A stretch of 64,000 nt of DNA from Undaria pinnatifida (lineage: Eukaryota; Sar; Phaeophyceae; Laminariales; Alariaceae): assembly GCA_012845835.1 (NCBI GenBank), contig JABAKD010000002.1, positions 2,520,501 through 2,584,500 on the forward strand. Reading direction: 5' to 3'. Within the stretch, counting starts at the first letter, position 1; every line of letters begins with the position of its first letter. Shown here piece after piece: positions 1-64,000 of the stretch. Both the position numbers and the translations under genes were made by a program. The notes under the pieces are model-generated. The model saw only the letters and a list, made by a program, of their open reading frames with translations, was not told where the DNA came from and made no database searches.

Positions 1-83
1 GATAACGTTTACCATCATAGTTGGCTTAGGACTAGGCAAGTCTCGCCGTAGGTGTGCGCAGCATCATCAGTCCCTGAAAGATC

Positions 84-240
84 CTGACATGAGGAGCTCA
101 ACATCTCACCCGAAAAATGATTTCGAAGGCGTTCGTTCGCACAAACCCGACCAAGCTCTTGTGCCTTAGTCCCAAGAACAAATATACTCGTGAAATTTTC
201 TCGAAAGTCCCAAGAACAAATATACTCGTGAAATTACTCG
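84..240 (+). repeat. Dispersed repeat 'GGAGCTC...GAAGGCGTTCG', left copy
   Basis: A block with GAGGAGCTCAACATCTCACC and TTCGAAGGCGTTCGTTCGC. Related copies lie at about 26,865-27,050, 34,020-34,170 (-), 34,370-34,520 (-), 34,700-34,850 and 37,950-38,060. Within this copy a 29-base piece (gtcccaagaacaaatata...) is duplicated at 169 and 207. Confidence 0.7.
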
Positions 241-293
241 ACTGATCTGATGACTAACCCGTGTAGTGATTTCGTCACTCGAGGAGCTCAATC

Positions 294-620
294 GGACAGG
301 TACATTATTAGCTAATCCAACAACTGAAACCCCTACGGTGGGATGACTCTGGTGTACGAGGGGGGGGTGTGGGGGGTGCTACGGACGGGTACATTATTAG
401 TTAATCCAACGACTGAAACCCCTACCGTGGGATGACTCTGGTGTACGAGGGGGGGGTGTGGGGGGTGCTACGGACGGGTACATTATTAGTTAATCCAACG
501 ACTGAAACCCCTACCGTGGGATGACTCTGGTGTACGAGGGGGGGGGGGGTGTTACGGACAGGTACATTATTAGTTAATCCAACAACTGCAACCATTACCT
601 TGGTATGACTCTGGTCGGGT
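294..620 (+). repeat. Tandem repeat, units of 84-89 bases, about 3.7 copies
   Basis: Units start at 294, 383, 472 and 556 with GGACRGGTACATTATTAG and include the G-rich run of a GTACGAGGGGGGG type. A reversed single copy lies at about 33,880-33,960. It is in the myosin intron after exon 15. Confidence 0.9.
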
Positions 621-1244
621 GCAGAACTTTTTGACCTGCAAGGTTCTCGGCTTTGAGGAGCTCGATGCCTCACCCAAAGCAAGCACTACTAGAAATAATC
701 CGCGTAAAAACTTTTTGAAAAGAAAAAAACGCAAATGCGATGCCGTTGGTGAACAAGCCCACGGTCTATAATGTATACACAACGAAAAACAAATATATTT
801 TGACCAAAAAATCCTGATTTGACTTTTCGATTTTTTTGTTTGGCGGTCTTAAGGACCACCGCCATTCAGACGAAAAAAAAAAACTGAACAGTGCTACCCT
901 CGCTATCGTAGCACGCGTTCCAACAGAAGGGGGGGGAGGGGGGGGGCGGGGTGTAACAGAGCCAGCGGCGCGGTAGGGAAGGGGTGCAGCACATTCTGAG
1001 AATTTTCTGAGCTCCTAACACGAGGAGCTTGATATCCATCACACATCATCCATCATCACAGCAACCGTTTCGCTCGAAAAAACATCCGACGAAAACCGCT
1101 ATGTTATTAGTTCCTCCGCACCCAAGGAGCCCAATTTTTTTTTTTTTATGTTCGAAAAGACCAAAAAAGTGCCGCCCCGTATCGAAAGCAAAAGCGTAAC
1201 AAGCACGGCGAACACCTGCCTGGGCATGGGTAAATAAAGCCTAC

Positions 1245-1382
1245 CTGCAGAGAGTCGTTGTTCTTGTTGAGGAAGCCGGAAACGTTGTAGGTGACGCAGC
1301 CCGCGAAGTGTTTGACGATGAACTGCTCGCACTGCATCCGGGGCTTCCCGTAGTTTGGGTGGGGGTTCCGCCTGTCGTGCTC
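1245..1382 (-). CDS. Myosin exon 15 ([20 protein letters not shown]), last exon in window
   Basis: This exon has 46 codons in phase 0 at both ends. [20 protein letters not shown] and [19 protein letters not shown] match the lower 50K 'F.I.HYAG.V.Y...GFL.KN.D.L' segment. The acceptor is ggttcgcag|GAG and the donor CAG|GTAGGC. No further exon is visible between 1 and 1,244, so the rest of the motor lies outside the window. Confidence 0.95.
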
Positions 1383-4348
1383 CTGCGAACCAACAACAAC
1401 AGAAAATAATTGTCTAAAGCTGTTTGGGGGGGGGCTATAGATCGTGACAGGCAGTATATAGAATCATTTTTTTTTGCACTCCGGATAGATCGTCGTTAGA
1501 TGCCGACTTGATTATCTAGATGTTCCAGGGAAGATCTGTATGGTCTAGCTCATGTTACCGGGTGGGAGCTGTAACGATCTGCATGATCTATGAATAAAAT
1601 ATGCTTCCAGGGTTGGATCTGTACTCTATGATATCACACAGATTCTGCTCAGCGTCAAATAACGGTTGAGACAGGATCTACTGTCGATTATCCATATGAT
1701 CTATATGATCTATATGATACATATGATCTATATGATCTATATGATCTATATGACATATTATCTAGATCGTGATCTGTCCAAGCTGTGTTAGTCGGCACCC
1801 CTCGAAGGGTCTCGGTTTAGGAGACGTGCTTTGCAGCGCGGTGTGGAGACCCGCTTGTGGTGCTCTCGAAAAAATAAACGTGCGAACAGACAGACAACGA
1901 CAGTGACAGCTCTTGTTGATTGTCGGCCGTCAGACAGAGTTGTAGACTTGTTTGTTCCAAGCCGACACGCTTCTTAGGGCTTCGACAAAAAATAGGCCTT
2001 TTTTAGACGCGGCATTCAACGTCTTTCTTTGTCGGGGGCCCGACGGAGTAGACTTGTTTGTTCCAAGCCGACACCTTTGGAAGTTCTCGTCGGAAAAGAG
2101 ACATTTTTGGCCGCGGCATTCAACGCTCTTCTTTGACGGGGACCAGGAGGAACATACTCTGCTTGTTCCAAGCCGACACGCTTCTACGTTGGGTCTCGGG
2201 GAAAGGAGGCATTTTTGGCGGCGGCTTTGAGTGCTTTCGCTTGGCATGGCGAACCCAGCTGTAGATACTTAGCCTTGCCCCTGTACACGAACGCCGCTGG
2301 AGTTCCACCGAAAAACCGACGCGTTCTACGTTAAAGATAGCAGATTTTGGCTTGCAATATTTTGCCAATATCACTGGATCGAGGTATCAAGGTATACCCT
2401 TTTTTTGGCAAGAACGGTTTCTGAATGAGGGGGCTCCACAGAAAAGAAATGGTTGCTAAGCCTGTACATTTTTATTTTGTTTAATTGCTCCTACCTTCTA
2501 CTATTATGATTTTGCGCTTTCCAACAATACGGCGTAGACGCCGTTCCGATCGAACGTCCTTCCGGAAGGCGGCAGCATCTCTCTTATGACCTTCTGCCAA
2601 CCATTTCCCCATTTCCTTTCCCCACATCTTCTCATCCTAGCTAATGCTTCCTTTCCTATCACCTTCGCCTATTTTTTTTCTCCTTCTCCGTCCCTAGATG
2701 CAACTCAGGTCCGGGGTCACTAAGCAGGCTATTCTCCCCCCGCTCCCCCCTACGATACGCGCCTTCATTTTCATCACGAGAAGCACTTATCCAGCTATTT
2801 CCTCCCTCGTCGCCTCGCATCGAATTGAGCCTTAGCGTGCGTCAATTTTAGTGCACAAGCAACAACGTTTGGGGCAGCGTGCTGCGCACGGTGCGGGGTA
2901 CCTTTGGAGCCCATTTTTTTGGTCACATGAGATTGCGTATCGTGGAGCGAGCGTCGATAATCTCAAACTCGGTGGTTGGGCGGGGTTTAGACGAAAAAAA
3001 AGCGCTTACAAGAAACAAGTTTTTGAAATTCCGAAAATTGAGTTTTCAGCACCTTTGCAGGTGTGTTTTTGGCTCGGGGAACGGGGGAATTGGGTCCGCC
3101 GTTTGATCGAATTATGACTAGCCGTCTAGCGAGACGCATCCAACAACGTAATGCCGTTTCTTCAGGGTAGGAGATTGAATTTATTTCTTTTTGAATCGGA
3201 AAAAAAAACGAGATTCGGACATATATGTATATATATGTATGTATATATATATATCGCCGTTTTCCCCGAAAAATATTGAATTTATTTCTTTTTGAATCGG
3301 AAAAAAACGAGATTCGGACATATATGTATATATATATGTATGTATATATATATCGCCGTTTTCCCCGAAAAATATTGAATTTATTTCTTTTTGAATCGGA
3401 AAAAAACGAGATTCGGACATATATGTATATATATGTATGTATATATATATATCGCCGTTTTCCCCGAAAAATATTGAATTTATTTCTTTTTGAATCGGAA
3501 AAAAAAACGAGATTCGGACATATATGTATATATATGTATGTATATATATATCGCCGTTTTCCCCGAAAAATATTGAATTTATTTCTTTTTGAATCGGAAA
3601 AAAACGAGATTCGGACATATATATGTATATATGTATATATATATATCGCCGTTTTCCCCGAAAAATATTGAATTTATTTCTTTTTGAATCGGAAAAAAAC
3701 GAGATTCGGACATATATGTATATATATGTATGTATATATATATATCGCCGTTTTCCCCGAAAAATATTGAATTTATTTCTTTTTGAATCGGAAAAAAAAA
3801 CGAGATTCGGACATATATGTATATATATGTATGTATATATATATCGCCGTTTTCCCCGAAAAATATTGAATTTATTTCTTTTTGAATCGGAAAAAAACGA
3901 GATTCGGACATATATGTATATATATGTATATATATATATCGCCGTTTTCCCCGAAAAATATTGAATTTATTTCTTTTTGAATCGGAAAAAAACGAGATTC
4001 GGACATATATGTATATATATGTATGTATATATATATATCGCCGTTTTCCCCGAAAAATATTGAATTTATTTCTTTTTGAATCGGAAAAAAAAACGAGATT
4101 CGGACATATATGTATATATATGTATGTATATATATATCGCCGTTTTCCCCGAAAAATATTGAATTTATTTCTTTTTGAATCGGAAAAAAACGAGATTCGG
4201 ACATATATATGTATATATATGTATATATATATATATCGCCGTTTTCCCCGAAAAATATTGAATTTATTTCTTTTTGAATCGGAAAAAAACGAGATTCGGA
4301 CATATATATATGTATATATTATATATATATGTATATATATGTATATAT

Positions 4349-4381
<33 letters not shown>

Positions 4382-5910
4382 CGCCGTTTTGCCCGAAAAA
4401 GCGGCACCAATTATCTGATAAATAGCGCCCGAAACTGTTCTTCGAGGAAGCTGTGGTGTGTACCGAAAAATGATCAATCCCCTATCCTGAAGAAACGGCA
4501 AGCGTCGTTGGATGCGCCTCGCAAAATGGCCAGTCGGAATTGGACAAACGCGGATTCGATTCCCCCGGGTCAAACACGCCTGCGCCGCTGCTCAAAACCT
4601 CCATTTTCAGATTTCAAGAATCCGTTGCTTGTAAAACGATTGGCTTAAAGCTGTGAAGATGAAAAGACATTTTCAAGAGCGGTGGAGATAGATGCCCCTG
4701 CGTTACCACGAGTCTAGCATGCGCCGAGTTGTTTAGCGTATTCCCGTACACACGTTCTGACCCGCGATCGAACCGCGATCGAAAGAGGGTGGAAACCCCA
4801 TATATCCCTGATGCGAAAGACATAACGTAAGTGCATGTGGAATAAAAATGATTCGATATATGTCAGCTGTGAGTTCTCGACCATTTTGGGGTTGCTCGTT
4901 TTAATAAATGTATTATCATTTGAAAATATGTACGAAGTATACAAATATGTACCTGGTAATTCCTATGGACGTTGCCTTCAGGGTGAACATCAAGAACGAA
5001 ACGTTATCAATGTATCGCCGATCGACTTCGGTCCAAAAGCATGACACCGTAAGGAAAACACCGTTTGTTTATCTCGCCTGGTTGTAGAGGTCGAGGACGC
5101 TTCGATCGTTCAGGTTGTTCAAGGCGTGCGCTTTCCGCCCGGTCAGCATCTGCGAAAAAAGACGTTCCAAAACAATGCGAACGGTATGGGAGGACGGGGG
5201 GGGGATTGAACATGTTTGAACCACGCGGCGTCATCTAGTCCCATCCCACCTTTTCGGATGTTGTCGTGCTCTTAAAGGTATCCACGGGCATTCGATCTGA
5301 CGCTCCTACTCTGTTGGAGACAGTCAGGGGCGTGGACGATCGGTGCCCCATAGATAAGTCCTGGCCGACGGAAAAAAGGGTTACCTACCCACCCGCCCAC
5401 CCCCCCCCTTCAAACCCCAAACCCCATACCACAACCCCAGCCCTACTAAACCACAATCCAACCAACCCCCCCCCCCCCTCCCCCCCCTTCCCCCTCCTCC
5501 CCGACCCTCCCACCCCCCCACCCACCTGGTCTTCTAGAATGATCATAAGCCCGAGGGGCTTCTTGGAGATGAGGTCTATGACGTCCTGGTTGTCACGAAA
5601 CAGGATGTTTGCCACGTCTACTCCTTCCGCCTTGTACTCTTCCTGTGACGGGTGTGATGAGGCCGTAGCGGAGGTCGAACGGGGTTGTGGGGGGTGGGTG
5701 AATGGGTTTTTCATTGTGTCCAACGTGACGGGTCACATTGCGAGTGGTTTCCGCACCACACCATCAAGCATCAGGTACACAGTCTGCATCATATCCGATA
5801 GGGGGGAGAAGCAAGGAAAATCAACGTTTTTGCCGCCACAGGTACTGCTATTGCTGGACGAACAGGGGGGGGGGGGTCTTATTTTAGCCGTTGCATTCGA
5901 ACAACAACAG

Positions 5911-5947
<37 letters not shown>

Positions 5948-5987
5948 AACGACAACGACATTGACAACAACAACGACAACGACAACG

Positions 5988-6027
<40 letters not shown>

Positions 6028-6029
6028 CC

Positions 6030-6096
<67 letters not shown>

Positions 6097-6152
6097 CCAC
6101 AACAACAACAACCACAACAACAACAACAACAACAACCACAACAACAACAACC

Positions 6153-6239
<87 letters not shown>

Positions 6240-6302
6240 ACAACCACAACAACAACAACAACCACAACAACAACAACCACAACAACAACAACAACAACAA
6301 CC

Positions 6303-6336
<34 letters not shown>

Positions 6337-6350
6337 CGACAACGACATCG

Positions 6351-6399
<49 letters not shown>

Positions 6400-9300
6400 A
6401 AACTCAAGTCACGTGGCGTGGCTGCTGTGTTTTTCGTTATCCCAGGTCGACCAAAACAAAAACGAGACCAACTACAGCAAAGCTATTTTCCTGCCTGTTC
6501 CAGCACGAAGATGTAGTGGTTGAACTGCCGCTGCAGGACCTCGTTGGCGAAGTTGATGCACAGCTGCTCGAAGCTGTTGGTAGCCATGATCTCGAAGCCA
6601 AAGATGTCCAAGATCCCGATGAAAGATTCCTCCACGAGTCCTACCCCCCCGTCGCCGACCCCCCCCCCCGCTCCACCTCTTCCTCCTCCTCCTCCTCCTC
6701 CTCCTCCTCCTCCTCCTCCTTCTCCTCCTCCTCCTGCCCCTCCCCCCGCCCCCTCCCCACGCCCGTTCAGGGAAGCACTGAGGTTCTTCTCACTCGCGCC
6801 GTCGCCCGTTTTGCCCCCGGGCTCCTCCTTGGCAAAGCCCCTGACGTGTTGGTGGTGGCAGCGATTGATGAACGCGATCATCCAGGAAAACAGCTTGCCG
6901 TAGGTGTGCTTGGAGAGGGCCGACAGGTTGTCGCTGGCCTCGCGGGCGGTGAGCGCTATCTCGTGGATGGTCATGCCGGGCGTCATCATCGCTCGCCAGG
7001 TCACCTTTCATGGCGTGCGAGGATTGTGCGGACAAAAAAACAGGAAGAGAGGAGGAGTTTTAGATAAATACTGCAGCTCGAAAAAAAAAAAAAAAAAAAA
7101 ACCAACAAGAAAACACGGTGATTGCTAATAACCAGAAAGCGTGATCACGGGTCATCCATGACTCGACCGCGCCCTTAGAAAGCCAGAAGCTCGCTTCGCT
7201 TCTTGCGGTTGACGTGCTGTAGCCGTCGATGTGTTTCGTTAAAATTCGGCCGTCAGGCCGGGTCAGATGGGTTTCGAAAACTCGAGGGTCGAGTGCGGTG
7301 AGGTCGTGAAGTGCTCGAAATATCATGGGTCGAGTCGGGTCGGGTCGGGTCGGGTCGGGTCGGGTCGGGTTTGGAGGTTTTCAAATCCCAGGGTACGGGT
7401 CGGGTCGGGTCACCCTGACTCGATCCAACTCGTGAAAGGCTCTGTTTGCTTTTCCCTCGTGAAAATGCAGCAAGCGACAACCTGCATTTTTGCTTCTCGT
7501 GGTCGATGCCACAATCTTCAACTTATCCTGTTGAGTTTTTTCTGTGAAGACCGGAGAGGGTTCACTGAGCGACATGATCTCCACCGCGACGTCAATGAGG
7601 GTCGTCGGCACCCTTTCGCGCTTGTCTCCCGGCTTTTTTTTAGACCGGTTTGTTGATTTTCCTCTCTGTGGTGCTTGTGTGCAGGCACTACAGTACCACT
7701 TACACACAGCCGTGCTTTTCTCTCCAGCCAGCTCAAAAGCCATTTAGGGTTGTTCGCAACGAGCACAGAAAACAAAACAAAAAAAAATCTTGACAAAACT
7801 ATCACGATTCTTGACACTTTTCAATTCTGGGATATCACGCTTTTCAAAAAGAAAAATCAAAAGACATCCATCGTAAAAAAAAACAAAAAATTATTCGAAA
7901 GTCAGGGATTCCTGACAAACTGTCACGATTCGCGTGAAAATTATGTCACGTTTTTGTTCTTTCCACGAAATCCTCCTGACATTTTTTTGTGTTCGATAGC
8001 AACGAACCCTCTACTGTGGGGTACCAAAAAAAAATATTTCCTAGATCATTTAACTCACGATTCCTGCCATTTTTGAATTCTGAAATGTCACACTTTATTT
8101 ATTCGAAAAAAAATATATATATTGTCCCACGCGCTGTTTTTGGTCAGGAGAAAAAAAATTGACATCCCCCCTTTTTTTTTTGCGGAATATTTTTCAAGAG
8201 GCTATTCAAAAGTCAGTGATTCCCGACAAGCTGGGTCACGATTCGTCGTGAGAATGTTCACGAGCTTTTCTTTTTTTGTCACGATGGGAGCCCTGGCATT
8301 TTTTTTTTTGTGTGTGTGTGTTCGTTAGCAACTTACCCGTTTCATCCTGGCGATATGGTAACTTCCCAAACATTTGTCACTTTGTTCGGGTAGACCGCGC
8401 GTTGTTTCACCCTATCTATGCACGAGTGATGATACTCTGGTATCTTATTACGAGTGGTGTACCTTTTTCACGAGCGTTGTACCTTTTTTTGCTGATAGCG
8501 CGTGCTGCACCTTTTTTCACGAGCGATGCACCTTTTTCACGAGATCTGCCTTATTTTCGAGTGTGTTTTTGCCTTCTGTACGAGTGTTTGTATCATACCT
8601 TTTACGAGTGATGTAGTTTTTGTCACAGCAGTGCTGCGCCTTTTTCACGAGCGATGTACCTTTTGTCACGAGTGAACTACCTTCTTTTTGAGTGTTTTTT
8701 TTTGCCTTTTTTTGTACATGCATTCTTTACGAGTGAAGTACCTTTTTAGCACGCGTGCTGCAACTTTGTTCACGAGCGATGCACCTTTTTCGCGTGTGAT
8801 TTACCTTTTTTCGTATGTTTTTTACCTTGGTACCAGTGGTTGCAGCATACCTGTATTTACGAGTGATGTACCTTTTTTCACGCGTGCTGCAACTTTGTTC
8901 ACGAGCGATGCACCTTTTTCGCGTGTGATTTACCTTTTTTCGTGTGTTTTTTACCTTGGTACCAGTGGTTGCAGCATATACCTTTACTTACGAGTGATGT
9001 ACCTTTTCTTCACGAGTGCTACACCGTTGTAGCGAGCGATGCACCTTTTTGTCACGAGTGGTGTACCTTTTGTAACGAACAAAAAAAAAGCAAATAAATG
9101 GAGATTTGTATCACACCTTTTTTACGAGTGATGCACCATTTTTTCACGATCGTTTTACCTTTTTCACGAGAAGGTCCTCGTCGAGTCCAAGAAGCCCGGC
9201 GGTTTCCTTCAGAGTAGCGCCCACCAGGTTACCCGAGCTCCGCATTTCCATCCTAGCCTTGGCCTCTCCCTGGCCGGGATGTTCAGTCTCCTGCGGGTTG

Positions 9301-12300
9301 ACAAAGTTATCGCAAGCGGAAGTTATCGCAAGCGGAAGAGATAAAAGCTTGCATCGGCGCCAAAAAACATGGGCTTGGGCTTCATTCCAGCTTCGCGTGC
9401 CCCTATCTCCTTTTAGTATTATAGTGTTGTTTTGGGAGCCTAGCAAAGGCGTTGAATTTTGAGCATGTGGGATATGGACAAGTGATTAAAGTGTTTCACA
9501 TGTCTTTGAACGCGTGTGCGTATAGGAAAATAGGGGATGATGTCAGGTCGTCCCGTTGGGGGGGCGGGGGACCAATACAAAGGACTTCTCTAAGGACAAA
9601 AGTGGAGCGAGCATCATCGTGGAACCTGCGTAGTAGAGCAGGCCTTTACATGGAGACCGCCCGTCGCTCTGTATCAGGCTAAACCCCTCGAAACTGCTGT
9701 GGCGTTGCGGCGTTTACAAAAAAAATCCCCGTTTCCCGTCCGAACACCGGAAATCGCGCGAAAAAGAAAACCGTAACTATGGAACGGAAGCACAACGTTA
9801 CTATTGATACACGGCTTGCATCGTGCTCGACTTGTGATCGGTTCCCACCGCTACGTACCATCACCGGACGCGGTTGACGACCGCAACAACTATCCACTGG
9901 AGCGGGTTTTCCCGATTGCTCTTACGGAGATCCGTTGTGAACAGGGGTCATTTAATGCCTATGGGGCCATAACTCTTTCAATTCTTCGTTGATAAACGGT
10001 ACACGAAAGCTTGGATTCTTCGCAAAGGCCTTACGGTCACGGCGCAAAAAACAATATATATATGTATATATATTATAAAAATAAAAATACACTCCAGCTG
10101 TGAGATCGAATATTTTGTCGAAACTCATCTTTGCAAGCTGTGTGTGATACTCCGATCGCGCGTATTACGGGTTGTGCGTCCTCATTAAGGATATAGTCGC
10201 GTGTTCCTGGCTCCATAGCCAGACGGTTAGAGGTGTGGGAGTGAGGTTTGAGGAGCCGCATCTTCGACTCATGGTCTAGTTCGTAGAACCGGAGTTTCCC
10301 CGAATGTCCCATATTTCTGCATATGCGACTCATCAGGGTGGGCTAGTGTCAAGATACGGCCTCGAAAGGCCTGTAGGTATCCGAATTTGAGATCATTTGG
10401 ATGGGTTTCGCATGATAAGGTTGGCGGTTTATATTCGGGGAAGTTAGGAATTAGATCGGAGGCACGCGCCTCCGATCTCAGAAGCTATCCCGGGCTCTGG
10501 TGGAAACGAATAAAGCTATATCTCTACGAAGGAACGAAAGTGAGTACTCTCCGAGGACCTGCTCAATTTGCAGACCTGCAGGGGGCACTCTGTGTCCCCC
10601 ACCTTTAATTTAACATAGGTCGGCGACTCCCCTTGCAACATATATATGATGTTCTCGCCGAGATATTGCGAAAATTGTGAGATATTTCCGGGTGATTCTT
10701 TTTTGCACCATGATAGCAGGTAGGTGTCAATTAATGCCCAAGAGGGTCATAACTCTGTCAATTCTTTTCTTCGTCGAATACGGTAAACGATAGCTCGGAT
10801 TGTTCGCATAGGCCTTTCGGTCACGAAGGACTGATTCCACGATAGCCCCACTCAAAAATAGCGATTTTCTTTAACGAACGAACGTTTCATCATCATCATC
10901 ATCAATCATGCGGCTGCTCGACACAAAAGGAGGATACCACTACTGAAAACAAAGTATCCATACGATATGCTCTTGTGTGCAAAGGGCTGTCGATCGATGA
11001 CGTCGGGGTGTCGAGGGACAACGTATTTCAGGAAACACAACCAGGAGCTCGTTTTGAAACCCAAGGTTGTGCAGAACGACTCGGAGCAAAAATGAAAAAA
11101 TAAAATATATATATATATATATGATGTTCTCGCCGAGATATTGCGAAAATTGTGAGAAATTTCCGGGTGAATCTTTTTCTGCAACACGATAAACAGGGGT
11201 CATCTAATGCCTAAGGGATCATAACTCTGTCAATTCTTCGGCGATAACGGTACACGAAAGCTCGGATTGTTTGCATAGGCCTTTCGGTCACGGAGCAAAG
11301 AATAAAAAAATAAATTACATATATATATATGATGTTCTGGCCGAGAAAAGAAATGTGAGAGATTTCCGGGTGATTTTTTTATGCAAAATGATATTTTCTA
11401 GTCTAGTCTGAGGCATTTACCCCTGTTAACAGTAGATCTCCGTAACAAAGAAAAAAAAAATCAAGAGCTTTTCGCGCGGGTCGGATCGCTGTTCGCGGAA
11501 CGGGTCCGGTGAAGGCGACCTGACCCGACCCGTGCCGACCCGTGAGGTTTCAAAACACCACCTGACCCGATCCGACGCTACCCCCGGGTTTTTGAAAACA
11601 TTATGACCCGACCCGCGGGCCGCGTCACGACGACTCGCGAACATCCCTGACAAACTTCGACGCTGTTGGATTGGGTCTTCGGTAAGCGGAGAAAGGTTTT
11701 GCCGTTAACGGGCCTGATATGCAGATATACCTAATTGGTTGGTCCCAAACTACACACCGCTCTGTGTTCCGGAAACGTACGAAACCTTTTGGACGTTGAT
11801 CGTTAAATAAAATGTCGCCTGTCGTTCCGGACAGGGTGTCACCAATTAAGCGACGACGGAGTGATACAACAGCACTCTTGGAGCCGAAGCAGGAGTTGGA
11901 GAAAAGTCTCCGTGTTGTACGCGCTAAGAGAGGGGTATATGACACCCACTTTCATTGAGATCGACCCTTAGACTACATACAACACGAAAAAAAGTGTTTT
12001 GTGTTCCCGGAGCTGGAGAAGAAACGCCTCCCTCGTACATACACTGCGAGATGTATATAATACCACTCTTCTTCCATTGCGATCGATCCTGCGCACATAG
12101 CACGAAAAAGGTAGGAAGAAGCTAAGAATAAACTGCGTAGTCCGTGATGGGTTGGCAGACGAACGGAGCCCTGGGCCTGGGGGCTACGGCGATCAGCAGC
12201 ATTACAGGTGCGAGTAACACCCAAGGCAGCGGACACGCTGGGACGGAATTCCCAGCCGATCTTCTCCATATGCAAGGGGGGCACAAGCAGCAAATCATGG

Positions 12301-15300
12301 TGGTTCGGGGACGCGGCACACACACAAAATACGCACACGAACACAAACACAAACAGTACGTATATAGACACGCACGAGCACAAACACGAAGAGTACGAAG
12401 ATAGACACGCACGCGCAGCACGCACCTCAAATCGGACGTTTCCCAGATGAAGCAGCGCCGCGAGCACCCTAAACACGGCCGCCTTATCCTCTTCTCCAAA
12501 CCCGAGTGTGTCCATAGCCTTGTCCGTCATTGAAAATTCCTGGCGCGTACAGCATTGAGTGTCACAGTACAGGGCATCTATTAATACTGGAAGTCAGACC
12601 GGGTTTCTTACTGAGAGGATAAGGCGTTTTGACACATGCCAACAACGGAAGAGGTGCACCTACCTGTTGTTTTTCGTTCTGGTGCTCCTCACCTGTAAAT
12701 TGAAGAAAAAAAAAAAAAACTGAAAAAGGTGCGCCCCGATCCCCGATGATAGAACCAAACGCACCAATGGCCTTAATCAGGGTGCACACTTTTTTTTTGC
12801 GTTTTTATTTTGTTTGCACTCCATCGATTCGGGGCTAAGGAATCGTTTTTAGCCTAGAGGTGCTCGTACCTCTTGTCGTCGGACGCCTTGTACAACAACT
12901 AACTTCAGCATCAAGTGCGGCTCACAGAAAAATACACTGATGATCCAGGACGGGTTTCTTATCGAGGATAAGGCGTTTTCTGGACCAACGCTGCAGTAGG
13001 GGGTGGAGGGGGGGGGTTGGGGGTACTTGTGAGACCTCTTTCTCAGTGGATTGGGCTCGCTCGCTCGCGTGGGTGACCCCCCCTTGTTCCATTTTCCGTC
13101 TTTAAGCTGGGCAGCGGGCAAAAACGTTTCTTCCCGAGGAGGCTCTTTTCCGTTAGGCCTCTTGGAGAAGGGAGACGAGGGAGCTAATCTTGTCGACTCC
13201 TCCTTGATGGGAAAAAAAAAAGAGCGCCCAGTTGTTGTTGTTTTGGCGATAGTACACCGCCATAGTTAGCTACGCTACGCTGTGCTACGCTATGCTACGC
13301 TGCGCTGCGCTATGTTGCGCTACGTTCGGCTACACTGCGCCCCAAAAAAGCGTTTGGCGAGGCCTTTTTTCGCAGCTAGGGACAGGGTCACTCCGGTCGA
13401 ATGGCCCAACCCCTCAGTGAAAACTAGGTTAGTGGCGACCAGGTAAACAAGCCCATAGCCCTTCACTAGGGTGTATGTACAAAAAAAAAACACGGCATGA
13501 ATTCGACACACGCAAGGCTACGATAGAGGTCAACTACTTACTTTTTTCCCTTCTTAAGGGTGTTTCCCTTCCTCAGGGTGGTGGCTTGGGTAAAAACACT
13601 CTATATACCCTCACCCAAACAGCGGCGTATTTAATAGCGTAGAATAAGCAGAAAAACGGTGGTATCCCGGTGTAACGAAGTCCATAGCAAAAAAAAAAAA
13701 ACGTGCATAACGAAAAACGAGACTGTCTGCATTCCGACGTGTCATATTTCAGAAACTACTCTTGTTGCCAAAAAACGGTATACCTTAATGCCTCATTCCG
13801 ATTATGTTGGGGTGAAGGATCCCTCTGATTCAGAAAATATTTTAACCCAAAGGTGCTCGTACCTCGTGCACTGGGGGTCCCCCAATAGTGCGGTATCCCT
13901 ATATAAGGCGGTATCTCTATATAAGGCGGTACCTCGATGTAAGACGGTATCCCGATATAAGGCGGTATCCCTATATAAGGCGGGGTATCCCGATCCCGGT
14001 ATAAGGCGGTATCCCTATATATGACGGTATCCCGGTTAAAGGCGGTGCCTCGATGTAAGAGGGTATCCCTATATAAGGCGGTATCCCTATAGAAGGCGGT
14101 ACCTCGATGTAAGACGGTATCCCGATATAAGGCGGTATCCCTACATAAGGCGGTATCCCGGTAAAAGGCGGTACCTCGATGTAAGAGGGTATCCCTATAT
14201 AAGGCGGTATCCCTATAGAAGGCGGTCCAAAAACGCTTGGCGGGACTGTGGAGTTGCGCTCATAACCTACACCAGAGCGAATAAGGCGGTTTCCCCAAAC
14301 GAGGCGGTTGCATTGCTCTGGCGCACCACCGCCTCCCCACTGCACCTCTGCCGTAGCGCTTGACCTTTTATTTTGGGGCCAAGCTTGTTCTGCGCTGCGG
14401 AAGTACCTCGGTTTAGTATGAAACCTGGTATTTTTTTTCTTCAGCTCTAGAGTGTTGTTTTCAAGAAAATTATGCTAGTGCGCGATAGGTTTGCGCGTGT
14501 TTGTTTTTCATGGGCTGTTCTCTGACGACGCCAGCTGTGAGTTCGACTACTTCCGGGGTCGATGCTCGTCTTCGCAAGCTGCGTACTACGCATAGTGTTA
14601 CAAGGCTTAGTTTGGGTAAGCTATTGGTTAACCTTTTGCAAGTGGTCAAACGGACTAATACCCCACTAATTCCTTATAACACTCTCCCCCCCCTGAAACG
14701 GCGGGATAGCAGGTCGGCCGGATATACGGGCGGACCTGTCAATTATCCAGGCCGTTTCATTCCCTGGGGATACCGGGGAGAGTGTTATAAGGAATTAGTG
14801 GGGTTTTTACGGGCGGACCTGTCAATTATCCAGGCCGTTTCATTTCCTGGGGATGCCGGGGAGAGTGTTATAAGGAATTAGTGGGGTATTAGTCCGTTTG
14901 ACCACTTGCAAAAGGTTAACCAATAGCTTACCCAAACTAAGGCTTGTAACAAAGCCTTGTAACAATAGATACCGATCGGCCGTCTTTTGGTGAGTTTTAA
15001 TGAGTCAGAGCCTAGCATAAGATATGGCAGTGTGTTTTTCATCATGCGTTCGACCAAAGCGCCAGCTTGATGACACATCATTCGTCTGAAATACATCTAG
15101 CATTGTTTGTTGTACCAGGAGTGTACATTTTTCAGGAAAGAGCTGCAGGTACAGGATCTGCTCGGTCTAGGTTTTCTAGATGATCTGTCAGATGTACAGA
15201 TCGTGATCTGTCAGGGGTGTGAAATATTTTTAGCAGGGAAAACAGGTTAATTTTTTTCCATCATTCACGTTTGTGGGGGGGAAAATAAAATTCCTAGCAA

Positions 15301-18300
15301 CTAAAGTGGCACATATTTTTGCAGTGGTGTTTTGGAGGACAAATATTTTTCACTAAAATGAAACGAACTACGTGTAGATCTGTGAGAACGAGGGCATGAT
15401 AGTAGACGAGGTACCTACTTAGGTACACCATGGTAAAATGCCCGGATAAAAAATGCCCAGGTATGTATGTACCCAAACCCGACGCTTAGGTACGCTAGGT
15501 AGGGGCGTCGATACCGCGCGCAAGTGGCAGGTACGTTGGGTACGGATCACGATACCTTACCTAATAGGTACGCTAGGTACGCCGCTCCAAAACCTACCCG
15601 GGTATCAGTACTCCAGTCGACGAAATACCAGGGTTTAGGTGCGAGCCTGGGGACGACCTCAATACCTTACCCATGTTTTAGGTACGTTGGGTACGGACCG
15701 CGATAGACCAAGGCTACAATAGGGGGGTACCCTTATTTTCAGCACCAGGCTAGAGCTACTCCCACGAGTGACTCTATACCTCACGCGGACAAAAAATACT
15801 TTTTAGGTTATTTTGTCTGCGAAGCTGAGCTCTAGACCATTCCATCGAGGAGTCAGATCGCAAAAGGGTAACAACAACCACAAAAGTTCAATACCGCAAA
15901 CAAACAAAAAAAACACGAGGGTCGCTTGCGCGAGGTCGATGCTTTACCGAATAGGTACGCTATTAAAGGTACGCTGCTCCAACACTTACCCGGGTATGGG
16001 TATACCCGTCGACGAAATACCCGGGTTCAGGAACGACACCTGGGGACAACCTCAATACCTTACCTGCGCTTTAGGTACGCTAGGTACGCTGGGTACGGAT
16101 CCTGGTACCTTACCTGCGCTTTAGGTACGCTAAGTGCGTTCGGTATGGTCGTCAATACCTTACCATACCTGAACTTTAGGCACGTTAGGTATGGTCGTCA
16201 ACACCTTACCATACCTGAGCTTTAGGCACGTTAGGTATGGTCGTCAACACCTTACCATACCTGAGTTTCATGGACGTTTGGTAACGACCTGCGAGAACTT
16301 ACCTGGGACTAGGGTATACCTTACTACCGAACATGCCCTTTGGAATGTGTGTCGTCGAAACTCGTATTAATGCAAGCTGTGTATTCTCATGAAGGGTGTG
16401 TGTCAAGACACGGCCTCGAAAGGCCTGTAATTATCCTAATTTGATATCATTTTGATGGGTTTCGTATGATAAGGCTGGCGTTTTATATTCGGGAAAGTCA
16501 AGAAAAAGATCGGAGGCACGTGCCTCCGATCTCAGAAGCTATCCGGGGCTCTGGTGGAAACGAATAAAGCTACGTCTCCGCGAAGGAAACGAAAGTGAGT
16601 ACCTGGTACTCTCCGAGGACCTGCTCAATTGGCAGACCTGCAGGGGGCACTCTGTCCCCCCCCCCGTAACTTAACGTGTGGCGTCGACGGCAGGACAGCC
16701 CCCCTATTATTTTACATGTATAGGTCGGCGACTCCCCCTTAGTGCCAGCTAGTACCAGGGTCAACGAGGTGATATACAAGGAATTTCTGTCCGGAGTCAT
16801 CTCATCAATCTGTGGACGGAGACCGTAAAACCCGTTCTTGAGAGGGGGGGGGGGGGGGGGGGGGACCACGGCTGTGGAATGCAAAGCACTTGGAATTAAA
16901 TGTGGGGACAGTGGCCAAGGGATTTACGTATCATCCCGAAGAGGCTCCGTCCACACTCCGTCGTGGCTGTCTTCCTACAGCGCGTCCCGATCCGTCGCGA
17001 ATTCGCAAACCGCACATCACGGAACGGGGTGGTGGGGCGCGGCGTCCCCTCCTCTTGGGCTTTTGTTTGTTGTTTCGTTATCGACCTCGTCGGGAATGAC
17101 TTAAAAAAAATGACGCGGAATAATATTTTGGCAGTCGTTACGAAGGACAGTCATGCCAGGTATGTTTTCACACAGCAGCCTCCACATTCATTCCCCCGCG
17201 AACGTCTCCCTGCAACCTAGTGCCTCTGTCGAGTAACGACATAATAATCTTCGCTCTATCTATCCCAAAACCGCGTAGAAACGAGAGAGCGCGACTCTTT
17301 CGTCGGAAGACGCCATTAACACCTGTTGGGCTTTGCATCCTAGAGGAAAAAAAAGAGAAAGATTCCAAGCCGTGAGTAAGGTAGAGGCTACGGTGAGACT
17401 AAACTACATCGAACTGCACGAGACGCACGCCCCCTGTTTTGGGGGATTTTTGTGCGTTGTTACCTGTCCGTCGTCAACCTCGTCGGAAACGACGATGCAA
17501 TCCCCCTGCGATATCATGTGGAACTCCTCCGCAGGCCCCAGGAAAAGACCTTCCGCTCTCTTGGTGTCTAGTCCCGCTAGGAGCTGTTCAATGCGATGTT
17601 GTGGATGGGGGGGGGGGGGGGTGGGGGGGGGGGTGGGGAGTTGGAAAAAGCGGGTAACTAGGGTTGGTGTTTTTTTACTCGATCAGTCATGATTATTTTC
17701 AAAATTTATTTCTAAAAAAATGTTTCAAGGACGTCAGCCGTGAGTTCGACGAATTTCGGGTCAATACTCCTCTTTGCAAGCTGCGTTGTTGGTACTTGTA
17801 ATATACTATGTGGGTGAGCTTTTTCATAATGGGAGGGTACATATTGTTTTGTTAAAAAAAACACACACATATACTCCGGAGTATATGCGAGTAGTCTAGA
17901 TATACATACTATATAAAAATTATTTCAAGGACGTCTGTATGGCGCTTAGTATCGCACTAACATTTATACGGATACTTTTTCCTGGTGCTTTAGTGTGGCG
18001 ATGCTGAAACCCATACGATTTATTCGTACACGAAAATATCTACACTTTTCGTTTGTGCAGGAAGTTATGTACGCTGGGCCTTCTAAAGTCCACACGCGTT
18101 GTTTCCACGAGATTTTAGCATACCATACTAAAAACCATACCATTCAATGGTGAGACGTTTCAGTACCCTATACTCAGAGCCATACAGCTATATTCGTAGA
18201 ATGATCAAGCAATCAAGAACACCTTGATCTGATTATAAATCGGAAAAAAATCAATATTTGAAAACTGGAGAGAGGGGGTTGACGGTTTCACATACTTTTG

Positions 18301-21300
18301 TTACTATTACGGAGGACGATAGTAAATAGGACCAAATATTGTTAGTAAAAATAGATGAATATATAGGTTTTTGTCTCCACCGTAGGTCCTATTTACTAGG
18401 GCCCCCCGTAACAACGATACCCGCCACGTGCGTCGATGTGGGTGAAAAAAAACCCACGCTCTTGTCGATCAAACCTGGTAGAATATGTGATACCCGCGCT
18501 CCCCGGAGTCGACCGTGACGAGGCGGGATTTTTCCAGGAGGAAGTGATCCGTCTTAGCCCCGATCAGCCGGAACTTCTTGTCGTACAGAAGTTTGATGTA
18601 CTTGCCTGCATTAGGGTCCATGAACGCGGCAAAACGAAAGCAACACACATATCATATCAGAGCGTGTTGTTACTCCCTGAGATTGTCGGGTCATGTGCAT
18701 TAGTTGGACAGGCGGTCATGGTTACGGTCATGACCGGTCATGGTCGGTCATGACCGGTCATGATCGGTCATGACCGGTCATCCGAATGATCTGTCGGGTC
18801 ATGTGCATTAGTTGGACAGGCGGTCATGGTTACGGTCATGACCGGTCATGGTCGGTCATGACCGGTCATGATCGGTCATGACCGGTCATCCGAATGATCT
18901 GTCGGGTCATGTGCATTAGTTGGACAGGCGGTCATGGTTACGGTCATGACCGGTCATGGTCGGTCATGACCGGTCATGATCGGTCATGACCGGTCATCCG
19001 AATGATCTGTCGGGTCATGTGCATTAGTTGGACAGGCGGTCATGGTTACGGTCATGACCGGTCATGGTCGGTCATGACCGGTCATCCGAATGATCTACAT
19101 CAATGACCGATTCCAATTGATGTAGATGGTCGGTCATGACCGGTCATCCGAATGATCTACATCAATGACCGATTCCAATTCATGTAGATCACTGGGATTG
19201 TCATACGTAGAGGAGATTGACATTGCCTGGGCTGTGATCAATCGAAGAGGCATTTTTTTGTAAAACACATACATACGCTACACGCGCGGGACTCGTGCTC
19301 TCTCAGGCGGAACTTCTTGTGTGCCCAACAAAAAGCTTGACGTTGGTACTTTCCTTCGAGAAAACGCGGTGAACTAGTCAGATCTTTTTCACGAGCCATT
19401 ACCCGACCCGCGGGTCGGGGCGGAAAGGTGTTCAAAGATCTCACGGATCGAGTACTCGTAGTCCGGTAGTGTTAGAAAATCCGTCACGGCTTGCTGGGTC
19501 GGGCCGGGTCAAGATATTTTCAAAGCTCACGAGATCGGGTCGGTTCACCGTGGCCCGAGTCATCCTGACCCGACCCGAACCCGCGGACGCGTGGCACGAT
19601 ACGTAGGAGTTTCGGCACTTGATTTTGGCCACTTTATTTTTATGAGAAAAAACGGAAATCCTTGACCCCTTTACAACTGGAAACCCGTTTTTGGGGACAA
19701 ATTACTTGGATTTAGTATAGGGAGGGGTTCGGGGGCTCCAAAGGGGTTAACCCAATGCCTGGTAGACGGAAAAATCAAGATTAATTCCTGTTATACCTAC
19801 TGCTGCAGGCCGCGCGTTTGCTTACCGGATTGATCTTTCAGTACACTAAAAGTCATTGTTTGGGTGAGGTGGTAGGTTGGAGCTCCTCGAGTCGTCGAGA
19901 ATCTTTGCAGGGAAACGATGGTGCGCCCCCACACGATGCACGTGCGTCCGCGCGAGAAAATGCCGTGGAAATGGCCATGAACGAAAACAAAAACGCGCGA
20001 ATTTCTCCTTGATATGAGGACAAGGATGTTTTTCATCGAGTAGAATCGCAGAGGTCTTTCGATGGAAGGGCGTGTGGGGATGAGTGGCCGCTCGCAGCTC
20101 GACGGCCCATTGCAGCCGCAATTTTAGCACAAAAAAACTAGGTTCTACTCGACGAAGAGCGATCGAAACGCAGGCCTTTTACACGCCGCAACCGCGGACT
20201 AGGGGCCGTAGGCACCGTCTCGCAAGATAGTGATCACATGCTTTCCTTTTGTCCTGGCAACGCCCTTTCAAAGGGCGCAAGAGAGGGAGAAAAAACGCTG
20301 AACAGATCGCATCTGGGCCTTAGGCACCGTCTCGCAAGATAGAGACCACATGATTTCCTTTTGGCCTCGCAACGCCCTCTCAAAGGGCGCAAGAGAGGGA
20401 GGGAAACAGATTGCGCGCACCTCCCGCCCCGCCTACCTTGCCTTTACTTCGGACGCTTGCTACGATGGAGGTATACCGTTTTTTGGCGAAAATAGTTTCT
20501 GAATGACGGGCTCCATAACCCAAAACCGTCGGAAATTATACCTTTTTTTGGCGTGATTCTCGTTGTGTACCTAAGCCATGCGATTTTGCAACCGTTATCA
20601 TAGCAGAGTTTTACTTTTTTTGTCCTAGAATCAGTTTTTTGGGAGAGGTTTTGAGCTCCAAAAAAAAAAAAAAATGCATCACCTCTGTCGTAGCACGGGT
20701 CTTCGCCCCGCAATGTCCCTTCTTGCAAGGGCTCACGAGAGGCATTCGCACTCCGTTATTAATCGTTTTTTTAGGGTCCAGCTTATGTATGTTCCAGCTT
20801 CAACCCCCCCCCCCCCAACGGATGTTTCGAAAAAGCAAACATCAAAACACCACTGTGTGGTGTCTTCGCATCTAAGCGTTCTTCTCTCTACCGAAACGAC
20901 ATCAGCACACCCAGCGTCCGTGCCAATCCCTCTTCTCGGGCAGATGCAACAACAAAAAAAATCTGCGGTGTATTTAGGAACAATCACCAGACCCAGCGGA
21001 GACGCGTGCTACGACAAAGGTTCCTCATTTTTTTCTCCTGAGGCTCCTCAATTCGGGAGCTTAAGGCCGCCACTCTCCCAAAAAACTGATTCTAGGAGAG
21101 AAGAAAAAAATTAAAATCTGCTACGATACCGGATGAAAAATCCCATGGCTTAGGTACACAACGAGAATCACGCCAAAAAAAGGTATAATTTCCGACGATT
21201 TTGGGTTATGGAGCCCCGTCATTCAGAAAATATTTTCGCCAAAAAAAGGTATACCTTAATACTTCTACCGTAGCACGCGTCTTTTGGGGTTAAGGAGCCC

Positions 21301-24300
21301 CCTCGTTCCGAAACCATTCTTGCCAAAAAAGGGTACACCTTAATACCTCTACCGTAGCACGCGTCTTTTGGGGTTAAGGAGCCCCCTCAATCAGAACACA
21401 CTCTTGCCAAAAAAGGGTATACCTCAATACCTCTATCGTAGCACGCGTCCAGAGGCGCGCGCCACCACAGAGGTTATGTGCTTCGTGGACATTTTCGTTT
21501 CTGGAATGACGGGGGGGGCACTCCTTAACCAAAAATCGTCGGAAAAGTCATCAATTCTTGTTTGTCCAACATGAATGTTTTGTCCGCTTAAGTTATAGGG
21601 GTCTGTCTGTCCATGGGATTGCGCTTCCAGTTTTTACCCGAAACAAGCTTTGGGGGTGGGTACGTACACAGAGCTCTTTTTCGCAAAAAAGCCGAGAACT
21701 TTGCAGAAGGGGGGGGGGGGATTGGTTTGCACGACGCGTGCTGTGATGGAGAGTAGCGCACGTTCGGGCTGTTTTTTTTTTTTTTCTCCGAAATGATGGG
21801 GCTGATTTTTTTTTCATTTTCAACCCCTTTAGAGCCCTAAAACCCCTCCCTCTCTACTGATTCCAAAAAAAAATTGTCCCCCCCAAAACGGGTTCATACT
21901 AATTCCAAGTAACATTGTCCCAAAAACGGGCTCATACTAATTCCAAGTATCTTTGTCCCCCAAAAGCGGGTTTCCGGCGGCAAAGGCGTTAACCCCAATT
22001 CGTCGGAAACGTCATTCTATACTGATGTACAATATGCTTCTTTTTTCTCAAATGCCTAGGCCATGGTCTTTGCTCGTCGGGTTGAACTTTGTCAGCTTAT
22101 CTCAGAAATATACTAATTTCAAGTAATTGTGTCCCCTCAACAACGTGTTTATACTGATTCCAAGTAATTTTGTCACCCAAAACGGGTTTACACTAATTCC
22201 AAGCAAATATTGTCCACAAAACGGGTATATACTAATTCCAAGTAATTTTGTCCCCCAAGAAACGGGTTTATACTAATTCCAAGTGATGTTGTCCAAAAAA
22301 ACGGGTTTATACTAATCCCAAGTATTTTGTCCGAAAAACGGGTTTATATTAATTCCAAGTAATGTTGTCACCCAAAACGGGTTTATACTAGTTCCAAGTA
22401 ATTTTGTCCCCAAAACGACTTTATACTAATTCCAAGTAGTTTTGTCCCCCAAATCAAAGCGTGTTCCAGCGCTAAGGCGTTAACCCCCAATCGTCGGAAA
22501 CGTCATTCTTTACTGTTGTTTGTACAAGATGCTTTTTTTTTCTCATGTACCTAGGCCATGGTCTTTGCTCATCGGGATGAACTTTTTCAGTTTATCTCAA
22601 AAATGTACTAATTCCAAGTAATTTTCTCCCCCCAAAAACGGGTTTATACTCATTCCAAGCAATATTGTCCTAAAAAAGGGTTTATACTAATTCCAAGTAT
22701 TTTGTCCGAAAAACGGGCTTATATTAATTACAAGTAATTTTGTTCCGAAAAACGGGTTTCCAGCGGTAACGGCGTTAACCCAAAAAAAGTCGTCAGAAAC
22801 GTCATTCATTCTTGCTTTACAATACTCGTATACCTGGTAATCTTTTTTTGATCGGATATACCTGGGACATACATGGGGGGTTGCATTTTTTTCTTTCATT
22901 ATTTTTTTTTTATCCTCCGGCGGATGGGGAAAAATAACGCTTTACGAGCTCACCACACTCCCACGTATTTTCATACGCGTCGTGTATCGATTTAACTCAG
23001 TTGCTTTTTCGCAGCCCAACGCTAGCTGGCGCACCCTTCGGGTCCCATTGTAGGTATAGCGTAAGCTGTCCCTATCAGTGGTCCTCGTTACAACCCCGGC
23101 AGCGCAAGCTGTTGCGCTTTTTCAGGTTCATATCAAAAGCCGTTTTTTTTGGGGGGTCCGACAACGAGGTCTCAAGAGATAAAAAAAAAGAAAAAGACAA
23201 AAAACAAAGCGCGTCTAGATGTACGGTACGACCTGTGGTGCGCCGCCCCCACCAGGCAAAATATCGAATAACCGCCCCCTCCCTGCTAAAAAATCGATTC
23301 TCCGTTGCCCCTCCCAACCCGATACACCAGCGACTTTCTTTCCACGAGCGTCTCATGGTTGCTCGCGACGCGAGGAAGGACGCCATGAAAAAAAAATTAC
23401 ATCCTCACATATTTTCTTGTTTGTTTGGCAAGGACTACCAGGTAAATGATAGAACAATCACGTAGGGCGGCGGGAAGGGTCGCCGTATTCAGGAGATACG
23501 GTGTCGGGAGATGGCTTCCTAACCAGCGATTTCGTTACAAGACAATTTCCAAGGGGGGGGGGGGGGGGGGGCGTAGAACGGCAGTAAAGTAGCCCCCCCC
23601 CCCTTTCCCCCCTCCTCCCCCCCCCCCCCCCCGTCAACAGCTGCACACACCGAATCGACTGGAGTTGTCGTTCCGTAGAGTCTTGGCGTTGCCGAACGCT
23701 TCCAAGACCGTGTTGCTCCTCAGCAAGGCGTCTTCGATTCTCTTGGCCATGCCTGTGTCCTTGGTCGCTGGGGGGGAGGGGACACAAAAAAAAAAGAAAA
23801 AAAAACAAGACGAAACAAGAAACTTTTTCAAGAGTTGCAGCCGCTCGCGGCGTCGGGAACGAACGCAACTCGTATCAGCTCGTCATGCTATTCACAGCGC
23901 CCTCTCTCTCTCTCTCCCGCACGCCTTATCCCATCTCTCTCACACACACACTTTTACTTTCCAGCTTCTGGACAAGCCGTGGTCACAGGTGTCGTCCCTT
24001 CTCCCCATATACCAGTCCGACAACAAATGTAAGCTCATGTGAATAATACTTGAAAAACGTTCGGACGGGACGATAAAGTATCATGCCCGGGTCAACCAAT
24101 GCATGTTCTTTAACTCCCTTGATCTGATCGATCTGCACCTGGGGACATGGCAATAAACGAGTCTTGGTTTAAGATAGCAGCACCGCATGGCCTCAATTTT
24201 TTGTCGAGCTGATAATGATTTTATTCAGACTGGTGCGGTTTAAGCGGCAGGCGGCTTGCGATGTACCTATTTTGGTTGGGTAGAAACTGGGGGGCAGGAA

Positions 24301-27300
24301 AACGTATGATAGCATTGAAACCGATTCAAGTGGCACGAGTGTTTGCGTACATACCAACTTTGGGTTTGGGTAGGAACTGCCCAAGCAGGAGAAAAACATA
24401 TAGGAATTAGTGTTGAAACCGTTGAACGTCGCGAATCCAAGGCCAACCCAATCCCACGAAAAATCCACGAACGAAAGATATTTTGTGAAGAAATACGTTG
24501 TCCCACAAAAAATTATTTCAAATAACCAACCTACTGAAGTATTATCATTTGTTCTTGGGCTTGTTGGCCTAGGGGTTGCTATATTATGACTTAGGCTTCG
24601 TCGATTGCACCACTATTTTCTCCCATGTTTTCCAGCCCAACGGAGTTTGGAAACCACAAACGCCGTAGCAGAGGGTATAGATGCGCATGCCTTGAGAAAG
24701 AAGGGTGGATCGTGGGCAGCAGGCGTTTTTGGATCGACGCTGAGACGAAGGTAGAAATGAGTTAACTTTTTGTGCATATACGTAGGTTTTATCTTTTCCA
24801 GGTAGGGGGAAATTTTTTTAGTGATACGTAGGCTTTTGCGGTCGAAGAAGACTGCGCCGAGCATCCACGTAGGAGAAGATGCCGGGTATCCATGTGCGTA
24901 GGCGGCTGTGGTCTTCGTGGCAGCTCTTGCATAACTCGTAGGTTTTATCTTTTCCAGGTAGGGGGAAATTTTTTTAGTGATACGTAGGCTTTTGCGGTCG
25001 AAGAAGACTGCGCCGAGCATCCACGTAGGAGAAGATGCCGGGTATCCATGTGCGTAGGCGGCTGTGGTCTTCGTGGCAGCTCTTGCATAACTCCGCCTCT
25101 TTCAGAATCTTGGAGCTCTTCAGTCATGAGGCGAGGAAGGACGTGGTGACGTACCGCATATATATGACGTGCTTCGACGCTTCCGTTTTTTTTTTTCCCC
25201 CCTATACAGGGTAAAATATGTATGACGCGATAACTGAATCAAACGTGCCGGGGGGCAAAATGCGAATCTGTATATATATATATTACTGGTATCCACAAAA
25301 CAAAATGGAAAAGAGTACGCTTAGACCTTTTGATTTAGTATCCCCCCCGCCCACCCGCGTCTCCCCCAGAGTCTTGGAACTCTCCTGCGAGGAAACAGCA
25401 CCTATTTGCACTATCGGCACCTGTGAGAAAAAAATGACTGAACACCCTGTGTCTCATTGGTCGAGGCCTGCCTTTCGACAGGCCGAATATTGTTAGAAAA
25501 ACGCCTGCAAAACACGTGGCGGAGCCGCGGGACCGCCCTCGCCGGCCTCGAGCCCCCCAAAGGGTTAGGATTGGGGCTAGGGTTAGAGTTGGGGTTAGGG
25601 TTAGGGTTGGGGTTGGGGTTGGGGTTAGGGTTAGGGTTAGGGTTAGGGTTAGGGTTAGGGTTGGGGTTAGGGATAGGGTTAAAGTTAGGGTTGGGGTTAG
25701 GGTTGGAGATAGGGTTGGAGTTAGAGTTAAGGTTAGGGTTGGGGTTGGGGTTGGGGTTAGGGTTGCGGTTAGGGTTGGGGTTGGGTCTGGGCCGACGTGC
25801 AACATAGAAATAAACATAATAAGGTGTGCGCAGTCATTTTTTGTTTGGCACCGATGCTGCAAATAGGAGTTGCCCTGCGAGCAGCCTCAACGTTTTTAGG
25901 TGCAACCCTGTTATATTTTCATACGCCGGTGGGGACAGCTCGTGCTGTCGCCACCACCGGAGCCGAAGGAAGCGCCAGCTAGCGCTGGATTGCGACCGCA
26001 ATCAAGTTAAATTGACGCACGTCATGTATGAAAAGTACGCGGAAGTGTGTGGTGAGGGTATCAAGCTTTTATTTTCCCCATTCGCCGAGGGATAAAAACA
26101 AAGCAAACAGAGACATACGAATTTTGACATAATTGTGGTCGAAAATATTAACTAAACGTCGTTCGCGTGGGTGGGCGTATTGGCTTAAAACAGTAGCCCC
26201 CGCTCACGCCCCGCCTCCTCTGCCATATTTGAACTCCCCTGCCATGAGCTTGGAGGCCGCCATGAGGCATCACATTACGTGCTTCGACGACGCCTTCGTC
26301 TTTCACACCCCAGCGGTGCGCCTCTACACCGAAGTATGACGCGATAGTGTTAAGGAATTCGTGGGGTATTAGTCCGTTTGACCACTCTTTGCAGAAGGTT
26401 AACCGCTAGCTTACCCAAACAAAGCCTTATAATACTCTCCCCCCCTGAAACGGTGGGATCGCAGGTCGCGGCCGGATATACGGGCCAACGTGTCCATATC
26501 CAAGCGCGGTTTTATCTCCTGGGGATAGCGGGGAGAGTATTTTTCAGAAGTTCGACATGGGGAAAGTCTGAAAATAATTTTTATTGTGGGATGGTGGGGT
26601 TTTGGACCCACGACCCCCCAAAAACAACATTTTGAACCCACGACCCCACAAAAAGAAAACATGGTCCTGCCGACGACGCCATTTGTTAAGTTATTATTAG
26701 TGGGGCATTTTTTTCCGTTCGACCACTTGCAAAAGGTCAGTAACCAATAATGGCTTACCCAAGCTAAGCCTCTTAACAAAAGCTAGCCCTAACCCTAACC
26801 CAGCCTAAAAATATGTAGGATGGGGGGGGTGGGCACCAGATTTTCCAAGAATTTTCTGAGGTCCTAGCTCCCAAAAGAGAGCTCGATAGTGTCTCACCAT
26901 CACCCGAAAGCCACGAAAACTTCGAAGGCGTTCGTCCGCCACAGCCCCGACCACCAACATTTTTCCGCGCGCGAGCCCCAAGGTTAACCGTGTACTCGTA
27001 AAGTTATCGCGCTAACCGGTAGCTTCACACTCGTAGAGGAGCTAAAAAAGAATGAACCTCTGCCTTGGGATGACTCGTTGTATATCTGGCATTTTTACGG
27101 CGTTCGTATCAATATGTAGGCGGTTTGCTTCAGTTAACCCCGCTTACTCCCGCCTCACTCCAGAGTCTTGGAACTCCTCTCTGGAGAGCCTCAGGAAACG
27201 GAGGCGCACCTCCCACCGCATTACAACATCGCCGGGTACAACAAAAAAACCGCCGTTCGTGTGTTCGTGTGTGAGCGTTTCGGTCCAAGTTTGAAAAGGC

Positions 27301-28435
27301 TCCGTTCGTGTACATGTAGATGTTTCCATATAGTTTGTTTTTTTTTAAGCGCCCGTTTGTATGCATGCGCATGTGTATGAAGTAGGCGTTTGCATTCAAT
27401 ATTAAAAAAAGCGCCGTTCGTATGCATGCGCGCCCCATGTATAACGCGTTTTTTTTTCCGTCTGCTACTGTACTAACTCGGCTCACCCCCATTTCCTCCC
27501 GCTTCTTTGAAGTCCCCCACCATGAGCTTGGAGGCTGTGCTGATGTACTGCATGACGTGCTCGCCGTTCGTGTGTAAGCGTTTCGGTCTAAGTCTGAAAA
27601 GCTCCGTTCGTGCATATGAAGTAGGCGCTTCCATGTAGTTGAAAAAAAAAACACCGTTTGTGTGCATTCGCACCATGTACAACGCATTTTTTTTCGGTCT
27701 GCTACGGTAGTAACTCGGCTCACCCCCATTTCCTCCCGCCTCTTTGAACTCCCCCGCCATGAGCTTGGAGGCCGTGATGAGGTACTGCATGACGTGCTTC
27801 GACGCCTCGGTCTTTCCCGCCCCGGACTCTCCCGAGATGATGATGGACTGGTTCGTGCCCCGCCTCTTGCCACGAGTGATCTCCTTGTCCAGGCCCGTCA
27901 TGTACCTTTGAAGGTTCCAGATGGGGTTCATGTAGATGATCGGAAAATGAGATCGGCCGATTGATTGAAACATAGAGTGCGAGGGCAAGAGCGAGCTAGT
28001 AAAATAGCTTTCGCCTGAAAATGTTGGCGGGGGTGGGTGTGGGAGCGCGCGCAGCTGCGGGGGCGGGGGGGGGGGGGAAGGAGTCCCCGCCTCCAGGTAA
28101 TCCCCTGTCCGGGATATGTCATGATTTTTTTTGCGACCAAGGCTACGGTAGGGGGGGGTTTCACTTCGGAGGCATTTTTTTGCAGTGGCGCGGGGTCGCT
28201 CGCACGAGTGACCACCCTGTTCCTTTGCGGTCGTATGCTTTTTTTTTTTTTGAGGTTCGCGACATGAATCCGCACTGAAATGGTAAGCTAGGTGCTTCGG
28301 TTTCCCCCCTCCCGCGCTACAGTAGTAGTTCTTGTTTTTCCCCTCTCACCGGTAGGCTCGATCTGCGGCCGAAAGACGTGCGGCTTGTAAGATAGACACA
28401 TTTTCCTTTTGGAAAGGCTTTAACGCTACCATTGG

Positions 28436-28477
<42 letters not shown>

Positions 28478-28515
28478 GACTACCACGACTACTACTACTG
28501 CTACTACTGCAACTG

Positions 28516-28560
<45 letters not shown>

Positions 28561-31500
28561 TTACGCCTACTACCACGACTACTACTACTGCTACTACTAC
28601 AACTGCTACTGCTACTGCATCGCCATCCTTTGTAGGTGCCTCGGCACAAAACTAAACATATCCTACTGTGGCGCGTTGACCGGGTATTCATCCACAGACC
28701 GGGTCCGATGTGGTGTAGACCTACAAGCGCTGCTGGGCTTTTTCTTCATTTTTGTTTTGGATCGCTCTTTTTCGTCGCTACACGACCAAGGCTACGGAAG
28801 GGGGGGGGGGGGGTCACCTTGTTGGAGGCTTTCTTTTTTTTCGGTGGTTCGGGGTCACTCGCGCGAGTGACCCCCCCGTTCCTTTCTGGTCTTGGGCTTT
28901 TCGCGCTGCTCTAAGTTTGCGATATCGTTCCGCAATGGAATGGTATTACGCTGCGCCACAAAAAAATCTGGCCTAAAGTCTTCTTGTCCGTGCGTGAGGT
29001 ATACATAGAGTCACTCGTGGTAGCGGTGAAAACCCCTAGTGGGATGTGGGGGTATACTATAAACACCATGATAACCACACCCATCATCGCAACACCGTTG
29101 TCACATCCCCCCTACTGGTGCCGCACCGTAGCCTTCGTCCCAAGCGTATTCTACTCCCTCTCACCGGAAGGCTCGGTCGGCGACCGAGAAGACGTGCGGC
29201 TTGGAAAGCTTCTTCACCAGGGCCACCGGCCGCGAGTACTTGCCGTTTCCGGCCCCGTCCCGATCGTCCGCCTCCTGCGCAGCCCAAAAACGAACCGAGA
29301 CAAGCCGAAAAATATATAGAAGTTTCCAAAGGAAAAAACAAATCATGAAATGCTTTGAACACGAGTTGGTTCCCGCTCTCTCTCTCTTTCGATCTCCTGC
29401 CCAGATAGGTGAAAAGAAAAGAAAGCACGGAAAAATATTGAGCAGAAACATAACAGTCTTGTTTCTCCCTCTCGCCCTCTTCCTGCACAGAAAAAAGTAC
29501 GGTACCGTATATAGCTACCATTATCACTATTGGCATTTTTTTTCATGCTACAATAGACTGCCTAACATCACCCTGTTGACCCTGATAGCTACATTGTAGT
29601 TGCAAGGGGAGTCGCCGGCCTATATCCTTAATGAGGACACACAACCCGTAATACGCGCGCTCGGAGTATCACACACAGCTTGCAAAGATGAGTTTCGACA
29701 AAATAGTCGATCTCACAGCTGGAGTGTATATTTATTTTTATAATAGAGGTGCACCAACCATTTTTTTTTTTAATACTATCCCTCAGCATGGGAGCTTAAC
29801 CCCTTTACAACTGGAAACCCTTTTTGGGGACAAAATTACTTGGATTTAGTATTGGGAGGGGTTCGGGGGCTCTGAAGGGGTTGAGACCTCTCCCAAAAAC
29901 CGGTTTGATCCCGGATGAAACTACTACCGGATGAAAAATCCCACATGGCCCAGGTACACAACGAGAATCACGCAAAAAAAAAATGCCCATTATTTATTTT
30001 TTTCCCGACGATTTTGGGGTTAAGGAGCCCCCTCATTCAGAACACACTCTAGCCAAAAAAAGGTATACCTTAATACCTCCATCGTAGCAAATGGCCTTTT
30101 TTTTTCTTTTTTTTCCCGACGATGTTGGGTTAAGGAGCCCCGTCATTCACAACACATTCTCGCCAAAAAAAGGTATACCTTAACACCTATCGTAGCAAAT
30201 TGCCCATTAATTTTTTTCCCCCCGACGATTTTGGGGTTAAGGAGCCCCGTCATTCAGAACAAATTCTCGCCAAAAAACGGTACACCTTGATACCTCTATC
30301 GTAGCACGCGTCATCGGTCGGGAACGGCAACCTACAGAAAACGAAAAGCACGCCCAAAAAAGCACACACGCACACACACTCCCTCTCGACCAACGTATTG
30401 ACAATCCACCTCCCTCTCTCCATCGCTCTCCTCGAACTCGTCCCCCGGTTCGTCCTGCATCTGCTGCAGGGGCACCTCGTACAGGAGCGGGATGTTCTTG
30501 TACGGGTTGATGCTGATAAGGACGTCGGCGACGTTCGTGTAGATCACATCCTGTTTTTTTTTTTAGTTTTTTTTTTTTCGTAGAAGGAGAAACGTGCCGA
30601 AAACACGCAAGCACAAAAAAAACGGAGCCGGTGAGGGTTTGCGCTCAAGAGGAATAAGGATGTATTTTCTTCGCAAAAACGCGTCGAGAACAAAAACGGC
30701 TCCGCTGAGGCCTCGTGCCTCGAAGGACAGGCTTGTTTCTTCCAATTTGAATGCTCCCAATAGCACGAAGCGGTTCCGATTGAGTTGTGCGTTAATCTTT
30801 AGGGTCCCATGTACAGCGACCAAAAATCGGTGATTGCTGCATTTGCAAGCGTTTACGAGTACATAGCGTGAGCGCGCGCGCAGCAGCACGAGTAGGACCA
30901 TGCCGCGCCCGTCCTGCACGAGTGTTTTGCATTATATGTGTGCTGTGCTTCGAACAGCAATTGAATCATCCCTTAAACAGCAGTGCCTGCCCGATGCTGT
31001 ACTCACCAATGTTCGTAGTCAGTTTCCACACGAGTTACCCCACGGTGGGGTGGGGAGGGGGTACTCAGTTTGTGCATGACCGTAGTCGTATGACCATAGA
31101 TCCTCGCATCCCTGCTATGCCGGGACGGAGCACGCCGGGTTTTCACCGATCAGGCAGGCGTTGCTTGCACCAAGCGCGAAGCGTCGTGAGGTGTTCGGCG
31201 AGTCGTATGAAGGGTGAACTGCAATCCTTCCAAGATCGGCTCGTAAGACGGACTTCGGCACCTTATGCCTAGTTGCTTGCTTATGGGTAACAGCGCCAAC
31301 GAGTTACTTTGTTTCTGGTGTGGCCACTCCAGAGGCAGCAATCGGTATTACTATGTAACTGCCTCGTGGGTATCTTACCATATTAACTGTTTTTTTTTTT
31401 TTTTCATCCTCCGGCGGATGGGGAAAAATAAAGCTTTAGCTCACCACACTTCCACGTATTTTCATACGCGTCGTGTGTCGATTTAACTCAGTTGCTTTCG

Positions 31501-34500
31501 CAGCCCAACGCTAGCTGATTATTAACACTACGTGATGCGATCATTCCCCCTGTGTGGAGCTAGTGATCTCCACCCTGCACAATATGGGCCCCAAAGAGGG
31601 GTCGTTTTTGGCCAAAAATTGCCCCCAAAACAAAACACCAACAAAAAGTTCGTTCCAGTAGGAAGCGCGCTGACGGAGACATGTGATGTCGGGGACAAAC
31701 ACATCAACATGTGTAGCAGTGTGGAGGTGAAAAAAACACTGTTTTCCCTCTTTCTAATTGGGCCGCTACGTGACCGACTGTCCTTGGTGGGCCTGCGCGT
31801 GAGTGCGTGCGCGCGTGCGTGCGTCCGAGAGCCAAGAAGCTCGCGGTCCTTTCAGCGAGGTTACCCCCACCCTCCCCCACCCCCCCTCGTCTGCCTGGTT
31901 GGTGAAAACCCGACGTGCTCCGTCCCGGCAGAGTAGGGATGCGAGGGTTTATGGTCATAAGACTACGGCCATGCACAAACTGAGTACCCCCCCCCCCCCC
32001 CCCTTTGGCGTGCCAGGGCTTTCACCAGGTTGGGAGGCAGTATTGCCTATCGTATCGCTGCAATAGTCATGTTGACGCCAAAATCAGTCCAAGGCGAAGA
32101 AAAATCGCTATTAAGTGCTGCCAAAATACGTTGCTCCTACGCTGACGGTGGGACCTAAGGTAGTGCCTCGCCTGTAACCTTAACTCGCCGCCACCGCCAC
32201 TACGACTACACCACTGCAACCATCACCACCCCCACCACCACGCCAACAAAAACACCACCACCAACGCCAACACCAACACCAGCGCCAACACCAACACCAC
32301 CATCACCAGCGCCACCACCACCGTCACGACCACCATCACTGCCCCTGCATCACTACACCCACATCAGCGTGGACCACCACACCACCACTACCCCCACGCA
32401 ACCCCCATCATGACCACCTCTCCCGCGTCGACACTACTCCTGCTCCCATCGCTACGACTACCACCACCACCGCCACCACCACCACCGCATCAACCCTACC
32501 CCCACGAAAGACGTTACACTACCCCAACCACCACTCCCACCCCCATATCGACCATCGGCACCGCCGCCACCACCACCACCACCACCACCACCACCACCAT
32601 CACCACCATCACCACCACCAGCACTAAGACCAACATCAACACCAACACCAGAAACAAAACCAACGCCAACATCAACACCAACACCAGAAACAAAAACAAC
32701 GCACCAACACCAACATCGAAGCCAACACCATCACCATCACCAACACCAACACCAACACCAACACCGAAACCAGCACCAACATCAACATCCCCTTCTCTTC
32801 ACCAGAACCACCCCCATGTAACCATTGCCGACGCCACCATTTCCACCACTAACACCATTAACACCACCAACACACCAACCCTGCCAACATCACCACCGCC
32901 AACAGGTGCTTGTACACCACCACCAACAAACCAACATCACCAAGACAACCATAAACACCAACACCTACACCACCATCCCCGCCAACACCACCACCACGTC
33001 ACCAAGACCACCACTAAGCCAATAACACCACCAAAACCAATACAACAGCACAACAACAACACGAAACACACAAAAAAGAACGCCAAAAAACAACGATGAA
33101 CTGAACCACCAGAAAAAAAATCAACTCAGAGTCATCCTTAAATCCGCTCCTACGGCATATGGGCATGCATGCACAACCGTTGCCCCATGATGCAATCAAT
33201 CCTCACCTTGCGAAACCGCCTCAGCAGCAGGTCTAAAAGAGGCGCCTCGTGCATCTGGTTCATCTTGGAGGCGTCATCCAGGTCCAGAGCATGGCTCGGA
33301 TCGTACGGGTGAGTGTCCGCCTTCGGAGCCTGTTGTCGAATCACGCAAAGTGTTTTCACGCATCGCACGTATCAGACCTCGTGGGCAACTCGTATCGGCG
33401 TGATCATCTGTAGGATGTACATGCTATATATACGTGTCCCAACTTATTGATCTGTACGATCTGGGTACAGTATGCAGGATATATGTTTGTACCAAGTCAT
33501 TACTTGATTTCTACGATCTAGGTCAGAGAGATAATGATATTTTTCTGAGGCGTGTGAAGCGCTTGGAAGGTGCCATCATTGGTGCGGGATACAAGTTCAG
33601 GCAAGCGCATGGGTTGGGTCGTACGGCTGGGTTTCCGCCTTCGGCTCCCGCTCTTGACCACGCGAAGTATTTCACAACGCGGCAAGACACAATAAATCAC
33701 TGTACCTGCGAGTCATCCCACGCCAGCACAATTCGGCGCGGGTCGACAAGGGAAGAAAAAATGCTGAGTTCTTCTCGCGATGGAAACGAAGAAAGCACGT
33801 ACCGTTGCGAGGAGAGGGGGAGGAGGGCCCACTATGCGACCCCGGATCTGAGGTATTACCGGGAGGAAGGGCGAGAGACTCATCCCACGGCAGGGGTATC
33901 CCACGGTAGGGGTTGCAGTTGTTGGATTAACTAATAATTTACCTGTCCGATCGAGCTCTTCGAGTGAGGAACTAGCCGTTAGTCATTGATCAAGCAATTT
34001 CACCAGTACATGTTTTTTCAAGGACTACTAAAGGCAAAGAAGCTCGGTCGAGGGTTGTACGAACGAATGCCTTCGAAATCATGTGTAGTATCGGGTGATG
34101 AGATATTTATTGGGCAAGCTCCTCATGTGAGGAGAGCTCAGAAGCTTCTTGGAATCTTCTGCTGTGCACACCCCATACCGTGGGATGGATCGAGAGTAGA
34201 GCGAGGATAATAAATGGGACAAAAAGGGGGAAAACAACAACAAAGAAGGGGAGTTGCACTTTTTTTTTTGTATTTTTTTTTTCTTCCCGTTGAAGCTCCT
34301 CAAGAGGGTGAAACCATACTATCGGCAAGTATGATACTTTTACGAGTGTATATACAGGGATGCTGGTCGGGTTGCGCCAACGAACGCCTTCGAAGTCATG
34401 TACCCGGTGAGACGTTGATGTTGAGCTCCTCCTGTTAGGAGCGGCCGAAACTTCTTGGAATCTTCTGGTTGTGACCCCTGGTGTGGGATGTCTGCGATGG

Positions 34501-37500
34501 CCTTTAGGTGTCAAGGAATCAGGTAGTTGCTAAACACAGGTGACATTTCCGACGCATATATTAATAGGTTAAGGAGCCCCGTCGTTTCAGAAACGGTTTC
34601 AGCCAAAAAAAGGCACAGTACCTCTATCTCTGCTAGGGTCCCCCTTCAAATGGCCAATGAACTATGAGTCAAGTCCAACGCTAGGGGCGCAGCAGAACAT
34701 TCTAAGAATTTTCTGAGATCGTGACACGAGGAGCTCAATGTCTCACTCCAAAACACGACTACGAAGGCGTACGTCCGTGCAACCCGTTCAACATTTTCAA
34801 TGCGGTAGTCCTAAAACAAAAATACACCCCGAAAAAACATGTAACCAAAAAAGTGCAGCCCCCCCGTTTTTCCTTTTTTCTTCCCACACTTCTACTTTCC
34901 AAGCTTCTGGACAAGCCGTGGTCACACAGGTGTCGCCCGTTCTCCCCCACGGTACTTTCCTTCATTTTTTATCGCGCATAAGAGTTCAGCAAACTCACTG
35001 CTCGTCTATTATTCATCGAGTGTTGTTGATAATTCATGCTCTCGCGCTTTCCGCAAGTCAATTTGTGCACAAGAAGAAAAAAGTCCCTAAGAATTTATAC
35101 GAGTATGCACTCGGAGGGACTCGAACTCCCGAAACGGATTTATACCAAGGACGCGTGCTACGACAGAGGTGCTCGTACCACCTTTTTTTTCTGGCGTTCC
35201 TCAATGTGAGAGCTTAAGGCCTCTCCAAAAAAACCTGATTTGAAAAAAATAATAATAAAACCTGCTACCGGATCAAAAAAAATCAAATGGTCAAGGTACA
35301 CAGCGAAAATCATGAGAAAAAATTGGCCCATTATTATTATTTTTTTCCCCGACGATTTTGGTCCAAGGAGTCCCGTCATTCAGAAGAAATTTCAGACGAA
35401 AACTGCTCTACCTCTATCGTGGTACTCGTTCCACACTAATTTTAAGTGTTTTTTCACAACCTGATACGCCGCCGGGGCGACCGGCTGGGTATAACCCCAA
35501 CCGTGAGATGGCTCCTATGCCTTGCGGATAGCGGCGCAGGGTTTGCCCACACGGAACATCTGCTGCTGCTTCCCGAACCAATGCTACAGTGGCGGGGAGC
35601 ACCCCCCTTTTCCACAGCTGCGGACGACCGTAAAACAATCAAGACCCACGGAATACTCAAGAAGAACCTGCATGTTTCCCTGCTTTGTTTTCTGTCCACG
35701 TTCATGGTCCTGATTGCCAACCTTCCCCAATTTTTCGCTTTGCTGGGTTTGAAGCGCTCCCTCCGCACGAAAGCGACTCCGTGCTTCGTGGACGAAAACA
35801 AAAGAAACGTTTGGGCGTAGCTTACCCCCGCTCGAATGCGGATGCATATCGCAAACTTGAGACAGCACGGAAGGTTAAGACCAGAAAGGAACGGCGGGTC
35901 GCGAGTGACCCTCAGCCACTGCCAAACAAGAAAAAAAAAAAACGTTACCCCTTCAATCGTATCCTGGTTCGCGCGGTTCATGTTTTCTTAGCGGGGCCGG
36001 TTTTGTGCACGTTTTCGTTAAATCGACACACGACGCGTATGAAAATACGTGGAAGTGTGGTGAGCTAAAGCTTTATTTTTCCCCATCCGCCGGAGGATAA
36101 CAGGAAAATTTTTTTTTTTTTGAGGACCACCGAACTGTAGTGTGGGGGGGGTAGTGAGCGCTTTTGATCCCGTTGTAATGGCCACCTGAAAACTGTCAGT
36201 TTGTGTTTTTGGAAGTCACGGTTTGTCTCCATGCTACTGGTAATAAATAGCTGCTTGTACTGTACATTTTGTGTTTTGAACGGTCACGGGTTTGTTTCCG
36301 TTCTATTGGCTGCCGAACCGTGCATCGTGGTTTAGACAGTAGTGCAGGTTGTTGTCCGTTGGACAAGGCCGCCATTTGCTCTGGTTCTTGTTTCGGTCAG
36401 CGCCGGTCTGGTGTCCGTTCTTCTGGTTACCATAGCAGTGCCGTTGACATGTCGATTCGTGATTATAGCAGTGCAAGCTTTGTTGTCCGTTCAAACGGCC
36501 ACTCAACGGTAATATGTGGAGCACACATCATGCACATTACGCAGTGAATGTTCTTGTCCGTGTCGACGTGCTGACCAAGGCTGCGCTTGCGGGGGGTTAC
36601 TCCTTTTTTCTGTTCCGAGCTTAGGCGGTAAGGAATACTACTACTGCTAACTACCTACATATGGTGCCTTGTAGTTCTCAGAAAGGGGACATGATAATGA
36701 CATTTTATTTCTGGTGCATCGCGAGCAGCGTAACAGAAAATTCCACGACGGTGCTTATCGCGCAACCGCCGAACAAAATACCTGGCATAAACATCTATCG
36801 ATAGCCACTCGTGCAAGCGACTCTGAGACGCTGAAACACAGCCATACAAGCAACTCCCCCCTATCGAGCTTAGTGCACGCGATGTCTGCCCGGTCGGTGA
36901 AAATCCGACGAGCTCTATATCCGCATTGTAGAGAGCCGAGGGTCCAGGGTTATAAGACTACGCACGATTATGCATTAAATGATTACCCCCCCGCCTCCGC
37001 CCCCCGATTATTTGGAGGTGGCCACCCCAGAGAACAAATACATTAATTCGAATTTGCCATCCATATGCAAGCAAGAACGCACAGGGTGCCGAAATCCGCC
37101 TCACAAGCGGTTCGTAGGTAACAGCATGCAGCTTGCCCTTCATGCGATTCGCCGAACACCTCACGGCTACGTAGCCTGGGTTGGTTCAAAAAATGACCAT
37201 CGCCGTGGCTGGGACATACTAGTGCCGGATTTTGGCATTAGTTCAAGCGGCCCGCTGAACTTCGATTTGTGGAAAGAGGTGCAGGTTTTCGTCCGCTCAA
37301 GTGGGCACCATCCTCTGCTTCGAGTTAAGCAGTGTCAGCTTGGACCCGTTCCAATGGCCGCTGAATTGTGATGTGCGGTTAGGAGCGATGGTTTGTGTCT
37401 GTTGAACCGACCACCGCTCCAGTTCAAATTGAGGGGAATTGACAATCGCGCCTACGTAGACGTGTTTCAAAAATCACATCTACGGGGGCGTTTAGAGTCC

Positions 37501-40146
37501 ATCCCCGGGTTCCAGGCCATGCGCTTCGCTTCCGGATTGGGGTCAGGGATGGGAAGAGTTGGCGTTATGAGGAGATTTTCTATGCCTGTTTCTAGGGCTG
37601 TGAGAGCCGCAGAGGCAATTTTTTTCGTGTTTTTGGGCGTGATGTACCCCTGGGGTTAGGGCGCAAACATGTTGTTCCGCTTTCTATTTCGTGTTTGTAT
37701 AGTAGCGCCGGTTTTTGGAATGGCCGTGGCTCGGATAATCTGAACCACCGCAGCAAGCAACACGAGGCAGGTTCGGAGGCTGGTCGCACGCACCTCGGCG
37801 GGTAGCCTCTGGCCGAGCTTGCGGGGGGACGAGCACTCGTTCACCTGCACTATCTTCGTCGCCTTCCACACCTGCGTCAAGGCGCAAAGATAAACGTTAA
37901 ATATACACGACAGGGGAGTCATCCCACGCGAGGGGTACAGCATAAATTCCTAAGCTCCTAACAAAAGGAACTCAATATCTCACCCGAAACACGACTTCGT
38001 AGGCATTTCGTTCGCGCAACAAGACCAACATTTCTATGCGCTATTTCCTAATCAAAGGTATTGCACAGCTTGAAAAGATGACTATCGAACGTGAATTTTG
38101 TCGAACTCACAGCTGGCGTTGTTAGAATACTTTAATAAAATAGTGCTCGAAAAGATATGATACAAACCGGTAGTTCCTCACTTGAGGAGCTCAATTGGAA
38201 CATTACCAGGAACTTTGCCAGGAACATTACCAGGAACATTACCAGGAACATTACCAGGAACATTACTAGGAACATTAGTTAACCCAAAAAGTGCAGCCCT
38301 CGCCGTGGGACGACTCTGAAGACTGAGAAACAAATGGGTGTACCGGTGTACCACTACCGTACCATGCATCTTAACCCCTTTAAAGCCCCCAAAATCCCTC
38401 CCCTATACTAAATAAAAATAATTTGTCCCCAAAAGGGTTTGCAGTTGCAAAGGCGTTAACGAACACGATAAGACGGGAAGAGAAACGATACATAGACTCT
38501 GACCCGGAAGTAGGCCCGGAAGGAAGGGAGGTGCTGTAAGTAGACTCCGTGCACTTGGTTCCCTCCATAGGTTTTCCTTTGGTTTTCTCCTTCTTGTTTC
38601 CTTTTTAGGTTTCCTTTGTTTTTTTTCCTTCTTCTGCATGGTAACGCTTACCGTAGTAGTAGTTATCGACGTTGTAAAAAAGCGATAAGTAGGCCGATGC
38701 TAAGACGATAGAATATATAGCAGGGGAGTAAACTAAGACTTCGCACATAAGTTTCCTATCTTAGGTTTCCCCACGTGGAGTTTCTTTCTTTTGGGAGTGC
38801 CTATGGGGTGCTCGATTGCTGGAGCTCCTTTAAAAAAATACATTTTATAATCGTTTTTTTCTTCTCTCCAGCTCAACTCGTAGTAAGATTTCTTACCCTC
38901 AGCGACTTTCTGGACAAGCCGCGGTCACAGGTGCCTTCCCTTCCCCCCCGCTCGGTGTTCCTCCATTTTAATCGCGCACAGGGTTTAGCATTCTCGCGTT
39001 TTTAGCTTTTACTGTGCGTCGATTTTCATCGAATTTTGCCAGACTCGCGCTCTTGCACTTTCGGCCTGTAAAATTTTGCGAGAAGTGGTCTCTTGCGGAG
39101 TTCGAACCTAGGATATCGATCTCACTAGCTACACGGCTCACCGTTGAACCGCCGGGGACGCTGCACGACGTTGGATATCAAAACTTCAGCACAATAGTTG
39201 CGCTTGATGCACATGGACTGTGGGGTGTGCAATGAGTTCGTGGTCTACCGCGAGCGAAAGCTAAACCCGTGCACGGCAGGGATCGGGATAGCTCATGTAC
39301 CAGACGTGAGGGGAGGTCTCGTTTGCGCTCCTAATCTAGAGAAGAATGATGCAACGCAAAAATATCATCGGGGAAAATGGATGTACCTGGTAGTGTAACG
39401 CCTACAAGCATCGTTTGGCGTGGGTGTTAGGCATGTGTGGGTGTGCGTGTGCGACCGAGGTAAGGTGCGGTGCAACTTGCAAGCAACAAAATGGATGAAT
39501 GAGTCCAAAAAAATACAAGAGGCGGCCATATCGTCTGCACAAAAGGGGATGAAGTGGTAATGACTACAGTAGAGAGGCGGCCATTTTGTCTGCACAAACC
39601 GAAATGAAATAGTAATGACTATAGTAGCAGTATCAGAAGGCAAGTAGACGCACAGTACGTAGCAGCAATAAGTCTAAGGGGCGAGTGTGGACAAAAAAAT
39701 CAAGCTAACCGCCATGCCAGGTGCATGGCAAGATAGCCAAATATATGCACAAGAAAGGCAAGCTGATGTTTTACAAGAGTATGTAAGAAATCCGGCGAAA
39801 CCGTTTTATACTGATGTTACATCCAGAACGCACCGTCCTCCCCGAGGCAAGAAAAACACGCAGCCTGGGTCAAAACTTCCACGTTTCTTATTGGCTGTCC
39901 TATGCTGCGGTGTGACATGTGTTTCGCCGAGTCAAACACCACCCACGTCACCTTCTCTTCGTCCGGAACCCACACCAGGTCCCTGAACTTGGCCCCGTCA
40001 TCTCTGCCATCCCCTTCGTCGGCGGGAAGAACGAATCCCCCCCCCGCCCCCCCCGCCCATCCCGCCCATCTCGCCAATAGACAGCGACGACAGCGGACCG
40101 CACCCCTCAGAGAGCCGCGAGCTCGAGTTTTTCTTTCTGAGCGCAT
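1245..40146 (-). CDS. Myosin heavy chain motor domain, 15 exons, 3' end outside the window
   Basis: This is an actin-based ATPase motor. Fifteen minus-strand exons join in phase to 760 codons: 40146-39952, 37871-37794, 33329-33207, 30550-30410, 29274-29165, 27905-27724, 23767-23651, 18605-18475, 17583-17464, 12539-12426, 9290-9159, 7004-6495, 5642-5526, 5149-5078 and 1382-1245. In order they give an SH3-like N-terminal fold (VWVPDEEK, residues 58-65), [14 protein letters not shown] (about 97-110), the P-loop GESGAGKT (241-248), loop 1 (about 265-285), switch [10 protein letters not shown] (309-317) and switch II DIFGFE (614-619). The last exon ends in the lower 50K/relay region. The SH1 helix, converter, neck and tail must lie left of base 1. 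Exon limits were chosen from AG/GT (or GC) signals, conserved motor sequence and matching phase. I do not assign a myosin class without the tail. The family call is very secure; single exon edges are less so. Confidence 0.93.
1480..1790 (+). repeat. GATCT-rich dispersed repeat, inverted partner at 42,610-42,880
   Basis: This block is rich in ATATGATCT units and contains TCTAGCTCATGTTACCG and CCAGGGTTGGATCTG. The same words occur inverted at 42,720-42,880. Shorter GATCTG-rich relatives lie at about 15,140-15,210 and 33,400-33,540. Confidence 0.65.
1940..2330 (+). repeat. Minisatellite of about 106 bases, 3-4 copies
   Basis: The word TTGTTCCAAGCCGACAC recurs at 1,951, 2,057 and 2,163 with a related, more diverged unit after 2,270. 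It gives spurious open frames on both strands. It lies in the intron between exons 14 and 15. Confidence 0.85.
3175..4400 (+). repeat. Minisatellite of 93-101 bases, about 12 copies
   Basis: Each unit contains TTGAATTTATTTCTTTTTGA, a GAAAAAAACGAGATTCGG block, a variable (AT/GTAT)n stretch and ATCGCCGTTTTCCCCGAAAA. Copies are nearly identical except for the AT stretch and an A-run of 7 or 9. The unit alternates between types, giving long frames open on both strands that are not genes. Confidence 0.97.
5078..5149 (-). CDS. Myosin exon 14 (short exon, GC donor)
   Basis: This exon has 24 codons: [20 protein letters not shown] then LYNQ. It fits between exons 13 and 15 in place of the usual 'GTD..F...L' segment and is phase 0 at both ends. 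The acceptor is ttttcgcag|ATG. No GT lies where a donor is needed; the exon end is CAG|GCGAGA and the frame stops two codons later, so a GC donor is inferred. Confidence 0.8.
5390..5525 (+). repeat. C-rich tract at the start of the exon 13/14 intron
   Basis: A pyrimidine stretch of runs of C broken by A and T. In the transcript it is G-rich (GTGGGTGGGGGGG...) directly after the exon 13 donor, and could form a G-quadruplex. Confidence 0.75.
5526..5642 (-). CDS. Myosin exon 13 ([17 protein letters not shown])
   Basis: This exon has 39 codons in phase 0 at both ends. [20 protein letters not shown] continues the relay helix, and [19 protein letters not shown] is the conserved strand and turn after it. 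The acceptor is cgtcacag|GAA and the donor CAG|GTGGGT, followed by a G-rich intron start in the transcript. Confidence 0.95.
5900..6400 (+). repeat. CAA trinucleotide tract of about 500 bases with CGA and CCA interruptions
   Basis: An almost pure (CAA)n array with CGACAA-rich edges and CCACAA interruptions. It fills most of the 852-base intron between exons 12 and 13. It is open in several frames on both strands (poly-Thr, poly-Asn, poly-Val, poly-Leu, poly-Cys); none is a gene. Confidence 0.98.
6495..7004 (-). CDS. Myosin exon 12 (switch II, with a glycine-rich insertion)
   Basis: This is the largest exon, 170 codons. It has [20 protein letters not shown], then [20 protein letters not shown] (the long helix), then an insertion of about 75 residues containing a 42-residue Gly-rich run, then [12 protein letters not shown] (switch II, residues 614-619) and [20 protein letters not shown]. 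Most myosins have only a short linker between the helix and the switch II strand. The exon end is followed by GCAGGA, so a GC donor is inferred; the open frame would stop three codons later. The Gly run is coded by GGA/GGG repeats of microsatellite type. Confidence 0.93.
7253..7440 (-). repeat. GGGTC-rich dispersed element, copy 1
   Basis: A dispersed element with a GGGTC pentamer core (TCGGGTCGGGTCGGGTCGG) and flanks such as GAGGTTTTCAAA. Other copies: 11,460-11,640, 19,380-19,600 and 40,430-40,650, in both orientations. Confidence 0.8.
8420..9158 (+). repeat. Array of a 15-30 base repeat derived from the exon 11 donor site
   Basis: The region is a degenerate tandem array of ACGAGTGATGTACCTTTTTTC. 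On the transcript strand this reads GAAAAAGGTACATCACTCGT. It is directly continuous with the exon 11 end and donor (CTCGTGAAAAAG|GTAAAACG). A longer unit of about 120 bases is duplicated at about 8,745-8,865 and 8,870-8,990. Confidence 0.85.
9159..9290 (-). CDS. Myosin exon 11 (upper 50[17 protein letters not shown])
   Basis: This exon has 44 codons in phase 0 at both ends. A charged loop is followed by [20 protein letters not shown], which matches the conserved 'A..LLG.....L' helix of myosin heads. The acceptor is acccgcag|GAG and the donor AAG|GTAAAA. The exon end CTCGTGAAAAAG|GTA is repeated many times in the intron that follows. Confidence 0.92.
9930..10065 (+). repeat. Dispersed repeat 'CATAACTC..TCAATTCTTCG', copy 1 of 3
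   Basis: It contains TTTAATGCCTATGGGGCC, CATAACTCTTTCAATTCTTCG and CGGTACACGAAAGC. Copies with a TATATATG-GATGTTCTCGCCGAG leader lie at 10,630-10,850 and 11,110-11,420. Confidence 0.75.
10073..10200 (+). repeat. Family B repeat (CTCCAGCTGTGAGATCG), copy in intron 10/11
   Basis: Family B carries AATACACTCCAGCTGTGAGA, TCGAAACTCATCTTTGCAAG and GTGTCCTCATTAAGGATA, then a second half GGTCGGCGACTCCCCTT...AACCCGTTTTTGAGGGGGAC. At least 12 copies occur in the window, in both orientations. There is no coding capacity; it is MITE-like or SINE-like. Confidence 0.85.
10195..10620 (+). repeat. Family E foldback-type element, copy 1
   Basis: It starts with a tRNA-like block (TAGCCAGACGGTTAGAG and ATCTTCGACTCATGG). 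Then come GGCCTCGAAAGGCC, a GATCGGAGGCACGCGCCTCC palindrome and GAGGACCTGCTCAATT. Other copies: 16,395-16,680 and the nested cluster at 43,360-44,590. Confidence 0.8.
10630..11420 (+). repeat. Dispersed repeat 'GATGTTCTCGCCGAG', copies 2 and 3
   Basis: Two copies (10,630-10,850 and 11,110-11,420) share GATGTTCTCGCCGAGATATT, GAGATATTTCCGGGTGATTC, CATAACTCTGTCAATTCTT and CCTTTCGGTCACGGA. Between them (10,870-11,100) is plain intron with a short (CAT)n. Confidence 0.75.
11460..11640 (+). repeat. GGGTC/GACCC dispersed element, copy 2
   Basis: GACCCGACCCGTGCCGACCC and GAGGTTTCAAAACACC link it to the elements at 7,253 (opposite orientation), 19,380 and 40,430. Confidence 0.75.
12426..12539 (-). 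CDS. Myosin exon 10 ([16 protein letters not shown])
   Basis: This exon has 38 codons in phase 0 at both ends. [18 protein letters not shown] leads into [16 protein letters not shown], a signature helix of the upper 50K domain. The acceptor is gcgccag|GAA and the donor GAG|GTGCGT. Confidence 0.95.
13260..13340 (+). repeat. Short GCTACGCTATGC minisatellite
   Basis: A degenerate 5-10 base repeat of GCTACGCTGTGCTACGCT type in the intron between exons 9 and 10. Confidence 0.8.
13855..14240 (+). repeat. Minisatellite of 17-19 bases 'GGCGGTATCCCTATATAA'
   Basis: About 20 degenerate units such as GGCGGTATCCCTATATAAGG and GGCGGTACCTCGATGTAAGA, partly ordered into a longer unit. It gives a spurious Ile/Pro-rich frame on the minus strand. 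Confidence 0.92.
14597..14965. mobile_element. Foldback/MITE-like element with about 100-base inverted ends
   Basis: The left arm (GTTACAAGGCTTAGTTTGGG ... GGTCAAACGGACTAATACCC) is the reverse complement of the right arm (GGGTATTAGTCCGTTTGACC ... CCCAAACTAAGGCTTGTAAC). The centre has an ATTATCCAGGCCGTTTCATT block duplicated in tandem (about 14,735-14,885). A diverged copy is at 26,344-26,785. Confidence 0.88.
15480..16320 (+). repeat. Degenerate GGTACGCT/GGTACGTT repeat region
   Basis: A block of about 110 bases (TACCCGGGTATxxGTA, GTCGACGAAATACC, CCTGGGGACxACCTCAATAC) occurs at about 15,590-15,700 and 15,975-16,090. At 16,140-16,265 a 47-base unit (TTTAGGCACGTTAGGTATGG) is repeated three times. 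Confidence 0.88.
16395..16680 (+). repeat. Family E element, copy 2
   Basis: It contains GGCCTCGAAAGGCC, a perfect 24-base palindrome (GATCGGAGGCAC and its complement) and GAGGACCTGCTCAATTGGCA. A run of about 24 G follows at 16,840. Confidence 0.85.
17464..17583 (-). CDS. Myosin exon 9 ([16 protein letters not shown])
   Basis: This exon has 40 codons in phase 0 at both ends. It continues FYQ of exon 8 with [16 protein letters not shown] and then [20 protein letters not shown] in the upper 50K domain. The acceptor is gaacag|CTCCTA and the donor CAG|GTAACA. A G-rich tract on the plus strand (C-rich in the transcript) lies just upstream of the acceptor. Confidence 0.92.
18475..18605 (-). CDS. 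Myosin exon 8 (after switch I)
   Basis: This exon has 131 bases. It begins by completing the switch I Gly, then [40 protein letters not shown] and YQ. LLEKSR and ER.YHIFYQ are standard myosin motifs of the central beta sheet. The donor CAG|GTTTGA is weak but required by the frame. Confidence 0.95.
18684..19130 (+). repeat. 108-base higher-order repeat made of GGTCATGACC palindromes
   Basis: Units start at 18,684, 18,793, 18,901 and 19,009 with GTCGGGTCATGTGCATTAG. Each holds five or six copies of the 10-base palindrome GGTCATGACC or a near variant. The last unit is shorter and passes into two hairpin-like copies of ATGATCTACATCAATGACC (19,090-19,190). It starts only about 80 bases upstream of the exon 8 acceptor. 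Confidence 0.95.
19380..19600 (-). repeat. GGGTC dispersed element, copy 3
   Basis: CCGGGTCAAGATATTTTCAAA, and GGGTCGGTTCACC with GACCCGACCCG ends, match the other copies of this family. Confidence 0.7.
19655..19752 (-). mobile_element. 88-base TIR element (mini-MITE), single copy
   Basis: Its outer ends are CCCCTTTACAACTGGAAACC and GGGGCTCCAAAGGGGTTAA. As inverted ends they share CCCCTTTRSARC. The inside is CAAATTACTTGGATTTAGTA. Other single copies: 29,797-29,885 (-), 38,370-38,460 (+), 52,560-52,632 (+), 59,265-59,347 (+) and 61,088-61,175 (-); see also 40,835-41,235. Confidence 0.8.
20206..20402 (+). repeat. 109-base direct duplication
   Basis: TAGGCACCGTCTCGCAAGAT and CGCAAGAGAGGGAG occur twice, 109 bases apart, with about 90% identity. 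Confidence 0.85.
20450..21450. mobile_element. Family A repeats with about 190-base inverted arms
   Basis: Family A carries AAAAAAGGTATACCTTAATACC, CTCTACCGTAGCACGCGTC, GGAGCCCCGTCATTCAGAA and CACAACGAGAATCACG. Here the block 20,460-20,645 is the reverse complement of 21,068-21,260, and three short direct copies follow to 21,450. Other copies: 2,380-2,450, 29,890-30,310 (three), 34,560-34,640, 35,145-35,430, 51,940-52,390, 52,680-52,840 and 58,965-59,260. Confidence 0.8.
21823..22780 (+). repeat. 38-base satellite formed inside the mini-MITE
   Basis: The unit TTTATACTAATTCCAAGTAA plus TTTTGTCCCCCAAAACGGG is the inner part of the 88-base TIR element. Three arrays of about 3, 9 and 4 units each end with the element's own right end (GGTTTCCGGCGGCAAAGGCG TTAACCC type). 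Spacer blocks at about 22,000-22,105 and 22,490-22,600 are also duplicates (GGCCATGGTCTTTGCTC). Confidence 0.9.
22905..23115 (+). repeat. Family G repeat, copy 1
   Basis: ATCCTCCGGCGGATGGGGAA, CACGTATTTTCATACGCGTC, GCAGCCCAACGCTAGCTGGC and CTGTCCCTATCAGTGGTC. Copies: 31,405-31,520, 62,955-63,165, 35,985-36,105 (-) and a diverged one at about 25,830-26,095 (-). Confidence 0.85.
23651..23767 (-). CDS. Myosin exon 7 (switch I)
   Basis: This exon has 117 bases in phase 1 at both ends. It reads [19 protein letters not shown] and [20 protein letters not shown]. The NDNSSRFG box is switch I, which contacts the nucleotide gamma phosphate and Mg; its final Gly is split by the intron. The acceptor has a very long pyrimidine tract ending cccccag; the donor is TCG|GTGTGT. 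Confidence 0.95.
23935..24030 (-). mobile_element. SINE tail fragment
   Basis: Only the 3' part (reverse complement of CCAGCTTCTGGACAAGCCGT) of the tRNA-derived SINE is present. It directly precedes exon 7 on the transcript side. Confidence 0.7.
24781..25092. repeat. 156-base tandem duplication, nearly perfect
   Basis: CGTAGGTTTTATCTTTTCCA starts at 24,781 and 24,937; the two units are almost identical. As 156 is a multiple of three, the minus strand is open through both copies with a 52-residue repeat (including [20 protein letters not shown]). No splice context was found that ties it to the myosin frame. Confidence 0.9.
25085..25135 (-). pseudogene. Possible remnant of the same exon end
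   Basis: The minus-strand text CCTCATGACTGAAGAGCTCC followed by AAGATTCTGAAAGAGGCGGA resembles the CTCATGGCGGGGGAGTTC / AAAGAGGCGGGAG end of exon 6. Similarity is weak and could be chance. It abuts the 156-base tandem duplication. Confidence 0.3.
25355..25384 (-). other. Candidate 30-base loop-1 cassette exon of the myosin gene
   Basis: In the intron between exons 6 and 7, a 30-base block follows a good acceptor (ctgtttcctcgcag) and precedes gtgggc. Read in phase 1, which both flanking exons require, it encodes [10 protein letters not shown] without a stop and keeps the frame. It resembles the exon 6 end (GEFKEAGG). It would lengthen loop 1 by 10 residues. It could equally be a chance survivor of decayed exon copies. 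Confidence 0.4.
25560..25795 (+). repeat. Interstitial telomere-like tract (TTAGGG/TTGGGG)n
   Basis: About 38 hexamers, mostly GGGTTA and GGGTTG, with scattered point variants. The best stretch has six perfect TTAGGG in a row near 25,630. It lies inside the myosin intron between exons 6 and 7, so it is not a chromosome end today. A short CCCTAACCCTAACCC piece is at about 26,786. Confidence 0.95.
26197..26335 (-). pseudogene. Decayed copy of the P-loop exon, frame-shifted
   Basis: The minus strand matches exon 6 from the GGGCGGGAAAGACCGAGG region through GGCCTCCAAGCTCATGGC and GGGGAGTTCAAA, followed by GTGAGC, but with several substitutions and indels that break the frame. The P-loop Gly/Lys codons are lost. 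It is a dead copy. Confidence 0.7.
26344..26785. mobile_element. Second copy of the foldback element
   Basis: It shares GGTATTAGTCCGTTTGACCA, CTCTCCCCCCCTGAAACGG and GGGGATAGCGGGGAGAGT with 14,597-14,965. It carries an unrelated insert with a duplicated CCCACGACCCC piece and has diverged ends. Confidence 0.8.
27140..27235 (-). pseudogene. Decayed copy of the end of the P-loop exon
   Basis: The minus strand contains GAGTTCCAAGACTCTGG, shared with the 25,355 block and similar to the exon 6 end, and a good GTAAGC donor. In the phase needed for splicing it has a stop. It sits in the same flanking repeat (tccgttcgtgtg...) as the 27,487 copy. Confidence 0.5.
27487..27570 (-). pseudogene. Partial second copy of the myosin P-loop exon (3' half)
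   Basis: This stretch repeats the end of exon 6 ([20 protein letters not shown]) with the same GTGAGC donor and about 90% base identity, but lacks the P-loop. The copy unit is about 240 bases and includes flanking intron. A cryptic acceptor at 27,535 would give a 48-base, in-frame, phase-1 cassette coding [15 protein letters not shown]. More likely it is a relic, but it is not frame-broken. Confidence 0.65.
27724..27905 (-). CDS. Myosin exon 6 (P-loop exon)
   Basis: This exon has 182 bases. It completes the split Arg codon, then reads [15 protein letters not shown] and [27 protein letters not shown] is the ATP-binding P-loop (residues 241-248). It ends in the HF helix and the start of loop 1 ([13 protein letters not shown]) with donor GTGAGC. 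It ends in phase 1, and G|CG of exon 7 restores Ala. The same exon seems to have spawned several partial copies downstream (25,085-27,570). Confidence 0.95.
28343..28386 (-). pseudogene. Decayed copy of the 3' end of myosin exon 5
   Basis: The minus strand reads AAGCCGCACGTCTTTCGG then CCGCAGATCGAGCCTACC followed by GGTGAGAGG. This is the exon 5 end (coding [13 protein letters not shown]) with one base lost and several changes, and with the same donor. The base loss shifts the frame. It lies about 0.8 kb downstream of the real exon 5, in the same intron. Confidence 0.65.
28440..28620 (+). repeat. ACT trinucleotide tract
   Basis: About 180 bases of (TAC)n with TACGACTACCACGAC and TGCTACTGCAACTGC interruptions, immediately upstream of the exon 5 relic on the transcript. 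Confidence 0.95.
29165..29274 (-). CDS. Myosin exon 5 ([12 protein letters not shown])
   Basis: This exon has 110 bases and is read from phase 0 to a split arginine codon (CG|G). It encodes the end of the acidic/glycine loop and then [16 protein letters not shown], the helix before the P-loop strand. The acceptor is gggctgcgcag|GAG and the donor is GTGAGAGG. A decayed copy of its 3' end lies near 28,360 (see separate entry). Confidence 0.92.
29600..29750 (-). repeat. Family B repeat
   Basis: CACACACAGCTTGCAAAGAT, GAGTTTCGACAAAATAGTCG and TCTCACAGCTGGAGTGTAT are the reverse complement of the family B core. Confidence 0.85.
29797..30310. mobile_element. Mini-MITE followed by three family A copies
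   Basis: An 88-base TIR element at 29,797-29,885 is followed by family A pieces. TTTTGGGGTTAAGGAGCCCC, CATTCAGAACACACTC and AAAAAGGTATACCTTAATAC recur at about 30,010, 30,125 and 30,230. Confidence 0.8.
30410..30550 (-). CDS. Myosin exon 4 ([16 protein letters not shown])
   Basis: This exon has 47 codons. It opens with [18 protein letters not shown], one of the most conserved myosin head segments, then [10 protein letters not shown]. It ends in an acidic stretch ([15 protein letters not shown]) that makes this surface loop longer than in muscle or class V myosins. The acceptor has a long T tract; the donor GAG|GTGGAT is chosen because it leaves phase 0 for exon 5. Confidence 0.88.
31060..31330 (-). 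repeat. Family D repeat, minus copy
   Basis: GACCGTAGTCGTATGACCAT, CCGGGTTTTCACCGATCAGG, GGTGTTCGGCGAGTCGTATG and GTGGCCACTCCAGAGGCAGC. Plus copies lie at 31,880-31,985 (partial), 36,880-37,160 and 61,605-61,905. Confidence 0.8.
32170..33100 (+). repeat. ACC/CCA-rich low-complexity region of about 930 bases
   Basis: Almost free of G and T; built from CCACCA, CCAACA and CACCAT. The two longest blocks share AACACCAGAAACAAAAxCAACG. The Thr/Pro-rich open frame over it is a composition effect. It lies just upstream of exon 4 and downstream of exon 3 on the transcript. Confidence 0.92.
33207..33329 (-). CDS. Myosin exon 3 (start of motor core)
   Basis: This exon has 41 codons including [14 protein letters not shown] and [19 protein letters not shown]. 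This is the motif of motors in which the N-terminal domain hands over to the helix before the first motor strand. The acceptor is gacaacag|GCTCCG and the donor AAG|GTGAGG. Phase is 0 at both ends. Confidence 0.93.
33875..34520 (-). repeat. Minus copies of the left-end repeats
   Basis: Reverse complements of the 294-620 unit (33,880-33,960) and two of the 84-180 repeat (ACGAATGCCTTCGAAATCAT at about 34,065; ACGAACGCCTTCGAAGTCAT at about 34,380). Confidence 0.75.
34880..35145 (-). mobile_element. tRNA-derived SINE, minus copy
   Basis: It shows the shared tail (reverse complement CCAAGCTTCTGGACAAGCCG), body, and box-B-like GGGACTCGAACTCCC at about 35,115. The box A end is cut off by a family A repeat. 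Confidence 0.7.
36170..36560 (+). repeat. Degenerate tandem repeat of about 85 bases
   Basis: Motifs of TTGTCCGTT.xAAxGGCCAC type and CAGTGCAGGTTGTTG recur through the region. A related piece is at 37,210-37,390 (GCAGTGTCAGCTTGG, CCAATGGCCGCTGAATTGTG). Confidence 0.6.
36880..37160 (+). repeat. Family D repeat, plus copy
   Basis: TGCCCGGTCGGTGAAAATCC, TATAAGACTACGCACGATTA and GGGTGCCGAAATCCGCCTCA, then CATGCGATTCGCCGAACACC. The parts are in a different order from 61,605-61,905, with an internal rearrangement. Confidence 0.75.
37794..37871 (-). CDS. Myosin exon 2 (SH3-like fold, second part)
   Basis: This exon has 26 codons and starts [12 protein letters not shown], the normal continuation of the VWVPD strand in myosin N-terminal domains. 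The acceptor is gacgcag|GTGTGG and the donor is GAG|GTGCGT, both strong. Phase is 0 at both ends. Confidence 0.8.
38193..38277 (+). repeat. 12-base tandem repeat GGAACATTACCA
   Basis: About seven copies of GGAACATTACCA with TTTGCC and CTAGG variants. Confidence 0.95.
38885..39165 (-). mobile_element. tRNA-derived SINE, minus copy next to the myosin 5' exons
   Basis: On the minus strand GGCGGTTCAACGGTGAGCCG (box A region) is followed about 40 bases later by AGGTTCGAACTCC, which fits the box B consensus GGTTCGANTCC closely. The body and tail match the copy at 48,893. This is the copy whose tRNA-like head looks least decayed. Confidence 0.75.
39515..39632 (+). repeat. Duplicated 55-base unit
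   Basis: GAGGCGGCCATxTxGTCTGCAC and GTAATGACTAxAGTAG occur twice, about 57 bases apart. Confidence 0.85.
39952..40146 (-). CDS. Myosin exon 1 (start codon, N-terminal SH3-like fold)
   Basis: The first ATG of the open frame is at 40146. The exon gives 65 residues: a basic start ([10 protein letters not shown]), a Trp/Ala/Gly-rich stretch, an acidic patch and then [13 protein letters not shown], which is the first strand pair of the myosin N-terminal SH3-like domain. The donor AAG|GTGACG is placed so that the protein continues into VWKATKIV of exon 2. The N-terminal 40 residues match nothing I know, so the true start could be further downstream or in another exon. Confidence 0.7.
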
Positions 40147-40430
40147 CCCACATTTTTGCTGTTTTTGTGACGGGCAGGGTGCTTGTTGCTATAGGTTATG
40201 TGCCCTTGGGTTGGACCGGGGCTCCGCGAGCTTGGGCTGGCTGGTGTCCCGGCGAGCTAGCAGAAGTCGCGCCTTGTTTCCTGTCTCTTGTACGCCCCGC
40301 AATTCTCGCCCGCATGTAAAGACTCGTTAGTGCTCGTTGTAGAGGGTAGAAGTAGCCGCGATTATCTTGGTTGCCTCAAAACGACACCTGAAAACGACCG
40401 CAGAAAAAAAAACAAAGAGGAGATTTTGAT
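40147..40430. other. Presumed 5' flank of the myosin gene
   Basis: This is the sequence directly upstream of the proposed myosin ATG. It is not obviously repetitive, in contrast to the next kilobase. I see no convincing TATA box or other core promoter signal. Confidence 0.35.
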
Positions 40431-40650
40431 CAGGGCTTCTTACGGGTCGGATCAGTTCTCGCGCGTACCCGACCCGACCCGTGAGCTATGAAAATTTCCT
40501 GACCCGACCCGACCCGTCCCGTGAGATTTCGAACCCTGCCTGACCCGACCCGACTCGACTCGACCCGTGAGCATTTTACAAAAACCCTCCCGACCTGACC
40601 CGTGGGCCGGGTCATATGACCCGCGCAAAGCCCTGTTTTTGATGGGCACG
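40430..40650 (+). repeat. GACCC/GGGTC dispersed element, copy 4
   Basis: GACCCGACCCGACCCGTCCC and CGACTCGACTCGACCCGTGAG, with an Arg-Val-Gly-Ser frame on the minus strand as a by-product. Confidence 0.8.
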
Positions 40651-40834
40651 TTGGGGGTTTGGTAGAGAGTTGGCCAGAGCAGCTCGTACTCGTTCGTGCT
40701 CCCGCGGAAACGAAAAGAAGATGGGGGGGAAAAAATGCGGGAAAACGCCTACACTTTCAGATGCCTGGTACCATAGAGGTATTAAATTGAGAAAGGTATA
40801 CCCCTTTTTGGCCAAACCATTTTCCGAAGAACGG

Positions 40835-41235
40835 GGCTTCCCTAACCCCTTTAGAGCCCCAAAAACCCTTCCCTATACTAACTTCAAGTGAATTTGTCCC
40901 CAAAAGGGTTTCCGGGTGTAAAGGCGTTAAGCTCCCAAAATACCAAGGCCATAACCCCTTTAGAGCCCCCAAAATCTCTCTCCATACTAAATTCAAGTAA
41001 ATTTGTCCCCATAAGGGTTGCCGGTTGTAAAGGCGTTAAGCGTCCACATACAAGGCCATAACCCATTTTTAGAGCCCGAAATCTCTCCCCATACTAACTT
41101 CAAGTAAATTCGTCCCCCATAAGGGCGTCCGGTTGTAAAGGCGTTAACCACTTTAGAGCCCCCAAAATCCCCCCCTATACTGACTTCAAGTGAAATAGTA
41201 AAAAAATAGGTTTCCAGTTGTAAAGGCGTTAACCC
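40835..41235 (+). mobile_element. Four tandem copies of the 88-base TIR element
   Basis: CCCTTTAGAGCCCCxAAAAxCC ... GTTGTAAAGGCGTTAA starts near 40,843, 40,955, 41,055 and 41,145. Copies 2 to 4 are spaced about 95 bases, sharing or abutting TTAA-like ends. Confidence 0.88.
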
Positions 41236-41239
41236 AACA

Positions 41240-42610
41240 CTCGTCGGAAAGCAGTCATTCTGTTTTTTCCGTTGTTTTTTGTTGTGTACCGAAGCCATGG
41301 GTGTTTGTTCGTTCATCGGATCAGCAGAGCGTACCCCTCCTTCGACAAACATGGTTGACGCACGCTGCGTACCACCTCTACCGCAGCACGGTTCTTCTTT
41401 TTCTTCTTCTTCTTTTCAACTTTTTTTTTTTTTTCAAGTATTTACGAGTGCAAAATGATTATGGATAAAAAAGTCTCGTGCTCTTTCGGCGAGGAAAGAA
41501 GGTGGAAAAATGCAGAAGACGCTCGTGTGCCACGCTAGAGGCACGAAGCACGTTTCTCGCCTGAAATGGTCTCTGAAAGATCGTATCTTCTTGACCCAAA
41601 ATTGTCGGGGGTTTTTTCTTCTTTGCACGAATTCTCGTTCTATACCTCCTACGTAGGCCATGGGGATTTTTTTTCATCCGCGATAAAGCAGGTTTATTTT
41701 TCTCCAAATCAGTTTTCCGGGTCAGGAAAGACAATGTCTTGAGCTCGGAAAGTGCGGGACCTCGCAGCAAGAAAAGTGGTCAACCTCTACCGTAGGAGGT
41801 GGTGTCTTTCAGTTTTGAGAGTGCAAATACGCGGATAGGCGACGCGCTCTTTCGGCGACGATAGTGAAGGTGCGGGGGAAAAAAACAAACCAGAAAGAGT
41901 GCTTACTTGCTGTAATAATTGGAGGGCAGAGACGCGGATAAGCCCCTGCCACAAACAGCGAAGACACGCAGAAAGTGCTTTGCTTTTGCGGTGCACAAGA
42001 AGCGCAAGACGACCTGCGAATGCTCTTTCATGCCTACGCAGTATGTAGTGCATTAGAGATGCTACTCCATCACAAAAGTGATAACTGTAACCGTCCATTG
42101 GATGCTGGATCGCTGTGTAGTATTAACACCATCAGACATGTACGGTAGATACATGTGTGTTTTTGCTATTTACGTGTGCACGAGTGCTGGTTATCTTCGC
42201 TCATACGTCAACATGGTATGATTCGAGTGAATCTTGTGAGTCTTGCCTGGGATAAGAGCATGGGCAGAACCTACGCCGTACGACTAGTTCTGTTTTTCTC
42301 GCATAAACTCGCATACCGTTATCAGGTCCGTGCTCACAGGACATGCTCCAGTCACTCTGGAGTGGAAGAATACCCCAGGAAAAAATACAAACACACCAAT
42401 CGCGGTACACGTACGTTCTGCATAGATCATATATATGGAGCAAAAGTCGTACATCCGCCAAAAAAGGGACATACACACGGGGAAATCTACGGTACATGTC
42501 ACTGTCTCACGAATGATGACGTGGTTGTTCTGGATTATCCGCCAAGTGTGCGCAGCAAGAAGACGAAGAAAAGTGCCGACCAGTGCTCGTTGTGTAGTAT
42601 TCACAGCCTG
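41240..42610. other. No gene seen; family A-related and hairpin repeats
   Basis: At 41,240-41,800 there are diverged family A pieces (GTCGGAAAGCAGTCATTC, TACGTAGGCCATGGGG). At 42,180-42,380 is a repeat with a CTCCAGTCACTCTGGAG hairpin, also at 49,430-49,530, 50,440-50,560, 55,470-55,570 and 60,080-60,180. Short open frames here are not convincing. Confidence 0.5.
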
Positions 42611-42880
42611 GCTGGACATATCATGATCTAGATCCTACACCTCGAACAGATCACGATCTACAGTACATCGCATAGATCATATAGATCACATATAGATTAT
42701 CTACAGTAGATCCTGTAACGGCCGTTATGATGGTCTCTGTATACAAGGGGTGCAAATCCAACCCTGGAAACATTTGCTATAAATAGATCACACAGATCGT
42801 ACAGCTCTCGCTCGGTAACATGAGCTAGACCATACAGATCTTCCCCGGGAGATCTAGATCATCAGCGGGGAATCGGTATC
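42610..42880 (-). repeat. GATCT-rich repeat, inverted copy of 1,480-1,790
   Basis: GGTAACATGAGCTAGACCAT and AATCCAACCCTGGAAACAT are reverse complements of the left copy. Confidence 0.75.
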
Positions 42881-43359
42881 TATCCTACGTGTGGTAGTGT
42901 TTAGTAACACCCGTCGAAGTGTATGCAACCAAATTTACAATAGCGGGGTCGTTTTTGGGCGGCCTTTTCTGCGGCGTGGCTCGGGGTCAATCGCGCGATT
43001 GACATTGGTTCTGCTTAAATTTTTGCGATACGAACCTGTACAATGAAATGTTTAGCTACGGTGTGTGCCATAACAATTCGCCTATTACCGTTTTGGTTTC
43101 GGTTGAGGTACAGAGACACCCGTGCGAGTGGCCCCGAACCCGGTAGCGTGAAAAAGGGGATACCCCCGCCCTGCCGTAGGCTTGGTCATGCATCCGCGCC
43201 CGCTAGCGCTCAGCGCTAGGTACTGGTTGCTTCAGCTCATACAGTGCATACATCCCATACGATAGTATTTGAGTGAATCTTGCCTTGGACATGGCATGAA
43301 TGGCAGGACCTACCATTTTTAACAAGCCGGGTGAGTAGTTTACGTATCATAGTGCTGTA

Positions 43360-44590
43360 AGGTTACAGGGTGGGGACACAGAGTGCCCCCTGCAGGTCTG
43401 CCAATTGAGCAGGTCCTCGGAGAGTTTTCACTTTCTTTGCCTTCGTAGAGACGTAGCTTTGTTCGATCCCACCAGAGCCCCGGATAGCTTCTGAGATCGG
43501 AGCTCCGATCTATTTCCTAACTTTCCCGAATATGAAATGCCGACTTTATCATACGAAACCCATCCGAATTATCTCAAATTCGGATGATTACAGGCCTTTC
43601 GAGGCCGTATCTTAACACTAGCCCACCCTGATTAGTCGCATGTGCAGAAATATGGGAGATTCGGGGAAATTCCAGTTCTACGAACTAGACCATGAGTCGA
43701 AGATGCGGCTCCTCAAACCCACTCCCTCACCTCTAACGGTCTGGCTATAGAGCCAAGAACACGCGATTTTCAAAGGGAACAAAACATGTTCCTGGCTCCA
43801 TAGCCAGACCGTTAGAGGCGTGGGAGTGGGTTTTGAGGAGCCGCATCTTCGACTCATGGTGGTTCGTAGAACCGGAGTTTCGCCGAATCTCCCATATTTC
43901 TGCATATGCGACTAATCAGGGTGGGCTAGTGTTAAGATACGGCCTCGAAAGGCCTGCAATTATCCGAGTTTGAGATCATTTGGATGGGTTTCGTATGATG
44001 AGGTTGGCAAGTCAAGCTTTAGACGACGCCATTTGTAAGGTTACAGGGTGGGGACACAGAGTGCCCCCGACAAGTCTGCCAATTGAGCAGGTCCTCGGAG
44101 AGTACAGTACTCGTTTTCTTTGCCTTCGTAGAGGTGTTAAGATACGGCCTCGAAAGGCCTGTAATTATCCGAATTTGAGATTATTTGGATGGCTTTCGTA
44201 TGATAAGGTTGGCGTTTTACATTCGGGAAAGTTTGGAAATAGATGGGAGGCACGTGCCTCCGAACTCAAAAGCTATCTGGGGCTCTGGTGGAAACGAATA
44301 AAGCTACGTCTCTAGGAAGAAAACAAAAGTGAGTCCCTGGTACTCTCCGAGGACCTGCTCAATTGGCAGACCTGCAGGGGGCACTCTGTCCCCCCCCCCG
44401 TAACTTAACAGAGACGTAGCTTTATTCGATGCCACCAGAACCCCGGATAGCTTCTGAGATTGGAGGCACGTGCCTCCGATCTATTTCCTAACTTTCCTGA
44501 ATATAAAACGCCAACCTTATCATACGAGACCCATCTAAATGATCTCAAATTCGGATAATTGCAGACCTTTCGAGGCCGTAGCTTAACAGT
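43360..44590. mobile_element. Nested family E cluster with a long inverted repeat
   Basis: A left arm of about 43,520-43,765 is the reverse complement of about 43,793-44,020 (GGCTCCATAGCCAGACCGTT, GAGGAGCCGCATCTTCGACT), separated by only about 30 bases. Around it are three more family E pieces (43,360, 44,038 and 44,135-44,590), some opposite in orientation. The transcript or single strand could fold into a hairpin of over 200 base pairs. Confidence 0.85.
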
Positions 44591-44599
44591 ACCGCATCC

Positions 44600-46390
44600 G
44601 CTGCCGTTCTGGACCAGGTTTGAATCTTCTACACAAGCGAATACTAGTGCCTACCTACGAAGTCAAGAACGCATCGTTCGCGCCGCAGCAACAGCAGCGG
44701 TTTGAAGCGAGCGGCTGCGAAAGAAGAATTGCCTAATTCGACTTTTCAATTATTTTTCGTCTGTGCTTTGTTTGCCTTCTGCTCTGCAGGCTCGTCGATG
44801 CTGCGAGAGGCACTGATGATGTGCGCTACGGGAAGTAGGGTTGCTTCATTTCGGCTTTTTTAAAACGATTTTTTGGCTTGGTTTTCAGGTATGCCGTGTT
44901 TACGCTCTGGTCTGCAAGCTCTTCCATGCTGCGACACACTCTGCCTACGTACATGAAGACGGAGGTTACAGCCGCTTTCTAGATCAATGTTACGCGTGCC
45001 GACACGTCAAATTATTATTGGTAACTCTTCCAAGTCTCTAAAATTTAGAGACTTGAGACGGGAAAAATGACGACGAAAATTGACGATTGGGCACCTTGGC
45101 AGCCACTGCTGCTGGTTGACCACGGCAAAATCGGTGTCACACCTACGACAACAACGCAAATACGCCCGTACGGGACGGGGCGCGGCATGATCGTGCGCGT
45201 GCTGCTGCTTCGCTCTCACGCTACTGGTAGACACCTGAAAATATCGCAATTTCGTGAGGTATTTTGTCGCTATACTATAATCAAGATATAATCAACCCCC
45301 AAACCGAGTCATTTGTGCCCAATTGCAACGAACGATGCTATTATACATTTCACCTGGTACCAGATACCAGGTGGGTATCATTGATTGCGATGAACGATGC
45401 CACGGTATATTAGACCTGGCGGCGGAGAATACTGGTTGTACTTGCATCACACGGTGTGTGGGGTGTTTTTCGCGCTGTTGTTTTTTGCTGGGGCTCGTTT
45501 TTCATGTTTTTGTACCCCGATGGAGGCGGAGCTCGAGTGCACGACTATTGCAACGAACGATGCTATTTTGATTAGTCCCTGACGGACACAATGAGTACAG
45601 CAGTACTATAATTAATACTATACTGTAAGGTATAGTGCCGTGCCGTGTGCGGTCGGCCCCACCCAATCAATGTTGATATTTTTGGAAGACAAGAAGACCA
45701 GTTCAGTACAGATTGAAAGCTACGAACCTCAAGAAGAGCTAGCTCGTCGAAAAAAAGGTCTCGCTGTTGTATTCGTTTGTTTATCGATGACGTTGTTGAA
45801 TTGAAAAGGTAATTTGTGTGTCCAGAGGAGAGAAGCTATTGCCCGCTGGCATTGCCGTTCATGTTCTATCAAAATTATTGCCGTTTGGAGTTACCATGGT
45901 ACAGGCTTTGACCCTTCTCTTCAAAACTTCCGTAGACACTGCTGTAGCCGACAGATTGTTATTCGTTATTTTTGGTGCTGCACGCGAGACGGTCACTCGC
46001 GATGAGATGCTCTTTTACGTATACTTTTCACCCGTCCGCACAGAAGTTAAGCAAAAAGTCCGTGCTCGACAGATGGTCGCAACGGTTGTTCGCTTCTTGT
46101 GGGTTGGCTGGGCGGATCTCTCCATGACATTATGTTGTGCCGCCCGTCGTGTGCCATCAAGCTTGTTATGTCGCGCCTCGCTCTCGCGTGTATGTACCAG
46201 ATGCACGCAACAGGAATAGGTGCAGATACCATCAGATGCTGTTGCACGCAAAAACGAACTTCCGTAACATGAAGACGAAAGAAAGACCAAGACGGGCCTT
46301 CCCACCCGCTCATGAACTACGACCACACACGCACGAGCGCAAGTCTTTTCTCTGCCTCTGTCTCTCCGTCTGCGAAGCGAGGTGGTTTGT
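44600..46390. other. Mostly unique sequence, no gene recognised
   Basis: This stretch is one of the few repeat-poor parts. It has several 70-130 residue open frames, for example 45,818-46,219 (+) with hydrophobic segments (LFKTSVDTAVADRLLFVIFG). None matches a family I know and frames on both strands overlap, so I do not call a gene. Confidence 0.4.
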
Positions 46391-46393
46391 GTC

Positions 46394-46747
46394 ATGGCAT
46401 GCATCGATGTCATAGCAAGAATACCTTACGCCCGTACCTCCATCGCGTCTTGGCTCCGGCTCTCGGCGGCAGCGCTGTTTCTCCTCTTCGTCGCGAGGAT
46501 GGCCGCGGTAATCAGCGATAACTACCCGTGGTACAATTCTCTCCCGTGCTCCCCACAAGTCACACGCCACAAGCCACACAAGCTATCTGGGCTGTCAGCT
46601 ATCAATCCAGTCAACCAAACCCTCCAGCGGGCGGATACCCTCTGGTGGGATCCATACTCGTACACGTTCCCGTTCGCAGATTTTAAAATTTTATCCCCAG
46701 AATATTGGAAATTACGCCGCATAAATAAATATGGAGGCAGGTTTTAG
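46394..46747 (+). CDS. Candidate small membrane protein, 117 residues, unknown function
   Basis: The open frame from ATG 46,394 to TAG 46,747 lies in repeat-poor DNA. After a short start (MACIDVIARIPYARTSIASW) comes a hydrophobic stretch LRLSAAALFLLFVARMAAVI (about residues 21-40), likely one membrane anchor. Then follows a polar, aromatic-rich tail ending SPEYWKLRRINKYGGRF. The tail (RADTLWWDPYSYTFPFADFK) has the look of a real protein rather than a random frame. Two in-frame codons upstream of the ATG are open, so it may be an exon of a longer gene. I do not recognise it. Confidence 0.35.
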   Translation: MACIDVIARIPYARTSIASWLRLSAAALFLLFVARMAAVISDNYPWYNSLPCSPQVTRHKPHKLSGLSAINPVNQTLQRADTLWWDPYSYTFPFADFKILSPEYWKLRRINKYGGRF

Positions 46748-46749
46748 AA

Positions 46750-47690
46750 GGGGCTGTCTCGGAGATGTCCCCTACGTAAAGCGAACACAGCAGCAACAGT
46801 GCAGAGTTGCATCAGCAACAATACGCAATCACCACGGCATTGTCCTAAGATTCTTCTACATATATCAGCTCTGCTCGCGAAGTCTGCTTAGCTAGGAGCG
46901 ACAGCTTTGGTCGGAACGGCTTGGAGAGGAGCTGCCCGGGCAAGCAAGGTATGGCAAGCAGCAGAACACTGAGACTGCTGACTGCTGTCTGCTGTTGCTG
47001 TACGTAAGTGTTTTCACAGAGCCGAACCTAAGAATCTATATTTTTCAATCAACCAGAACACAACCAAGCATCGATGCTGCAGCTCAGACCGAGCCATGAC
47101 CACAACACACGCCTTGCACAGCAGCACCAGCAACAGTGTTCTTCTACGGTGTCGCCCCGTCGAAGTGCTCACCGGCGGCGCCTGGCACCACCCGCTCAAC
47201 TCCGCTCATCCCTCTGTCAGATGCCAACCGGCCCGAGAGTTGAATGTTGATCACGTGCGCTTGCGATCGTATCGGATTTCATTTTGTTTCGAAACTCGGG
47301 GAGGTTCGAGCTGCTCACGTAGGCTCACTCTCGAGCTCAAGCTGCTTTCTCGTGCAAGCACCCGGTGTGCTTCCCGACTAGGCCGTACCGACCACGCCGG
47401 GATAGTGTGCAACAGCAGACTAGGTGGCAGCGTAGCAGCACAATGTCCTGTAAAGATAGCGGCGTGATACGTACTCCTAGCGGTGTACCGGTAGTCTACG
47501 AACCTGATTTTGTGCTGGATGGTTCTTCTGTTCTGCGTGTGAGAGACAAACGGCGGAAAAGCACCAGCGAACAAGCAAAACATGTCGACAAAAACTTTGA
47601 CTTTTTGACTTTTGACTTTTTGAACGAGGCACGAGGTTGTTTGGTGGTCTCCCGATACTCTATAATTGGCTAGGCAACAATGCCGGCAGT
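46750..47690. other. No gene recognised; possible tRNA-like remnant at 47,290-47,400 (-)
   Basis: On the minus strand GGCCTAGTCGGGAAGCACAC resembles a tRNA D-arm/box A and GAGCTCGAGAGT weakly resembles box B. It does not fold as an intact tRNA and may be a worn SINE head. The rest shows nothing I can name. Confidence 0.3.
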
Positions 47691-47749
47691 ATACGGGACA
47701 CCGGCACTAACGGGTATGGTACGGCGGTACAGCAGCAGACGTGCCTCTA

Positions 47750-48315
47750 TAGAGCCTGTTGAATAGTGCTGGTTGCCCGCTTTAGTGCCTAAGAAATCCC
47801 TCAAAACAGATGAAACAACTAATTAGTAGTAATGTCCTTTTTATGCGAAGTGTTAGGGTAGGTTCCTATATAGTGCCGGTTTTATAGCACATACCGGAAC
47901 TATAGAAGGACCACTACCTCTGCTAATGATGCTACCACGGGTACACGGTACATGCCGTGGTACTCCTGGTATTTTCCACCAGCAGACGCGAGTCAACGTG
48001 GGAAGAAAAAATGCTGAATTGTTCTCGCGATAAAAACGAAGAACGCACGTACGGTAATGGGAAGGGGGAAGAAGAGCCCGCTATGCGACCCCGGATCTGA
48101 GTTAGTACTGGGAGAGGGAGCGCGAGAGTAATGCGAAGATAATTAATGGGACGGGGAAAAAAAAAGAAAAAAAGTATGAACAGTTTAAATTATTTAATAG
48201 CGAGTTCGGGTTGTGTCTAGCGATTCCATAGGCACTAAATACGAAACAGGTGCTATTCAACCAGCACTACAACGAAAGTAGGCACTACTCAAACCGGCAC
48301 TATATGGGCATTCCC
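47750..48315. mobile_element. MITE-like element with inverted GTGCTGGTTGAATAG ends
   Basis: The left end CCTGTTGAATAGTGCTGGTTG and the right end GGTGCTATTCAACCAGCAC are inverted copies. CGGCACTATATxGG words sit at both sides (47,870 and 48,295). The inside is AT-rich and non-coding. Confidence 0.55.
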
Positions 48316-48779
48316 TACTTCATCATCGTCCCGGAGCGGTCCGCACACGACCATTCGAGCCAGGTACCATTTTTCGACAAAAGATAAGATCCGTTTGTAG
48401 ATCAACAGGTTTTGTTATATTGTCGTACAGACGAGTGTGTATATTTTGTATTTTGTTGACACACGAGCGAATGTATCTGTAGCATGAGTATACACCTACC
48501 GAAACTATGTTCTTCTGTGTTCCTGGACTGCAGCCATGATGGTCCTTATATCTAATTTGAGTGTTTGAGCCCCCCACGCCCCTAAGGAGGCTGGTGCTGA
48601 TTAGCAGTGCAGCACAAACCAACGAAGTTACAAATTGCAAATTACCTCACACGAACTACCATGTACCTTACCCTGCTGGCATGCTGTACAGGTGTGTACA
48701 TGCTGGTACTCGTCATCATGCCGGTGATCTCGTCCGAATTATATGAATACGTACGTCGTCTACAACAAAATGACTTGGA

Positions 48780-48870
48780 AGTATATAATACGCGCGATCG
48801 GAGTATCACACACAGCTTGCAGAGATGAGTTTTCGACACAATCTTCGATCTCACAGCTGGAGTGTATTTT
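48780..48870 (-). repeat. Family B repeat fragment next to a SINE
   Basis: CGCGCGATCGGAGTATCACA and GATCTCACAGCTGGAGTGTA. It ends about 25 bases before the SINE head at 48,893. The same pairing occurs at 59,510-59,607. Confidence 0.85.
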
Positions 48871-48892
48871 CTTTTTTTTATAATAATAATGA

Positions 48893-49165
48893 ATCGGTCG
48901 CCCCGGTGGCGTATCAGGTTATCCTCGAAGCTGGTATAGGTCAGTTTCGTGAGTTCGAATCCCCCCGAGTGCATACGTACTCGTATGAATTCGTGCGGAC
49001 TTTCACTTTGGCACAAATTGACTTGCGGAAAACGCGAGAGCGTGAGGTAGGAAACGCGATGAAAAATCGACGTGCAGTGGGATTGCTGAACCCTATGCGC
49101 GATAAAAAATGAAGGCAAGAGCACCTGTGACCACGGCTCATCCAGAAGCTGGACAGCAGACGTGT
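48893..49165 (+). mobile_element. tRNA-derived SINE, best plus-strand copy
   Basis: Box A TGGCGTATCAGG (48,907-48,918) and box B AGTTCGAATCC (48,952-48,962) are spaced as in a tRNA. The body has ATTGACTTGCGGAAAACGCG and CGATGAAAAATCGACGTGCA; the tail is TGTGACCACGGCTCATCCAG. A-rich (AATAAT) sequence follows. Pol III promoter boxes plus a fixed tail define a SINE. Copies: 34,880 (-), 38,885 (-), 56,515 (-), 59,607 (+) and 61,395 (-). Confidence 0.85.
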
Positions 49166-49701
49166 GCGAAAAAAAATAATAATAATGTTGTCGGAGGGCA
49201 AAAAATAAATAAATAATAATAATGGTTGTACGATGCACGACGAGTTTTTCACGAGCATAGTAGTGATGAGCAGCAGCAAAGTAACGCGTGGCAGATATTT
49301 AAATATTACTAGTAGTAGACGAGAGCTGTCGAGGGAGCTGTGTCGGGGTGGCGTCCGTGTGGCTACCGGGTGTGCTGTGTGTTGTGTGTTGTGTGCTGTG
49401 TCGTTGGATACATGCTATGATATACCTGGTATACAGGTATCAGGTTGTTGTTTACACATTAACTCGCATAATCAAGTCCGGCATGGCCACAGGACAGGCT
49501 CCATCACTACTGTGGAGCGGGTGGGTTGGTGTTTTAAAACCCCAGCATAATAAACCAAAACTGGTCCGCGCATACGATGTATACCAAATGTGCATATTAA
49601 TATGATACGACCAAGCTTCCCAGTGTCGCAGGTGTGGTTAGTCCCGGGGGTGTCTGCTGCAAGTCAAAGGTGAAGTTGAAAAGGGGGACAAGAGTCTACT
49701 C

Positions 49702-49985
49702 GTAAAAACTAAAGCAAAAGCAATTACTATTGATAATAGCCACTGCCCTTGTGACCGGACAGGTAACACCGACCAGCACGAACGAGTTCATAGCTTAATC
49801 TATCTACCTGACGATATCATCGTATATATAGCTGAAGTCTTGTAAAAACTAAAGCAAAAACAACTACTATTAACAATAGCCACTGCCCTTGTGACCGGAC
49901 AGGTAACACCGACCAGCACGAACGAGTTCGTTAATAGCTTAATCTATCTACCTCCTATATCACCGTGTATATAGCTGAAGTAGTC
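49702..49985 (+). repeat. 140-base direct duplication
   Basis: GTAAAAACTAAAGCAAAAxC and GCCACTGCCCTTGTGACCGG start at 49,702 and 49,842. The copies differ by a few bases and one short indel. Confidence 0.9.
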
Positions 49986-49999
49986 GTACACATCTCCCA

Positions 50000-50580
50000 A
50001 AAAAAAGTAAAGTGGAATCGGAAGTCATACTTGCAGTGCGTACCCAGGTATGTAATTAGTTACGTAGACACGCCAGCAGGGGGGGTTAGCGATGTAAGGG
50101 GTAAGGCAAGCTACCACGCGCAAGCCAACACAGCGCTATGATACGAAAACAAAAAAAAAAACGCGTCCGATCCACCAGGTAAGCAACAAAATGAAAAACG
50201 ACGTAAGACAACCACGTGTGTATGCATTTTGCACGTATTCATATTAATTCATGGTGTAAATACATATACCTGGGATACGTGAGCTCGCTTGCCGGGGGAA
50301 GCGTACGAGCAATAAAATACAAGTACGAGTATCATTATCAGGTATGTATACCAATTCCACTTTGTGTACTTGTATGTTTCTGGCGGAGGCATGAATTGCG
50401 TCAGCTGTGATATATGCGTGTACCACCTTTGGTTTGTGCTTTTTCCCTGGGGTATTCCTCAGCTCCAGAGTGACTGGAGCCTGTCCTGTGACGACGGACT
50501 TGATTGTGCGAGTTAATGAGAGAACAACAACAACCAGGTGCCTTTGTTTGGTATTGTCACATGGTATAGTATGTACGTAT
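50000..50580. other. No gene seen
   Basis: AT-rich sequence with the CTCCAGAGTGACTGGAGC hairpin repeat at 50,440-50,560. Nothing else is recognisable. Confidence 0.4.
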
Positions 50581-51240
50581 TTATATTATAAAATTGCAAA
50601 TACACTTCAGCTGGGAGATCGAAGATTTTGTCGCAACTTATCTTTGCAAGCTGTGTGTGACACTCCGATCGCGCGTATTACTGGGTGTGTGTCCTCATGA
50701 AGGATATATTATAAAAATGAAAATACACTCCAGCTGTGAGATTGAAGATTTCGTCGAAACTCATCTTTGCAAGCTGTGTGACACTCCGATCGCGCGTATT
50801 ACGAGTTGTGTGTTCTCATAAAGGATATAGGTCGGCGACTCCCCTTACAACTACAGTGTAGCTATCAGGGTCAACAGGGTGATTTTAGTCAGTCTGTGCG
50901 CGGAAACTATAAAACACGTTTTCTAGGGGGACAAAATCTGACAGCTGTGGAGGGAAATGTATCCTTTTATCAAGTGAATCCTATAAGTTATGAAAATTTT
51001 AAATACACTCCAGCTGTGAGATTGAAGTTTTTGTCGAAACTCATCTTTGCAAGCTGTGTGTGATACTCCAAAGGATGTAAAGGTCGGCGACTCCCGTTGG
51101 AACTACACTTGGTGTAGCTTGTACCACGGTCAACAGGGTGATGTTAATCAGTCTGTGCGCGGAAACTATGAAACCCGTTTTTGAGAGGGACAAAATCTGA
51201 CAGCTGTGGAAGGAAATGCAACAGTTTATCAAGTGTATCC
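50580..51240 (+). repeat. Three family B copies in a row
   Basis: AATACACTTCAGCTGGGAGA (50,598), AATACACTCCAGCTGTGAGA (50,725) and AATACACTCCAGCTGTGAGA (51,002). The second and third keep the GGTCGGCGACTCCC ... GACAAAATCTGACAGCTGTG 3' half. A run of CTAxAAGTxxTA spacer separates them. Confidence 0.88.
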
Positions 51241-51354
51241 TGTAAGTCGTATTTATATCTGGAAGCCATTAATTAACGGTTAATGGTCTGATATCGTCAA
51301 CACGCATTGCGGAGCAGATACAAGAATACCGAACCACACATAGCAAAGCAAGGG

Positions 51355-51425
51355 CGTGTGTGAAAGGAGAGGAGAGAGGAGAGGTAGGGGGAAAGAGGGG
51401 AGGGGAGATGGGGGGAGGGTTCGTT
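51355..51425 (+). repeat. Purine-only GGAGAGG tract
   Basis: A strand of AGGAGAGGAGAGAGGAG and GGGGAGGGGAGATGGGG type. Nothing coding. Confidence 0.85.
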
Positions 51426-51939
51426 TGAGGGGCCTAGGGGCCTGGTGTGAGTACATTATTGAACTAATGAAACGCCTCTGCTCGTGGTAATAACACTATT
51501 AATAGCAGATCTACGGCAACTGCACAGAGTACTGTTTGTTCAAAAATAACAGCCAATGGCACGTACACAGACCCAGGATCCAGAACCCAGAACCCAGAAC
51601 CTACAAAACAGAACTTAGAACCCCTTGAATCCAGAACCCAGGCAGAGCGCAGACGCCGCCAGCAGGCAGCACCCAGCACCATCATGGACACACAAAAAAA
51701 ATAATAATCAAGCGCAACACACGTTAAGATCCACGATTTGAAGACCCGTGGCGATATATACGAACGTTGTGATCATGATGAGATTAGGCGCCATATTTCG
51801 TTTTTTTTTTGTTTCTTTTTTTTTGTTTTTTTCAACGAAAAAAAAACCCTCCGTGGCCGGCCGCCTGAGGCCGCCTGATGGATTGCTAGCACCTACGAGT
51901 ATTATCACCTATCCCCTTATCATACATAGACATAAGGCG

Positions 51940-52840
51940 CGTGCTTACGATAGAGATATTAAGGTATACCGTTTTTTGGCGAGGGGCGTGTTGTGAATGA
52001 CGGGGCTTCTCAACCCAAAATCGTTGGAAATATGTCATTTTTTGCATGATTCTCGCTGTATATACCTACGTAGGCCATGGGATTTTATACTATCCGCGAT
52101 AAAGCAGGTTTATTGTATTTTTCTCCAAAATCGTTTTTTGGGGTTAAGAAGGACCTGCTTAAGGAGGTTTTTTCTTGACCTTCCAGAGTGATGAACCTCC
52201 GAAAGAAAGGGGTTCATACCTAGGCCATGGGATTTTTCATCCGCGATAAAGCGGCATGTATTTATCACAAATCGTTTTCTGGGGTTAAGAAGGACGTGTC
52301 TTGAGGAGGTTTTTTCTTGACCTTCCAGAGTGAGGAACCTCTAAAAAAAATTGGTTCACCTCTATCGTGGCTATCGTGGCACGCGCCTTGACCCCCCTTC
52401 CCCCCCCCCCTCTCGCCCACAGAGCAGCCCTGCAAGAGTTTCGACAAAGTCTCGATCTCAAAGCCGAGAGTGAGGTTGGTGTCTTTCGAGTACTGACGCG
52501 TGCTACAATAGAGGCGCGCCAACCATGTTTTTTCTGAGGTTGTTCCTCAATTCGGGAGCCCCGAACCCCTCCCTATACTAAATCCAAGTAATTTTGTCCC
52601 CATAGACGGGTTTCTAGTTGTAAAGGGGATAACCCTCTCCCAACAACTGATTTGAAGAAAAGCAAAACTACTGCTGCATACCGGATGAAAAATTCCATGG
52701 CCTAGATACACAACGAGAATCGCGCGCGCAAAAAAGTGTCCTATTATTTATTTATTTTTCCGACGATTAAGGGGTTAAGGAGCCCCGTCATGCAGGAACC
52801 GTTTCAGACGAAAACTGCCACCTCTGTCGTAGCATGCGTC
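51940..52840. mobile_element. Family A cluster with a mini-MITE inside
   Basis: Family A words (GAGATATTAAGGTATACCG, GGCCATGGGATTTT, CGTCATGCAGGAACCGTTTC) recur at 51,950, 52,070, 52,220 and 52,680-52,830. A GAAGGACxTGxCTTxAGGAGG block is duplicated at 52,150 and 52,290. An 88-base TIR element is at 52,560-52,632. Confidence 0.75.
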
Positions 52841-53299
52841 TGCTTGCTTCTTAGGACAGGGCATCGCAGTGAAATTGGTGTCTTTCAGAATGTGTGTTTT
52901 CATGAACAAGGCAACGCAGGCGGCAGCAGTCGCATCGACAGCAGCAGTACCGACAGCAGTAGCGCCGACAGCAGTGGCAGCGCCGACAGCTGTGTGAAGA
53001 GGGGGGCTGGGACAAATGTTTTTCGGGTGTTGGACTATAAAGCGGGGTGTTCTGCTCGCTACGAAGTGCACAGCTTTAGCTATCGGCTACTTCCAAGATT
53101 GGGTACTGCATCAAGTACACCACGACAATAACCCACCACCCAGCCGAAGCAGCACAGCAAGCGGTAGCGGTAGCGGTGGTGGTGGTGGTGGTGGCGGTGG
53201 ATATGCGCTGGGGGGGGTAGATGGGGTGGGGGGGAGACTCTAAAGTGCTGCGCTGATTGAAATCGGTGCATTGATCTACTTATGAATACGTATGAATAT

Positions 53300-53440
53300 T
53301 ATATAATAGACCTGTATCCTTCACGAGGGTATACTCACTCCGTATCACGCGTGATCGAAGTATCACACGCAGCCTGCAAAGCTGAGTTTTGATTGAAGTC
53401 CTTTTTGGTCGATCTCACAGCTGAAGTGTGTTTTTTCAGT
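53300..53440 (-). repeat. Family B repeat, minus copy
   Basis: GATCGAAGTATCACACGCAG and GATCTCACAGCTGAAGTGTG; it directly precedes the LINE remnant. Confidence 0.8.
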
Positions 53441-53479
53441 TTTTTATATCAACTGACGTAATCGGCGGGTATATTACTG

Positions 53480-54250
53480 TCGTTTCATTCTCCGTCGTTG
53501 GTCATGGTAGCAGCAGGTCAGAGGTATAAACAGACAATGCAGTTTCTATCCATCGGCGGCGTTATCGACGAAGACGCTGGCCTCATGGTTGAGATCAATC
53601 GACCGGCCCGACTCATGAGAGCATGCTACAAGCGGTACGGCCCTGAACTATAGGATATGACGAACGCCCGGCTCAGCCTGAAGCCCCGCCTGCTAGGCCG
53701 AGGTGGTTGAGACCCTGCTGTACCGTGTGTGACGTATGTAGACAATCAACGCGGCTCACTAACTATGTCGAGCTCCGAAAAGACGCACCTCGCAGTCCTC
53801 CGGCGAGTCCTTGGCTTCTAGCGTCGTGCCGACCGTATCAACCTCTCGTACGCCAAGGGCCTCAAGAATACACAATTTGAGAGCATTGAGAGCGATCCTC
53901 CGGAAACGGCTGCTTTTCTTTGCCGGGCTATGGTACGGCGAAAGGGGTGATTGTCAAGTTGGACGGTGTATGCGCAGATAGCCGATGGAAAAAAAACGGC
54001 ATCAGGTGGGCCACCGAACCATTGCCTGAGATCGCTGAGAGACGACCTCGCCGTTTTTGGATCTACGGAAGATTCCCCATGGAAGGCTGAAGTTGAAAAC
54101 GTGTCCGCCCAGCTAATAAGGTGTGCTTGCAAATGGTACCGAGGGATCCTCGAAGCAGCCAAACGGTTCATGGCCAGGTGGCACTTAGAGGTGGAAAATA
54201 AGAGCTCGCGGCGCCTCGCAGCCGGATGCGTGACGCACAAAGCCGGAAGG
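53480..54250 (+). pseudogene. Dead LINE (non-LTR retrotransposon) reverse-transcriptase tail
   Basis: Pieces in shifting frames match the C-terminal part of LINE ORF2. FLSIGGVIDEDAGLMVEINR (53,550) is the 'YLG..I..DG....EI..RI' box. LSLKPRLLG, AEVVETLLYR and LAVLRRVLGF follow in order, then RAILRKRLLFFAGLW (53,890), the 'I.RRRL.W.GH' box. The last piece, 53,951 onward, is open (CLRSLRDDLAVFGSTEDSPW, AAKRFMARWH), the usual 'W...L..DL...G' ending. Stops (for example after GPEL and VLGF) and frameshifts make it non-functional. It appears 5'-truncated, as usual for LINEs. Confidence 0.8.
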
Positions 54251-54499
54251 GGGGTGGGGGGGGGTAGGGAAGCCACTGATGTTGGAGATAGCAAGAAGTG
54301 CACGACAGACAGGGTAGCAAGTACCAAGGCACCAGGCCGACTAAGAGGTAGAACATGTCTACGTAGCCTCAAGCTTCTGCGACTACCTTGTGATGTGTTG
54401 TTGCTCTTGTTGTTTGGAACGTTTGCCCCACCCCCCTCGGTTGTGCAGTGTCAGCCGATACTGCGGTAGTACCGCCGCCAGTATGCGGATTCTCGCTTA

Positions 54500-55380
54500 A
54501 ACGGTTGCCTCATTTCCCCTTTCATCCCATTTTCTCCTCCCTTCCTTCCCCCTTCTGCCTTCGCTTCTCTTATTTTAATTATGTTTCCGTTTTGCTTTTG
54601 CCCTTTCTGTTTTCCCTTTGTGAGCCCTTTGGAGGCTATTTGGGCGATCGTGTCGGTATGGACACCGCCACCGTTGAAAGATACAGTAAGTAGAGGACAG
54701 GCCAAGCAGCAATGCTCCAACCCTTTTTTAGATGCAGTCGGGGCTCAGTTTAGGTTTTGCTCCGATGCCGTGTGGGTGGTGTCGTCTGCTGTGCTGCCGC
54801 GTGGTTGCTTGCTTAGTTGTTCGGCTTTGTTTTCGCCTTCGGCACGGCGTCGGCGATGACGGTATTGTCACCACTTGCCGGTAGCTAGTCTGTCAGAAGA
54901 AGTGCACAGGTGACATGCGGCAATGCTCGTACTCCTACAGCAGTAGGGTCGTTCGAAACCCACTGTGGTTGCTGCCCCCGACGTGGTTGGTTGGATGGCT
55001 TCATCTTCTTTGTTGCTCGCTGCTGGCTCTCTGTTGTGCTTTGTCTTCCGTTTTTCTCGTGCCGTCCTGTTTCCTCTTGCTTAATTATTTGTTTCTAATG
55101 TTTTTCCCTTTTCGTATTTTTGTTCATCTTTTACCTTTTTTTTTGTTTTGCTGCTGCTGCAATTAGTCTGGTGTGCTGGCTTGCACGGGTTTGCTTTTTT
55201 CCCCCGTTCTCATTTGTGCGATTGGCATTGCATGCCCAAATTACCTAGCTGCATTTGACACGTGTATTTCTGTCTCGCAGTTCGTGAGCACAGAGCCCGT
55301 CTCTCTATAGGGCGTCAACACGGACACTGGTTTCTGCTGGATGTAGATGGGTAGATGGGTGGAAAGGTGAGAATAATGTG
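54500..55380. other. T-rich region, no gene seen
   Basis: Long pyrimidine-rich stretches (TTTTCTCCTCCCTTCCTTCC, TTTGTTTTGCTGCTGCTGC). Open frames here are Phe/Leu/Cys-rich by composition. This may include the LINE's 3' flank. Confidence 0.45.
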
Positions 55381-55541
55381 ACGAGCACACACGTTCTCCT
55401 ATTCATGGTATATTATCATATGATACCACTGATATCTCCTATCGTCATCGATCACACCATAATAATAATGGTATTCCTCAGCTCCAGAGTGACTGGAGCC
55501 TGTCCTGTGACCACGGACTTGATTATGCGAGTTAATGTGAG

Positions 55542-55574
<33 letters not shown>

Positions 55575-55659
55575 ATCATAACATCATCGTGCACATTCAA
55601 ATGTCATTTGATGATCGTGGCGCGCTCGTTCTTCGTTTCCCCTCTCCCCTCCTCTCCCC

Positions 55660-55945
55660 GCCCCCCCCCCATCCACCCCGGTCCCCCTCCCCCCTTCCCT
55701 TTCCCTCCCCTGCCTCCCTTCCCCTTCTCGTTCTTCTCACCCTATTTCCGTTCGCCCTGCCACCCGGGGGCTGAGATGACGTCAGCGAATGAGAGCTAGA
55801 ATCACGACATTCCGTCTTCACAACACATATTAGATGTGTATGCCGTAGACGCTGTAAGCTCAACAACACTGACAATGCCACCCACCACTACCTCCACCAA
55901 CACCACCAACACCACCAACACCACCACCACCACCACCACCACGAG
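55660..55945 (+). repeat. C-rich tract and CCA/CAACAC tract
   Basis: A CCCCTCTCC tract at 55,640-55,740 and (CCACCAACA)n at 55,870-55,945. A related GGTGTTGGTG tract on the other strand is at 58,470-58,555. Confidence 0.85.
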
Positions 55946-56008
55946 AACCACGACCAAAACGCTCTTTAACAGTGTACCCTAAGACCCTTTTCATACAGTC
56001 GGACTTGT

Positions 56009-56148
56009 CAGTCGAAAACGGCCGTTTTCGACTGAAGCCCAAATCGGGCTTTCTTACACAGTCGAAAAAGAGCTCTTTCGACTAAACTTTTTTCGACTGA
56101 GTTCTCCGACTGGGGGATCCAGTCGAAAAACTTGACTTTTTCGACTGG
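56009..56148. repeat. Cluster of three palindromes sharing the arm AGTCGAAAA
   Basis: 56,009-56,034 is a perfect 26-base palindrome (CAGTCGAAAACGG and its complement). 56,060-56,083 and 56,119-56,148 are near-perfect palindromes of 24 and 30 bases with the same arm but different centres (GAGCTC, AGTTGACTT-like). Half-arms lie between them (56,086-56,112) and after them. Confidence 0.92.
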
Positions 56149-56514
56149 ATCTGTCAGTCCAGAAGATCAGCCGAAAAACTTTTACTCCTGTTTTTAGAAC
56201 CCATCGCGTCCCACCACAAAACACCCACCCACATGCCCACACACCCATACCAGGTACCACATAGCAGTATCATACAACAGCGCCGACGCTGCCTTGGCTA
56301 TCACTGCTGTTGCTTCTCGCCGCAAGTCAGCGTGCCGCGCTCCTAGCTCCGCTCGCCAGCAGCGTGTATCACACGACAGCAGTAGCGCGCGTTATCGATG
56401 CCGTTTTGCCAACAACGGCTACGCCTGCTGTAGCTTTGGCGGCTCTCGGCTGAGTGCAACGCCACGAACGTAAAAACCAGGCGCCTCTAATATCAGTACT
56501 ATTAATGGTACTTT

Positions 56515-56815
56515 TTTTTCACACTTGTACTTTTCAGCTTCTGGACAAGCCGTGGTCACAGGTGTCGTCTCTTCTTCCCCCCGGTTCTTGCCTTCACTTT
56601 TCATCGCGCATAGAGTTCAGCAATTCTACCGCTCGTCGATTTTTCATTGAGTGTTGCTAACTCACGCTCTCGCGTTTTCCACAGGTCAATTCGTGCTCAA
56701 GAAAAAGTCCCCACGAATTTATACGAGTATGCGCTCGGGGGCATTCGAGCTCACGAAACTGACCTCTACCAGGCTCGAGGATATCCTGAGACGCCACCGG
56801 GACGACCGGGTAGTA
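56515..56815 (-). mobile_element. tRNA-derived SINE, minus copy
   Basis: The tail (CTTCTGGACAAGCCGTGGTC), body and box B region (GGGCATTCGAGCTCACGAAA) match the family; box A is damaged (ATCCTGAGACGCCACCGGG). Confidence 0.82.
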
Positions 56816-56989
56816 CTCGGGTAGTACTGCAACCCCCCAGCCCCCCCTCCCCCGCCCCCCGCCCATTAGTTTCCCCCACTTTTCCCCCGTCCTCCGCCTA
56901 CTAGCTCTCTCACCCTGTGTTGGATTATGTCCCAGTCAACGCTGATACTTGAAGCATCAATACAAATACTGCTAGCTAGTCAGTGCTAC

Positions 56990-57720
56990 CATCAATACTC
57001 ATGCTGCCCCCCCCCCCCCCCCCCCCGCCCTCCGCCTACTATCTCTCCCATGAATCTGATTGGATGGGGGCATCGGCAGCAGCCAATCAGCGGAGTAAAG
57101 AACAACAGAACAAAATGTGTTTCGTGTGCGTGGCCGCTATATCTGGCTGCTGAGATCCAAAACTAACCGATACTTATGCTGCGACCCCCAACCCCCCCCC
57201 TGCCCTTCGCCTACTCTCTCCCACCCCTCTTCTGTGGATTGCCTTAATCTCCCCTGTTGAATTTGATTGAATGGCCGCTTCGACGGCAGCCAAATAGCAG
57301 ACTCGCTAGCAATAAATCAACAACTGGGAATTTGTTTGGTCGCTATATCTGGCCATTGAGACCCAAAACCAACCAATACTGGTTCTGTAACTCCCCCCCC
57401 CTCCGCTTACTATCTCTCCCCCATTTTTTGGGTTGCATTTGATTGGACCGGGGCTTCGACGGTAGCCAATCAGGGGGCTCGCTAACAATAAATCATAAAC
57501 TTATGATTGCTTGCGGTTGCTAGGCCTGGCTGCTGAGATCAAACACCAACCTATACCATTTCGGCGACCCCCCCCCCCCCCCCCCCCCACGCGCGCGCTC
57601 CCTCCGCCATTTCTCCCCCCCCTTCTTTGGTTGAATTTGATTGGATGGGGACTTTCACGGCAGCCCGCTAGCAGTAACACAAGAGCTTCTCGTTAGGACG
57701 CTATACCGAGCTGCTAAGCT
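56990..57720 (+). repeat. Tandem repeat of about 180 bases with CCAAT boxes, four copies
   Basis: Each unit has a C run, TCCGCCTACTATCTCTCCC, a TTGATTGGATGGGG piece, CAGCCAATCAGxxG and GCTATATCTGGCTGCTGAGA. Units start near 57,005, 57,180, 57,385 and 57,565. Both orientations of CCAAT (ATTGG and CCAATC) occur in each. Confidence 0.85.
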
Positions 57721-57745
57721 CCAAAGCTGGCCAAAAAAATTGTAG

Positions 57746-57889
57746 CATCTGCTGGGCACGATGCTGCGGAGGTTGGTGCTCCGCTTTAGCGAAGAGGGGA
57801 TCGGGGGGGGGAGCGCCACGAGCGTGGTCAAGTCGGGAATTTCCAAGCAGGCCGTGGAGGCAATCGGCTTGGATTCGGATCACGAGGAG
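57746..57889 (+). CDS. Candidate isolated exon, plus strand, 48 codons
   Basis: The sequence ccaaaaaaattgtag|CAT to GAGGAG|gtatga has a usable acceptor and donor. It is 144 bases long, phase 0 at both ends, with no stop; stops lie just outside on both sides. It encodes HLLGTMLRRLVLRFSEEGIG and then GISKQAVEAIGLDSDHEE with a GGA/GGG patch. Base use is like the myosin exons. No partner exon was identified, so it may be a relic, part of an unknown gene or chance. An ATG at 57,761 is in frame. Confidence 0.3.
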
Positions 57890-57899
57890 GTATGATAAG

Positions 57900-58850
57900 A
57901 TATGACTGTTGTTGTTGTTCTCACATCTACCTTTGTGAGGAGCCATTGATACCGGCCGAAAGGCGACAAGCAGCGCGATCTAATCAATCGTCCTAGGAAA
58001 AGCTTGAGGCAACAATCTGACTGTCGTCATGCCTCACGCTTGCGCTCAAATATAGCTTGTTGCGTTGCCGTTCGAACGCACCTCCTACACCAGCAGCTAT
58101 TAATGAGATCACTTCATGTGGCCAATACCGTAATCGTCAGCTTTTTTCGTCAAATTTTGCGTCTCAAGTCCCCAAGAGGCTCACTTGCAGAACTGCTCCC
58201 ACGTTTGGAGGTACAAACGACTCGGGAATTGTGTAGATGCGCGTTTTTGTTTTTTTGCAGTTCTAACGGTTTCAGAACTGGGTCCACGATTTTAGATATA
58301 CAGATTGTCTGGGAGTTGAAGTGAGACATGTTTTGTAGTTTCACCGCACATCGGCGTTTGATACGTGTCGTCTGTGAATTTGACTTGGTTGGGGAAATAA
58401 TGGTGCCACCACTCGTGGCGACGGCAGTGCAAGCTAGGGCGGCCTCAGGTGGCCGTGTTTGCGGTGGTGTTGGTGGTGTTGGTGATGTTGGTGGTGGTGG
58501 AGTTGGTGTTGACGGTGTTGGTGTTGGTGTTGGTGTTGGTGTTGGTGATGTTGTGAATTGTAGAGCATTTTTGAGGCGGTTGCCTTGAGAAGGCGGTTTG
58601 CCTCGGCGACTTTTTCATGACTTGAATGCCTCTAAACCTTTTTTGTTACCTCAATGCTTACCCTAGCTGGCAATGTGTCTCTTCTTAGCTCCCCCCAAAC
58701 CCCGATTTCAAAGAGTTCGCACGTATTGCGGAACATTTGTAAGTTAGTACCGTACTAGTGAACATTTAACTGGATTCGTATCACGCTCCAAGTTGCGAGC
58801 TATTAATATTAATAATTAACTATGTACGGCAGTACAGCTGCTGCTGTGTC
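57900..58850. other. No gene recognised
   Basis: It holds a good pyrimidine tract plus AG at about 58,258 followed by a short open frame (SNGFRTGSTILDIQIVWELK, then stop) and a GGTGTTGGTG tract at 58,470-58,555. Neither is enough for a gene call. Confidence 0.35.
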
Positions 58851-59575
58851 GCGACATCGAGGATTCTATCGGAACCTCTTCTTTGCAAGCTGTGTGATAC
58901 TTCGATCGCCCGTGTTACGGGTTGTGTATGTCCTCATGGAGGATATGGGTTGGCGACTCCAGACGCGTGCCACGATAGAGGCATATGGTATACCTATTTT
59001 TGGCTGAAACGGTTTCTGAGTGGTGGGTCTCCTCAACCCAAAATCGCCGGAAAAAAAAATGCCGATTGGACATTTTTTTTTTGTTGCCGTGATTCTCGTT
59101 GTGTACCTAGGCCTTGGGACTTTGGTGGTTGTCCATCCAGTGGCAGTTTTTTTCCGTCTCCCAATAAGTTTTTGGGTCAAGAATGGCCTTAAGTTCCTAA
59201 AGGGAGAGGAACCTCCGAAAAAAATGTGGCGCGAACCTCTATCGTAGAACCCGTCTCCCCTTGACCCCTCTAGAGCCCCCGAACCTCTCCCTATACCAAA
59301 TTTAAGTAATTTGTCCCCAAAACGGGTTTCCAGTTGTAAAGAGGTCAACACTAGCTAGCACCAGGGTCAGCAGGGCGATACGAAGACGTTCGATCTCGGA
59401 TGACTTTAGAAATCTGTGCACGGAAACGATAAACCCGGTTGGAGGGGGACAAGCTGTGACGACTCTGTTGAACGCACCAGCTTATTATACTAAAAATAAA
59501 AAAATACACTCCAGCTGTGAGATCGAAGAAACTCATCTTTGCAAGCTGTGTGTGATACTTCGATATATGTAGTCT
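58850..59575. mobile_element. Composite of families B, A, mini-MITE and B
   Basis: Family B fragment (58,870-58,960), family A (58,965-59,260), an 88-base TIR element (59,265-59,347), then family B pieces (59,345-59,575). The elements abut with almost no spacer. Confidence 0.8.
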
Positions 59576-59606
59576 TATCACCGGTTGGTTTACGTCATAT
59601 GATACA

Positions 59607-59908
59607 GGCATATGATCGCCCCGGTGGCGTATCAGATTATGTTCGAGCCTGGTATAGGTCAGTTTCGTGAGTTCGAGTCCTCCCGAGTGCAAACTCGTGT
59701 AAATTTGTAGGGACCTTTTCTTGTGCACAAATTGACTCGCGGGAAGCTCGAGAGCGTGAGTTTAGCAGCACTCGATGAAAATCGACGAGCAGTGGGATTG
59801 CTGTACCCTATGCGCGATAAAATTTGAAGGAAATAACCTGGGGGGAGAAGGGAAGACACCTATGACCGCGGCTTGTCCAGAAGCTGGACAGTGGAAGTGT
59901 GAAAAAAA
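59607..59908 (+). mobile_element. tRNA-derived SINE, plus copy
   Basis: Box A TGGCGTATCAGA (59,625-59,636), box B AGTTCGAGTCC (59,670-59,680), body TTGACTCGCGGGAAGCTCGA and tail TATGACCGCGGCTTGTCCAG. Confidence 0.85.
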
Positions 59909-59909
59909 A

Positions 59910-61380
59910 TTATGCAGGTATTAGTCTAATAGTTAAGTTTTGCGTTGTGCTAATATACCACATCTACGCTGCACTACGTATTGAGGTACTAATTGGACTG
60001 TACGATGCCGGTACCACGCTGCAAGATGCAAACAATTAGTTTTGTTGTGATTCAAGCTGTTGAGTTTTGCGTTGTATTCTCTGTGTTGCTGTTGTTGTTG
60101 TTCTCACGTCAACTACTTGCCACAGTTTGGGTCTGCGGTCACAGCACATGCTCCAGTTGCTCTGGAGTCTGGAGTCGGAAAGCACCTCTGGCTGATTCTA
60201 CGATAGCCCCCCCCAAAACCAGCGATTTTCTTTCAAGTTAACGAGCGTTTCATGGCTGCTCGACACGAGGAAGGGCGCAATCCCCGTACATGCTCTTGTT
60301 TGCAAAGGAAGGACTATCGAACCATGACGTCGGGGTGACCAGGGGCAACGTACGACCCGGGAGGTGGTTTCAAAACCGTCGATTTCGCCGAAGAAAAGTT
60401 GGGGGGCTACCGTGGAACGACTCCTCTCAGGAAACCAAGAACAAAGTTATACACATGAGCGATTTATGAGATGGTTATACCCACACCGCGCTACCGCAGT
60501 ACTGAGTATTGAAGAAGCACGACTGAACTGCTGTGTCGGAGGAACCAACGGTTTGGCCGGTCACAACGGTATTTGCATGACAGTATAGCACAGGACCCCA
60601 ATAAGAAACAGGGTAGCAAGTTATAAGAAAGCCAAGCTTAAGTGTGAAGGAGGATGATGAATTCGGGAGCCTTGCATTGAAGTTAGTGTAGAACGTAGAA
60701 CGCACTCTTATTTTTATCAAATAAAAAAAAAGTAATACGGACTAAATACAACGATGGTTGCGATCGCATCAAAAGTGTAGGAAGAACGTGCAGCAGCAGC
60801 AGCAGCAGCAACAACAGCAGTACGAATATGGCCATGCTGCACGAGTGTCGAACAGCTCCTGGCATTGTCATTGCCGAGCTCGGACACATCCCCCATATCG
60901 TTTCCCCCAGCAGCCCGAACTTCTAGAAGTGATGGATGCCGTGATGGTCGCTTTTTTTCGTCGGTTACCAAGCAGCTTTTTGTGCTCTGAGGAAGGTTAA
61001 GGCAGGGGCTTCAGTTTTGGGGCCTTCTTTTGCAGGCGGCTCGGGGTTACTCGCGCGACAGACCCCTCTGCTCCTAGCGGTCTGAACACGTTTACAACTG
61101 AAAACTCTTTTTTTTTCTTGAATGAAATTCCTTGAATTTGGTATAGGGAGGGATTTGCGGGCTCCGAAGGGGTTGATTAAGCTTTCGTGCTGCTATAGTG
61201 TTTAGCGATATGGAACCTCGACGGAATGGTAAGCAACGCTGCGCCAAACTAATGGCCTAAAGGGCTTTTGTCCGTGTGGTACGTATTAACAATTGCGTAT
61301 TAATAGTCACTCGTGCGAGCGGTGAAAACTGGTGGTGAAATAGGGGTGTTAACACCTTCCCGTACTTTTTTTTTTTTTTT
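59910..61380. other. No gene recognised; scattered repeats
   Basis: It has the CTCCAGTTGCTCTGGAG hairpin repeat (60,080-60,180), a CAG/CAA tract (60,790-60,820), a GGTTACTCGCGCGACAGACC block related to 28,190, 28,855 and 42,965, and a mini-MITE at 61,088-61,175. Confidence 0.45.
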
Positions 61381-61394
61381 TAATTTTTTTTTTT

Positions 61395-61905
61395 GTTCAC
61401 ACGCATCTACTTTCCAGCTTCTGGACAAGCCGTGATCACAGGTGTCGTCCCTTTTCCCCCCGGGTTCTTGCCTTCAATTTTTTATCGCGCATAGGGTTCA
61501 GCAATCCCACTGCTCGTCGCTTTTTCATGGAGTGTATTGCTAAGTTACGCTCTAGTGCTTTCCGCAGGTCAAATTGTGCACAAGAAAAAGTCCCCACGAA
61601 TGTATACCCGTTGCTGTCTCTGGAGTGGCCACACCAGAAAACCAAGTAACTCATTGGTTGCTGTCCTCCATAAGCAAGAATGTAGGCACAAGGTGCCGAA
61701 GTCCGTCTTACGAGCGGTTCTTGGGAGGATGCAGTTCACCCTTCATGCGACTCGCCGAACACCTCACTGCGCCTCGCGCTTGGTGCAAGCAGTGTCTGCC
61801 TGGTTGGTGAAAACCCGACGTACTCCGTCCCGGCATGGTAGACATGCGAAGGTCTATGGTCGTAAGACTACGGCCAAGCACAGACTGAGTACACCCCTAC
61901 CCCCC
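61395..61905. mobile_element. SINE (-) fused to a family D repeat (+)
   Basis: The minus SINE (61,395-61,600) loses its tRNA head at GAATGTATACCCGTTG and passes directly into family D (CTGTCTCTGGAGTGGCCACA to TAAGACTACGGCCAAGCACA). Confidence 0.8.
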
Positions 61906-61964
61906 TCTTATTACCACCGTACCCTTGGTGAACAGTAGTAGCACCTATCAATACTTGAGGATAA

Positions 61965-62190
61965 AAATACACTCCAGCTGTGAGATCGAAGATTTTGTCG
62001 AAACTCATCTTCGCAAGCTGTGTGTGATTCTCCGATCACGTGTATCACTGGGTGTGTGTCCTCATTAAGGGTATAGGTCGGCGACTCCCCTTGGAACTGC
62101 AGTGTAGCTTGTACCAGGGTCAACAGGGCGATGTTAGTCAGTCTGTGCGCGGAAACTAAATGAAACCCATTTTTGAGGGGGACAAGTACC
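61965..62190 (+). repeat. Family B repeat, full-length copy
   Basis: Both halves are present: AATACACTCCAGCTGTGAGA ... GGTCGGCGACTCCCCTTGGA ... TTTTTGAGGGGGACAAG. Confidence 0.9.
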
Positions 62191-62199
62191 TATCAAAAT

Positions 62200-62850
62200 G
62201 TGTAGCACCGATCTTTTTTCCTATATATACACCGTATTGTTGAACCTGTGGGGTAGTCAGAGGGAAAAATTGACGGATTAACGCGACGATTGCAGCGTCC
62301 TTCGCACGAAGCAACTAATCATATTTATCATATTTTTTTTTCGTAGCTGACGGATTTTTCTTTTTTTTTCCAGTCGAACTCCAATGCAAGTACCTGTAAG
62401 ACCACGCGCACAGCTGGCGCTGCTGTGTGCTGCATGCTCGCACCATGATACAAACGTGCCCCAGGTACGAGTTTGTACTTTGTTTTATCGCTGTATCACA
62501 GAGTATATCATACAATATATAATACCTGGTATGATATATCACACCTACCTGGTAGGTATTATACAATGCGCCCCCCAAAACAAAGGGTATACTTATACCA
62601 GGTCGTACCGTACCTATTTATTTACGTATCCGTCGTGTCTTTGTTGCTCTCCCGAGTGCAACTTCAACCTCACACGCACTTGCTTATCAAGTACTCAGAT
62701 ATCCCCGGATCAACACGCCTTCCGTATACTAAGATTCAATACCGTTGCACGAACCCCAGATTTCCTGCGTCCGTTGTTCTACGTTGGAGTCCAAGCCCTT
62801 TTGGAATTTCGAAGAAAAATGGCGCCGACCTGTATTGTAAAACATTTTAG
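62200..62850. other. No gene recognised
   Basis: AT-rich with several CCTGGTA/TACCAGG-type short palindromes. Open frames of 125-161 residues on the plus strand overlap each other and show no family features. Confidence 0.4.
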
Positions 62851-62854
62851 AAAT

Positions 62855-63165
62855 ACACTCCAGCTGTGAGATCAAACAGTTCGTCGAAACTCGTTGCAAG
62901 CTGGGTGTGGTGTATACTCCGATCGCGTGTTTTTATTTTTTATTTTTTTTATTTTTATCCTCCGGCGGATGGGGAAAAATAAAGCTTTAGCTCACCACAC
63001 TTTCACGTATTTTCATACGCGTCGTGTGTCGATTTAACTCAGTTGCTTTCGCAGCCCAACGCTAGCTGGCGCACCCTTCGGGTCCCATTGTAGGTATACC
63101 GTAAGCTGTCCCTATCAGTGGTCTTCGTTACAACCCCGGCAGCGCAAGCTGCCGTTGTATACGGG
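62855..63165 (+). repeat. Family B fragment followed by family G
   Basis: AATACACTCCAGCTGTGAGA at 62,851, then ATCCTCCGGCGGATGGGGAA (62,957) and CTGTCCCTATCAGTGGTC (63,104). Confidence 0.88.
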
Positions 63166-63739
63166 TGCGTGTGTATGTCGACCCGGCCTGTCCCCTGAGG
63201 GTCAGTTTCGGTGTATTACTGTGTGTGTGTCTTCGTAGAGGATAAAGGTCGGCGTAAATCGTTTACAGCTTGCAAATGTGAGTTTTGATCAAAATCCAGC
63301 GAATGAGCCAGTCTATCACACCTTGAACCTGTCTCGCTGACGATGGTTCTGCCTTCTCTGCGTGCTTGGCTTGCTAGTCAGCATCCAGACAGACTGATCA
63401 AAGGTTCCCTTTGCTATCGTACTAGGACAGGTACAAGTAACCACCCGCGTTGATCTCATTGGTCAACGTGCGATAACCCCGAACTTTTTCCGTACATACA
63501 AAACCCTTCTTTTCTCGTGCCTCGATCGTAACAATACGCTTTTTGGTTTTTGGTCGATCTCCCCGCTGAAGTGTATTTTTTCTTTGAAAAATTATATATA
63601 TATATGTACCTGGTACGGTGTATCATAGAGCTGCGATTAAACGCCATCTTTCCTTTTCTTCGAGAAAATGGTTGACATAGCCTCACACTCTAAATACTCA
63701 CACATATATAGTACCAGTAGTACCAGGTATATAATATTA

Positions 63740-64000
63740 TAAAAAATGAAAATACACTCCAGCTGTGAGATCGAAGACTTCGTCGAAACTCATCTTTGCA
63801 AGCTGTGTGTGATACTCCGATCGCGCGCATTACGAGTTGTGTGTCCTCATTAAGGATATAGGTCGGCGACTCCCCTTACAACTACAGTGTAGCTATCAGG
63901 GTCAACAGGGTGATTTTAGTCAGTCTGCGCGGAAACTATAAAACCCGTTTCTGAGGGGGACAAAATCTGACAGCTGTGAAGGAAAATGTATCCTTTTATC
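63740..64000 (+). repeat. Family B repeat, cut by the window edge
   Basis: AATACACTCCAGCTGTGAGA at 63,751 through GGTCGGCGACTCCCCTTACA to GACAAAATCTGACAGCTGTG. Confidence 0.9.

Follow-up and report, generated by a model that had tools for sequence, protein, structure and literature searches.

Partial exon copies across 5' splice sites in myosin genes as probable debris of local tandem duplication

The intron that follows the P-loop exon of a myosin motor gene contains a field of partial copies of that exon, which most likely (with a probability of about 80%) are the remains of repeated local tandem duplications that span the 5' splice site. This interpretation is based on the presence of a direct 237-bp repeat, the same-strand, downstream arrangement of the copies, and their decay. 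Among the myosin donor sites examined, about one quarter carry such a copy, whereas acceptors almost never do, and the copies decay. The original prediction that the field had been made by repeated partial exon duplication is borne out; its further proposal, an alternative-splicing system varying loop 1 of the motor, is unsupported for the reasons given below, among them that similar copies follow many exons outside loop 1.

The window, that is, the entire 64-kb stretch of DNA analyzed here (C26:2,520,501-2,584,500), carries the myosin motor gene on the minus strand, as identified by translation and by matches to myosins in the PDB. Exon 6 (27,905-27,724; 182 bases) encodes the P-loop, a helix and the start of loop 1, and exon 7 (23,767-23,651, minus strand) encodes the end of loop 1 through switch I. 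The copies derive from the 3' part of exon 6, whose end reads AAT GGG G|gtgagc; the acceptor of exon 7 is cccccccag|CGACC. The junction is in phase 1, and intron 6, between the two exons, is 3,956 bases long; both boundaries and the phase agree with those described originally. A genome search with PF00063 (511,146,479 bases, 68 contigs) yielded at least 75 exon-level matches, and the matches listed fall, by manual grouping, into roughly 20 myosin genes at the least. A paralogue, here called P, lies on the plus strand past the right end of the window, inverted and head to head with this gene; its exons were detected from about C26:2.600 to 2.616 Mb, and its loop 1 is interrupted by an intron of the same position and phase. 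None of the 66 pattern matches in genome_contigs and none of the 24 in viral_contigs could be confirmed as relatives of the motor fragment, and no Rfam match was found anywhere in the 64-kb window.

When exon 6 with its flank was compared to the window using BLASTN, three copies were recovered within intron 6, all on the same, minus strand and downstream of the exon: 27,561-27,376 (84% identity over 187 aligned positions, E=5.6e-47), 26,311-26,202 (78% over 110, E=4.9e-19) and, the most diverged, 25,190-25,108 (72% over 83, E=2e-7). Given that the best match to exon 6 in the window outside intron 6 has an E-value of 0.56, these copies are genuine and exceed chance by a wide margin. They correspond to the sites originally placed at 27,487, 26,197 and 25,085. 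Two more of the predicted copies are weak. The one near 27,140 (27,210-27,130, minus strand; short matches) shares only 19 matching bases with exon 6 (E=0.01), and the one at 25,355-25,384 has no direct BLAST match to exon 6, so that it is tied to this exon only via the former copy (at about 27,185), to which it is 72% identical over 61 bases (E=2e-7); these two resemble each other more than they resemble exon 6. The predicted four or five partial copies of the 3' end of exon 6 thus comprise three that are supported by BLAST and two weak ones.

The copy at 27,561-27,376 is the youngest of the exon-6 copies in the intron. Rather than an isolated exon copy, it is a direct, same-strand tandem repeat, with a 237-bp unit, of a contiguous segment that joins some 80 bases of exon 6 to the head of the intron. 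Identity is 73/80 in the exon part and 69/80 in the intron part, with a single 1-bp indel in the exon. The two older copies are located further away; the one at 26,311-26,202 retains a donor that reads GGC|gtgagc, and the one at 25,190-25,108 has exon-part indels of +6, +1 and +1. The three BLAST-supported copies span 75-100 of the 182 bases of exon 6 and include neither its 5' end nor its acceptor; wherever the alignment extends far enough, the makeup is the same, namely exon tail, donor and intron head. Two of the three contain frame-breaking indels.

When the whole genome was searched at the DNA level with exon 6 and its flank as query (336 bases), the matches listed comprised at least 8 places: exon 6 itself, two of the intron-6 copies, the P-loop exon of paralogue P, and four P-loop-like stretches (one in C22, two in C57 and one in C55). 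The third intron-6 copy is absent among these matches, and for the 27,100-27,260 copy the matches listed include this locus only. Such whole-genome searches score first-look candidates only; these results fit a local origin of the copies but do not prove it. The possibility that the copies were pasted from a paralogue or a dispersed element was rejected, given that the exon-6-like matches listed are limited to the locus, paralogue P and the four P-loop-like stretches. Some of the copies in the window match exon 6 of paralogue P, and intron 6 of P harbours two diverged copies of its own exon-6 tail (70% over 158 and 64% over 159 positions).

The gene has copied 3' ends and donors at three of the 13 exons tested, namely exons 5, 6 and 11. 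Intron 5 contains a copy of the exon-5 donor together with the preceding 3' end, in which 1 bp is deleted (28,341-28,390, minus strand; 88% over 51 positions, E=1.8e-10); this is the same phenomenon at another exon. In intron 11, tandem arrays detected by TRF (8,402-9,078, minus strand) have a unit that includes the 3' end of exon 11 and its donor, with 17 matches besides the self-match. Local tandem duplication is common in this region in general; for example, intron 6 contains a perfect 156-bp tandem duplication (24,781-25,093; copies 100% identical), which is recent and local. The intron also contains a MITE-like element of 477 bp (25,396-25,872), with 22-nt terminal inverted repeats (82% complementary over the 22 nt) that surround a telomere-like (TTAGGG)n tract. 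A stretch related to part of this element (83% over 196 positions) is present at C38:11.50 Mb; no clear target-site duplication was seen by eye.

Two segments of the field had been proposed as cassette exons: one of 48 nt (27,534-27,487, minus strand), inside the 237-bp tandem copy, and one of 30 nt (25,384-25,355, minus strand). Both exist at these positions, run from phase 1 to phase 1 and, by reading, are free of stops, so that inclusion of either or both would make loop 1 longer and could thereby modulate ADP release. In scallop, ctenophore and smooth-muscle myosins, loop 1 is reported to vary through the choice of exons. Relative to the splice sites of the myosin family to which the gene belongs, the acceptor of the 30-nt cassette ranks at the 89th percentile (the 99th among intronic AGs) and is stronger than that of exon 7; however, the edge of the terminal-inverted-repeat element is only 11 bases upstream of this acceptor, at 25,385, and the donor of the cassette is only at the 5th percentile (that of exon 6 itself is at the 3rd). 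For the 48-nt cassette, the acceptor ranks at the 4th percentile within the family, similar to the median intronic AG. In-phase cassettes in intron 6 exceed the expectation from dinucleotide shuffles: two as good as the 30-nt one were observed versus none in 100 shuffles, and with the thresholds relaxed to those of the 48-nt one there are 13 that are in phase and open, compared to a shuffle mean of 4.3, with no shuffle reaching 13, and to 5 on the antisense strand at the same thresholds. Both results speak in favour of the original prediction, but the sites were picked post hoc and copied tails carry their own donor.

Comparison with copies in other introns does not indicate that the copies systematically act as cassettes, a possibility that we rejected. 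In-phase, stop-free cassettes with decent sites (thresholds 2 and 3) were found for 2 of 22 copies, compared to 5.4% of 2,100 random placements, and at thresholds of 4 and 4, again for 2 of 22 against a control rate of 3.1%; the 25,355 copy is outside these 22 because it has no BLAST match to exon 6. With a lax acceptor, 8 of the 22 copies are cassette-capable versus 15% of the placements; from the sequences, this excess, like that over shuffles, may be read as the effect of an inherited donor. Furthermore, paralogue P lacks the cassettes, which have no match in its intron 6, and the pooled copies, as detailed below, are frameshifted and decay without clear protection of codon positions or donors. 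Use of the two segments as alternative exons is very unlikely, although low-level use, or a 30-nt microexon, is conceivable.

Another reading is that exon 6 is extended as far as the second donor, at 27,487, which would act as an alternative 5' splice site, adding 237 nt (79 codons) and yielding a long loop 1. Both donors read GGG|GTGAGC in a near-identical context, and the 237-nt stretch between them is in frame and stop-free; in shuffles of the first 162 intron bases, a stop-free frame was obtained in only 4.5% of the cases. Nevertheless, 14% of the 237-nt windows in intron 6 are stop-free, so that a gap free of stops is no great rarity, and the peptide that would be retained contains FFF and KK runs encoded by homopolymers, as intron sequence would. 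Among 12 copy sites, 3 are in frame and 4 are open but only this one is both, which argues against a general second-donor system. We consider this reading highly improbable.

The duplication interpretation is best assessed across the family. We surveyed 11 further myosin loci, 10 of which, together with the gene in the window, contributed 84 exon cores, whereas myoQ contributed none. Exon boundaries in the paralogues were derived from a simple scoring matrix and an open frame rather than from cDNA; the splice-site matrix and the myosin motif patterns were set a priori. Twenty-seven of the 84 cores (15 from the window gene and 12 from P) were listed by hand, two (myoH 11532 and myoF 13860) were dropped as repeats, and the donor position was adjusted manually in one core for the confident-site count and in three for the count without a threshold. 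Matches with a dinucleotide entropy under 3.3 were excluded. Of the confident donors, 15/60 have a same-strand downstream copy across the exon-intron border, and none has an upstream or an inverted one; among the confident acceptors, there is one upstream copy (1/44) and one inverted copy (1/44). When no score threshold is applied, 19/81 donors have a downstream same-strand copy compared to 2/81 acceptors with an upstream one (Fisher p=8e-5); lowering the entropy floor to 2.5 gives 20/81 downstream and one inverted on each side for donors, and 2/81 upstream and one inverted for acceptors. A looser scan of the 84 cores, with low complexity included, gave 48 rows, of which 4 are inverted and 9, from 7 cores, are upstream, several of the latter being of low complexity. 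The events are not all independent because genes B, G, H and I are related.

In the intronic background, 1,000 random intron points have same-strand copies downstream in 11.4% and upstream in 14.6% of the cases (inverted, 3.5% and 4.0%), and the bases of the gene regions that have a local same-strand duplicate amount to 10.5% downstream and 10.8% upstream. Coverage by local duplicates peaks at the donor (17/60), has vanished 100 bases further upstream, in the exon (0/60), and in the intron is 7/60 at 140-160 bases and then stays near 10-17%. Donors exceed random intron points in downstream copies (15/60 vs 114/1000, p=0.004). Such an excess is not predicted by plain neutrality unless one-sided decay facilitates detection, and it may indeed reflect easier detection where one of the two sides does not drift. 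A sample of four kinesin genes (donors, 1/13; acceptors, 1/11; random intron points with a downstream copy, 14/300) does not confirm the polarity or the spacing described next, so the generality of the pattern remains unproven.

Donor-spanning copies are concentrated at a spacing of 225-265 bp, a range that was chosen after the offsets had been seen: 8/17 fall in it compared to 12/146 other local duplications, and 6/15 do so after two dependent cases are dropped (p=0.002). These cases include apparently independent events at the same exon in gene B and in genes H and I. The latter two share one copy, and the copy in gene B appears independent because its intron is not alignable to those of H and I by BLASTN; one ancestral copy common to all three genes was, accordingly, rejected. 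The donor/acceptor polarity and this spacing, for which we have no explanation, are the surprising part of the results. They could be taken to indicate a duplication process centred on 5' splice sites, which copies exon tails (mostly under 90 bases) along with the donor at 225-265 bp spacing, with the acceptor mirror nearly absent; we entertain this only tentatively and regard it as rather unlikely.

The divergence of the copies suggests little or no constraint. Of the 23 indels in the exon parts, pooled from 14 of 19 alignments, 19 are not multiples of three. Mismatches between copy and exon, pooled by codon position, are 39/254, 36/254 and 55/255, with 5 of the 19 alignments left out of these counts given that in them the intron aligned to itself; the third-position excess would be produced by a constrained exon paired with an unconstrained copy, but weak constraint on the copy could give it as well. 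At positions -3 to +5 of the copied donors, there are 31/126 mismatches, compared to 88/352 in the exon flank and 121/336 in the intron flank, a pattern that would be expected if both sides drift in the intron but only one in the exon. Special conservation of the copied donors was thus not seen, their mismatch rate being like that of the exon flank. This bears on the idea that copied donors serve as decoys or recursive-splicing points that help long introns: many copies still hold a GTRAG-like site, and intron 6, with its 3,956 bases, is long enough to bring such a role to mind, but the sites are no better kept than the exon flank, and in gene I the site of the copy shared with gene H is lost at the aligned position, with a GTGAGG two bases away. 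A function of this kind appears exceedingly improbable.

The copy shared by genes H and I is instructive with respect to decay. The exons are nearly identical in the two genes (148/150), and identity is 95/100 in the first 100 intron bases, 84/113 in the next stretch and 36/50 after the copy. Within the copy, where the alignment includes a 7-base gap, it is 27/34 in the intron-like part but only 25/43 in the exon-like part, which is the least conserved stretch, below the surrounding intron. Taken together, the sequences suggest decay of the copies with no visible sign of constraint on coding or on the donor, a conclusion that applies to copies pooled over genes and is unprovable for any one copy alone.

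Repeated local tandem duplication would account for the polarity as follows. In a duplication that spans a donor, the complete exon and the first donor would stay intact, and the extra copy would fall inside the intron. Because a copy without a 3' splice site of its own would be discarded with the intron, such a duplication should be nearly neutral, and donor duplications would be tolerated given that the intact exon and first donor come first in the transcript. The mirror duplication, across an acceptor, would place a working acceptor upstream, which would disrupt splicing, and so would be removed. In-phase cassettes would then be a by-product, since a copied tail keeps the frame and the donor and needs only a nearby AG in the right phase.

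Several known systems resemble parts of this scheme. The mutually exclusive exons of the loop-1 cluster occupy the same position of the motor, with similar extra copies beside the exon, and there the rate of ADP release depends on how long loop 1 is. In that cluster, entire exons that agree in frame and length were predicted from the sequence, and in many genes cDNA supports them; the copies described here, in contrast, are exon tails only and mostly frameshifted. The exon-6 copies are not whole exons of similar length with both an acceptor and a donor, nor is their frame conserved (two of the three have frame-breaking indels, as do 19/23 of the exon-part indels pooled over 14 alignments). They lie downstream of the exon on the same strand, the youngest being a direct tandem repeat, and copies pooled over genes decay as neutral sequence would, in agreement with local tandem duplications that include a 5' splice site. 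The loop-1 splice variants of smooth-muscle and scallop myosin II (PMC8191873) share the site and the predicted effect of an insert; here, unlike those cases, the neighbouring paralogue has no insert, one of the two cassettes has a poor acceptor, and inclusion is putative. In a potato RdRp gene (PMC4974935), a local tandem duplication also spans a splice site, but this is the acceptor, and a new intron was created, whereas here the donor is spanned and the gene structure is apparently unchanged; that acceptor-spanning duplication rewrote the gene structure is in line with the removal of acceptor duplications proposed above. Intron gain in Drosophila with a proto-splice site (PMC2891723) similarly involves partial tandem exon duplication that supplies splice-site sequence; here, however, the intron pre-exists and the copies sit within it. 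Finally, the LRR exons of brown algal ROCO genes (PMC11378527), probably from the same lineage, are duplicated locally as well, but are whole 72-bp phase-2 exons, exon-shuffled, in tandem, under diversifying selection and with annotated isoforms, as opposed to the decaying fragments found here. In the accessible parts of the literature on partial exon duplication at splice sites, we recognised no description of the donor-side pattern, although it may have been published previously.

The locus illustrates how easily homology and phase mimic alternative splicing, given that a copied exon tail obtains both its frame and its donor for free. If the pattern is general, it would amount to a polarised route of intron growth, along with a steady supply of proto-exons, and might be shaped either by a mutational bias, such as breaks linked to transcription where exons meet introns, or by a filter at the level of splicing, whereby the donor that is transcribed first invariably prevails. 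More broadly, the donor/acceptor polarity offers a direct, testable readout of which splice-site duplications are tolerated, with a bearing on how introns lengthen and how new exons originate.

The window gene, a minus-strand myosin motor, adjoins a second myosin gene, paralogue P, that lies inverted, head-to-head with it (C26:2600001-2616000 of the same contig; stretches L009 and L010). In paralogue P the loop-1 intron is in phase 1, as in the window gene, and exon 6 ends in a Gly/Pro-rich loop 1. Dispersed repeat sequence occurs at 22878-23045, at 31392-31517 and, inverted and inside intron 6 of the window gene, at 25955-26106, and is, respectively, 89%, 94% and 78% identical to a stretch near paralogue P (L010).

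Intron 6 of the window gene also contains a TIR-flanked element with degenerate telomere-like (TTAGGG) repeats (25396-25872), to which a stretch at 11.50 Mb of contig C38 is related. Repeats of the GGGTTGGGG type are present in intron 6 of paralogue P as well, in the opposite orientation.

Elsewhere in the window gene, intron 11 harbors a tandem array (8402-9078), the unit of which includes the 3' end and donor of exon 11, and a 504 bp trinucleotide array of the AAC/GTT type occupies intronic sequence at 5900-6403. Exons 12 and 13 are contained within a single open frame of 174 amino acids (6486-7007); the long glycine-rich stretch that separates them, immediately ahead of switch II, represents either a retained mini-intron or a glycine-rich insertion.

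Among the related myosin genes elsewhere in this genome, BLAST detected downstream copies of the P-loop exon's own 3' end in both myoH (one copy) and myoI (two copies), and further copies in these genes were recognized by eye. P-loop exons may be copied in this way more often than other exons.
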